This document shows, in pieces, positions 1 through 44,904 of a stretch of DNA of 44,904 nucleotides; the first letter of the stretch is position 1, and the number at the start of each line of letters is the position of its first letter. The notes under the pieces are model-generated. The model saw only the letters and a program-made list of their open reading frames with translations. It was not told the DNA's origin and made no database searches. Position numbers and translations under genes: made by a program. Origin of the DNA: a bacterium (GTDB taxonomy: Bacteria > Bacillota > Clostridia > UBA1381); NCBI GenBank assembly GCA_030536655.1, contig JAUNPN010000008.1, positions 1-44,904 on the forward strand. The letters are read 5' to 3'.

Positions 1-854
1 GACGGAGCCTCGGTTGCTTCATCAACCGGAGCTTCGGTTGCCTTTTCGGCTTCCTCCCGCGCCTTTTCGGCAGCTTCATTGTCTTCCTTCTGCTTCTGGT
101 CAACCTTGTTTCTTACATCCTTCCAGAGTGTGTCGGCTGTAACCTCATCGCCGAAACCATAGTACTCCTTCCATGAGTCGAACTGCTCTTCCGGAATATA
201 TACGCCAACCTTGATTGTGCCTTCCGCTTCGCCCCACGGAGTATCTTCTGTAACTTCATCTCCGAGCTGAAGCTCTGACTTTAATGTTTCAAAGTCTGTT
301 CCGTACATATCAGCTACTACCCTTGTCGGAACCGTATAGTATGCTGCGGTTTCGAATGTATTTCCGGGCATATCCTTCGGCAGTCCGAATTCTTCAAGAA
401 ATTCGTCAAGGGACATTCCCATGCCGTCCGCAACGTCTGTAATTGTCTGACCTGTTGTGTTAATATAACCCATTCTGTTATATTTGTTGAATAACGTTGA
501 GCCGTACATCTTGCATAATACAGCCGCTGCGATAACAACGATAAGTACAACTATACCGATAATTATGCCTGTCGGTTTTTTCTTCGGAGCTTCCTCCTCC
601 TTAGCGGTATCCGCTCCTTCAACAGCTTCTTTCGCTTCGGCGGCTTCCGTCGCCTCAACTGCTTCAACAGCTTCGGCGGCTTCCGTCGCCTCAACTGCTT
701 CAACAGCTTCGGCGGTGTCTGCTGCTTCAGCAGTTTCAGCTACAGCTGCTGCTTCGGCAGTTTCCCCAGCTTCAGCTGTATCTGCTGCTTCAACAGTTTC
801 CGTTGTTTCAACAGACTCACCATTTTCGTTTAAGTTTTTGTTTTCCTCGTTCAC
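1..854 (-). CDS. Single-pass membrane protein with Ala/Glu-rich N-terminus, partial (3' end cut by window)
   Basis: I read this gene from a GTG at 854, placed a few bases after an AAAGGAGAT ribosome-binding site; no ATG fits. About the first 95 residues are an acidic low-complexity stretch made of EAVEA/ATEAA units, followed by a KKKP stop and one hydrophobic segment (GIIIGIVVLIVVIAAAVLC), so the N-terminus is probably cytoplasmic and the rest outside. The outer part has repeated helix-type motifs such as GMSLDEFLEEFGL and DTPWGEA that match the neighbouring upstream gene (884-1534), so the two are tandem paralogs. The C-terminus turns into a K/E/A-rich then TEAPV-type tail and runs off the window. 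They lie 29 bases apart and are probably co-transcribed. I do not recognise a named family; the function is unknown. Confidence 0.85.
   Translation of the reverse strand, partial: MNEENKNLNENGESVETTETVEAADTAEAGETAEAAAVAETAEAADTAEAVEAVEATEAAEAVEAVEATEAAEAKEAVEGADTAKEEEAPKKKPTGIIIGIVVLIVVIAAAVLCKMYGSTLFNKYNRMGYINTTGQTITDVADGMGMSLDEFLEEFGLPKDMPGNTFETAAYYTVPTRVVADMYGTDFETLKSELQLGDEVTEDTPWGEAEGTIKVGVYIPEEQFDSWKEYYGFGDEVTADTLWKDVRNKVDQKQKEDNEAAEKAREEAEKATEAPVDEATEAP
635..715. repeat. 36-bp tandem repeat inside the Ala/Glu-rich coding region
   Basis: A 36-base unit occupies 635-670 and is repeated exactly at 671-706, followed by nine bases of a third copy. On the minus strand it codes for a 12-residue unit of the EAVEAVEATEAA type. 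The multiple-of-three period keeps the frame, so copy number can change without breaking the gene. Confidence 0.9.
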
Positions 855-883
855 CTTATAAAATCTCCTTTTATAATTAATAA

Positions 884-1534
884 TTACTGCTGTGACGCAG
901 CTTCGCCGGCTGCCGAGCCGTCAGCAGCCGCTTCGTCAGCCGGAGCCACAGTTGCTTCTTCAGCCGGAGCCTCGGTTGCGTTTGCCATAGCTTCCTGCGC
1001 TGCTTCAACGGTATCCTTAACATCGCCCCACGGAGTTTCAAGTGTTACGGAAGCGTCAAGACCGTACATCTGCTTGAACATCTCAAACTGCTCTGCCGCG
1101 CCCTCTGCGGCTGCGTCAATACCAAGGTATGTTCCGAGCGGAATGAGCTTCTGAGCGTCTGCCCATGAGGTTGTTTCGGTAACCTTGCCTGTAAGACCGG
1201 TTTGTTCGAGCAGTTCTTCCAATGACTGACCGTTGTAAGCCGCGTAGCGGTCAACTGTCATGTGGTTGTAAAAATCCTCTGTTGATGTGTTTCCGTCTAC
1301 GGAACCGTCTGTAATACCATTTTCTTCAAGGAATTCCTTTACCGACTGTCCTGCGCTTCTCGCAAGAGTCTTAACAGTCTGGGGAGCTGTTCCCTCCGAA
1401 ACTGCCTTGTCAAATAAATTGTCCGATACCTTGCTGTAAACTGCATATCCGCCCGCAGCAAGGAATGCTATAATAAGTACAGCAATAATAATATTAATGG
1501 TTTTGTCCGAAGACGATGAGCTTTTGTGCGACAT
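884..1534 (-). CDS. Single-pass membrane protein, paralog of the downstream gene
   Basis: The product has 216 residues when started at the ATG at 1534 (MSHKSSSSS), which follows AAAGGAGAT at good spacing; an upstream in-frame ATG adds 19 residues but has no such site. A short Ser/Lys-rich N-terminus precedes one membrane segment (INIIIAVLIIAFLAAGGYAV). The outer region carries repeated motifs GQSVKEFLEENGI, GQSLEELLEQTGL and ETPWGDVKDTV that align with the gene at 1-854 (GMSLDEFLEEFGL, EDTPWGEAEG). The C-terminal 40 residues are an Ala/Glu/Pro-rich tail (ATEAPAEEATVAPADEA). A promoter lies at 1595-1623. The family is unknown to me; a surface or envelope role is an inference from topology only. 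Confidence 0.85.
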   Translation of the reverse strand: MSHKSSSSSDKTINIIIAVLIIAFLAAGGYAVYSKVSDNLFDKAVSEGTAPQTVKTLARSAGQSVKEFLEENGITDGSVDGNTSTEDFYNHMTVDRYAAYNGQSLEELLEQTGLTGKVTETTSWADAQKLIPLGTYLGIDAAAEGAAEQFEMFKQMYGLDASVTLETPWGDVKDTVEAAQEAMANATEAPAEEATVAPADEAAADGSAAGEAASQQ

Positions 1535-1594
1535 TTTTATAAAATCTCCTTTCATCTGCGGCAGTTGCGCCGCTGTTTGTACGCCATCCATAAT

Positions 1595-1623
1595 ACTATA
1601 CCACTTTTACATAGAAAAATCAA
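1595..1623 (-). promoter_or_regulatory. Sigma-A-type promoter for the tandem membrane-protein pair
   Basis: On the minus strand TTGATT (1623-1618) and TATAGT (1600-1595) are separated by 17 bases. The promoter lies 61 bases before the ATG at 1534. Confidence 0.65.
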
Positions 1624-1668
1624 GATGTTTTTTTAAACATATTATTAATTTTTTATTATATGAATTTA

Positions 1669-1697
1669 TTGACTTTTAGATTATGTAATGGTATAAT
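1669..1697 (+). promoter_or_regulatory. Sigma-A-type promoter for the RAYT-like gene
   Basis: TTGACT at 1669-1674 and TATAAT at 1692-1697 are spaced by 17 bases, and the -10 is preceded by TGG (extended -10). The start codon is at 1728. Confidence 0.75.
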
Positions 1698-1727
1698 ACA
1701 GTAAAACAGAACGGAGGTGGCTTCGGT

Positions 1728-2432
1728 ATGCCGAGAAAAGCGAGAGAAAAGAGCAAAACCGGAATTTATGCGGTGCTTATAAAGGGAAACGACGCATCGC
1801 GCAAGCTGTTTTACGACGATGAGGATTACAGCGAATTTATTGCAAGGCTTGATGAAAATCTTGACACAGCGGTAATGGCTTTTGCGCTGTGTGAAAGCTG
1901 CATATGTATGATAGCGGCGGAAAGCGAAAGAGGAATAGGACTTGATATTCAGCCTGTGACAATCGGCTATGCAAGATACTACGGAAATCGTTACGGTATG
2001 AGCGGCGGAATTTTTGAGCGGCGTTTCAGAAGCATGCCGATTGAAACCCCCGAAGCTCTTGCGGCACAGCTTGCCTGTGTTCACAGATTCTGTGATACGG
2101 CGGGAAACGGAGGCTATACGGGACGTTATATGGATGATGATCTTTTTATACCTGACGAGGCGATGAAACTGCTGGGCAGCCGTGATATTTACGATGAGGC
2201 GATGAAAGCGGAAAATCCGGTAACGGCGTTTTTTGCGGGCAGCTTCCGGACGGCTTCCGGCAGCGCGGAGAAAAAGACTGCGGCAAATAAAATAAAAGAG
2301 GAGCCGAAGAAGGCGGCTGCGCCGGAGCCTGAGGTTAAGGCGGAGCCGGAGAAAGCGCCCGAGGCAGAGCCTGAGCTTAAGCCGGAACCAAAGCCGAAGA
2401 AAAAGAAAAAAATGCCTTCATGGCTTTTATAG
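1728..2432 (+). CDS. REP-associated tyrosine transposase-like protein with the HxH motif replaced by CxC
   Basis: The first ~150 of 234 residues follow the layout of the Y1/RAYT transposase family: MPRKAREKSKTGIYAVLIKG at the start, YDDEDYSEFIARL, then the position of the catalytic HUH motif, then YARYYGNRYGMSGGIFERRF and a VHRFCDTAGNGGY block equivalent to the usual IHQNPV-AGL region. In the family the HUH site reads NHVHLL or similar; here it reads SCICMI (Cys58 and Cys60), so both metal-binding histidines are gone. The last ~60 residues are a Glu/Pro/Lys-rich tail ending KKKKKMPSWLL, not typical of transposases. Aromatic residues of the Tyr helix remain (Tyr81, 84, 85). It is probably a domesticated DNA/RNA-binding relative without nicking activity. 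Its own promoter is at 1669-1697, with GGAGGTGG as ribosome-binding site. The GH51 gene follows 69 bases later. Confidence 0.7.
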   Translation: MPRKAREKSKTGIYAVLIKGNDASRKLFYDDEDYSEFIARLDENLDTAVMAFALCESCICMIAAESERGIGLDIQPVTIGYARYYGNRYGMSGGIFERRFRSMPIETPEALAAQLACVHRFCDTAGNGGYTGRYMDDDLFIPDEAMKLLGSRDIYDEAMKAENPVTAFFAGSFRTASGSAEKKTAANKIKEEPKKAAAPEPEVKAEPEKAPEAEPELKPEPKPKKKKKMPSWLL

Positions 2433-2501
2433 CAGCATTGGGTTTATACCGGCTGTACATTGAATACAGGGCTTATACAGCCTATCTATCAGGAGGGAAA
2501 C

Positions 2502-3971
2502 ATGGCAAAAGCGATTATTAATGCTAAGCGCAAAAAAGGAAAGATAAGCAAGTATATTTACGGACAGTTTGCCGAGCATCTCGGCAGATGTATCTATGAG
2601 GGGCTTTATGTTGATGAGGACAGCGGTATTGAAAATGTAAACGGTATGCGCTGCGACGTGGTGAATGCGCTGAAGGAGCTGGATATTCCGGTGCTGAGAT
2701 GGCCGGGCGGCTGCTTTGCGGATGATTACCACTGGAGAGACGGCATCGGCGAAAAGTCGAAAAGACCGTACATGGTAAATACGAACTGGGGAAAGGTTGT
2801 GGAAAACAACCATTTTGGAACACATGAGTTTTTTGAGCTTTGCGAGCAGCTCGGAACGGAGCCGTATATATGCGGCAATGTCGGAAGCGGTTCGGTAAAA
2901 GAAATGCGCGACTGGGTTGAATACATGACCTTCGGCGGGGATTCTCCGCTTGCGAACGAAAGACGCGCGAACGGCAGAGAGGAGCCGTGGAAGCTTAAGT
3001 ATTTCGGCGTCGGTAATGAGAACTGGGGCTGCGGCGGCAATATGCGCCCTGAATACTATGCGGATTTGTACCGCCGTTATTCGGTATTTATCAGGAATTA
3101 CGGCGAGGAACCGCTGTATAAGATAGCGTGCGGCGCGAATGAGCGCGACACACGCTGGACTGAGGTTGTTATGGAAAATGCCGGACATGCGATGAACGGT
3201 ATATCGCTTCATAATTACCAGTTTGAAAGAAACTGGAAGGATAAGGGCGACAGCATTAAGTTTGACAGTGACGGATACTACACGCTTTTATCGGATGTTG
3301 TAAGAATGGAAAGCATTATAAAAGAGCATATCACTGTAATGGACAAGTATGACCCGGAGAAAAAGATTGATTTGATTGTCGATGAATGGGGAAACTGGTT
3401 TAATGTAATGCCGGGAACAAATCCGGGATTCCTGTATCAGCAGAATACGATTCGTGACGCAATTTCCGCGATGATGATGCTTCACTGTTTCCATGAGCAT
3501 TGTGACAGAGTTCATATGGCAAATATTGCGCAGATGGTTAACGTGCTTCAGGCAATGGTTCTTACTGAGGGTGAAAAGATGGTGCTTACACCGACATATT
3601 ATGTGTTTAAGATGATGAAGCCTCACATGGACGCGGTAAGCCTTGATGTCGACCTTGAAACCGGGGGCAGAGAGGTGAACGGAAGAACCGTTCCCGATGT
3701 GAGCATGAGCGCGTCTGAAAAGGACGGAAAAATTACGATTTCGCTGTGCAACACAAGCCTTGAAAAGTGCGAGGACCTTGAGATTGAAATAAGAGATGCG
3801 TCCGTTTCGGCTGTAACCGGTGAGGTTATGGCGGCTGAAAATATGTGTGATTATAATGACTTTGACTGTGAAGAAAAGCTGCACCCGACGGAGCTTAAGG
3901 CGCAGGTAAAGGACGGCGTTATAAAGGTAACGCTTCCGAAGATGGCTGCGGCGGTGATCACGGTTGAATAA
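2502..3971 (+). CDS. abfA: Alpha-L-arabinofuranosidase, GH51 family
   Basis: The 489-residue product removes terminal alpha-L-arabinofuranosyl units from arabinan and arabino-oligosaccharides by a retaining mechanism. The catalytic acid/base is Glu173 in GVGNENWG and the nucleophile is Glu295 in VDEWGNW, positions very close to those of known GH51 enzymes. KYIYGQFAEHLGRCIYEGLY near the N-terminus and RWPGGCFADDYHW are GH51 hallmarks. A C-terminal beta domain follows the barrel. There is no signal peptide, so it acts in the cytoplasm on imported oligosaccharides. I chose the ATG at 2502 because AGGAGGG precedes it; an upstream in-frame ATG at 2460 has no site. The stop overlaps the next start by one base (TAATG). 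The GH43 downstream supports an arabinan operon. A weak promoter (TTGAAT-17-TATCTA, 2460-2488) may lie just upstream. Confidence 0.95.
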   Translation: MAKAIINAKRKKGKISKYIYGQFAEHLGRCIYEGLYVDEDSGIENVNGMRCDVVNALKELDIPVLRWPGGCFADDYHWRDGIGEKSKRPYMVNTNWGKVVENNHFGTHEFFELCEQLGTEPYICGNVGSGSVKEMRDWVEYMTFGGDSPLANERRANGREEPWKLKYFGVGNENWGCGGNMRPEYYADLYRRYSVFIRNYGEEPLYKIACGANERDTRWTEVVMENAGHAMNGISLHNYQFERNWKDKGDSIKFDSDGYYTLLSDVVRMESIIKEHITVMDKYDPEKKIDLIVDEWGNWFNVMPGTNPGFLYQQNTIRDAISAMMMLHCFHEHCDRVHMANIAQMVNVLQAMVLTEGEKMVLTPTYYVFKMMKPHMDAVSLDVDLETGGREVNGRTVPDVSMSASEKDGKITISLCNTSLEKCEDLEIEIRDASVSAVTGEVMAAENMCDYNDFDCEEKLHPTELKAQVKDGVIKVTLPKMAAAVITVE

Positions 3972-4222
3972 TGGCGCGCTGTAAGAGGTGCAGCCTGAAA
4001 ACAGTTCTCAGCGATAAGGATACCGCTCCGATGGTGAAAGAGGTAATGGCTTCGGGCATGAAGCTTGTTGACGAGGAGGAATACAGCCGAAGGCTGAGGA
4101 CTTGTATGGAATGTGAAAAGCTTGCCTATGGAACCACCTGTATGCTTTGCGGCGCGGTGGTTCAGGTACGCTGCCTGACGGAAAGAGGGAAGTGTCCATT
4201 CCCCAAAAATCCAAAGTGGTAG
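3971..4222 (+). CDS. Small cysteine-rich (zinc-ribbon-like) protein
   Basis: This 83-residue basic protein has CKRC near the N-terminus, then CMEC and CMLCG, and a final CLTERGKCPF. The paired cysteines suggest one or two zinc-binding knuckles. It resembles the short Clostridia proteins often labelled DUF6171, though I cannot confirm that without a profile search. It starts inside the stop codon of the GH51 gene and lies between the two arabinan enzymes, so it is translationally coupled to them. No role in sugar use can be read from the sequence. Confidence 0.8.
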   Translation: MARCKRCSLKTVLSDKDTAPMVKEVMASGMKLVDEEEYSRRLRTCMECEKLAYGTTCMLCGAVVQVRCLTERGKCPFPKNPKW

Positions 4223-4254
4223 CTCTGCGGGACTGATTATAAATGGAGAGTATT

Positions 4255-5136
4255 ATGTTAAAGAGAGAAGAAATTCAAATCCGTGATCCGTATGTTCTCG
4301 TTCATGACGGAATGTACTATCTTTACGGAACAACGGACAAAAACTGCTGGAGTGACAAGGGAACGGGCTTTGACAGCTACAGAAGCAGTGACCTTGAAAA
4401 CTGGGAGGGACCGTTTACAGCGTTCCGCCCGGACAAGGACTTCTGGGGCGACAGGCATTTCTGGGCGCCGGAGGTATATTATTATGAAGGAAAGTTCTAT
4501 ATGTTCGCATCCTTCAAGAGCGCGGAGCATTGCAGGGCAACTCAGGTTCTCGTGAGTGACGCTCCGGACGGAGAATTCAGGCTGCACAGCGAAAAGCCGC
4601 TTACTCCAGAAGGCTGGGAATGCCTTGACGGAACGCTCTGGATTGAGGACGGAGAGCCGTGGATGGTGTTCTGTCATGAATGGATTCAGGTTATTGACGG
4701 TGAGATGTGGGCGGTGCGCTTGAAAAAGGATTTATCGGGGACAATAGGAGATCCGGTACTGCTGTTCAAATCTTCACAGGCTCCGTGGACGGTAGGCGCG
4801 AAGCAAAGGGTAAACGGCGAGGACTGTCTTGCATATGTGACGGACGGACCGAACCTGTACAGAACCGAGGACGGAGGACTGCTCATGCTTTGGTCATGCG
4901 GAGGAAAAAAAGGCTATGCGATAGGTATGGCAAAGAGCAGCAACGGCAGAATAGACGGTGACTGGACTCATCTTGACAAGCTGTTGTTTGAGGAAAACGG
5001 AGGTCACGGCATGATATTCACTGCGCTTGACGGAAAGAAATACGTTGCGCTGCATAAGCCGAACAAGACTCCGAACGAAAGACCCTGCTTCTTTGAAGTT
5101 GCGGAAAGAGCCGGAATACTTGAGCTGAACGTATAA
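4255..5136 (+). CDS. Glycoside hydrolase family 43 protein (arabinofuranosidase/arabinanase/xylosidase type)
   Basis: The 293-residue product is a single five-bladed beta-propeller domain. IRDPYVLVHDGMYYLYGTT holds the general-base Asp11, HFWAPEVYYYEGKFYMF is the typical second blade, and LDGTLWIEDGEPWMVF followed by CHEW puts Glu142 where the catalytic acid is expected. No signal peptide is present, so it is intracellular. The ATG at 4255 follows TGGAGAG; an in-frame ATG at 4243 has no ribosome-binding site. Being in the same operon as the GH51 enzyme points to arabinan or arabinoxylan oligosaccharides as substrate, but GH43 subfamilies differ in specificity and I cannot settle which applies. 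Confidence 0.9.
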   Translation: MLKREEIQIRDPYVLVHDGMYYLYGTTDKNCWSDKGTGFDSYRSSDLENWEGPFTAFRPDKDFWGDRHFWAPEVYYYEGKFYMFASFKSAEHCRATQVLVSDAPDGEFRLHSEKPLTPEGWECLDGTLWIEDGEPWMVFCHEWIQVIDGEMWAVRLKKDLSGTIGDPVLLFKSSQAPWTVGAKQRVNGEDCLAYVTDGPNLYRTEDGGLLMLWSCGGKKGYAIGMAKSSNGRIDGDWTHLDKLLFEENGGHGMIFTALDGKKYVALHKPNKTPNERPCFFEVAERAGILELNV

Positions 5137-5148
5137 AAAAATCCATTT

Positions 5149-5183
5149 CTGTAAATAATGCTTCTATATAGAAATATTTACAG
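5149..5183 (+). promoter_or_regulatory. Hairpin abutting the sleB ribosome-binding site
   Basis: CTGTAAATA (5149-5157) pairs with TATTTACAG (5175-5183). The right arm runs directly into the GAGG of the sleB ribosome-binding site. There is no T-tract, so this is not an obvious terminator; an effect on translation is possible. Confidence 0.4.
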
Positions 5184-5192
5184 GAGGAATAT

Positions 5193-5831
5193 ATGTTAAA
5201 ACGATTATCGGCGGCGGTTCTTGCCGCGGCTGTTATAATGACCTCGCCCGCTGCGCAGGCTTTGTCAAAATACGGCTCGCGCGGCAGCGAGGTCACAAAT
5301 ATTCAGACAAGACTGAAAAGCTGGGGTTATTACAGCGGCAGTGTTGATGGGATTTACGGTTCGCAGACTGTTGCGGCGGTGAAGCAGTTTCAGCGCAGGC
5401 ACGGCTTGACGGCTGATGGAATTGCGGGACCGGCAACTCTTGAGAAAATCGGACTTCCGACAGGAAAGTCAAGCTCCTATTCGTCAGACCTTGAGCTTAT
5501 TGCGAGAGTGATTAACGGCGAGGCGAGGGGCGAGAGCTATACCGGACAGGTTGCTGTCGGCGCGGTGGTTCTTAACCGTGTGAAGCATTCATCATTCCCG
5601 AATACGGTTGCCGGAGTGGTATATCAGAAGGGAGCGTTCACTGCGGTTACGGACGGGCAGGTTAATCTTGCTGTGTCATCCTCCTGCTACAATGCGGCAA
5701 GAGACGCCATGAACGGCTGGGATCCGTCCGGCGGCGCGATTTATTATTACAATCCCTCAACCGCAACGAGCAGCTGGATAAGATCAAGGCCGGTTATTGT
5801 GAAAATAGGCAGACACGTTTTCTGCAAGTAG
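5193..5831 (+). CDS. sleB: Spore cortex-lytic enzyme SleB-like, PG-binding plus Hydrolase_2
   Basis: The 212-residue protein begins with a signal peptide (MLKRLSAAVLAAAVIMTSPA, cleavage near AQA). Residues ~27-88 are a peptidoglycan-binding type 1 domain (GSEVTNIQTRLKSWGYY, VDGIYGSQTVAAVKQFQ). Residues ~98-211 are the SleB/CwlJ hydrolase domain, with the catalytic Glu110 in ARVINGEARGE and the AVVLNRV and GAIYYYNPSTA motifs. The family consists of lytic transglycosylases that degrade cortex peptidoglycan during germination, which makes the organism a likely spore former. The ribosome-binding site is AGGAGGA. A canonical ypeB partner does not follow; instead there is a 35-residue membrane peptide. 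CwlJ or a vegetative paralog are the alternatives. Confidence 0.9.
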   Translation: MLKRLSAAVLAAAVIMTSPAAQALSKYGSRGSEVTNIQTRLKSWGYYSGSVDGIYGSQTVAAVKQFQRRHGLTADGIAGPATLEKIGLPTGKSSSYSSDLELIARVINGEARGESYTGQVAVGAVVLNRVKHSSFPNTVAGVVYQKGAFTAVTDGQVNLAVSSSCYNAARDAMNGWDPSGGAIYYYNPSTATSSWIRSRPVIVKIGRHVFCK

Positions 5832-5858
5832 ATTTTGGTAATGTAAGGAAGGATAATT

Positions 5859-5966
5859 ATGGCTAAGTGGATTACCGTTGCGGTATTGGGTACAGCGTTT
5901 GCTGTAATCGTGATAATGGATACGATCAAAAAGAGAAAATTATTGCTGAAAAGCGACGAAAAATAA
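5859..5966 (+). CDS. 35-residue single-pass membrane peptide
   Basis: This is a short ORF that begins MAKWITVAVLGTAFAVIVIM and ends in a basic tail (DTIKKRKLLLKSDEK). An AAGGAAGGA ribosome-binding site precedes the ATG, and a strong terminator begins 10 bases after the stop. It follows sleB by 27 bases and is therefore probably co-transcribed. The topology is one N-terminal membrane segment with a positively charged cytoplasmic end. I know no family for it; a role beside SleB in the spore membrane is only a guess from position. Confidence 0.65.
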   Translation: MAKWITVAVLGTAFAVIVIMDTIKKRKLLLKSDEK

Positions 5967-5976
5967 AATTTTGTTC

Positions 5977-6008
5977 AAAAAACAGTGGTGTATTACCACT
6001 GTTTTTTA
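5977..6008 (+). terminator. Rho-independent terminator after sleB unit
   Basis: AAAAACAGTGGT and ACCACTGTTTTT form a perfect 12-bp stem around a GTATT loop, ending in a T-tract. Confidence 0.92.
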
Positions 6009-6011
6009 AAC

Positions 6012-6040
6012 TTGTAAATTTTTAATAAATATTGTATAAT
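6012..6040 (+). promoter_or_regulatory. Promoter of the giant secreted protein
   Basis: TTGTAA (6012-6017) and TATAAT (6035-6040) have a 17-base spacer. The start codon is at 6109, after AGAGGGAG. Confidence 0.7.
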
Positions 6041-6108
6041 ATAATTAGTATGTTGTATGTAGGTTATACATACGAAAACGAATTTAATTAAGAAAGAGGG
6101 AGAAAAAC

Positions 6109-9100
6109 ATGAGAAATTCAAAAAGAATGCTGTCAGCTCTTACGGCTTTTGCTATGACAGCATCGGCGTTCTCTGGAATGTGCATTTCAGCAAGTGCTGC
6201 TGAAGGAGTAAATACAATTACTCCGATAGCTGATACTTATATTGATACTGCGGATGCCACAAGCCATGCGGATGCTACAGAACTCAGAGCTATGCAGACA
6301 ACAAAAGCGGCGCTTGTTAAGTTTGATGCAAGCCAGTATCTCGGCAAGACAATAACAAAGGCGGAATTAACTTTTAATATTGCCAGCCGTGCATATAATA
6401 CGGGCAGAAACCGTTGGGAAAGTTCGTCCATCGTACTTAGTACAGTTGATACAGCGTGGGAAGACTCGGCACTGCCGGAAGCGTATACTATTTCCGGCAG
6501 CGGTAACATAAGTAATGCTCAGATATGGTCAGACAATGACAGTGCAACACCTTCGGACGGAATTCCTCCGTATTCGTCAAAAACATTTGATGTTACAGAA
6601 GCCTTAAAAGCTGATGAAGATGGAATCATTGCTTTTGAAATCGCTACAGGTACAGGTCGTGAACAGGCGATAGCTTCAATGGAGGACACGGAAAATGCTC
6701 CGACTCTTACAATTACAACTACTGATGCTGCGCAGGTAAGCTACAGTCTTAAGGCTGCAGAGGGTGAAAAGGACTTAGGCGTTGTCGTTGCAAGCGGTGA
6801 AGCAACTGCGGGTTCAACTGTTACAGTGTCAGGTATTCCAAAGTATGTACAGAGTGAAGGTGCATATTATGTACTTGATGATGAAAATGTTTCGGAATAC
6901 TCAAAGGAAGTGACTCTCGGAGAAGAAGCTTATGAGGGTACAGTATCGTACTCGCTTGATAATAGCGTTTTGTATGCTTCAGAGGGAGAGAAGCTTGAAA
7001 ATGCAACAGGAATAACAAATAAAGACGGAGCATCAGCAGGTGCTTACGGTGCGATTGCAGGCGGAAAGAAGGCATCAATCGGTATTTATTCTGCTGGAGA
7101 ATATGTTCTTAAGGCATACGTTAATGAAAGAGGAGACAGAGGTCTGTTTGTAAGAAATGCAGCGGATGCAGATAATACAACAAATGCTATTGCAAATCTT
7201 GATATTACTCGCGATTCCGCAGCAGGTGAGTATGAAGTCAGCTTTACATTGACAGATACGACAGAATTAGAACTTTCCGGCTATACAACAGATGGGGGAA
7301 GTGTAAATCAGTCGACATCAATTGACTATGTTGTTCTTACCGGAACAGGTAAAGCTGTTGAAGCAACACCGACACCTGATCCGAATGCTGAATACACTGC
7401 AACAATTACAGTAACAGGCAATGGTGCAGCGAAGTTTGTTACAGAAGTAACAGCAACAGACGCACCGACAGACGCCCCGGCAACGGATGCACCGATAACA
7501 GAAGCTTTAGCTTTTGTTGTGGATGCGAATACTCCGGTAGATGCTGATACTGTATATACAGATGATGATAATATTACAGTAAAGACTGTTTTTGCCGGAA
7601 AGATAGGCGGTACTACAGCTACTATTGCAGGAAGAGAATTTACTAATAATATTCAAATTCGTGTAGATGCAGCACCAGATTCAAGCACAGGATACACAGA
7701 AAAGGCAGATAATACACCGCTTCTGATAACAGCAAAGAAGAGCGGACAGTTTACAGTTTATTATAGACGTCAGGCAAGCAGCGGTTCATATGCAGCCGGT
7801 GATGGTAAGGATATTAAGCTTTCGTTAAAGAATGCTGATGGTACATATGCAGCCAACATCCCGGGTGTTATGACTATGGAGTCCTACACAGAAGATCAAG
7901 CTTATGGATATGGAACTCAGGTGTTTGATTTGACAGCAGGTAATGAGTATATCCTTTGGGCAAAAGGTACAACCGGTACATTATTTGGTTATGATTTTGC
8001 TCCGGAGGCAACAGCTTCATTATCGGACTATACAGTTGAGGAGCTTACAGACACAGTTACTGCAAAGGCGGGAGAAACAATTACTGTAAAGGTAACAGAG
8101 GGTACAGTTAACAGTATCACAACTGTTCCGGCAGCAGAGGTTACACCGGTAGAAGGCAAGGAAGGCTATTACACATTTGTAATGCCGGCAGCTGATACAG
8201 CTGTAACTGCTGACTTCACGGCAACAGCAACAGACGCACCGACAGATGCCCCGGCAACAGATGCGCCGACAGTGGCTCCGATAGATAACAAGGTATATAT
8301 TAATGAAAGCTTTGAGGGTTATCCGGCAGGAACAATCATCAAGTCGGCAGGAAACGATGTAGATGAAGCGTATCAGCCGGTAACATACGGAGATATTACA
8401 TATGCGGCAGGCCGCAGAAACAATGGTTCGATTAACAGTTCGCAGTCTTTCGGCGATTATGAGGGCAGCCAGGTTCTTGTTATCTCAGAAGATGGTTATG
8501 CAACAAACGGCAGAGGTGTATCATTCTCATTCAGCGGCGTTCCGGCAACTGCTCAGATTCCGGCAGGCCAGATTCTTGAGCTTAGCATGGATGTAACATC
8601 GACACAGTCATTTGAGCTTACAGGCTTTGGAACTGTTCCGGCAATCGGTACAGCAGGAGTTGCTTCACTTTCAGAAGCAGTTTCAAAGGCAGTACTTACA
8701 CCTGTAAAGTCGGCTGATACAGCAGTTGTTATTAAGGCTGTATATGACAACGGCAGATTGGTTTCAATGACAGCCGAGGATAAAACAAATGTAGTTGCAG
8801 GTACTCCGATTGAGGTTGAAGCAGCGGAGGGTACAAAGGTGATGCTCTGGAACAGCCTTAACGGTATGGAGCCGATTGCAGAAGCGGCAACAGCAGCAGT
8901 AGTATCAGAGCCGACAGACGCACCGACAGATACACCGGCGACAGACGCACCGACAGATGCACCGACAAATATACCGACATTGGATCCGGATGCGACAGAA
9001 GCTCCGGCTCCGGTAACAAGCTTACCGCATTTAAGAGCAATCATTGACCCGGCGAACGGCGCTCAGTACATTATTATAACTGATACAGAAGGAAACGTTC

Positions 9101-12045
9101 TTTCATCATCAGTAGCTCCGCTTACTGCTACAGGCTTTACAGGAGCAACATTCTATACGGCAAATACAAGCGCAAATATTGATAACCTCAAGGTTGAGGT
9201 AAAGGATTCGGATGTAGGTATTGCTGAAGTAAATGTTAAGAATGGTGATAACGCTTTAGAGGGTGCAGATGTAGCAATCGGTTCAATAGTAAAGACTACA
9301 GATTCGAACGGTAAGGTACAGTTTGCACTTCCGAACGGAACATATGACGTAACAGCTTCAAAGAGCGGTTATGAGCACACAGAGGGTATGCAGGACAATG
9401 CGGCAGGTACAGTTACTGTTAATTCAAATAAAGCAGCAGCTGAGCTTACGTTAAGAACTATGTCATACATCAAGGTTCCGGATACAGTTACAATTGAAGG
9501 AGGTCAGACGTTTGTTGCAGCTCCGAAGGAAGAAGATGCAGCTTCGTCAGAAGCATTCACAGTAAAAGTACTTGACCAGTATGGTATTCCGATGACAGAG
9601 GAGGAATATGGTTTAACATGGTCAGTCTTCCCGGCAGGCACAAGCGAGGCTGATGCTAACGTAACAATCAACCAGAACGGTGTTGTTACAGTAAGCAAGG
9701 GATTCAGCACAGAGTCTAAGGTTGCGGCTTATGATGTTACGGTTGTTGCGGCAACGGATGACAGAAATCAAAAGGTTACAAAGACGCTTTACGTAGGTAA
9801 TAACGATATTATTTACTATGACCCGATTAACTGGAAACAGGACGGAGGTACAGGCAACAGAAACGGAAGCGTAAACTTAGCCGAGCCTGTTACATTACCG
9901 GATATTTCAAGTGTTACAATTAATGTAAACTTCCCGACAGGTACAGAAGGACAGTCAACATTGGTTCTTGCTTCGAACGGCGGAAATCTTACCGGTATTC
10001 AGTATCAGTCAACCGGAATAATCAAGGCATGGACAGGATGGAACGGTAACACAGCATTCAATCAGTCGGGTGATGTTGACAAATTTACAAACAGCGGTAT
10101 CATTGCAGAAGGCTATGAGAAGGGTACGGTTCTTCCGATAACGTTCGTAATTGATAAGGTAAACAGCAGTATAACAGCTTCATGCGGCGCATATACAGCA
10201 TCATTGCCGTATACGGTAGCAGCGGAAACTCTTACAGGTCTTAAGTTCGGTCAGTACAGAAACTACGGTGCTGTAACAGTATCGGATATTATGATTCAGG
10301 AGCCGAATAACAATTATCTTGCAATCATAGGTGATGAAGATTTTGCTAAGGTTGGAGGCAAAACTGTAACAAGACAGTATGCTCTCGGACAGTCGGTAAT
10401 CGTTCCGGACGAGACCTTCACTTGGACAGTATCAGGTGACAATACTGCGGTTACTATTGCCGACGGCGTTCTTTCCGTAGCAGACAGCGCTGCCGCAGGA
10501 ACATATACTATAACTGCAACGAGTACAACAAATGCTGAAAAGACAGCGACATTAGAAGTAGAAATCGGTGATTTCCAGGTAATTGAGACTTCAAAGATTG
10601 AGGTATCGGGTCCGCAGGCTTATAAGTTGGGCGAGGACACAACAGGTACATATAAGATTGTTAACGCGATTGATTCTTATGGTGATGACATTGTTTCATT
10701 GCTTGCAGATGTAAAGTGGTCAGTGGATAATGCAGCTGTAGCTGAAATTACCGACGACGGTGTACTGACTGTAAAAGGCGCGGGCACAGCAACTGTAACA
10801 GGCGCTGTTACAAACGGCACAGCGGTTACAAAAGTTAATGTTCCGATAACTGTCGGTGCATATTATGTAAAAGCACCTGCAACAGGCGACATAACAGCAG
10901 TTGATACATCATCGCTTGTTTCAAACAGCGCAATTACAGGATATCAGGTAACAACATCAAAGGACGGAGTTCTTGTTAAGCAGACAGTTGAAACGGCGGC
11001 TCCGACAAGTGTTGACACAACCGGTGCGGATACAGTTGAGATTGCTCCGGTGTTCGAGTATAAGATCGGTGTTCCGGGAGAACTCGGCACAGTCGGCGAG
11101 GGCTATGATATTCCGATTCCGGCAGATACTTATAACTTTGTTGTAACAGATAACGGTGAGCGCTGCGATGTTTATGTAAATAAGCAGATGCTCGTAAATA
11201 ACATTCTTCAGGGCGGAAGCGCAGTAAGAAGCCTTGCTGTCAATGATGTTGTTGTTAATGAAGGCGTTGCTGTAATTTCCACTGCTGAGTATCCGAGCGG
11301 CAAGGGTAAGAATGATGTGGATATTGTCATTAAGGTTGTTAAGTCACCGTCAAATGTAGAGAGAACAAAGAAGATGTATGTTCTCGGCGACTCGCTCGTT
11401 TGCATCTACTACAACGGCGGAAGCGATGTAAACAACACATATCAGACAGGCTGGGGTCAGGTTCTCCAGAACTATGTAAAGGGTGCGGAGGTTGTAGACC
11501 TTGGTAATTCGGGCGTAACAGCTAACGGACTTTACGGTACAGCGTTTACGCAGGTTCTTACAAGTGCAAAGCCCGGCGATTACCTCGTTCTTGAAAGCGG
11601 CTACAACGACAGAACATACGATACAGAGGATATCATGAAGAATGCGCTCAGAAATATGTATAATGAGGCGACGGCGCTTGGCGTTAATGTAATATTCGTA
11701 TCGCCGAACGCTGCGCAGCATGACTACAAGGGCAGCGTTTCATGGACAACATACATGGAGGATGTAGCGGCGGAGCTGAATGTTCCGTATATTGACCTTT
11801 CACAGAAGAGCTATGACTTCCTCTATGGAACATATGGTGATAACACAGATGCAGTTAAGGCTACATACAATGTATCTGATGGACTACACTCACAGTACAG
11901 AGGCGCTCAGAAGTTAGCTTCAATCGTAGCAAGCGGTCTTATTGATTTGGGATACGGTGCTGATATTAATACAGAATATAAGTACACCTTCACAGATACT
12001 TTAGGAAATACAATTGAGTGCCAGGCGGCTGCTTCGGCAGAATAA
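6109..12045 (+). CDS. Giant secreted multidomain protein with CBM96-like module and C-terminal rhamnogalacturonan-acetylesterase-like SGNH domain
   Basis: The 1978-residue product has a signal peptide (MRNSKRMLSALTAFAMTASA, cleavage near ASA-AEG). Residues ~34-205 resemble a DNRLRE/CBM96 carbohydrate-binding module (TPIADTYIDTA, SLGKTITKAELTF-like text, FDVTEALKADEDGIIAFEI). Beta-rich binding modules follow, separated by three ATDAPTDAP linkers near residues 450, 705 and 935. A carboxypeptidase-regulatory-like unit (TDSNGKVQFALPNGTYDV) and Ig-like BIG2-type repeats lie around 1040-1600. Residues ~1755-1960 are an SGNH hydrolase: Ser1762 in VLGDSL, GYND at 1831-1834, and the Asp1924/His1927 pair in DGLHS, as in CE12 rhamnogalacturonan acetylesterases. 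It would deacetylate pectin outside the cell. No cell-wall sorting motif or SLH is seen. It is monocistronic, with its own promoter and terminator. Confidence 0.85.
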   Translation: MRNSKRMLSALTAFAMTASAFSGMCISASAAEGVNTITPIADTYIDTADATSHADATELRAMQTTKAALVKFDASQYLGKTITKAELTFNIASRAYNTGRNRWESSSIVLSTVDTAWEDSALPEAYTISGSGNISNAQIWSDNDSATPSDGIPPYSSKTFDVTEALKADEDGIIAFEIATGTGREQAIASMEDTENAPTLTITTTDAAQVSYSLKAAEGEKDLGVVVASGEATAGSTVTVSGIPKYVQSEGAYYVLDDENVSEYSKEVTLGEEAYEGTVSYSLDNSVLYASEGEKLENATGITNKDGASAGAYGAIAGGKKASIGIYSAGEYVLKAYVNERGDRGLFVRNAADADNTTNAIANLDITRDSAAGEYEVSFTLTDTTELELSGYTTDGGSVNQSTSIDYVVLTGTGKAVEATPTPDPNAEYTATITVTGNGAAKFVTEVTATDAPTDAPATDAPITEALAFVVDANTPVDADTVYTDDDNITVKTVFAGKIGGTTATIAGREFTNNIQIRVDAAPDSSTGYTEKADNTPLLITAKKSGQFTVYYRRQASSGSYAAGDGKDIKLSLKNADGTYAANIPGVMTMESYTEDQAYGYGTQVFDLTAGNEYILWAKGTTGTLFGYDFAPEATASLSDYTVEELTDTVTAKAGETITVKVTEGTVNSITTVPAAEVTPVEGKEGYYTFVMPAADTAVTADFTATATDAPTDAPATDAPTVAPIDNKVYINESFEGYPAGTIIKSAGNDVDEAYQPVTYGDITYAAGRRNNGSINSSQSFGDYEGSQVLVISEDGYATNGRGVSFSFSGVPATAQIPAGQILELSMDVTSTQSFELTGFGTVPAIGTAGVASLSEAVSKAVLTPVKSADTAVVIKAVYDNGRLVSMTAEDKTNVVAGTPIEVEAAEGTKVMLWNSLNGMEPIAEAATAAVVSEPTDAPTDTPATDAPTDAPTNIPTLDPDATEAPAPVTSLPHLRAIIDPANGAQYIIITDTEGNVLSSSVAPLTATGFTGATFYTANTSANIDNLKVEVKDSDVGIAEVNVKNGDNALEGADVAIGSIVKTTDSNGKVQFALPNGTYDVTASKSGYEHTEGMQDNAAGTVTVNSNKAAAELTLRTMSYIKVPDTVTIEGGQTFVAAPKEEDAASSEAFTVKVLDQYGIPMTEEEYGLTWSVFPAGTSEADANVTINQNGVVTVSKGFSTESKVAAYDVTVVAATDDRNQKVTKTLYVGNNDIIYYDPINWKQDGGTGNRNGSVNLAEPVTLPDISSVTINVNFPTGTEGQSTLVLASNGGNLTGIQYQSTGIIKAWTGWNGNTAFNQSGDVDKFTNSGIIAEGYEKGTVLPITFVIDKVNSSITASCGAYTASLPYTVAAETLTGLKFGQYRNYGAVTVSDIMIQEPNNNYLAIIGDEDFAKVGGKTVTRQYALGQSVIVPDETFTWTVSGDNTAVTIADGVLSVADSAAAGTYTITATSTTNAEKTATLEVEIGDFQVIETSKIEVSGPQAYKLGEDTTGTYKIVNAIDSYGDDIVSLLADVKWSVDNAAVAEITDDGVLTVKGAGTATVTGAVTNGTAVTKVNVPITVGAYYVKAPATGDITAVDTSSLVSNSAITGYQVTTSKDGVLVKQTVETAAPTSVDTTGADTVEIAPVFEYKIGVPGELGTVGEGYDIPIPADTYNFVVTDNGERCDVYVNKQMLVNNILQGGSAVRSLAVNDVVVNEGVAVISTAEYPSGKGKNDVDIVIKVVKSPSNVERTKKMYVLGDSLVCIYYNGGSDVNNTYQTGWGQVLQNYVKGAEVVDLGNSGVTANGLYGTAFTQVLTSAKPGDYLVLESGYNDRTYDTEDIMKNALRNMYNEATALGVNVIFVSPNAAQHDYKGSVSWTTYMEDVAAELNVPYIDLSQKSYDFLYGTYGDNTDAVKATYNVSDGLHSQYRGAQKLASIVASGLIDLGYGADINTEYKYTFTDTLGNTIECQAAASAE

Positions 12046-12062
12046 TTTCTAAACAGAATAAT

Positions 12063-12098
12063 AAAGAAAGGGTATCGCTTGTGCGATACCCTTTCTTT
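12063..12098 (+). terminator. Terminator-type hairpin after the giant protein
   Basis: A perfect 15-bp stem (AAAGAAAGGGTATCG with its complement) closes a 6-base loop. The T-rich right arm acts as the tail, and the symmetric A-rich left arm would also work in the other direction. The remainder of the 12099-12276 gap shows no gene. Confidence 0.8.
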
Positions 12099-12276
12099 AA
12101 AGCTGTGAGCATCGTGTATGGCGTAAATGCATATTTACCGCCGGACAAGCAGACCGGAAGCTGTTACAGCAGCAACGTTGTAAGCAATGAACGTGATAAA
12201 TAAAATCTTAGCCGGAGAAAATATGCGGGAGACCGGCGGGAACTGACAATGTCCTATATAAATTTTTCCAAAACAC

Positions 12277-12305
12277 TTGAAATAGAAATAATTTTGTGGT
12301 ATAAT
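12277..12305 (+). promoter_or_regulatory. Promoter of the SNF2 helicase gene
   Basis: TTGAAA (12277-12282), a 17-base spacer and TATAAT (12300-12305), with TGG before the -10. Confidence 0.75.
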
Positions 12306-12343
12306 AATAAGATAAAGAAAATGTCTGAAAGGAGACACGTCTT

Positions 12344-15300
12344 ATGAAAATTACCGATGATATGATAAAGAAGATATGCTCTGCAACGATGTACAGACGC
12401 GGCGTGGAATATCTGCGCGAAGGACGGGTACATCTGCGCAAGCGTGCCGATAACATGATTAACGCGATTGTTGACGGTGAAGGGATTTATAATATTCAGG
12501 TAAGATTTTCCGAAAACAGTATTGAAAGCTGTATGTGCACGTGCCCGTATTTCCAGACTATGAATTCGACGTGCAAGCACATTGTCGCGGCCTTGAAGCA
12601 GCGTCAGAATGAGCTTGAGGAGGGCGGAAACGTTGAAGACGAAAATGATAAGCTTGCCGGAATACTGTGCAGCGGATATAATGCCGTGCATTCTCACAAG
12701 GAAACACTGTATCCTTCGTTTTCTCTTAACGTGACAAGAAACGGTTCAGAGCCGGTATACAGCGTTTCAATGAGCTTTTTGCCTACAGGTGTGCGGCTGC
12801 ATGATATTGAAAATTTTCTTGAGAGCTATATACTTAAAAAGAAATTCCATATAGACAAGCGTATTGAATATGATCCGGCAAAAACTGAATTCGGAAGGTA
12901 TCAGCGGGAAATAATAGATATACTTGCGGAAAGCTATGAAAACAGGGCGTCGTCTAATGCGAACTATACAAATACATTGTATCATACACAGATCGGCGAG
13001 CGCACTGTCGGCAGACTGATACCGCTCCTTGAGCACGTGGAATACAGCTTTATCATTGATTCGATAAATATGCACAGGATAAGCATACATGAGGAAAACC
13101 CGGATATACTTATTGATGTAAACGCTGCTGATGACGGTATAGTGATGGAGGTAAGCGAAAGAGGCTTTGCCCTGACGCGCAGCGGAGAATGGTTTTGGTA
13201 TGAAAATGCAATTTACCATACCGATGAGAGCTGGAGAAATTATTTTATGCCGATATATAATGCGCTCAGTTCGGAAAGCAGAACATATATATCCTTCCGC
13301 GGTACTAACAGAATAAGCTTTGCAATGGAGGTGCTTCCTGAGGTGAGGGGAAAGCGCGGAGTTATAATGCAGGGGCTGGAGGATATAATAGTTGATGAAA
13401 AGCCTGAATTTGAGATTTATTTTGACGGCAGAAACCGGGCGGTAACAGCTGTGGTAATCGCGCGTTACGGAAGTATTCCGATAAGGCTTCCGGACGATAA
13501 GGGAACGGGCAGCAAGATTGTTGTGCGGAATTATGAGGCTGAGGGAGATATTTTATCACATTTTAACCGATTTGAGCGTGAGGACGGAACCTTTGTGCTT
13601 AATGATGACGGGGATATTTATGATTTTATCACGCTTGAACTGCCTGTTTTGAGACTGAAGGCAAAGGTGATGGCTTCCGAACGCTTTAATGCCATAAATA
13701 TAACAGATACGGCAGGGTTTAAGGTATCGGCGTCGTTTAATCCGGCAAACCGTTTTCTTGAGGCAGGCTTTGATACTGATTTAAGCCTTGAGGAAGTACG
13801 CGGAATACTTAAATCAGTAAGGCTGCGCCGCAGCTATTACCGCATGAAGGACGGACGATTTCTTGATTTGACCGACTGCCGGGAGAGCAGACTGTTTAAT
13901 GTGATTGATTATCTGGATTTCAGTGACGAGGAGCTTGCAGTCGGAAGAAAAAAACTGCCTATGTATCAGGCGCTGTACCTTGAATCTATTGCCGACGTTG
14001 GAAAAACAGAGGAATTTATGATGCTGATTGAGTCTATACACTCAATCGAACCGGTATATCCGCGTCATCTTGACGGAATTCTGCGTGATTATCAGAAGGA
14101 GGGTACCGCATGGATGAAACAGCTTTCAACTCTCGGCTTCGGCGGTATACTTGCCGATGATATGGGCTTGGGTAAAACCTTGCAGGTAATAGCGTATGTT
14201 ATGGGCGAAAATACAAATAAGCCTTCACTGATTGTTACACCGAGCGCGCTTATATACAACTGGCTGAACGAGATTAAGCGTTTCACTCCGGAAGCAAGGG
14301 TGCTTGTTGTGGACGGTCCGAAGGAGGAAAGGGAAAAGCTTACTGAGGAAATGTCGGATTTTGATTTTGTAATTACCTCGTATCCGATGCTGCGCCGTGA
14401 CGGCGCAATGTATAAGGATAAGGAGTTTTCCTATTGCTTTATTGATGAGGCGCAGTATATAAAAAATCCAAAGACAATGAATGCGCGCAGCGTGAAGAAT
14501 GTGAATGCAAGAGTACGCTTTGCGCTTACCGGTACGCCGATTGAGAATTCATTGATGGAGCTTTGGAGTATATTTGATTTTGTTATGCAGGGGTATCTCT
14601 GTAATGCGCGGGAATTCCGCGAACGGTTTGAAATTCCGGTTACAAAAAATTCGGACGTCAATGCGGCTAATGATTTGCGCGCTAAGATAAAGCCGTTCAT
14701 TCTGCGCAGAATGAAGAATGACGTGCTGGAGGAGCTTCCGGAAAAGATAGAGAATACCGTTTATGCCGACCTCGTTCCGGAGCAGAAGAAGCTTTATTCG
14801 GCGTATCTTGCAACAGCGAAGAATGAAACTGCGGCTCTTTTGGAAAGCGGATCAAAGATGCGTATTTTGGCATTGCTTATGCGCTTAAGACAGATTTGCT
14901 GTCACCCTGCGCTCTTTGATGAGAGCTATAAAAAGGACAGCGGAAAGCTGAACGCGCTTATGGATATTGTGACGGGAGCGATTTCCTCCGGTCACAGGGT
15001 GCTTGTATTCTCACAGTTTACCTCAATGCTGGCAATTATAAGACGTCAGCTTGACGGCGAGGGGATAGCGAGCTTCTATATTGACGGACAGACGAAGCCA
15101 TATGAAAGGACGGAAATGGCGCAGCGGTTTAACGACGGTGAGCGCAGCGTTTTTCTTATATCGCTGAAGGCGGGCGGTACAGGTCTTAACCTGATAGGCG
15201 CGGATACTGTAATCCATTACGATCCATGGTGGAATCCGGCTGTTATGGATCAGGCGTCGGACCGTGCCTACAGAATAGGTCAGACGCGCGCGGTTCAGGT

Positions 15301-15448
15301 TATACGGCTTGCTTCAAGCGGTACTATAGAGGAAAAGATTTTGAAGCTTCAGGAGAGCAAGCGTATGCTTGCCGACGATATAATAAAGATGAATTCGGAT
15401 TCCTTTGCTTCGCTTACGAACGAGGAAATCCGGGCACTTTTTGAATGA
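12344..15448 (+). CDS. SWIM zinc-finger plus SNF2-family ATPase/helicase
   Basis: The 1034-residue product has an N-terminal SWIM zinc finger (CMCTCPYF... CKHIVAAL, starting at residue 63) and a long middle region of the bacterial SNF2-associated type. Residues ~575-1034 form a two-lobe SNF2 ATPase: Walker A DDMGLGKTLQ near 605, DEAQYIK near 701, LTGTPIENSLMELWSIFDF, and the C-lobe FSQFTSMLAIIRRQL, LKAGGTGLNL and DRAYRIGQTRAVQVIRL. Such proteins move along double-stranded DNA and displace proteins; stand-alone SWIM-SNF2 proteins are common in Clostridia with no settled role. GAAAGGAGA precedes the ATG. The gene is followed after 15 bases by a membrane-protein gene. There are no methylase or nuclease partners, so a defence system is not supported here. 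Confidence 0.93.
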   Translation: MKITDDMIKKICSATMYRRGVEYLREGRVHLRKRADNMINAIVDGEGIYNIQVRFSENSIESCMCTCPYFQTMNSTCKHIVAALKQRQNELEEGGNVEDENDKLAGILCSGYNAVHSHKETLYPSFSLNVTRNGSEPVYSVSMSFLPTGVRLHDIENFLESYILKKKFHIDKRIEYDPAKTEFGRYQREIIDILAESYENRASSNANYTNTLYHTQIGERTVGRLIPLLEHVEYSFIIDSINMHRISIHEENPDILIDVNAADDGIVMEVSERGFALTRSGEWFWYENAIYHTDESWRNYFMPIYNALSSESRTYISFRGTNRISFAMEVLPEVRGKRGVIMQGLEDIIVDEKPEFEIYFDGRNRAVTAVVIARYGSIPIRLPDDKGTGSKIVVRNYEAEGDILSHFNRFEREDGTFVLNDDGDIYDFITLELPVLRLKAKVMASERFNAINITDTAGFKVSASFNPANRFLEAGFDTDLSLEEVRGILKSVRLRRSYYRMKDGRFLDLTDCRESRLFNVIDYLDFSDEELAVGRKKLPMYQALYLESIADVGKTEEFMMLIESIHSIEPVYPRHLDGILRDYQKEGTAWMKQLSTLGFGGILADDMGLGKTLQVIAYVMGENTNKPSLIVTPSALIYNWLNEIKRFTPEARVLVVDGPKEEREKLTEEMSDFDFVITSYPMLRRDGAMYKDKEFSYCFIDEAQYIKNPKTMNARSVKNVNARVRFALTGTPIENSLMELWSIFDFVMQGYLCNAREFRERFEIPVTKNSDVNAANDLRAKIKPFILRRMKNDVLEELPEKIENTVYADLVPEQKKLYSAYLATAKNETAALLESGSKMRILALLMRLRQICCHPALFDESYKKDSGKLNALMDIVTGAISSGHRVLVFSQFTSMLAIIRRQLDGEGIASFYIDGQTKPYERTEMAQRFNDGERSVFLISLKAGGTGLNLIGADTVIHYDPWWNPAVMDQASDRAYRIGQTRAVQVIRLASSGTIEEKILKLQESKRMLADDIIKMNSDSFASLTNEEIRALFE

Positions 15449-15463
15449 TGGTGGTGAAAACTA

Positions 15464-17122
15464 ATGGCTGAAATCAGGGGCAGATATCAGAAGCGGTTGG
15501 ATGATAAGTTCAGCGAGGCTTTCTCAGAGGCGCAAAATGAGGTGCGCAAGTCCCGGCGCAGGTGGGGTAAGAGCCTGATATTCATAGCGGTAATATGGAT
15601 AATAATGAATGTATGGGCGGCGATCTATATAGGAATGAGTAAAAACATATATTTCTGGGACGCGTCCACCTACTGGGATATTTCAAGAGATATTGCCGCA
15701 GGCAAATTGCAGTGCGGTATAGGCGATATTTATAAATCTATATCAGAGCTGGACTACAACTATGTCGCTGCGATTCCCGGCGCTCTGTGGACGAAGATTT
15801 TCGGCGGTTCGCGGATGTCTTATGTTCTTGGTCTGGTGAATATGTATCTTATGCCGGCAGTCTGCATGATTTATGCGCTTGCAAAGAAGCTGTCAAAGGG
15901 TGAGATGCTTGCATCGCTCATGACCGCAGCGGCGATCCCATCGCTGATATTTATGTGCCTTATCGGCTTTACGGATATTGGAGGAATGCTGCCGTGCCTT
16001 TTGGCGATGTATCTGTATTTTACAAGAAAAGAGAAAATGATTGAGCCGCTCAGGTATATTGCGATAGGTGTGCTGCTTGTGTTTGTGATGCTGTGGAGAA
16101 GGTGGTATGCGTTTTTCTCCGTATCATTTATAACGGCGATGCTTGCCGAGGCGATAATATTCAGAAAAAATGTTATTCCGGCGGTTATAACAGGGCTTAC
16201 AAGCGCGGCAATTTTATTTTTCGGATTCAGGGATTTTGTTTTTGTTAAGCTGCTTGCTGACTACGGAAATCTGTATTCCGGTTACAAATTCTCGGCTTCA
16301 ACCGATGTTAAGCTTGTTATGAGATATTTCGGTCTGATTAATCTTCTTGCACTTGCTGCGGGTTCGATTGCCGCCGGGATTTTGAAAAAGGAAAAAAGAA
16401 CTGTATTTTTATGGACGCAGATGCTTGTCTGCTTTGTGATGTTTATTTCCACGCAGACTCACGGTCAACAGCATTTGCTGCTGTATGTTCCTTCAATGAT
16501 TGTAACGGCGCTGCTGCTGATTAAGCATATTAATGATATAAAGCTGCTGACTGCGGTTATGCTGCTGAGCGCCGTAAGCATTGTGAATGTAAATATACCC
16601 AGACAGCAGCCGAACAGCATAAGCGAAATAAAGCATTATGCGCTTGTTCCGGATTTTTCGATGCGTCCGATTGTCAGAGAGGATACGGATGAAATTCTTG
16701 CGCTTAAGACAAGGCTTGATTCGGTGGTTGAGGAGGGCGCAAGTTTGGGCGTGCTTGCAAGCTCGTTCAAGCTGAATGAGGCTATTCTGATGAATGTGAT
16801 GCCATCGCTCGGAATGGAAGAAACGAGAGAGAATTATATAGTCGGTCTGCCGCAGGTGGATTCGAGGGATAAGGACTGCTACTGGCTGTATAATGTAAAT
16901 TATATGCTTGTGGCTTTCCCGGCTCAGACGCACCTTGCACCGGAAAATCAGAAGGTTGTTACGGAGGCTGTAAGAAGCTTTGAAGTGAATGCCGATTTTG
17001 CGACTGCGTATGATGAGGTGCCGGATTTTGCGGTTCAGATTAACGGCATGGATATAAAGCTGTATAAGCGTAACCGTGAGGTTACCAAGACTGATATGAC
17101 GGTGTTTGAAAGACGGCTTTAA
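15464..17122 (+). CDS. Polytopic membrane protein, GT-C glycosyltransferase-like
   Basis: The 552-residue product has a basic cytoplasmic N-terminus (~45 residues), a first membrane segment (SLIFIAVIWIIMNVWAAIYI), then an acidic loop FWDASTYWDISRDIA of the kind that carries the catalytic Asp in GT-C polyprenyl-phosphate sugar transferases. About ten further membrane segments follow up to residue ~370, then a soluble C-terminal domain of ~170 residues. GT-C enzymes such as ArnT and PMT transfer sugar from lipid carriers on the outer face of the membrane. No family name can be read with certainty. It follows the helicase by 15 bases with only a weak GGTGGTG site, so the two are probably co-transcribed. 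Confidence 0.75.
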   Translation: MAEIRGRYQKRLDDKFSEAFSEAQNEVRKSRRRWGKSLIFIAVIWIIMNVWAAIYIGMSKNIYFWDASTYWDISRDIAAGKLQCGIGDIYKSISELDYNYVAAIPGALWTKIFGGSRMSYVLGLVNMYLMPAVCMIYALAKKLSKGEMLASLMTAAAIPSLIFMCLIGFTDIGGMLPCLLAMYLYFTRKEKMIEPLRYIAIGVLLVFVMLWRRWYAFFSVSFITAMLAEAIIFRKNVIPAVITGLTSAAILFFGFRDFVFVKLLADYGNLYSGYKFSASTDVKLVMRYFGLINLLALAAGSIAAGILKKEKRTVFLWTQMLVCFVMFISTQTHGQQHLLLYVPSMIVTALLLIKHINDIKLLTAVMLLSAVSIVNVNIPRQQPNSISEIKHYALVPDFSMRPIVREDTDEILALKTRLDSVVEEGASLGVLASSFKLNEAILMNVMPSLGMEETRENYIVGLPQVDSRDKDCYWLYNVNYMLVAFPAQTHLAPENQKVVTEAVRSFEVNADFATAYDEVPDFAVQINGMDIKLYKRNREVTKTDMTVFERRL

Positions 17123-17129
17123 TATAAAG

Positions 17130-17168
17130 GAGCAGCCGCATAATAACGTGCGGCTGCTCTTGGTGTTT
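17130..17168 (+). terminator. Terminator after the GT-C-like gene
   Basis: GAGCAGCCGCA (17130-17140) pairs perfectly with TGCGGCTGCTC (17149-17159). The following TTGGTGTTT is only a moderate T-tract. Confidence 0.75.
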
Positions 17169-17220
17169 CTGACTTTGATAGTGATTCACAATAATACGGT
17201 TATGATAAAATGCTATATAA

Positions 17221-17246
17221 GCTGCATTAAGTAATCTTAATGCAGC
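17221..17246. other. Perfect 11-bp hairpin in convergent gap
   Basis: GCTGCATTAAG and CTTAATGCAGC flank a TAAT loop. It lies between two convergent genes. It lacks a clear T-tract on either strand, so its role is undecided. Confidence 0.6.
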
Positions 17247-17250
17247 AGGA

Positions 17251-17362
17251 TAATTGAATAAGTTTGGGAAAAGATAAGCACCGCTTCTCTTTTCCCAAAC
17301 GCATTGGTAAAAGGAGTTCAGATTATAAGTTTGAATAATAATACATAGAACTTATTCAATTA
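17251..17362 (+). repeat. Dispersed structured element, copy 1, bounded by 14-bp inverted repeats
   Basis: Perfect 14-bp inverted repeats (TAATTGAATAAGTT at 17251-17264 and its complement at 17349-17362) enclose the element. Inside, TTGGGAAAAG (17264-17273) can pair with CTTTTCCCAA (17289-17298), or the latter can pair with TTGGTAAAAG (17304-17313), giving two exclusive hairpins. The 47 bases 17283-17329 match 29779-29825 at 45 positions. No coding potential is seen. The remainder of 17169-17391 holds no gene. Confidence 0.75.
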
Positions 17363-17391
17363 TATATAATCAGTGATTGGCATTTTAAAAA

Positions 17392-19164
17392 TTATGACAG
17401 ATAATAAGCGCCGCTTCTGAACTGAAAATAATACTGATATTCATGAACATCCTTATCGGTCACAACTCTTACAATAAGATTACCGGAGTAGGGAAGGTCG
17501 GTGATATTCGCATAATACGGAACATTCTCAGAAACTGCTTTTATAACTCCATCAACCTCATATTCTACGCGCAAAATATTTTCATGTGGGAAATACGCAT
17601 ATGCGTACAGCGGCATAGTGCCGTTTTCATATCGCTGATTACTTGAATTTGCCTTACAGAAGGTCTTTTCGGGCTTACCGGAAGCCGTTGTCAGATACCC
17701 TGCACCGTCTATCGCTTCATTGATAATCTCACGATACTCCGGAGTGGTCTTGTATTCCATAATTTCGCCGCCGCAGTTCTGATTGAAGTAGGTGAACATC
17801 TTGACCTGCGGGAACTTCATTGCAGTGTACCAATACATTGCACGTAACCGCTGTTCTGCCCAGCCGGTCAAATCAATGTCGGCATATAGTACCTTGCTTT
17901 CTACAGCACCTTCACTTATTGCAATCGGCTTGTCGATATTGTTCCGCTGCATAAAATCCGTCAGCTTCTTTATAGAATTGGACATCCAAGCGTAATCTCC
18001 GCAGTTGAAGGCAAGCAGTCCTTCATCGGACATGTCCGTTATTCCCATAAAATCATGCTTCATAAAGCACGACATACCGACCCAGTCAACATACTCATTG
18101 CCCGGATAGTACAGCTCATACGGTCTGTCAAGTGAACCGTAATCTCCCGGTGACCACATCATTGCAAGGTTATCATATTCATGTACAATATCCGCAATGT
18201 GCCGGAATGCCTTGACGAAGGCGGACGGAGAATTTCCCATTGTTCCCATGTTCATCTCCGCTCCGTAGCGGATAATTGCTTTTTGTCCCGCGGCGGTAAT
18301 GTTGTCAAGCGTCCGCCTGATGTATTCGTCATCATATGCCTGAGTTACGTCCATTGTGTTCCAGCAAATCAGGTTTATACAATCCTTTCCCTCAATTTCG
18401 GATTTATAATTCTTTTTGAAATCATCGTTACGCTCATCAAATTCAAAATATGAGGAATAAACTCCGAATGTATCGGTAAAACCCTCGGTTTCATCGGCGG
18501 TAATTCCGGCATAAATTCCGGTTTCGGGTTCTAATCTCGCACCTGAATAATATCGCTTGTTTCCCTGACCGGAAACGTGTGTGTACAGCTCAAACTCATT
18601 ATCCGCCGAAAATGCCCCGTATTCCTCAACTACCTTTTCCATAGTTGTTGCCGGAAAACGGAAGGAATTAAGGTACAGTGTTCTCACTGAATTATCATAT
18701 CTGTAATTGAAATTATAATCCGAATAGCCCCATTCTTCATTATATTTATCGGTAATTGCACCCAATGCTTCAACCTCAACACAGGTTCTGCCGTTCACAT
18801 TATAGGAAGGGATAAAAATTCCGTTCACATATGCAACAATATCTGTGCTAAGCACCTCGCCGCAGGTGCCGCCCACGCTGCCGCGTTCAACCGCAGGTGT
18901 GTTGTATTCCTGCGGTGCTTCAAGAGTAGTCACGTCAACACGTCTTGTTTCTTCATTAAATTGAACGTCAAAGCCGTATCCGCGTAAATCGGCAAGCGCA
19001 ACAGCGGTTGTGCCGTCTATGCTGTATGACGGAATTGGAACGTTGTCCACTACTGTCAGAATATCCGTTGTGTAAACCAATCCGAGAACCTCTCCCGGTT
19101 GTGCGGCGTAAGCAGTCAGTCCAAAGGCTGCTAAGGCAGCTGCAGTAAATATTAATTTTTTCAT
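17392..19164 (-). CDS. Secreted GH26-like glycosidase with two copper-amine-oxidase-like stalk domains
   Basis: The 590-residue protein starts with a signal peptide (MKKLIFTAAALAAFGLTAYA, cleavage AYA-AQ). Residues ~25-80 and ~100-170 are two related stalk domains of the copper-amine-oxidase N-terminal type (VVDNVPIPSYSIDGTTAVAL, YVNGIFIPSYNVNGRTCVEV). Residues ~200-490 look like a TIM-barrel clan-A hydrolase closest to GH26: acid/base Glu303 in RYGAEMNMG, MMWSPGDYG, YYPGNEYVDWVG, and nucleophile Glu418 in AISEGAVE. Residues ~510-590 are a beta domain. GH26 enzymes are mostly beta-mannanases, but the substrate here is undetermined. AAAGGAAG precedes the ATG. It is a single gene, convergent with the GT-C-like gene. 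Confidence 0.8.
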   Translation of the reverse strand: MKKLIFTAAALAAFGLTAYAAQPGEVLGLVYTTDILTVVDNVPIPSYSIDGTTAVALADLRGYGFDVQFNEETRRVDVTTLEAPQEYNTPAVERGSVGGTCGEVLSTDIVAYVNGIFIPSYNVNGRTCVEVEALGAITDKYNEEWGYSDYNFNYRYDNSVRTLYLNSFRFPATTMEKVVEEYGAFSADNEFELYTHVSGQGNKRYYSGARLEPETGIYAGITADETEGFTDTFGVYSSYFEFDERNDDFKKNYKSEIEGKDCINLICWNTMDVTQAYDDEYIRRTLDNITAAGQKAIIRYGAEMNMGTMGNSPSAFVKAFRHIADIVHEYDNLAMMWSPGDYGSLDRPYELYYPGNEYVDWVGMSCFMKHDFMGITDMSDEGLLAFNCGDYAWMSNSIKKLTDFMQRNNIDKPIAISEGAVESKVLYADIDLTGWAEQRLRAMYWYTAMKFPQVKMFTYFNQNCGGEIMEYKTTPEYREIINEAIDGAGYLTTASGKPEKTFCKANSSNQRYENGTMPLYAYAYFPHENILRVEYEVDGVIKAVSENVPYYANITDLPYSGNLIVRVVTDKDVHEYQYYFQFRSGAYYLS

Positions 19165-19371
19165 ATTTTCTTCCTTTCTTCACTGTTTTTGATAAAATAA
19201 GTTTACTACAAAATCCTTAAAAACACAATCTAATTTGCCTGAAATGCCGTCAAACTGTCATGAAATACCAAAACAGCCTTATTTTCTTGATTTAGTGCAG
19301 TTTGTACATAAAAATACCTAAAAAAATTTACAACTTTTTTTCAAAAAAAGGTGGTAATTTGTTAATGAATA

Positions 19372-19380
19372 TGGTATAAT
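19372..19380 (+). promoter_or_regulatory. Extended -10 promoter of secA
   Basis: TGGTATAAT is an extended -10 box 42 bases before the secA start; no good -35 is visible at 17 bases. The remainder of the 19165-19421 gap shows no gene. Confidence 0.55.
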
Positions 19381-19421
19381 ATAAAATAGTGTACTATGAT
19401 TTGGAAGAAAGGATTACTTCT

Positions 19422-22145
19422 ATGAATATATTTGATAAAATCTTCGGTACGTATTCGGACCGTGAGTTAAAGCGCGTAAAGCCGATTGCTCAAAAGGTTA
19501 TGGAGCTTGAGGATACAATGGCTGCGCTTTCGGACAAGGAGCTTAAGGCAAAAACACCGGAATTTAAGGAGAGACTGGCAAAGGGTGAAACATTGGACGA
19601 CCTTCTCCCGGAGGCTTTTGCCGTAATGCGTGAAGCAAGCTGGAGAGTTCTCGGCATGAAGCATTTCTACGTTCAGGTTATCGGCGGTATTATTCTTCAC
19701 CAGGGAAGAATTGCCGAAATGAAAACCGGTGAAGGTAAAACCCTCGTTTCAACGCTTCCGGCATATCTGAACGCTCTTACAGGTGACGGTGTACATATCG
19801 TTACCGTAAATGATTATCTTGCAAAGCGTGACTCGGAATGGATGGGTAAGGTATACCGTTATCTTGGAATGAGCGTTGGTCTTATCATTCACGATCTTGA
19901 CAACGATCAGCGCCGCAAGGCTTATGCTTGTGATATTACCTACGGAACAAACAATGAGCTGGGCTTTGACTATCTGCGTGACAACATGGTTGTACGCAAG
20001 GAGGAAATGGTTCAGCGCGGACATAATTATGCAGTTGTCGATGAGGTGGACTCAATTCTTATTGATGAAGCAAGAACTCCGCTTATTATTTCCGGACAGG
20101 GCGAGGACGCTAACGAGCTGTACAAGCAGGCCGACGCTGTTGCAAAGAGATTAAAGTGCCTTGTTTTAACAGAGCATGACGATAAGCAGCTTGACGTTGA
20201 TGTTGATGCTGATTACATCGTTGACGAAAAGGCAAAGACTGCCTCGCTCACAGAGAGAGGTACAAAAAAGGTTGAGCAGGCGTTTGCGATAGATAACCTT
20301 GCCGACCCGGAGAATATGAAAATTCAGCATCATATCAATCAGGCGCTTCACGCTAACGGCGTAATGCACCGTGACCAGCAGTATGTTGTAAAAGACGGAG
20401 AGGTTATGATTGTTGATGAATTTACAGGCCGTATCATGCCGGGCAGACGCTACAGCGACGGACTTCATCAGGCGATTGAGGCAAAGGAAGGCGTTAAGGT
20501 TGAGAACGAGTCTAAGACACTCGCAACAATTACCTTCCAGAACTTCTTCCGTTTATATAACAAGCTTTCGGGTATGACGGGTACGGCTCTTACAGAGGAG
20601 GAGGAATTCCAGCATATCTATAAGCTTGACATCGTTGCTATCCCCACAAATAAGCCGGTTATCAGAAACGATATGGAGGACAGCGTTTATAAGACGGAAA
20701 ACGGTAAGTTTAAGGCGGTTATCCGTCAGATTAAGGAATGCCATGAAAAGGGACAGCCGGTGCTTGTCGGTACTGTAAACGTAGACAAGTCGGAAATGCT
20801 TTCAAAGCTTTTGAAGCGTGAGGGTATTCCGCATGAAGTACTGAATGCAAAATTCCATGAGAAGGAAGCGCAGATTGTAGCTCAGGCAGGTAAGAAGGGC
20901 GCCGTAACAATTGCGACCAACATGGCGGGACGAGGTACGGATATTAACCTCGGCGGTAACGCTGAATATATGGCAAAGCATGAAATGTCAAAGCTCGGCT
21001 ACTCCGAGGAGCTTATCAACGAGGCAACCGGCTTCGGCGATACCGATGATCAGGAAATTATTGATGCAAGAACAAAGTTCCGGGAGCTTCTTGAAAAGTA
21101 TAAGGAACAGATTCAGCCGGAGCATGACGAGGTTCTCGCGCTGGGAGGTCTGTTTATTATCGGTACGGAGCGTCACGAATCAAGACGTATAGATAACCAG
21201 TTAAGAGGACGTGCCGGACGTCAGGGCGACCCGGGCGCGTCAAAGTTCTTCCTCTCGTTGGATGATGACCTTATGCGTATTTTCGGAAGCGAGAGAGTAA
21301 AGAAAATGGTTGATTCGCTTGGACTTGAGGAGGATCAGCCGATTGAAGCAAAAATTTTAACAAACTCAATTCAGAATGCTCAGAAGAATCTTGAGAGCAG
21401 GAACTTTGATTCGCGTAAGCATGTTCTTCAGTATGACGAGGTTATGAATGAGCAGAGAAAAATTATATACAAGCAGCGTCAGATGGTACTTGACGGTGAG
21501 GATATTTCGGGCGTAATCAGGACAATGATTGAATCGATTATTGATACTGCGCTTGATAACTATATCGGTATTTCGGAAATTCCGGAGGACTGGAATATAC
21601 GCGCTATTAAGGAGTTTGCAAACACATATCTCAAGGCGGAGGACCGCTTCGATATTCCGGAGGAGGATATGGAAACGATTACAAAGGCTGACGTCAAAGA
21701 CGAGCTTATGAAAATCGCTACAGGCAATTACGAGAAGCAGGAGGAGCTTTTCGGCAGCAATATGCGTGAAATTGAGCGCGTAATGATGCTTCGTGTTGTT
21801 GATACTCTCTGGATGGATCACCTTGACGAGATGGAGCACGTAAAGAGAGAAATCGGACTGCGCGCATACGGTCAGCATGACCCGGTAGTTGAGTATAAGA
21901 ACGTAGGCTCGGAGCTTTACGAGGATATGCTTGACGCAATCAAGCGTGATACTGTAAGATATGTATTGTCGGTACAGCCGAGAACGGAGATTAAGCGCGA
22001 ACAGGTTGCAAAGCCGCTTGATACCGGCGGTGACGGCTCGCTTAAAAGCTCAGGCGTAAGAGCTAAGAAAACACCGGGCAGAAATGACCCGTGTCCGTGC
22101 GGCAGCGGCAAGAAGTATAAGCACTGCTGCGGAAGGAACGCGTAA
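19422..22145 (+). CDS. secA: Preprotein translocase ATPase SecA
   Basis: The 907-residue product drives Sec-dependent protein export at Sec[22 protein letters not shown] is the usual N-terminus; an in-frame ATG 33 bases earlier lacks a ribosome-binding site, whereas GAAAGGATT precedes 19422. Visible elements are Walker [30 protein letters not shown], the preprotein cross-linking region, [35 protein letters not shown] and [20 protein letters not shown]. The C-terminus is a zinc-binding SEC-C motif ([14 protein letters not shown]) for SecB or ribosome contact. Length is normal. The next gene starts within its stop codon (TAATG). Confidence 0.98.
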
Positions 22146-22351
22146 TGAAACTGTATAAAGCATTATGTATAACCGGCGCGGTAACTATGATTGCTATGAT
22201 TACCGCGCTTGTAATGAATATGATTAAGAGCATGGAAGATACAGCGGTTGGAAAAGTGTCGGTAATCTTGGCGTTTATTTTTGCAGCGGTATTTACTGTT
22301 ATGTTTATTGCTGTGGTTATAAAGCATATAATTAAAAATAGAAGGAAGTGA
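22145..22351 (+). CDS. Small two-pass membrane protein between secA and prfB
   Basis: The 68-residue product has two membrane segments, about residues 5-26 (ALCITGAVTMIAMITALVMN) and 37-62 (VSVILAFIFAAVFTVMFIAVVI), and ends in KHIIKNRRK. The cytoplasmic-loop and tail charges are consistent with both ends inside. The start overlaps the secA stop by one base, and GGAAGGAA within the secA end serves as ribosome-binding site. prfB starts six bases after its stop. I recognise no family. Confidence 0.75.
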   Translation: MKLYKALCITGAVTMIAMITALVMNMIKSMEDTAVGKVSVILAFIFAAVFTVMFIAVVIKHIIKNRRK

Positions 22352-22357
22352 TTAACG

Positions 22358-23477
22358 ATGTTGGAATACGATGAGTACAGATTAGAGCTGAACTCAATGG
22401 AGGAAGGCATTGAAGAACTGAGGGATTCACTTTGACATTGCAAATGCGAAGTCAGAGATAGAAAAGCTTGAAGCGCAGGCTGCGGAGCCGGGATTCTGGG
22501 ATGATATGGAGAATTCACAGAAGGTTTTTCAGAAAACAAAGCAGCTTAAGGATAAGGTTGAAAAGTATGAGTCCTTGCAGACTACCCGTGAAGACGCGCT
22601 TATGATGATTGAGCTTGCTGAGGAAGAAAACGACGCAAGCATGGTTGATGAAATAAAAAATACTGTAACAAAGCTTAATGAAGCTATTGAAAAGCTTACG
22701 CTTGAAACGCTTTTGAGCGGACAGTATGATAACTCGAACGCAATCGTAACCCTTCACGCGGGCGCGGGCGGCACAGAGGCTCAGGACTGGTGCGAAATGC
22801 TTTCGAGAATGTATCAGATGTGGGCGCAGAAAAACGGCTACAAGGTTGAAATCCTTGATACTCTTGACGGTGACGAGGCAGGAATAAAGAGCCAGACAAT
22901 AGAAATAACCGGAGAGAATGCGTACGGCTACCTTAAGGCTGAAAAGGGTGTGCACAGACTTGTAAGAATTTCACCGTTTAACTCGGCAGGCAAGAGAATG
23001 ACGTCTTTTTCGTCTGTCGAGGTTATGCCGGAGCTTGATGATAATATTGAGGTTGATATTCGTCCGGAGGATATTAAGATGGACGTATTCCGTTCATCGG
23101 GTGCAGGCGGTCAGCATATCAACAAGACGTCGTCGGCCGTAAGACTTACGCATATTCCGACCGGAATTGTAACCTCGTGTCAGACACAGCGTTCACAGTT
23201 CCAGAACCGTGACTACGCAATGAAGATGCTCAAGGCAAAGCTTATAGAGCTTGCGGAGCAGCAGCAGAAGGAAAAAATTTCGGATATTCAGGGAGTACAG
23301 ACCGAGAACGGCTGGGGAAATCAGATTCGTTCGTATGTATTCCAGCCGTATACCATGGTTAAGGATTTGAGAACAGGCTTTGAAATGGGTAACATTCAGG
23401 CGGTAATGGACGGTGAGCTTACCGGCTTTATTAACGCATATCTGAAAGCGTCAAAGCTTGGTACATTAAAGAAATAA
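22358..23477 (+). CDS. prfB: Peptide chain release factor 2, with programmed +1 frameshift
   Basis: RF2 releases peptides at UGA and UAA. The frame opened by the ATG at 22358 (after GAAGGAAGTG) gives MLEYDEYRLELNSMEEGIEE and stops after 25 codons at CTT TGA (22430-22435). Slipping one base continues with GAC ATT GCA into a 347-codon frame, giving 372 residues in all, normal for RF2. An internal Shine-Dalgarno-like GAGGGA precedes the slip site, as in classical prfB autoregulation, where low RF2 favours the frameshift. The stop-recognition SPF motif (ISPFNSAGKR) and the catalytic SSGAGGQHINKTSSAVR are intact. A strong terminator follows. Confidence 0.97.
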
Positions 23478-23480
23478 GCA

Positions 23481-23516
23481 GAAGGTATCATAGAATAAGT
23501 TCTATGATACCTTTTT
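23481..23516 (+). terminator. Terminator after prfB
   Basis: AAGGTATCATAGAA pairs with TTCTATGATACCTT, with a 4-5 base loop and a T-tract. Confidence 0.92.
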
Positions 23517-23565
23517 ATAAAAAGATAATATCGGGTATCGTATAATGAAGAACAGAGTCGCATAC

Positions 23566-23617
23566 TAAAGGCTCCGCCTTTGGGGGAGCTGTCCGCAAAG
23601 CGGACTGAGGGGCGGAT
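23566..23617. repeat. REP-like interspersed palindrome
   Basis: Two consecutive stem-loops occur: GGCTCCGCC-TTT-GGGGGAGC type, then GTCCGC-AAA-GCGGAC, ending TGAGGGGCGGA. This layout resembles the short GGCTCC...GGGGGAGCTGTC...GACTGAGGGG repeats common in intergenic DNA of gut Firmicutes (from memory). It lies between the prfB terminator and folC. Confidence 0.6.
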
Positions 23618-23667
23618 AGAAAAAACAAATTTTGAAGATACCGTAACTGTATAAATAGGAGAAGAAT

Positions 23668-24891
23668 ATGACATACGAGGAATCACTTGAATATATACAT
23701 TCAATACCGAAATTCCGCAGACCGTTAGGCAATGCGCAGCTTGCAAGATTATTGGGTGCGGCAGGAAATCCGCAGGATAAGCTGAGTGTAATTCATATTG
23801 CCGGAACAAACGGCAAAGGCTCAACGGCAGCAATGCTCAGTGAAATTTTAAAAAGGCAGGGCTATAAAACGGGAATGTTCACTTCGCCGTTTATTGAAGT
23901 GTTTAATGAAAGAATACAGATAAACAAGGAGCTTATTCCGGACAGTGATCTTGCGGAGTATACGGAAAGGATTAAGCGGCTTATGGATGAAAATGAAGCG
24001 TACGTTTCTGAGTTCGCATTTATAACAGCTGTTGCGTTTTTGTATTTTTATGAAAAGGGCTGCGATTATGTCGTGCTTGAAACGGGAATGGGGGGACGGC
24101 TTGACGCTACGAATATTGTAAAGAAGCCTAAGCTGTGTATTCTCACGTCAATCAGCCTTGACCACATGCAGTTCCTGGGGGATACGATTGAGAAAATTGC
24201 GGAGGAAAAATGCGGAATAATAAAGCGCGGAGTGCCGGTGGTTTCATACGGTAACGAAGCGGTGAAGGGTATAATTGAAGCAGCGGCGGAGGAAAAAGGC
24301 TCGGAGCTTGTGTTCCCGTCAGAGAGTGTCATTGCAGACGGCGGTTTTGTATACGAGGGAAAGCAATACAAGCTTTCGCTTAAGGGCGGGTATCAGGTGA
24401 AAAATGCCGCGCTCGTTATTAAAGCCTGTGAAATGCTTAACAAGTATGGAATTGCTGTATCCGATAAAGCGGCAGCGGAAGGTTTGGAGCATACCACATG
24501 GCCGGTAAGGTATGAATTTATCAGGGATAATCTTGTAATTGATGGGGGACATAATATTGACGGAGTGCGTGAGCTTGTAAAGTCGCTTAAGGCGGACGGA
24601 AGAAAAATATATGCGGTTACGGCGATGATGTCGGATAAGAGCATGGAGGAATGTATTTCGGAAATAGCCTTATGCGCAGAACGGATTTACTGCACAGAAC
24701 TTGATATGCCGAGATGTGGAAGTGCGGAGGAGCTGGCGAGTATTGCGGAGAAGTCGGGAAAGACTGCCGTTGTTGTAAAAAATCCGGTTGATGCGGTAAA
24801 AGCTGCATTGGCAGAGGCGGACAGTGATACGCTTGTTGCGGTATGCGGCTCGCTTTATCTTGCGGGTGAAGTGAGAAAATATTATCGTTAA
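23668..24891 (+). CDS. folC: Bifunctional folylpolyglutamate/dihydrofolate synthase
   Basis: The 407-residue enzyme adds glutamate to dihydropteroate or folates with ATP in the cytoplasm. It has the Mur-ligase-type P-loop IAGTNGKGSTAAML, the TSPFIEVFNERIQIN segment, the DYVVLETGMGGRLDATNI motif, ISLDHMQFLGDTIEKIAEEK (metal and phosphate site), and the C-terminal domain with DGGHNIDGVREL and AVCGSLYLAGEVR. Length is usual for the family. GGAGAAGA precedes the ATG. It is separated from prfB by a terminator and a REP-like element, so it probably has its own promoter, which I could not place. Confidence 0.95.
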   Translation: MTYEESLEYIHSIPKFRRPLGNAQLARLLGAAGNPQDKLSVIHIAGTNGKGSTAAMLSEILKRQGYKTGMFTSPFIEVFNERIQINKELIPDSDLAEYTERIKRLMDENEAYVSEFAFITAVAFLYFYEKGCDYVVLETGMGGRLDATNIVKKPKLCILTSISLDHMQFLGDTIEKIAEEKCGIIKRGVPVVSYGNEAVKGIIEAAAEEKGSELVFPSESVIADGGFVYEGKQYKLSLKGGYQVKNAALVIKACEMLNKYGIAVSDKAAAEGLEHTTWPVRYEFIRDNLVIDGGHNIDGVRELVKSLKADGRKIYAVTAMMSDKSMEECISEIALCAERIYCTELDMPRCGSAEELASIAEKSGKTAVVVKNPVDAVKAALAEADSDTLVAVCGSLYLAGEVRKYYR

Positions 24892-24934
24892 AACGGGCGC
24901 CGCCGCGCGGATTCTGCTGCGAAAGCCGAAGAAG

Positions 24935-24980
24935 CCGCTGCAAAATGCTCTTTTGCAGCGGTTCCTTGAATCTGTTTTTA
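24935..24980 (+). terminator. Hairpin between convergent folC and SLH genes
   Basis: CCGCTGCAAAA (24935-24945) pairs with TTTTGCAGCGG (24951-24961). A T-rich stretch follows after some bases. It could serve both convergent genes. Confidence 0.65.
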
Positions 24981-24983
24981 GTT

Positions 24984-25967
24984 TTAATTTATGTTGGTAT
25001 TTTTAAAATTTACGGCATTATAAATAATCAATGCCGCATCTCTCCTTGTTGTCGGAGAATTACCTTGAAATTGATTTATACCCTCTGTTAATCCGGCGGT
25101 CAATGCGACTATAGTGTAATTATGAGGATAATTTTTGCCTGTATCAAGCGCTTGTTCTTCAAGTCCGGCAGCTCTTACTGCGGCTGTAAGAGCTTCGCGT
25201 ATCAAAATATTTTCATCGGGTCTGAAGCTCCCGTCCTCATAACCTTTAAAATATTTTGATTTTGATATATATTCATATGCCCAATGCTCCGAGGTTACAT
25301 CTGTATAATTTTTATTGGCGCCGTCCGAGTTATCTATCTTATACATAAGCTTTGACAGCTCCGCACGCGTAATTTCCTTATCGGGCTTAAATGTCCCGTC
25401 CTCGTAGCCTTCCATGATGCCGCTGTCACGCAGGCTTATTACGGCACGTTTTAAGGTGTTATCATCCTGATCTATATCTTTATATATACTTTCTGTCCGT
25501 TCGGAAATATATTCCCATTCGAGATGAATAAATCCATTTCCGCTTCCTTCGGTAACTGTGATTGTGTAATAATATTTGCTGTCTTCCTCCAGAAGCTCGT
25601 CCGGGAAATCGTATTCCTGAGCATTGCCCTTGGCGGTCAGGTCTGTACTGAGTATAGGTTCGTTGCTTTTTTCATTATACACATTCAGTTTAAAATTAAT
25701 CTCAGAGTCAGACTCTGCGGAGATTCCGTATATAAAAGTATAATCGGATTCAGTATTCTTTGTGAATGTATATTTTGAGTAATACGTTTCCCCTTCTTCA
25801 TAAAACTTTACTTTAATGTCATCGCTGTTCATAAGTTCGTTCTTATCTTCCTGCGCTGACGGAGCACTGCTGTAATCGGGTTTTTCCTGAGCAAACACCC
25901 CTGTTCCCCATGTTATTGCAGATACTGAAATCAAAATTGAAATCAATTTATTTTTGAATATATGCAT
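24984..25967 (-). CDS. Secreted protein with three C-terminal S-layer homology domains
   Basis: The 327-residue product has a signal peptide (MHIFKNKLISILISVSAITW, cleavage near VFA-QE). Residues ~45-155 form an unassigned beta-rich domain. Residues ~160-325 hold three SLH repeats: MEGYEDGTFKPDKEITRAEL, then TDVTSEHWAYEYI with FKGYEDGSFRPDENI-REAL, and a weaker third (YTIVALTAGLTEGINQFQGN...TRRDAALIIY). SLH domains bind pyruvylated secondary cell-wall polymers and keep proteins on the surface. The ribosome-binding site AGGAAG is 11 bases from the ATG. The nearest good promoter is ~465 bases upstream (26431-26459), leaving a long leader. The ligand of the N-terminal domain is unknown. Confidence 0.88.
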   Translation of the reverse strand: MHIFKNKLISILISVSAITWGTGVFAQEKPDYSSAPSAQEDKNELMNSDDIKVKFYEEGETYYSKYTFTKNTESDYTFIYGISAESDSEINFKLNVYNEKSNEPILSTDLTAKGNAQEYDFPDELLEEDSKYYYTITVTEGSGNGFIHLEWEYISERTESIYKDIDQDDNTLKRAVISLRDSGIMEGYEDGTFKPDKEITRAELSKLMYKIDNSDGANKNYTDVTSEHWAYEYISKSKYFKGYEDGSFRPDENILIREALTAAVRAAGLEEQALDTGKNYPHNYTIVALTAGLTEGINQFQGNSPTTRRDAALIIYNAVNFKNTNIN

Positions 25968-25984
25968 AATGTATTCTCTACTTC

Positions 25985-26215
25985 CTATATGATGATTTTC
26001 ATGGTTCTCTTTTTTTGGTTATATGTTTTAAACTCTGCGCCTTTTGCGTTTATTATTTTAACGCGCATTTTCAGCCATGCGCGAAGGGCGTATTTTGAGT
26101 AAGCTTTTGCTGATGCTTGTACCTGAACATAAAGTGTCATTTTTAGCCGGCGTTGCACAACTATACTATAAACATTCTCTATGATAATGGGGGATTCCCT
26201 TTGTGATAATCTCAC
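25985..26215 (-). CDS. Doubtful short basic ORF in the SLH leader
   Basis: An open frame starts at GTG 26215 (76 residues); an internal ATG would give about 51 residues (MTLYVQVQASAKAYSKYALR onward). It is strongly basic and ends 17 bases before the SLH start. There is no convincing ribosome-binding site and no recognisable domain. It may be a leader peptide, a remnant of a secreted protein, or chance. It also overlaps a possible hairpin (CGCGCAT/ATGCGCG). Confidence 0.25.
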   Translation of the reverse strand: MRLSQRESPIIIENVYSIVVQRRLKMTLYVQVQASAKAYSKYALRAWLKMRVKIINAKGAEFKTYNQKKRTMKIII

Positions 26216-26430
26216 GTGATTAACGTTTTAGTAAAATATGTGTATTATGAACTATATGCTGAAATACTGACGTCACCAAAGTATACTCTATATTAAAATC
26301 CCGGATTAATCCGAAAATTTTAAACTTTGTATCAAGCGATTGTTTGAGCGGATAAAGCTTTTTTAACTCAGCTTTTTGTCTGAAAATATACAGATAAAAT
26401 AATTAATACCGATATTTTTTTATTGAGTTA

Positions 26431-26459
26431 ATTATAACATATTTATGTTGCTTTGTCAA
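26431..26459 (-). promoter_or_regulatory. Consensus promoter driving the SLH-gene leader
   Basis: On the minus strand TTGACA (26459-26454), 17 bases, then TATAAT (26436-26431): a full consensus match. It opens a leader of roughly 455 bases before the SLH start at 25967. Within the leader CGGATTAATCCG and AAGCT...AGCTT can fold. Confidence 0.8.
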
Positions 26460-26527
26460 CCCCAAATATGTAAAATTTTGAAAAAAAATTACATGCAATA
26501 AAAATCTGTAAAAAATTAAAAAAACAC

Positions 26528-26556
26528 TTGCATTTGCGTAAAAAGTGTGATATAAT
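26528..26556 (+). promoter_or_regulatory. Promoter of rpmE
   Basis: TTGCAT (26528-26533), 17 bases, TATAAT (26551-26556). It is divergent from the SLH leader promoter. Confidence 0.75.
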
Positions 26557-26604
26557 AGACTTCGGTGTGTGAAAAACGCTAATAAATATAAGGAGGAGTC
26601 GGTA

Positions 26605-26814
26605 GTGAAATCAGGAATTCATCCGGAATATAAGCAGACTACCATTACTTGTGCGTGCGGCAACGTCATTGCAACAGGTTCAACCAAGGAAAATATCCAG
26701 GTCGAAATTTGTTCAGCTTGTCACCCGTTCTATACAGGTAAGCAGAAGCTTGTTGACACAGGCGGTAGAATCGAGAAGTTTAACAGACGTTTCAACAGAG
26801 CAAAGAAGAACTAA
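26605..26814 (+). CDS. rpmE: 50S ribosomal protein L31, zinc-type
   Basis: The 69-residue product begins [20 protein letters not shown] from a GTG at 26605, directly after AAGGAGGAG; an in-frame GTG at 26569 would add 12 non-family residues. CACG and [10 protein letters not shown] supply the four zinc-binding Cys/His positions of the C+ form of L31, and [11 protein letters not shown] is the usual C-terminus. It belongs to the large subunit bridge region. rpsO follows after a 128-base structured leader without an obvious new promoter. Confidence 0.97.
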
Positions 26815-26829
26815 TTTTTTTGTTGATGA

Positions 26830-26930
26830 CCGGAACTTTTCAAATTTTAAGATTATTAGGTTAAACCCGTTCCTGGATAACCGAATCACCAACGGCTTCC
26901 CGGAAATGTGGGGATTATTCGTATATAGGA
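26830..26930 (+). promoter_or_regulatory. Possible S15 autoregulatory leader of rpsO
   Basis: The gap before rpsO can fold: GGAAC with GTTCC, and CGAATCACC with a GGGGATTATTCG arm that ends next to the AGGAGGTG ribosome-binding site. S15 represses its own translation through leader RNA in several bacteria. The match here is by position and folding only, not by a recognised consensus. Confidence 0.35.
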
Positions 26931-26942
26931 GGTGAATATACA

Positions 26943-27209
26943 ATGACAAAGGAACGTAAGCAGGCTATTATTGCTGAGTATGCAACACACGAGGGCGATA
27001 CAGGTTCGCCGGAGGTTCAGGTTGCTTTATTAACAGAGAGAATCAACCACTTAAACAACGAGCATTTAAACTATCACAAGAAGGATCATCATTCAAGAAG
27101 AGGTCTTTTAATGATGGTTGGTAAAAGACGCAGCCTTTTGGCTTATTTAAAGGATCAGGATATTGAGAGATACCGTGCGTTGGTTGCTAAGTTAGGCTTA
27201 AGAAAGTAA
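26943..27209 (+). CDS. rpsO: 30S ribosomal protein S15
   Basis: The 88-residue protein has the full S15 sequence pattern: [20 protein letters not shown], the [15 protein letters not shown] 16S rRNA-contact block, and [16 protein letters not shown] at the end. AGGAGGTG precedes the ATG. It binds the central domain of 16S rRNA early in small-subunit assembly. It is followed by a terminator-like hairpin and then pnp, the usual rpsO-pnp order. Confidence 0.98.
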
Positions 27210-27213
27210 TATA

Positions 27214-27239
27214 AAACGGGGCCGCGCGCCCCGTTTTTA
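27214..27239 (+). terminator. Terminator between rpsO and pnp
   Basis: AAAACGGGG pairs with CCCCGTTTT around a GC-rich loop, followed by T residues. Confidence 0.85.
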
Positions 27240-27244
27240 ATAGA

Positions 27245-27319
27245 GGAATATGGTTAGCAAATAAGCAGAGCCGGTAAAAATATTTTTGCGGGCTGTGCTT
27301 ATCTGCTAAAGCATATTCC
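27245..27319 (+). promoter_or_regulatory. Long imperfect hairpin in the rpsO-pnp gap
   Basis: GGAATATG (27245-27252) pairs with CATATTCC (27312-27319), and further in TTAGCA/TGCTAA, ATAAGC/GCTTAT and AGCC/GGCT extend the stem to about 75 bases. In E. coli a long pnp-leader stem is cut by RNase III and then degraded by PNPase, which autoregulates it. An equivalent role here is inferred from position and shape. Confidence 0.55.
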
Positions 27320-27347
27320 TTGACACAGTGCGAAAAATAAATATACG
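27320..27347 (+). promoter_or_regulatory. Possible pnp promoter
   Basis: TTGACA (27320-27325), 16 bases, TATACG (27342-27347). The -35 is perfect and the -10 weak. If used, transcripts would start after the long hairpin and escape control through it. Confidence 0.45.
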
Positions 27348-27375
27348 TTACAGGTTTTGTGAAAGGAAATGAATA

Positions 27376-29463
27376 ATGTTTAAAACTTTTGAAACAACAT
27401 TGGCGGGCCGTAAGCTTGTGGTGGAAACGGGCAAGATGGCTCAGCTTGCAAACGGACACTGCGTTGTCCGCTACGGCGATACGGTTGTAATGGTAAATGT
27501 TACAGCTTCAAGAACGCCCAGAGAAGGCGTTGATTTCTTCCCGCTGTCGGTTGACTACGAGGAAAAAATGTACTCGGTAGGCAAGATTCCGGGCGGATAT
27601 ACAAAGAGAGAGGGCAAGCCCTCGGAAAAGGCTATTCTGACAAGCCGTGTAATCGACAGACCGATCAGACCTCTTTTTCCGTCAGATTTGAGAAACGATG
27701 TATCCGTAGTTGCAACGGTTCTGTCGGTTGACCAGGATAATGCGCCGGAAATCTGCGCGCTTATCGGTACTTCGATTGCAATTTCAATCTCAGATATTCC
27801 GTGGAACGGCCCTATAGGCGGCGTATGGCTCGGACTTGTTGACGGAGAGTATGTAATTAACCCGACCGTTGAGCAGCAGGAAAAGAGCCAGATGCATGTT
27901 ACCGTTGCGGGAACTAAGCAGAAGGTGGTAATGATTGAAGCAGGCGCAAACGAGGTTGAGGAAGGTGTTATGCTTGAGGGTATCAAATATGCTCACAGCG
28001 TAATCCGGGAGCTTTGCGACTTCATTTCAGGTATCCGGGATGAAATCGGTAAGAAAAAAATGACATATGAGGCTCATGACATTGACCATGACTTATATGA
28101 TAAGATTAAGGAAACAGAATACGAAAACATTCAGAATGCTCTTGACACTGACGACAAGAATATCCGTGATGAGAGAATGGGTGTTATTGAGGACAGAATA
28201 AAGGAAAATCTCACGGAGCAGTTCCCGGAGAGCATAGAAACACTGGGCGAAATCCTTTACAAGATGCAGAAGGAAATCGTTCGTGAGTGGCTGTACAACG
28301 GCAGACGTGTTGACGGCAGAGGTCTGAACGAAATAAGACCGCTTTCGGCTGAAGTGGATTTGCTTCCGAGAGTTCATGGCTCGGGACTTTTCACAAGAGG
28401 TCAGACACAGGTTATGACAATCGCAACTCTTGCGCCGCTCTCAGAGGTGCAGCGTCTTGACGGCATTGATTTACAGACGGAAAAGAGATATATGCACCAG
28501 TATAACTTCCCGTCATACTCGGTAGGCGAAACAAAGCCGTCGAGAGGTCCGGGCAGACGTGAAATCGGTCACGGTGCATTGGCGGAGAAGTCGCTCGTTC
28601 CGGTGCTTCCGTCAGCGGACGAGTTCCCGTATGCAATCCGCTGCGTATCAGAGGTTCTTTCGTCAAACGGCTCAACCTCACAGGGTTCGGTCTGCGGTTC
28701 GACACTCGCGCTCATGGCTGCGGGCGTTCCGATTAAGGCTCCGGTAGCAGGTATTTCATGCGGTCTTATCACCACAGATGAAGGCTTCACTACAATGGTA
28801 GATATTCAGGGTCTTGAGGACTTCTACGGCGAAATGGACTTCAAGGTAGCCGGTACAAAGAAGGGTATCACATCAATCCAGGTTGATATTAAGAATGACG
28901 GTCTGCCGTATGAGGTTATAGAGGAAGCTCTTACAAAGACAAGAGACGCAAGATATTACATTATTGATGAAGTCCTCCTGAAGGCTATTCCCGCTGTAAG
29001 GGACGAGCTTTCCCCGTATGCTCCGAAGGTCGATACAATGAAGATTGATCCGGACAAAATCAGAGAGGTAATCGGTCAGGGCGGCAAGGTAATTCAGGGT
29101 ATCGTTGCAGAGTCGGGCGCCAAGGTTGATATTGAGGATGACGGCACAATTCATATCTTTGCCGAAACACAGGAAAGCGGAAATAAGGCAAAGGCTATGA
29201 TTGAAGCAATTGTTGAGGAGCCGGAGGTAGGCAGAATTTATCTCGGTACAGTAAAGACGGTCAAGGAGTTCGGCGCATTTGTTGAGTTCCTTCCGGGCAG
29301 AGAGGGCTTATGCCATATCTCGAATCTTGAAAACAGACGTGTTGAGAGAGTTGAGGATGTATGCCAAGAGGGCGACAAGATTTACGTTAAGTATATGGGC
29401 GTCAACAATAAGGGAAAGATAGAGCTTTCGAGAAAAGAAGCTATAAAGGATATGGCTGAATAA
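27376..29463 (+). CDS. pnp: Polyribonucleotide nucleotidyltransferase (PNPase)
   Basis: The 695-residue enzyme degrades RNA 3' to 5' by phosphorolysis as a trimer in the degradosome. Two RNase PH domains are visible: the first with GDTVVMVNVTASRTPREGVDF, the second with RGQTQVMTIATLAPLSE and EVLSSNGSTSQGSVCGSTLA, joined by the alpha-helical linker. A KH domain follows (MKIDPDKIREVIGQGGKVIQ) and an S1 domain at the end (VGRIYLGTVKTVKEFGAFVE, EGLCHISNL). GAAAGGAAATG precedes the ATG. Length is normal. It ends at a strong terminator. Confidence 0.98.
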   Translation: MFKTFETTLAGRKLVVETGKMAQLANGHCVVRYGDTVVMVNVTASRTPREGVDFFPLSVDYEEKMYSVGKIPGGYTKREGKPSEKAILTSRVIDRPIRPLFPSDLRNDVSVVATVLSVDQDNAPEICALIGTSIAISISDIPWNGPIGGVWLGLVDGEYVINPTVEQQEKSQMHVTVAGTKQKVVMIEAGANEVEEGVMLEGIKYAHSVIRELCDFISGIRDEIGKKKMTYEAHDIDHDLYDKIKETEYENIQNALDTDDKNIRDERMGVIEDRIKENLTEQFPESIETLGEILYKMQKEIVREWLYNGRRVDGRGLNEIRPLSAEVDLLPRVHGSGLFTRGQTQVMTIATLAPLSEVQRLDGIDLQTEKRYMHQYNFPSYSVGETKPSRGPGRREIGHGALAEKSLVPVLPSADEFPYAIRCVSEVLSSNGSTSQGSVCGSTLALMAAGVPIKAPVAGISCGLITTDEGFTTMVDIQGLEDFYGEMDFKVAGTKKGITSIQVDIKNDGLPYEVIEEALTKTRDARYYIIDEVLLKAIPAVRDELSPYAPKVDTMKIDPDKIREVIGQGGKVIQGIVAESGAKVDIEDDGTIHIFAETQESGNKAKAMIEAIVEEPEVGRIYLGTVKTVKEFGAFVEFLPGREGLCHISNLENRRVERVEDVCQEGDKIYVKYMGVNNKGKIELSRKEAIKDMAE

Positions 29464-29464
29464 T

Positions 29465-29516
29465 ACAGTGGGGTGCGGCAGAGCGTAAGCTTTGCGGTAC
29501 CCCGCTGTTTTTTTCG
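29465..29516 (+). terminator. Terminator after pnp
   Basis: ACAGTGGGGTGC pairs with GTACCCCGCTGT, with an inner GCAGAGC/GCTTTGC stem, followed by seven T residues. Confidence 0.92.
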
Positions 29517-29551
29517 GAAAAAATTGATATTGTAATAAATTTGTAAAGCTA

Positions 29552-29580
29552 TTGACTTTTTGATGGAAACATTGTATAAT
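29552..29580 (+). promoter_or_regulatory. Promoter of the lectin-like surface protein
   Basis: TTGACT (29552-29557), 17 bases, TATAAT (29575-29580). Transcription would give a leader of about 265 bases before the TTG start at 29854. Confidence 0.75.
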
Positions 29581-29691
29581 TAAGGTATATTTTACAGAAT
29601 AATGTTGACAAAGCTGAATGCTGCGGTATAATTGCTCAGACAGACAATTTGTCTTTGTTTCTGATAAAAAATAATTTAGAAAGGGGGAATC

Positions 29692-29825
29692 TTGGAAAAA
29701 GATAAGCGGCGCATCTCGCCGTCATTCGTGGCTTGAAGTACAGCGTACGAAGGCGCCCCTCATAACGGAGATCTGCTTGCTTCTCTTTTCCCAAACGCAT
29801 TGGTAAAAGGAGTTCGGATAATAAG
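29692..29825 (+). repeat. Dispersed structured element, copy 2, in the 5' leader
   Basis: TTGGAAAAAG (29692-29701), CTTTTCCCAA (29785-29794) and TTGGTAAAAG (29800-29809) allow two exclusive hairpins. Bases 29779-29825 match copy 1 at 45 of 47 positions. Between the first two arms lies a ~75-base insert absent from copy 1, itself foldable (GGCGC...GCGCC, TTCGT...ACGAA). It lies wholly inside the leader of the next gene. Confidence 0.7.
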
Positions 29826-29853
29826 CTAAAACTAAAAAAAGGAGATGGAATAA

Positions 29854-32800
29854 TTGAAAAAAATTATCAAAAGAATAGTTAGCTTAAATATTACAGCGGC
29901 AATGCTTGTAATGCTTATTCCCGTTATAGCAGGTGCGGGTATGAGTATACAGATAGGGCAGTATGTGCAGATGGGAACATACTACGGCGAGCCGATATTG
30001 TGGAGGTGCGTGGATATTGACGAAAACGGTCCGCTTATGCTGAGTGATAAGATTATCTGCATAAAGCCGTTTGATGCAGAGGGGGATAATACAAGCGGTT
30101 CGCACGGACGGGGATATGATGATGGTTGTTATCGAAAACAATACGGCTCAAATTACTGGGCGGACAGCAATATGAGGTGTTGGCTCAATTCAACTGCTTC
30201 TGCCGGAAATGTGGAATGGACGTGCGGAAATCCGCCGACAGAGGATAAGGTATGGAACGGATATAACGAATATGCGGACGAGGCAGGGTTCTTGACGAAT
30301 TTCTCTCAGGAAGAAAGAAATGCGGTAAAGGCCGTAACACAGAAATCACTGCTTGATGGCTACGAGCATGATTCGAACAATATAAATGAAAATTATCACA
30401 GATACGACTATCATATTTCTGGTGTTGTGCAGAACTATGACAGTGCTTATTCGGAAAATGTTACGGATAAAATGTTTCTGCTTGATGTAAAGCAGGTGAA
30501 TACGGTATATAATAACAGAAACATTCTCGGTTCTGATTATTATATCGGCGAGCCTACGGCGCAAGCTGTTGAAAATAGTGAATATAAGAATTCAGGTTTG
30601 CGAAATGGAAATAAATGGCATTATTGGCTCCGTTCTCCGTATTCCAACAACATTAGTGACGGTGCCCGTGTTGTCGACTCCGGCGGCCCTGTTCACTACA
30701 CTGATGCTGACTACACTCTCGTTGGTGTTCGTCCCGCTTTCTATCTAAATCTTCTATCTTCTTCCATAAAGTCCGGCACGGGTACCGAATCCAATCCATA
30801 CACAATAGACGGAGGGAGCGGCGGAAATACAAACAGCGGCACAAATTCCACATCTGCCGACGCACCCGTTATAACGTCCGCAAAGCTCACGCACAGCGGA
30901 AAGACATATGATATTTTTTCACAAGCCGTAACGATAGAAAAAGACAGTGAGATTATGGCTTCAATAGAAGCGGCGGTGAATGCAAACGGAAATAAGGATG
31001 TAAAGGTTTATATTACGCAGGGTGTAGGAAAAGAATTTGACATAACAAATGTATGCAAGGATTTTACACCGGGTAAAGATTTTTCGGCGGGCAAGCCTAT
31101 ATATATTATGGCGGTGGATAAGGAAACCGGAAAATCAACCTCAAGAAAAACTAAGCTAAAGATTTCATCTATGGCGAGCGGTAAAATCGGAAACCAGTCC
31201 GGAGTGGACGGACTGAATTTTAAGCTTGGACAGGATACGGGCTTTACGATTCCCGACAGCGTTCCCGTGTTTGGCGGAACAGAGATAAAATGGACGTTTG
31301 ATTTTATACCTATATCGGTAGAGTATGATAAAGAGGATAACAACAAACTCAATGTTGTTTTAGGAACTAATATTACAAAGAAAAAAGGCGATGACGGCAG
31401 AGAGTATTTTTCGGATTTTAATTTTAAAGAGTATAAAAAGAGCGTAAAAAAGGCTGCAAGCAAACAAAACAGATCGCTGAAACAGCTGCGCAACGACTTT
31501 AAAATGACGAAGGATATTAAAATGAATATGTTCGGCGGAAATGTACTTAAAGGCGGCTCAGGAAAAGGCGGAAGCAGCGTGGACGTTGCCGGCTATGCCG
31601 AAATGCACTATACCGAAAACGGCTGGCAGTTTGCGGAGGGGCAGCTTTGCGTCGATGTTGAGTTTACGTATAATTATCAGGGACAAATATTCATCTGGGT
31701 TGTTCCGCTGTATTATGAGTTCGGCGGAGGCGCAGGCGTTGGTTTTGAAGGCGACATGAAGGATATTAATCCGATATCATTTTCTCCCGAATTTGAAGCG
31801 TATATCACAGGTAAGGTTAAAGGCTCAATCGGCGGCGGTGTAGGTGTGGCTAAAGTGGCGACTGCCGGAGCAAGCGGAAAAGCTGCGCTGAATTTAAAGA
31901 AAAGTTTGAAGGATTCATATTTTAAAGCGGATGTAGACGGAAGCGCAAGTTTTAGTGTTAAGGTTTTCGGAAAAACTGTTGCGGAAAAGGAATTTGCAAA
32001 AGGAAACTTCCTTATTTATGAAACAGGCAATTCAAAGGGATTGATAAAAGACGGCGGTGTTTCCCTGAAGTCGGCAGGCGAAGATCTGTATAGTATTGAT
32101 ATAAACGCGGTTTACGAAAACGAAAGCCGCGCATATGCCGAAAGTCCGACCGCATGGCTTGGCAATGAAGAACAGCTTAGTCTGATGTCTGTTGATTACA
32201 CAAATAAGGATATACGCAGGCTTGCGGAAAATATATATACGGAATGTATGCCGCAGCTATGCAGTGTTGACGGTAAAACTGTTATGGTAATGCAGTGGGA
32301 TAATACCATGCGTGCCGATATTGACAGGACAATGCTTGTGTATTCAGTATATGATGAAGTGAACAAAACATGGTCGGAGCCTGAAGCAGTATATGATGAC
32401 GGAACAGCGGATTATTATCCGGAGTTTAAGGACGGTTATCTTGTATGGCAGAATGAAAAATCTCAGCTTACGGACGATATGACGTTAGAGCAGATTGCGG
32501 AATTAGGTGAGATATGTGTTTCAAAATGGAACGGCAGCGGCTTTGATGCACCGATTGCCTTGACGGACAATAATATGCTCGATACACAGCCGAGCGTAAC
32601 GAAAACATCAGACGGCGTACATATTATCTGGACAACAAACACAGCAAATGATATTATGGGTACATCAGGCACAAATACGGTTATGCAATCGTATTATGAC
32701 GGTACAGCGTGGAGCGCCGCAATGGAAATCAAGTCCGGACTTAATGCGGTAACCAACATAACATCGGGCGCGGTGAACGGGAATCTCTGCATTGCATATG

Positions 32801-34209
32801 TATGCGATGATGACAATGATTTGAATACAATAGATGACAGGGATATTGCAGTAATAGATAACGGTACGGAGCGCAGGCTCACGGACGATGATACTATGGA
32901 CAGCAATCCGATAATCGCAAACGATATGATATACTATTATCATGACGGAAATATCGAGTACAGAACGATTGACGGCGGTGATATGCAGACAGTTTTTGAA
33001 GAAGCAAAAGAAGGTCTTACGGACACATTCAAGGTAGGCGCAAATAACAGCGGCGACATTGTTATCTGGTGGACAAAAGCAAATGAGAATGGCTCCGAGG
33101 TGTATTCTTCATTATACAAAGACGGAGAATGGAGTGACGAAATCAAAGTTACGGATCTGGGCAGCAAAGCAAAATATCCGAATGGTATTCTGAACGATGA
33201 CGGAGTAATGCACATAGCGTTTAATAATGGCATAGAAGAAGATAACAGCATAATAAGGACGGATTTGTATACGATTTCTATAGTTCCGTCATATGATCTG
33301 GAGCTTGCCGACGCATACTTTGACGAGGATAAGATGACTGCATATGCAGTTGTGAAAAACAACGGAGAATTGAAGATACCGGGTTATACGATAGCCATTG
33401 ACGATGACGGAATAAATTCACAGAAAACAATCACGGAGCCATTGAAAGCCGGCGAAAGTGCAGAGGTTGAAATTGAATATAATAAGCCGTCAAATTTGTC
33501 GGCAAGAGCAATCGCCATGACTGTTGCGGCGGTAAGCGGAGAGGAATACAATACAGATAACAATTCTGCGGAGTTTGAAATCGGTCATGCGGATATTGAG
33601 GTCGGTAATGTGGCGGTAAACGATGACGAAACAACGGTTTCTGCCGATATTTCAAATGTCGGTTACGATAATGCGGAGAACGTCAAAGTGCAGCTTCGCG
33701 ATGAAAGAGCGGATGGTGCGGTAATTGAGGAAAAAACGATTAATCTTAACATTGGCTCAAAGGAAAGCGTTGAATTTTCGTTTGACAAGTCGGATATGCG
33801 TTTCTTTGATGCGTCAAAGCAGCTATATGTAACGGCGCAAATTAGTGGGGGCGAAGTATCGCTTGGTAATAATGACGGCTATGTGGTTATTATGAGTGAA
33901 AGCGGCGCGGCAGATTATGAAACCGAGATTTTGAGCTATAATGAGATTGACGGTAAGTATGTGATTAACTCAGTCGCAAGAAATAATACGGATACGGCTG
34001 TGTCGTGTGTTATGTACTCGGCGGTGTATTCCGAGGACGGTACATTAAAGGCATGCGGAACGGTTAAGGCAGATATTGACGCGGATAACGACACGGGTGT
34101 TGATATTATTGTTCCGTGTACGATTGCAACGGGAGATACGATTAAGACCTTTATGTGGACGGATAAACAAGAACCGCTCGCAAATGTGGGTGAATTGGTA
34201 ATTGAATAA
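29854..34209 (+). CDS. Giant secreted protein with DUF6273/C-type-lectin-like domain, propeller-like repeats and CARDB domains; candidate DGR target
   Basis: The 1451-residue product is read from TTG at 29854 after AAGGAGATGG; this start is needed for the signal peptide (KKIIKRIVSLNITAAMLVML, cleavage near AGA). Residues ~33-300 resemble DUF6273, a lectin-like fold (YVQMGTYYGEPILWRCVDID, MRCWLNST, FSQEERNAVK, YWLRSP at 257-262, GVRPAF at 291-296). Residues 263-297 between the last two motifs are encoded by 35 codons all ending in C or T, unlike the surroundings. A Gly/Ser/Thr linker follows, then a region of unknown fold (~340-780), repeats suggestive of a beta-propeller (~790-1140) and two CARDB-like domains (~1143-1345). 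No SLH or sorting signal is seen. It is monocistronic. A surface-displayed binding protein is likely; the ligand is unknown. Confidence 0.8.
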   Translation: MKKIIKRIVSLNITAAMLVMLIPVIAGAGMSIQIGQYVQMGTYYGEPILWRCVDIDENGPLMLSDKIICIKPFDAEGDNTSGSHGRGYDDGCYRKQYGSNYWADSNMRCWLNSTASAGNVEWTCGNPPTEDKVWNGYNEYADEAGFLTNFSQEERNAVKAVTQKSLLDGYEHDSNNINENYHRYDYHISGVVQNYDSAYSENVTDKMFLLDVKQVNTVYNNRNILGSDYYIGEPTAQAVENSEYKNSGLRNGNKWHYWLRSPYSNNISDGARVVDSGGPVHYTDADYTLVGVRPAFYLNLLSSSIKSGTGTESNPYTIDGGSGGNTNSGTNSTSADAPVITSAKLTHSGKTYDIFSQAVTIEKDSEIMASIEAAVNANGNKDVKVYITQGVGKEFDITNVCKDFTPGKDFSAGKPIYIMAVDKETGKSTSRKTKLKISSMASGKIGNQSGVDGLNFKLGQDTGFTIPDSVPVFGGTEIKWTFDFIPISVEYDKEDNNKLNVVLGTNITKKKGDDGREYFSDFNFKEYKKSVKKAASKQNRSLKQLRNDFKMTKDIKMNMFGGNVLKGGSGKGGSSVDVAGYAEMHYTENGWQFAEGQLCVDVEFTYNYQGQIFIWVVPLYYEFGGGAGVGFEGDMKDINPISFSPEFEAYITGKVKGSIGGGVGVAKVATAGASGKAALNLKKSLKDSYFKADVDGSASFSVKVFGKTVAEKEFAKGNFLIYETGNSKGLIKDGGVSLKSAGEDLYSIDINAVYENESRAYAESPTAWLGNEEQLSLMSVDYTNKDIRRLAENIYTECMPQLCSVDGKTVMVMQWDNTMRADIDRTMLVYSVYDEVNKTWSEPEAVYDDGTADYYPEFKDGYLVWQNEKSQLTDDMTLEQIAELGEICVSKWNGSGFDAPIALTDNNMLDTQPSVTKTSDGVHIIWTTNTANDIMGTSGTNTVMQSYYDGTAWSAAMEIKSGLNAVTNITSGAVNGNLCIAYVCDDDNDLNTIDDRDIAVIDNGTERRLTDDDTMDSNPIIANDMIYYYHDGNIEYRTIDGGDMQTVFEEAKEGLTDTFKVGANNSGDIVIWWTKANENGSEVYSSLYKDGEWSDEIKVTDLGSKAKYPNGILNDDGVMHIAFNNGIEEDNSIIRTDLYTISIVPSYDLELADAYFDEDKMTAYAVVKNNGELKIPGYTIAIDDDGINSQKTITEPLKAGESAEVEIEYNKPSNLSARAIAMTVAAVSGEEYNTDNNSAEFEIGHADIEVGNVAVNDDETTVSADISNVGYDNAENVKVQLRDERADGAVIEEKTINLNIGSKESVEFSFDKSDMRFFDASKQLYVTAQISGGEVSLGNNDGYVVIMSESGAADYETEILSYNEIDGKYVINSVARNNTDTAVSCVMYSAVYSEDGTLKACGTVKADIDADNDTGVDIIVPCTIATGDTIKTFMWTDKQEPLANVGELVIE
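30640..30744 (+). other. Candidate DGR variable region (35 consecutive NNY codons)
   Basis: All codons from Tyr263 to Tyr297 end in C or T, with AAC, GAC, TAC, CAC, TCC, GGC and similar forms that single or double changes at A positions of AAC/AAT codons would give. The stretch lies between WLRSP and the end of the lectin-like fold (GVRPAF at 291-296). Base composition on this strand switches from purine-rich to pyrimidine-rich here and back around 30800. Confidence 0.6.
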
Positions 34210-34214
34210 CTAAA

Positions 34215-34255
34215 AAAGGGAATGTATCAAAACGAAGTTTTGATACATTCCCTTT
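34215..34255 (+). terminator. Bidirectional terminator-type hairpin after the lectin-like protein gene
   Basis: A 19-bp perfect stem, AAAGGGAATGTATCAAAAC with its complement, closes a GAA loop, with A- and T-rich ends. Confidence 0.9.
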
Positions 34256-34261
34256 AAAAAT

Positions 34262-34442
34262 TTATTTATTCGCCAAAAAGCTTTTAATTTCATCAATAAA
34301 GACTTTGCCGCAGCGTTCAGCCTTTGTCTGACCTGCTGCCCTTGTATTTCAGACGCTCCGGCGCAACATAGATAATCTTGTATGCGCTGTGATATGCTCT
34401 TGAAAGTGCGATGCGGAACTGTCGGTCTGTAAGCGAGCGGTT
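34262..34442 (-). pseudogene. recQ: recQ helicase remnant with large internal deletion
   Basis: Reading the minus strand, bases 34442-34339 translate to NRSLTDRQFRIALSRAYHSA followed by YKIIYVAPERL, the segment of RecQ before the DEAH box. Shifting frame, bases up to the stop at 34262-34264 read GQTKAERCGKVFIDEIKSFL then ANK, which looks like the end of a RecQ HRDC domain. The central ~450 residues and the beginning are missing, and the two pieces are out of frame. This is a deletion remnant, not a gene. The rest of 34443-34534 shows nothing. Confidence 0.65.
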
Positions 34443-34534
34443 ATTATTAGTCTTAATTATATATTATTTTTCTGCGCAAAAGTCAATACCCATATTTTAA
34501 ATTATATAAAAAATAAATTTTGTTATTTTGCCAC

Positions 34535-34563
34535 TTGACAAATTGTGCATATAATGAGATAAT
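34535..34563 (+). promoter_or_regulatory. Promoter for the small membrane protein and valS
   Basis: TTGACA (34535-34540), 17 bases, GATAAT (34558-34563). No T-box leader is present before valS. Confidence 0.65.
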
Positions 34564-34590
34564 TATATAATAGATAAGGAGGCGCTTTGG

Positions 34591-34782
34591 TTGGTAATAA
34601 AAATAATATCGGTTTTAATGGGCATAGCGGCGCTCCTTCTGACCTTTCGAGTCGATTGGGTGCTTAGAACTTTTTGTAAAAATAACGAGCCGAATTTAAA
34701 TGACAGGCTTAAAGTAAAATATATTGCGCTTGCTATTGCGGTACTTGCGTTTGTGATAGTATTGTTAGCAGATAAGCTTTAA
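34591..34782 (+). CDS. Small two-pass membrane protein upstream of valS
   Basis: The 63-residue product is read from TTG at 34591 after AAGGAGGCG. It has two hydrophobic segments (IKIISVLMGIAALLL and YIALAIAVLAFVIVLLADKL) around a polar loop (RTFCKNNEPNLNDRLKVK). valS starts 23 bases after its stop, so the pair is probably one transcript. I recognise no family. Confidence 0.7.
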   Translation: MVIKIISVLMGIAALLLTFRVDWVLRTFCKNNEPNLNDRLKVKYIALAIAVLAFVIVLLADKL

Positions 34783-34805
34783 AACTGAAAGGAAGAATAT
34801 AATAG

Positions 34806-37520
34806 ATGGAAGACGCACATAATATTGCAAAAACATATAATCCGGCGGAATTTGAAGACAAGCTCTATAATGAGTGGGTTTCAAAGGGCTATTTTCACGC
34901 CGAGGTAAACAAGGAGAAGAAACCGTTCACCATTGTTATCCCGCCGCCGAATGTAACGGGTCAGCTTCATATGGGACACGCTTTTGATGAAACCTTGCAG
35001 GATATTCTTATCCGATATAAGAGAATGCAGGGCTATGAGGCGCTTTGGGTTCCGGGAACGGATCATGCCGGTATCGCTACACAGATTAAAGTTGAGGCTG
35101 AGCTTCGCGAAAAGGAAAATCTTACAAGATATGATTTGGGACGTGAGAAATTTCTTGACAGAGTATGGGCATGGAAGGAGCAGTACGGCAGCCGCATCAT
35201 TAACCAGCTGAAAAAAATCGGCTCGTCATGCGACTGGGACAGAGAGCGTTTTACTATGGATGAGGGCTGCTCGAAGGCAGTTCGTGAGGTGTTTGTAAAT
35301 CTTTACAATAAGGGACTTATATACAGAGGTCCGAGAATAATTAACTGGTGTCCGCATTGTATCACAGCTCTTTCCAATGAGGAGGTTGTGCATACAGAAC
35401 AGGCAGGTCATTTCTGGCATATAAAGTACCCGATTAAAGGAACGGATGATTATGTAATAATCGCGACAACACGTCCTGAAACGCTGTTCGGAGATACAGC
35501 CGTTGCGGTAAATCCGGAGGATGAGAGATATAAGGATATAATCGGAAAGACGCTTATTCTTCCGCTTACGGACAGAGAAATTCCTGTAATTGCCGATGAA
35601 TACGTTGATAAGGAGTTCGGAACAGGCTGCGTTAAGATTACACCGGCGCATGACCCGAATGACTTTGAGGTGGGCAAGCGTCATGATCTTGAAATTATTA
35701 AGGTAATGAATGATGACGCAACAATGAATTCATATGCGGGTAAGTACGAGGGAATGGACCGCTACGAATGCCGTAAGGCAATGGTTGAGGATTTAGAGAA
35801 GCAGGGACTTCTTGTCAAGGTTGAGGATCATTCGCATAATGTTGGTCAGTGCTACCGCTGCGGAACAACAATTGAGCCTATCGTATCGTCACAGTGGTTT
35901 GTAAAGATGAAGCCGCTTGCGGAAGCTGCGATTAAGGCGGTAAATGAAAAGAACACGGAATTTGTTCCGGAGCGTTTCACAAAGATATACATGAACTGGA
36001 TGGAGAATGTATATGACTGGTGTATTTCGCGTCAGCTTTGGTGGGGACACAGAATTCCGGCATATTACTGTGATGACTGCGGCAAAATGACGGTTTCAAA
36101 GGATGACATCACAGTTTGCCCGCACTGCGGTAAGCCGGTTCGTCAGGAGGAGGATGTACTTGATACGTGGTTCTCATCCGCATTATGGCCGTTCTCGACG
36201 CTCGGCTGGCCGGAAAAGACTGCGGAGCTTGACTACTTCTATCCTACAAGCGTGCTTGTGACAGGCTATGATATCATTTTCTTCTGGGTATCGAGAATGA
36301 TATTCTCTGCGTGCGAGCATACAGGAAAGGCTCCGTTCAAGCATGTGTTCATTCATGGGCTTGTGCGTGACGGTAAGGGTGAAAAGATGTCGAAGTCGAA
36401 GGGAAATGGAGTTGATCCGCTTCAGATTATTGATATGTACGGCGCGGACGCACTTAGATTTACCCTTGTTACGGGAGTAGCGCCCGGCAATGATATGCGT
36501 TTCCCTGTAACCTATGAGCCGCCGGTGCCGGCAGGAAAGAACCCGGATGTGAACGTCAATAAAATAGTCGGCGCGCCGGGAGTTGAGGCAAGCAGAAACT
36601 TTGCGAATAAGATTTGGAACGCTTCAAGATTCGCGCTGATGAATCTGGATATTACGGAAAACAAGCTTCCGCCGGCTGAAGATATGCAGACAGAGGATAA
36701 ATGGATAATATCGCTGTTCAATACTCTTGTTAAAGAGGTTACAGCAAATCTTGACAAGTTTGAGCTTGGCGTTGCCGCTGCCAAGATTTACAGCTTCATT
36801 TGGGAAAAGCTTTGCGACTGGTATATTGAGTTAATCAAGCCGAGATTGTTCGATAAGGAAAATCCGACGGCAAAGACCGCACAGTATGTTCTCACATATG
36901 TTCTTTCAAGCACTATGCAGGTGCTTCATCCGTTCATGCCGTTTATCACAGAGGAAATCTGGCAGCATCTTCCGCATGACGGCGAGAGCATTGTAATCAG
37001 CAGGTACCCTGAATATGACGAGGCACTGAACTTCCCTGAGGACGAGAGGTCAATGGAGATGATTATGGGGGCAATCTCGGCAGTGAGAAACAGACGTGCA
37101 GAGATGAACGTACCGCCGTCAAAGAAGGCAAAAACTATAATTGTAACCGACAAGGCTGATGTATTCAGTAAAGGAACTGCATTCTTTGAAAAGCTTGCGT
37201 CTGCGAGCAAGGTGGTAATTCAGGCGGACAAGAGCGGCATTGACGCTAATGCGGTTAATGTAATTGTTCCGGGAGCTGAGATTTATCTGCCGCTGAGCGA
37301 GCTTGTCGATAGGGAAAAGGAGCTTGCAAGACTTCATGCGGAGAAGAAAAAGCTTGAAGGCGAGATTAAGAGAGCAGAGGGAAAGCTTAATAATCAGGGC
37401 TTCATCGCAAAGGCGCCTAAGAAGGTTGTTGACGAGGAGAAAGCAAAGGGCGAGAAGTACCGCGGTATGCTGGATAAGGTTTTGGAAAGCATTGCCGCGC
37501 TGGAAGACAATAAAAGCTGA
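34806..37520 (+). CDS. valS: Valyl-tRNA synthetase
   Basis: The 904-residue class I enzyme charges tRNA-Val. The HIGH-type motif is [15 protein letters not shown], the editing domain contains [19 protein letters not shown], a zinc-like pair of knuckles follows ([18 protein letters not shown]), and [13 protein letters not shown] is the KMSKS loop. The C-terminal coiled coil ([20 protein letters not shown]) is the tRNA-binding arm. After [20 protein letters not shown] there is an insertion of about 25 residues (563-590) before the usual [27 protein letters not shown] precedes the ATG. Confidence 0.97.
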
Positions 37521-37527
37521 TATCTCT

Positions 37528-37549
37528 GACGGTATGGGTCAGTTTTTAA
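37528..37549 (+). terminator. Weak terminator or attenuator after valS
   Basis: CTGAC and GTCAG form a 5-bp stem around GGTATGG, followed by TTTTT. The stem is short; some read-through to the DUF1275 gene is likely. Confidence 0.4.
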
Positions 37550-37577
37550 AACAGCTGTTATTTGGAGCATAACAAAA

Positions 37578-38327
37578 ATGAAAACGATTAAAGCAGAAGG
37601 CCGGGAAAAGGCAAAGGCCGCACAGAGCGGCTGTCAAATGTCAGAAACCATGCTGATGGGAATTATACTTGCGGTGTCGGGCGGATTTATGGACGCATAT
37701 TCGTATTTGTACAGAGATCATGTATTTGCGAATGCACAGACGGGAAATATGCTTTTGTTCGGCATAAACCTTTCCCGGCGGAATTTTTCGGGTGCGTTCA
37801 ATTATCTGTGCCCTGTTATCGCTTTTACGCTGGGTATTGTACTGTCCGATTTGGTCAGACATAGGCTGAGTACAGGCGAACGTATACATTGGAGACAATT
37901 CGCCGTACTTCTGGAGGCGGCTGTTTTGGCGGGAGTGGCGTTTATTCCCACGGCGTTTAATCTGCCGGCAAACAGCCTGACCTCGCTGGCGTGCGGTATT
38001 CAGGCGGAGAGCTTTCGGAAAATTCATGGGAATGCTGCGGCGACAACCATGTGTATAGGAAACTTGAGGAGCGGAACGCAGAGTTTATGCGACTGTTTCT
38101 TAACAAAGGATAAAAGGTATATAAAAAAATCGCTTATTTATTATTTTATTATCTTATTTTTCATTTTGGGAGCTGTATTGGGAAGTGTGGTAATAAATTA
38201 TTTGAACGGAAAAGCGGTTTTGGTTTGTTCGGCAATTCTTGTGACAGCATTTTTTATGATGTTTATTGAAGGCGTGGGGAAAGACAACGGGGCGGAAGCT
38301 CTTGACGCGCTGAAAAATCGTATGTAA
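37578..38327 (+). CDS. DUF1275 (YoaK-type) membrane protein
   Basis: The 249-residue product has about six membrane segments. GIILAVSGGFMDAYSYLYRD and FANAQTGNMLLFGINLS are hallmarks of the DUF1275/YoaK family, as is the NSLTSLACGIQAESFRKIHG to TTMCIGNLRSG block. The family's function is unknown; transporter-like roles have been suggested only by topology. GGAG lies about ten bases before the ATG. It follows valS by 57 bases. Confidence 0.88.
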   Translation: MKTIKAEGREKAKAAQSGCQMSETMLMGIILAVSGGFMDAYSYLYRDHVFANAQTGNMLLFGINLSRRNFSGAFNYLCPVIAFTLGIVLSDLVRHRLSTGERIHWRQFAVLLEAAVLAGVAFIPTAFNLPANSLTSLACGIQAESFRKIHGNAAATTMCIGNLRSGTQSLCDCFLTKDKRYIKKSLIYYFIILFFILGAVLGSVVINYLNGKAVLVCSAILVTAFFMMFIEGVGKDNGAEALDALKNRM

Positions 38328-38400
38328 AGCAGAGAATGCTTCGGTTGAATATGTTCCCCGCTGCGGAAGCTATAGATGTTTACTTTAATATTAACGAGTC

Positions 38401-38437
38401 GACGGCTTGATATAGCTTAAAACTATATCAAGCCGTC
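38401..38437. terminator. Perfect 15-bp hairpin between convergent genes
   Basis: GACGGCTTGATATAG pairs with CTATATCAAGCCGTC around CTTAAAA. The T-tract is poor (ATATTTCTCC), but the position between convergent genes suits a terminator. Confidence 0.6.
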
Positions 38438-38445
38438 ATATTTCT

Positions 38446-38546
38446 CCTAAAAATTATCGTCATATGTCGGTATGCGTCGGATTTTCGGAATAATCCGGCG
38501 AAAAACCCGGCTTTGCAATATGAACTTCTTTAATTGCGTATAGGCT
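38446..38546. repeat. Dispersed structured repeat, copy A (left arm missing)
   Basis: Similar at about four in five positions to 44649-44743: CCTAAAAA, TCGGTATGCG, then GGATTTTCGGAATAATCC (a hairpin) and ACTTCTTTAATT. The left inverted-repeat arm seen in copy B is absent. It lies between the DUF1275 and ECF genes. Confidence 0.75.
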
Positions 38547-38551
38547 CTTAA

Positions 38552-39064
38552 TTACTTTATTTTAAATTTAGCCTTATCAAATGCCGCAAGGACAATATTT
38601 GCAACGATAATACCGGCTGCAATCTGGAATACATTCATTCCTGCTGCGACAACCGACGCCTGAACGGTATTTCCCGCGACAACAATAAAACGGGAGCAGA
38701 AATACGCCAAAATCATCACGATTCCGGCAATAACCATACCGAGATTTGTTTTTGCGCGAATATATTTTGAGGAATTCTGCGCAAATTTGCCGACGATAAA
38801 GCCTTCCGCACATTTTATGATAAGCGTGGGCAGCGCCCAGAATGCATATCCGGTTGAAATATCGGCGAGAGCGGCACCGACGCCGCCGGCGAATGCCCCC
38901 GAAAATGGTCCGAACATTACAGAGCATATGTAAATTCCTGCTTCGCCAAGGTTGATGTAGCCGCCGCCTAAGGGCATAGGTATCTGGACAAGCGTTGTCA
39001 GCAGGAATACTATAGCCGTGAACATTGCCGTGTAGGTCATTTTTCTGATTTTTGTGTTTTTCAT
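38552..39064 (-). CDS. ECF transporter S component
   Basis: The 170-residue membrane protein has about six segments and the motif GGGYINLGEAGIYICSVMFG near the N-terminus, typical of vitamin-binding S components, with GGVGAALADISTGYAFWALP following. S components capture a vitamin or cofactor precursor and dock to the shared EcfT/EcfA module, which is not encoded here. The substrate cannot be told. GAAGGAGAA precedes the ATG. A 17-bp palindrome lies in its leader region (39097-39163). Confidence 0.88.
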   Translation of the reverse strand: MKNTKIRKMTYTAMFTAIVFLLTTLVQIPMPLGGGYINLGEAGIYICSVMFGPFSGAFAGGVGAALADISTGYAFWALPTLIIKCAEGFIVGKFAQNSSKYIRAKTNLGMVIAGIVMILAYFCSRFIVVAGNTVQASVVAAGMNVFQIAAGIIVANIVLAAFDKAKFKIK

Positions 39065-39096
39065 AGTGATTCTCCTTCTGATAGCAGATAATAAAT

Positions 39097-39163
39097 AAGA
39101 GATAACATATAATTATATAAAACATCAGGATAAAGAAGCTTTATATATTATATGTTATCTCTT
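39097..39163 (-). promoter_or_regulatory. 17-bp perfect inverted repeat upstream of the ECF gene
   Basis: AAGAGATAACATATAAT (39097-39113) and its complement (39147-39163) flank 33 bases. Each arm contains a TATAAT on one strand. It may be a large operator-like site or a leader hairpin. Confidence 0.5.
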
Positions 39164-39191
39164 TCTCTAAGGCACAAAAGCGTGCCGTATT

Positions 39192-39268
39192 TGGTCGGAG
39201 TGACAAGATTCGAACTTGCGGCATCACGCCCCCCAGACGTGTGCGCTAACCAACTGCGCTACACCCCG
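39192..39268 (-). tRNA. tRNA-Pro (anticodon GGG), CCA encoded
   Basis: The minus strand folds as a cloverleaf: acceptor CGGGGTG/CACTCCG, D arm with GCGC...GCGC, anticodon stem CACGT/GCGTG with loop CTGGGGG (anticodon GGG), T loop TTCGAAT, discriminator A and an encoded CCA. It reads Pro codons CCC and CCU. Confidence 0.95.
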
Positions 39269-39358
39269 AAATTACTTATTATTATAGCATTTAAGTGTTA
39301 ATTTGTCAAGGGAAATTTTAAAAAATTATATAAAATAAATAATTTGTGTAATAAGCTA

Positions 39359-39387
39359 TTGCAAATAAGGGATATTTGATGTATAAT
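39359..39387 (+). promoter_or_regulatory. Promoter of ilvA
   Basis: TTGCAA (39359-39364), 17 bases, TATAAT (39382-39387). No T-box or other leader is seen before the start at 39429. Confidence 0.75.
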
Positions 39388-39428
39388 ATATTATAGAAAA
39401 GTATTACATTGAAAGGATATGATTAATA

Positions 39429-40637
39429 ATGGATTTACCGTTAGAAGAAATAGTTAAGGCGAAGGACAGAATTGCGTCAACTATACATAAAACAAAGCTT
39501 GAAAAATCAACAACATTTTCGAATATGACCGGCGCGGAGATTTATCTTAAGTATGAAAATCAGCAGAAAACAGGCTCGTTCAAGATAAGAGGCGCGTCAA
39601 ACAAAATTGCCGCATTATGCGAGCGCGGCGAGATTAAGGCGGCAGTTGCCGCGTCTGCGGGCAATCATGCTCAGGGTACGGCTTACGCTTCGCGTCTGCA
39701 CAATATCCCGGCAACAATCGTAATGCCTAAATCAACTCCCATTGCAAAGGCAAACGCTACAGAGGGCTATGGCGCAAAGGTTGTTCTTTACGGTGACTGC
39801 TTCGATGATTCATATGCAAAGGCTCTTGAAATCGTTGAAAAAGAGGGCGCAACCTTTATTGCTCCGTTTGATGATTTGGAGGTTATGGCGGGTCAGGGAA
39901 CGATTGGTATAGAAATTCTTGAGGATTTACCGATGGTTGACATGATCATAACTCCGGCAGGCGGCGGAGGTTTGCTTGCGGGTGTTGCCGCTTGTATCAA
40001 GCAGATTAACCCGCGTGTTGAGGTTATCGGAGTTCAGGCGGACGGCGCGCCGGCAATTTATGAATCATTCAATAAAAAGGAACACGTTTCAACCGAATCC
40101 GTAAGTACAATTGCGGATGGTATCGCTGTTAAGAATCCGGGAGAGCATACCGTTGAGGTTATCAACCGGTATGTTGATAAGATGGTAACAGTTTCGGACG
40201 CTGATATTTCGGCGGCAATACTTATGCTTATGGAACGCACAAAGCAGGTTGTTGAGCCTGCGGGCGCAACTCCGCTTGCGGCAGTGCTTTCGGGAAAGCT
40301 TGATATTAAGGGGAAGAAGGTTGTCTGCGTACTTTCGGGAGGAAATATTGATGTTTCCTTTATTCAGAGAATTATTGAGCTTGGTCTTGTATCACGTGAG
40401 AGAAAGCTTAAGTTTAAGACAACTCTGCTTGATATACCGGGAAGTCTGGAGCATTTATCGCACGTTTTATCGGAGTGCGGCGCAAATATTGTAATGGTAC
40501 AGTATGACCGTATGAGTGCGGACCTTGACCCAAATGAGGCTATTATTCATATTGCATGTGAGGTGGGCGGCAGCGAGCATGGACGCAGGACTGTAAAGAC
40601 TTTGGAAAAGAACGGCTATAAAGTGGTAAGAGAGTGA
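39429..40637 (+). CDS. ilvA: Threonine ammonia-lyase (threonine dehydratase)
   Basis: The 402-residue PLP enzyme turns threonine into 2-oxobutanoate and ammonia. The PLP lysine is in KTGSFKIRGA, the phosphate loop is PAGGGGLLAG, and AASAGNHAQG is the substrate loop. The C-terminal ~75 residues are an ACT-like domain (KFKTTLLDIPGSLEHLSHVL). The length and single ACT-like domain match the TdcB/short-IlvA type rather than the ~510-residue biosynthetic form, so the enzyme may be catabolic (tdcB). GAAAGGAT precedes the ATG. It stands alone, with recX 52 bases later. Confidence 0.93.
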   Translation: MDLPLEEIVKAKDRIASTIHKTKLEKSTTFSNMTGAEIYLKYENQQKTGSFKIRGASNKIAALCERGEIKAAVAASAGNHAQGTAYASRLHNIPATIVMPKSTPIAKANATEGYGAKVVLYGDCFDDSYAKALEIVEKEGATFIAPFDDLEVMAGQGTIGIEILEDLPMVDMIITPAGGGGLLAGVAACIKQINPRVEVIGVQADGAPAIYESFNKKEHVSTESVSTIADGIAVKNPGEHTVEVINRYVDKMVTVSDADISAAILMLMERTKQVVEPAGATPLAAVLSGKLDIKGKKVVCVLSGGNIDVSFIQRIIELGLVSRERKLKFKTTLLDIPGSLEHLSHVLSECGANIVMVQYDRMSADLDPNEAIIHIACEVGGSEHGRRTVKTLEKNGYKVVRE

Positions 40638-40689
40638 AAAAACAGGCGCTTGCTTCTTGAGCGTGTTACGCACTTAAATGGAGAACAAT

Positions 40690-41166
40690 ATGGAAAAAAA
40701 GCATCTGAATTATGAGCAGGCAAAGGACAAGGCACTGCGGCTGCTGGAATTTCGCTCCCATTCCGAGCGTGAGCTGACGGATAAACTTATCAGGGCGGGA
40801 GCGGAGCGTGAGGATATAGAAGGTATTCTGGAGTTTTGCAGATGCTACGGTTTTGTTAATGACAAAAGCTACGCGGAGCGCAAAGCGAAGGATTTGAAAA
40901 ATCTCAAGCGCTACGGAAGACGCAGAATTGAGCAGGAGCTTTATTCAAAGGGAATCAGCAGAGAGGATATTGCTTCTGCGGTCGAACAGCTTGATTTTGA
41001 GGATGCGGAGGAGATTTTATATCCTCTTGTCAGCAAAAAGCTTGCAGGTAATTTTGAGCGGAAAAGCATTGACCGTGCGATGCGGTATTTTATCTATCGA
41101 GGTTATGAAATCAGTGATATAAAAAATTGTATAGAACGAGTAAAAGGAGAAACGGATGAGCTTTAA
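40690..41166 (+). CDS. recX: Regulatory protein RecX
   Basis: The 158-residue product carries the three-helix RecX repeats: RSHSERELTDKLIRAGAERE, YGFVNDKSYAERKAKDL, GRRRIEQELYSKGISRED and the C-terminal RAMRYFIYRGYEISDI. RecX inhibits RecA filament growth. I prefer the ATG at 40690 (MEKKHLN) after GGAGAACA; a start at 40678 would add four residues. recA is not in this window. Its end overlaps rimO by 11 bases, which suggests coupled translation. Confidence 0.9.
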   Translation: MEKKHLNYEQAKDKALRLLEFRSHSERELTDKLIRAGAEREDIEGILEFCRCYGFVNDKSYAERKAKDLKNLKRYGRRRIEQELYSKGISREDIASAVEQLDFEDAEEILYPLVSKKLAGNFERKSIDRAMRYFIYRGYEISDIKNCIERVKGETDEL

Positions 41167-42484
41167 TATAGGGTTGGTTTCGCTCGGCTGTGCGAAAAAT
41201 CAGACCGATGCGGAAACCATGCTCGGAATACTGGATTCCGACGGCTATAATATTGTCTTTGACGCCGGGGAGGCGGATGCGATTATAGTTAATACCTGCG
41301 GATTTATTGAATCGGCAAAGCAGGAATCAATCAATACGCTTCTGGAAATGGCGCAGTATAAGGACGGACGCTGCAAGATCCTGATAGCGTCGGGATGTCT
41401 TGCGGAGCGTTACAGTAAGGAAATAGCGGAGGAAATACCGGAAGTTGACGCGATTATCGGAACCGGAGATTATGACAGAATAGCGGAGGCGATTAGAGCT
41501 GCGGCGGAGGGCGGAATGCCGGTTATATGCGGGAATCCGAACCGTGACCCTGAGGAGGGACTGCCGAGAATTTTATCAACTCCATCATATACCGCATATC
41601 TGAAAATTGCCGAGGGCTGCTCGAATAACTGCACCTACTGCGCTATACCTATGATAAGGGGCGCGTTCAGGAGCCGCAGACCGGAGTCAATACTTGACGA
41701 AGCAAAAAGGCTTGCCGAAAGCGGTGTAAAGGAGCTTATCGTCATTGCGCAGGATACAACCCGCTACGGTACGGATATTTACGGAAAGCCGAGCCTTGCG
41801 GGACTGCTGGAAAAGCTTGCCGGAGTAGATGGAATAGAATGGATAAGAGTACACTATTTTTATCCGGAGGCTGTTACGGATGAGCTTATCGACACGATGG
41901 CGAAGTATGAAAAAATCTGTCCGTATATTGATATGCCGATTCAGCATATCAATAATGAAATTCTGAGGAGAATGGCACGCAGAACCAATCGAAATGAGAT
42001 AGAAAGCAGAATCAGGAAGCTTAGGGAAAGAATACCGGGCTGCATTATAAGAACCTCTATAATTGTAGGTTTTCCGGGTGAAACGGAGGAGCAGTTCAGG
42101 GAGCTTTATGATTTTGTAAGGGAGATACGGTTTGACCGAATGGGAGTGTTTGCCTACTCTCAGGAGGAGGGAACTCCGGCGGCAGGCTTTGAAAATCAGA
42201 TTGACGAGGACGTAAAGAAAGAAAGGCTTGACGCGTTAATGACGCTTCAGCAGGGTATTTCACTTGAATTGAACCGCGCGAAAATCGGCAGTACCGTTGA
42301 GGTTATAGCCGAAGGGTATGACGAAGAAAGCTTCCTCTTTTACGGAAGAAGCCGCGGTGACAGCATAGATGTTGACGGAAAGGTATATTTCGGAACAGAA
42401 AATGAGCTTGAGCCGGGAGATATAATCAAGGTTAAAATTCTTGATGCGGATGAGTACGATTTAACCGGACAGGCGATTGACTGA
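41156..42484 (+). CDS. rimO: Ribosomal protein S12 methylthiotransferase RimO
   Basis: The 442-residue radical-SAM enzyme adds a methylthio group to Asp of ribosomal protein S12. The N-terminal UPF0004 domain has cluster cysteines in LGCAKNQ, NTCGF and SGCLAER. The radical-SAM CxxxCxxC is CSNNCTYC, followed by IPMIRGAFRSR. A C-terminal TRAM domain is present (IGSTVEVIAEGYDEESFLFY). AAAAGGAGA precedes the ATG inside recX. It is the second gene of the recX-rimO-pgsA-hisIE-DUF445 run. Confidence 0.96.
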   Translation: MSFNIGLVSLGCAKNQTDAETMLGILDSDGYNIVFDAGEADAIIVNTCGFIESAKQESINTLLEMAQYKDGRCKILIASGCLAERYSKEIAEEIPEVDAIIGTGDYDRIAEAIRAAAEGGMPVICGNPNRDPEEGLPRILSTPSYTAYLKIAEGCSNNCTYCAIPMIRGAFRSRRPESILDEAKRLAESGVKELIVIAQDTTRYGTDIYGKPSLAGLLEKLAGVDGIEWIRVHYFYPEAVTDELIDTMAKYEKICPYIDMPIQHINNEILRRMARRTNRNEIESRIRKLRERIPGCIIRTSIIVGFPGETEEQFRELYDFVREIRFDRMGVFAYSQEEGTPAAGFENQIDEDVKKERLDALMTLQQGISLELNRAKIGSTVEVIAEGYDEESFLFYGRSRGDSIDVDGKVYFGTENELEPGDIIKVKILDADEYDLTGQAID

Positions 42485-42498
42485 GAAAGGAAGCGGAT

Positions 42499-43047
42499 AT
42501 GAATTTAGCGAATAAACTGACACTGCTCAGAGTTGTGCTTGTGCCTGTGTTTATGGCATTGCTGCTTACTGAGGGAACGGGCTTTCAGATTGCCGCGCTT
42601 GCGGTGTTTGTAATTGCCTCACTGACGGATATGCTTGACGGACAGATTGCCCGGCGGTATAATCAGATGACAACCTTCGGCAAATTTGCCGACCCGCTGG
42701 CGGATAAGATGCTTACAACGGCTGCATTTCTTGTATTTATGGAGCAGGGCATAATAAACTCGTGGGCGCTTATCATAATACTTGTACGCGAGTTTGCGGT
42801 TTCGGGCGTGAGGCTTGCGGCTGTTGCGGAGGGCAAGGTTATTGCCGCGTCCTTCTTCGGAAAGTTTAAGACGGTTGCACAGATGGCTGCGATAATTATA
42901 ACGATACTGCTTATGAACATACCGGCTGTGCCTCATACGGTAGGCGTTCGCATAAGCGCCGCGCTTATTTGGATTTCGGTAGTGTTTACGGTGCTTTCGG
43001 GTGCGGATTATCTGATTAAAAACTGGAGTTTGATGAAGCTTAAATAA
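42499..43047 (+). CDS. pgsA: CDP-diacylglycerol-glycerol-3-phosphate 3-phosphatidyltransferase
   Basis: The 182-residue membrane enzyme makes phosphatidylglycerol phosphate from CDP-diacylglycerol. The CDP-alcohol phosphotransferase motif DGxxARx8Gx3Dx3D is complete (DGQIARR, then [10 protein letters not shown]). There are about five membrane segments, and the N-terminus [19 protein letters not shown] is usual. GAAAGGAAG precedes the ATG, 14 bases after rimO. The order rimO-pgsA is common in Firmicutes. Confidence 0.94.
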
Positions 43048-43064
43048 TTGAAAGGGAAATTACA

Positions 43065-43697
43065 ATGACTGATATAGAATTAAAATTTGATGAAAAGGGA
43101 CTTATACCCGCAGTAATTCAGAACAAGGATACAAAAGAGGTGCTTATGGTTGCGTATATGAACCGTGAGTCTTTCGAGAAAACAATAGAAACAGGCAGAG
43201 CGACATTTTTTTCACGTTCGCGTCAGCAGCTTTGGGTAAAGGGGGAAACCTCCGGCAATTTCATGTATGTGAGCGAAATAAGGCTTGACTGCGATTCGGA
43301 TTGTCTTGTATTGCTTGTAAATCCGGCAGGTCCGGCATGTCACACCGGCAACAGAACATGCTTTTACCGTAAGATTGAGGACGGTAAAATCGTTGAGGAG
43401 CTTGACCGGGAGGATTTATCGGATGTAATGTCTGTTGACGAGGCAGTTGTAATCGACCGAAAGAAAAATCCTGAGGACGGAAGCTATACAAACTATCTGT
43501 TCACAAAGGGTGAGGATAAGATTTTAAAGAAGGTGGGCGAGGAAGCCGCCGAGGTAGTAATCGCGGGAAAGAACCGTGACAAGAGTGAGATTTCGTATGA
43601 GGTGGCGGATTTGATTTATCACCTTACGGTAATGCTCGTTGATAACGGCATGACATGGGATGATATTTACCGCGAAATGAAGAGAAGACGCGGATAA
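43065..43697 (+). CDS. hisIE: Bifunctional phosphoribosyl-AMP cyclohydrolase / phosphoribosyl-ATP pyrophosphatase
   Basis: The 210-residue fusion does histidine-biosynthesis steps two and three. The HisI half (~1-110) has [30 protein letters not shown], the zinc residues in [12 protein letters not shown] and [10 protein letters not shown]. The HisE half (~120-210) has [20 protein letters not shown] and [26 protein letters not shown] precedes the ATG. No other his genes lie nearby, so this gene sits apart from a his operon unless it is elsewhere in the genome. Confidence 0.96.
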
Positions 43698-43701
43698 TGG
43701 T

Positions 43702-44595
43702 ATGAGCATTGTGAGGATAATAGCGACGCCGCTTATGGGCGCGCTTATAGGATACGGTACGAATTATGTTGCTATAAAGATGCTGTTCCGTCCGAGAACG
43801 GCGAAATATATCGGTAAGTTCAGAATTCCGTTCACGCCGGGAATTATTCCGTCACAGCGCGGCAGAATCGCGTCCGCAGTCGGAGCGGCGGTGAGCGGCA
43901 GTCTGCTTTCCGGAAGCGATATTCATTCGCTTATTATGCAAAGCCCGATTGCGGATATTCTGCTTGACGGAATTATGGACAAAGCAGAGGAAAACCGCGA
44001 CAGAACCGTTGAGGAAATTGTAAAGAGCTTTGCCGAAGAAGAAAAATACAATGATATAAAGTCAAAGGTTCATGGATTTGTCTGTGAAAAAATTCTCAGC
44101 GGCATAGACCGTGTTGACTTGGCAAAGCTTATAGAAGAAGAAGGCGTTCAGCTGATTAAAGATAAATTTGCAGGCTCTATGATAGGAATGTTCATGACTG
44201 ATAATATGATTCATTCCGTAGCCGCACCGGTCGGCGACGCTATAAAGAAATGCGTGGATGAAAGAGGCTATGATATTATAAGCCCTATTGTGGCAGATGA
44301 GATAGAAAGTCTTGAAAAGATGCCGCTGCATGAGGCAATGAAAAAGCTGAAGTTGAACCGTGACAGTATAAAGAAGATTCTGGACGGAGCAGTTAAAAAC
44401 GGCGGAGAATATGTCAGAACAGTCTTTGAAAAGCTTAATATTGCGGGGACTGTAGAGCAGAAGATTTTGGAAATGGATATTATTGAGATTGAAAAGCTTA
44501 TACTCAGCGTTATGAAACGCGAACTGAACGCGATTGTTAATCTTGGCGCATTGTTAGGCTTTGTTCTGGGAATTGTGATGATTTTCATACAATAA
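43702..44595 (+). CDS. DUF445 family membrane-anchored protein
   Basis: The 297-residue product has an N-terminal membrane segment with the family signature PLMGALIGYGTNYVAIKMLF and RIPFTPGIIPSQRGRIASAV, a long helical central part, and a C-terminal hydrophobic anchor (GALLGFVLGIVMIFIQ). It is related to the YheB group of Bacillus; function is unknown. It starts four bases after the hisIE stop with only a weak purine site (CGGATAATGG), so coupling to hisIE translation is likely. Confidence 0.88.
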   Translation: MSIVRIIATPLMGALIGYGTNYVAIKMLFRPRTAKYIGKFRIPFTPGIIPSQRGRIASAVGAAVSGSLLSGSDIHSLIMQSPIADILLDGIMDKAEENRDRTVEEIVKSFAEEEKYNDIKSKVHGFVCEKILSGIDRVDLAKLIEEEGVQLIKDKFAGSMIGMFMTDNMIHSVAAPVGDAIKKCVDERGYDIISPIVADEIESLEKMPLHEAMKKLKLNRDSIKKILDGAVKNGGEYVRTVFEKLNIAGTVEQKILEMDIIEIEKLILSVMKRELNAIVNLGALLGFVLGIVMIFIQ

Positions 44596-44602
44596 GATTC
44601 TA

Positions 44603-44743
44603 TCCGTAAATTAAGCGCATATTGCTTGCTGATTTTCCGCTGTATTGCCCTAAAAAATTTCGGCATACTTCGGTATGCGCCGGATTTTTGGAATAATCCG
44701 GCGGAAAATTCGGCTTCTGCACTTCCTTAATTACGGACAGGCT
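44603..44743. repeat. Dispersed structured repeat, copy B (complete)
   Basis: Outer arms TCCGTAAATTAAG (44603-44615) and CTTAATTACGGA (near 44726-44737) form an imperfect inverted repeat. Inside, GATTTTCCGC pairs with GCGGAAAATTC, CATAC-TTCG-GTATG is a UUCG-type hairpin, and CCGGATT...AATCCGG is another. Together these make a multi-branched fold with no reading frame. The core matches copy A (38446-38546). Confidence 0.75.
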
Positions 44744-44753
44744 TTGAGCTTTT

Positions 44754-44785
44754 TACCGTGCTTGATTTCAGGCACGGTATTTTGT
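44754..44785 (+). terminator. Terminator at the end of the recX-DUF445 run
   Basis: TACCGTGC (44754-44761) pairs with GCACGGTA (44772-44779), followed by TTTTG. From 44786 to the end no gene is seen. Confidence 0.75.
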
Positions 44786-44904
44786 ATAATTTATTTTGCA
44801 GAATGTAAAAAATTTATAATCATGAATTGGTAAAAATCTAAGCGAAATGGCTTAAGGAAGCACTGATTAAATATAGTACGCAGTGAACACAGTCAGATTT
44901 TTCG

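Follow-up and report, generated by a model that had tools for sequence, protein, structure and literature searches.

The gene described here lies on contig C180, which belongs to a draft genome of 3.49 Mb in 266 contigs; this contig, 44,904 nucleotides in length, is the window that was analyzed. A reading frame with a TTG start is open over the full span of 29854-34209 and encodes a surface protein with an apparent signal peptide, an N-terminal DUF6273 head, and a long stalk with CARDB repeats. Pfam matched DUF6273 at residues 90-299 (E 2.4e-15) and also CARDB, a β-sandwich domain, in the stalk, together with a weak Fn3-like match. The gene has pnp on one side and valS on the other, with secA and prfB nearby. 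The features of the window are listed below, with reference to a diversity-generating retroelement (DGR) whose template repeat (TR) is found on another contig, C122.

29854..34209, + strand: very probable remote DGR target gene, surface protein of 1451 residues (ORF, translation; TTG start)
29944..30807, + strand: head module, DUF6273, putatively C-type-lectin-like, 77% identical to that of the local target on C122 (alignment, model)
30625..30738, + strand: variable region VR1, ungapped against the TR at C122 24310-24423, with substitutions from 30640 to 30719
30721..30744, + strand: anchor without mutations and IMH-like end (GTTGGTGTTCGTCCCGCTTTCTAT) (alignment; genome pattern search)
30841..34206, + strand: stalk; in its full-length homologues from family members the N-terminal head is of a different kind

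An earlier note on this DNA, made from the sequence alone, had drawn attention to a block of 35 consecutive codons ending in C or T (30640-30744), between WLRSP and GVRPAF of a DUF6273-type domain. The run is exactly as described and is the longest of its kind in the gene; 52% of the gene's codons end in C or T, and the expected number of 35-codon runs is 7e-8. In 17 other ORFs from the window, such runs reach at most 12 codons. The Pfam match confirms the domain context, and the block occupies the C-terminal end of the DUF6273 domain. Its left edge at 30640 is also exact, being the first adenine substitution, but identity to the template spans 30625-30738, and positions 30739-30744 are beyond the last base shared with it.

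The genome was searched with 30600-30790, and two further strong matches were found, both on C122, at 24310-24427 and 26468-26621. The sole RVT_1 gene of the genome (C122 24852-25454) sits between them, ∼430 bp after the TR. The near-identical template that had been predicted to lie beside a DGR-type reverse transcriptase (RT) and an avd gene is therefore present, in a cassette with the following components.

C122 23795-24298: avd (DivGenRetAVD and bAvd matches; position upstream of the TR)
C122 about 24309-24423: template repeat (TR), ∼115 bp, near-identical to the window block
C122 24422-24598 (L010 8423-8599): probable spacer RNA (Rfam RT-14)
C122 24765-25682: RT (RVT_1; IGNMTSQ and YMDD motifs)
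C122 25716-29891: local target gene, 1391-residue protein, carrying VR2

The Avd-like ORF (167 aa) matched DivGenRetAVD (E 1.9e-12) and bAvd (E 3.6e-9), both under curated cut-offs, and its position upstream of the TR is the same as in Bordetella phage BPP-1. Relatives of the RT all lie in TR/VR cassettes wherever the contig permits the test, and those in genomes G028 and G022 have the same avd-TR-RT layout and adenine-type TR/VR pairs. The cassette is flanked by spoIIAA/spoIIAB/sigF-like genes at one end and nadK-argR-recN-like genes at the other, as read from translations; in an empty-site comparison, the relatives examined at nadK have other genes upstream. Neither this locus nor that of the window gene looks prophage-like. 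Because the template is on a contig other than that of the window gene, the latter is a remote target, as the earlier note had proposed.

The TR and VR core consists of 114 ungapped bases, 34 of which are template adenines. Between the TR and VR1 there are 18 differences, and between the TR and VR2, in the local target, 10; all of these mismatches fall at TR adenines (18/18, P 5.5e-12; 10/10, chance 1.9e-6), as do all 21 of the differences between VR1 and VR2. This is the pattern predicted for a DGR, and neither VR shows the alternative one of mismatches scattered over all bases. Of the 16 Asn codons in the template, VR1 has 14 in altered form; its first and last adenine substitutions are at 30640 and 30719. 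Past 18 further common bases, VR1 and VR2 leave the TR identically (C to T and T to A), the TR itself ending in an IMH*-like version, CTCTTT; these two shared departures resemble the IMH and IMH* pair of DGRs. A search of the genome with the anchor pattern gave three sites, which are the TR, VR1, and VR2. Within 60 bp 3′ of the IMH-like end no stem-loop beyond short palindromes was found after either VR; in BPP-1 such a stem-loop is not strictly needed (PMC12875486).

A comparison of the two targets indicates that the remote gene has been rewritten. The flanks of the paralogous heads differ at all codon positions; of the codons that specify the same residue in both, 76 of 184 (41%) differ in the flanks versus 1 of 25 in the VR (Fisher P 1e-4), and this single codon differs at a TR adenine. 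Synonymous divergence between the targets has been erased inside the TR limits, which argues that the TR was copied into the distant gene after the two targets had separated. It is very probable, in our view, that a chromosomal DGR has acted on the window gene in trans and that the block is the variable region of this remote target. The two closest relatives have one VR each; the VR of G022 is on a contig other than that of the RT, but it may be local, since the G022 RT contig stops just past the RT. Among viral contigs, a search for near-identical strains yielded no exact anchor match, and the best RTs there were 55-56% identical.

We weighed this reading against other explanations of the block. 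The composition switch, taken alone, would fit a compositional accident or an imported GC-rich segment, the C/T-ending run being local codon bias; given the expected number of such runs, and since an RT gene has beside it a near-identical template from which the block differs at adenines alone, we assign this a negligible probability. That the heads are paralogous, with 77% protein identity, lends itself to plain gene conversion between VR1 and VR2, or to simple duplication of the head, with no mutagenic homing into VR1. Conversion, however, would make the VRs alike, whereas they differ at 21 sites, every one a TR adenine, and most of the 18 adenine changes in VR1 are not in VR2; drift after duplication would also strike bases other than adenine. 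An origin of this kind is very unlikely.

Another explanation concerns present activity rather than the identity of the block: VR1 may have been diversified by the C122 DGR formerly, the RT being now broken and both VRs frozen. The first ∼45 residues of the RT are encoded out of frame with the rest, the net offset from the family being one base (L010 about 8640-8770), and the same N-terminal part is in frame in nearly all of 80 relatives. The frameshift is either an assembly error, since draft assemblies can be wrong by a single base, or a recent loss; none of the non-adenine core sites has drifted from the TR in VR1 (0) or in VR2 (0), and hence any loss would be recent. A fossil target is conceivable but doubtful. 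Because of this lack of drift, the DGR is, judged from the sequence, still active or was so recently. GC skew is positive on the coding strand of the targets at both loci, which makes it probable that the VRs are oriented in the direction of fork movement, as BPP-1 prefers (PMC12875486).

VR1 corresponds to residues 258-295 of 1451, with more than 1000 codons following before the stop, and VR2 to residues 257-295 of 1391. C-terminal VRs have been described as near-universal, which was ascribed to homing signals outside the coding sequence (Roux and colleagues, PMC8144416); with VR1 and VR2 near the N-terminus, the homing signals here must be coding. The earlier note called this position unusual, and so it is when set against the C-terminal rule, but it is not unique. 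In gut-phage tentaclins, too, it is an N-terminal DUF6273 head that holds the VR (PMC10743442), and Faecalibacterium prophages have DGR targets with DUF6273 (PMC11792537). Furthermore, 15 loci from the RT search have a TR/VR pair with at least 100 residues after the VR, and DUF6273 was present in 6/6 of those scanned.

The system can be placed among known ones by these comparisons. It shares with the tentaclins (PMC10743442) a VR in an N-terminal DUF6273 head, but they are phage-encoded, whereas the genes here are found among housekeeping genes (pnp, valS, secA, and prfB in the case of the window gene), and the stalks here carry CARDB (window target) or SLH domains and WG repeats (local target). 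BPP-1, in which the order is avd-TR-spacer-brt and the target is mtd (layout per PMC12875486), has the same gene order, adenine-only TR/VR differences, IMH/IMH*-like ends, and a target that here is putatively C-type-lectin-like. In contrast to BPP-1, the cassette here is on a bacterial chromosome and has two targets, one on another contig, with the VR near the N-terminus, more than 1000 codons after it, and no stem-loop found past it. The DGR of Treponema denticola (PMC4891356) likewise has remote targets, its VR-bearing genes lying far from a single core cassette, although its accessory gene is of the HRDC type, not avd, and its target proteins are others. The retroelement thus belongs to a known kind; what stands out is that its target is far away and at an unusual end of the protein, although N-terminal VRs have precedents.

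A structural model of the head was obtained (pLDDT 77.5, pTM 0.85), in which the VR (domain residues 228-265) comprises strands 240-244 and 249-254 and the surrounding loops. The model superposes on the DUF6273 domain of the Thomasclavelia ramosa IgA peptidase (9qa6; PMC12402451) with a TM score of 0.80, and in sequence the head shares 42% identity with the N-terminal domain in 9qa6 (profile E 1.3e-65). The two belong to the same domain family and share a fold, but the T. ramosa domain is the head of a peptidase; DUF6273 heads are therefore found on enzymes as well as on surface proteins varied by DGRs. The structure comparison of the head model retrieved no classical C-type lectin; the C-type-lectin assignment of DUF6273 rests on DALI in PMC10743442.

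The two targets of the genome have the head in common, but not the stalk. Full-length homologues of the window stalk were found in G051 (67%), G054 (52%), G005 (50%), and G004 (45%), four genomes in which a search at E 1e-30 found no close RT. Read from sequence (L104-L107), the N-terminus of these homologues consists of leucine-rich BspA-like repeats in three of the four and is short in the other. Since the stalk homologues carry other heads, and the two targets share a head but not a stalk, the variable head was probably swapped onto an older stalk of ∼1120 residues that bore a leucine-rich-repeat-like head; the exchange would have run from that head to the variable one.

The 3′ end of the TR is where Rfam motif RT-14 (RF02921) starts, with a score of 59.5 bits (threshold, 48.1); G022 (43.0 bits) and G028 (35.7 bits) have it in the corresponding position, both scores being below the threshold. 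When 392 genomes of the class were searched, 15 RT-14 loci were obtained. Besides the C122 locus, DGR loci with the motif include L018 7265-7418, L019 5143-5330, and L208-L222. Nine of the 15, this genome included, are clear cases in which an Asn-codon-rich template runs into the start of RT-14, and four further loci have a similar stretch near that start; a related RT lies within 1.5 kb at 12 of the 15. BPP-1 has a folded spacer RNA between TR and brt, by which RT and Avd are recruited (PMC12875486). Because RT-14 starts at template 3′ ends, and the BPP-1 spacer lies between TR and brt, we suggest that this orphan motif probably forms the spacer in the template RNAs of several DGRs.

A mechanism can be proposed in which the template RNA, made up of the TR and a structured spacer, would be bound by RT and Avd and copied into cDNA with errors opposite adenines. 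Through pairing at the IMH-like anchor, the cDNA would then take the place of a homologous VR, in the window gene on the other contig as well as in the neighboring gene on C122. The changed Asn codons would diversify a single face of the N-terminal, putatively C-type-lectin-like head on its long surface stalk, with variation probably following changes in putative ligands, such as glycans or host or phage molecules; the head itself would probably have been grafted onto an older stalk with a former leucine-rich-repeat-like head. We favor, with moderate confidence, a wider reading for this Clostridia lineage: an exchangeable DUF6273 head has replaced leucine-rich-repeat-like heads, one DGR serves two targets, one of them in trans and with a fully coding anchor, and the RT-14 spacer would recruit RT and Avd.

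In metagenome surveys, remote DGR targets are out of view, and VRs are described as C-terminal (PMC8144416). Here a remote target was spotted from raw sequence and then matched to its template, and its homing anchor lies within coding sequence, more than 1000 codons ahead of the stop. The comparison of stalks points to movement of variable heads among surface proteins, and if RT-14 is indeed part of DGR template RNA, templates could be found with an RNA model.

A further DUF6273 paralogue, the third in the genome (C165:44374-45234, 54%), was considered and rejected as a target, as it has no TR-like region and no anchor. It encodes a protein of 352 aa with a signal peptide and a C-terminal membrane segment, and adjoins a DNA methyltransferase-like ORF (L013). 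Elsewhere, at L061 (2717-5020), L047, L056, and L063, targets have an N-terminal DUF6273 VR domain followed by a long C-terminal part, which in the L061 target includes AAA ATPase matches.
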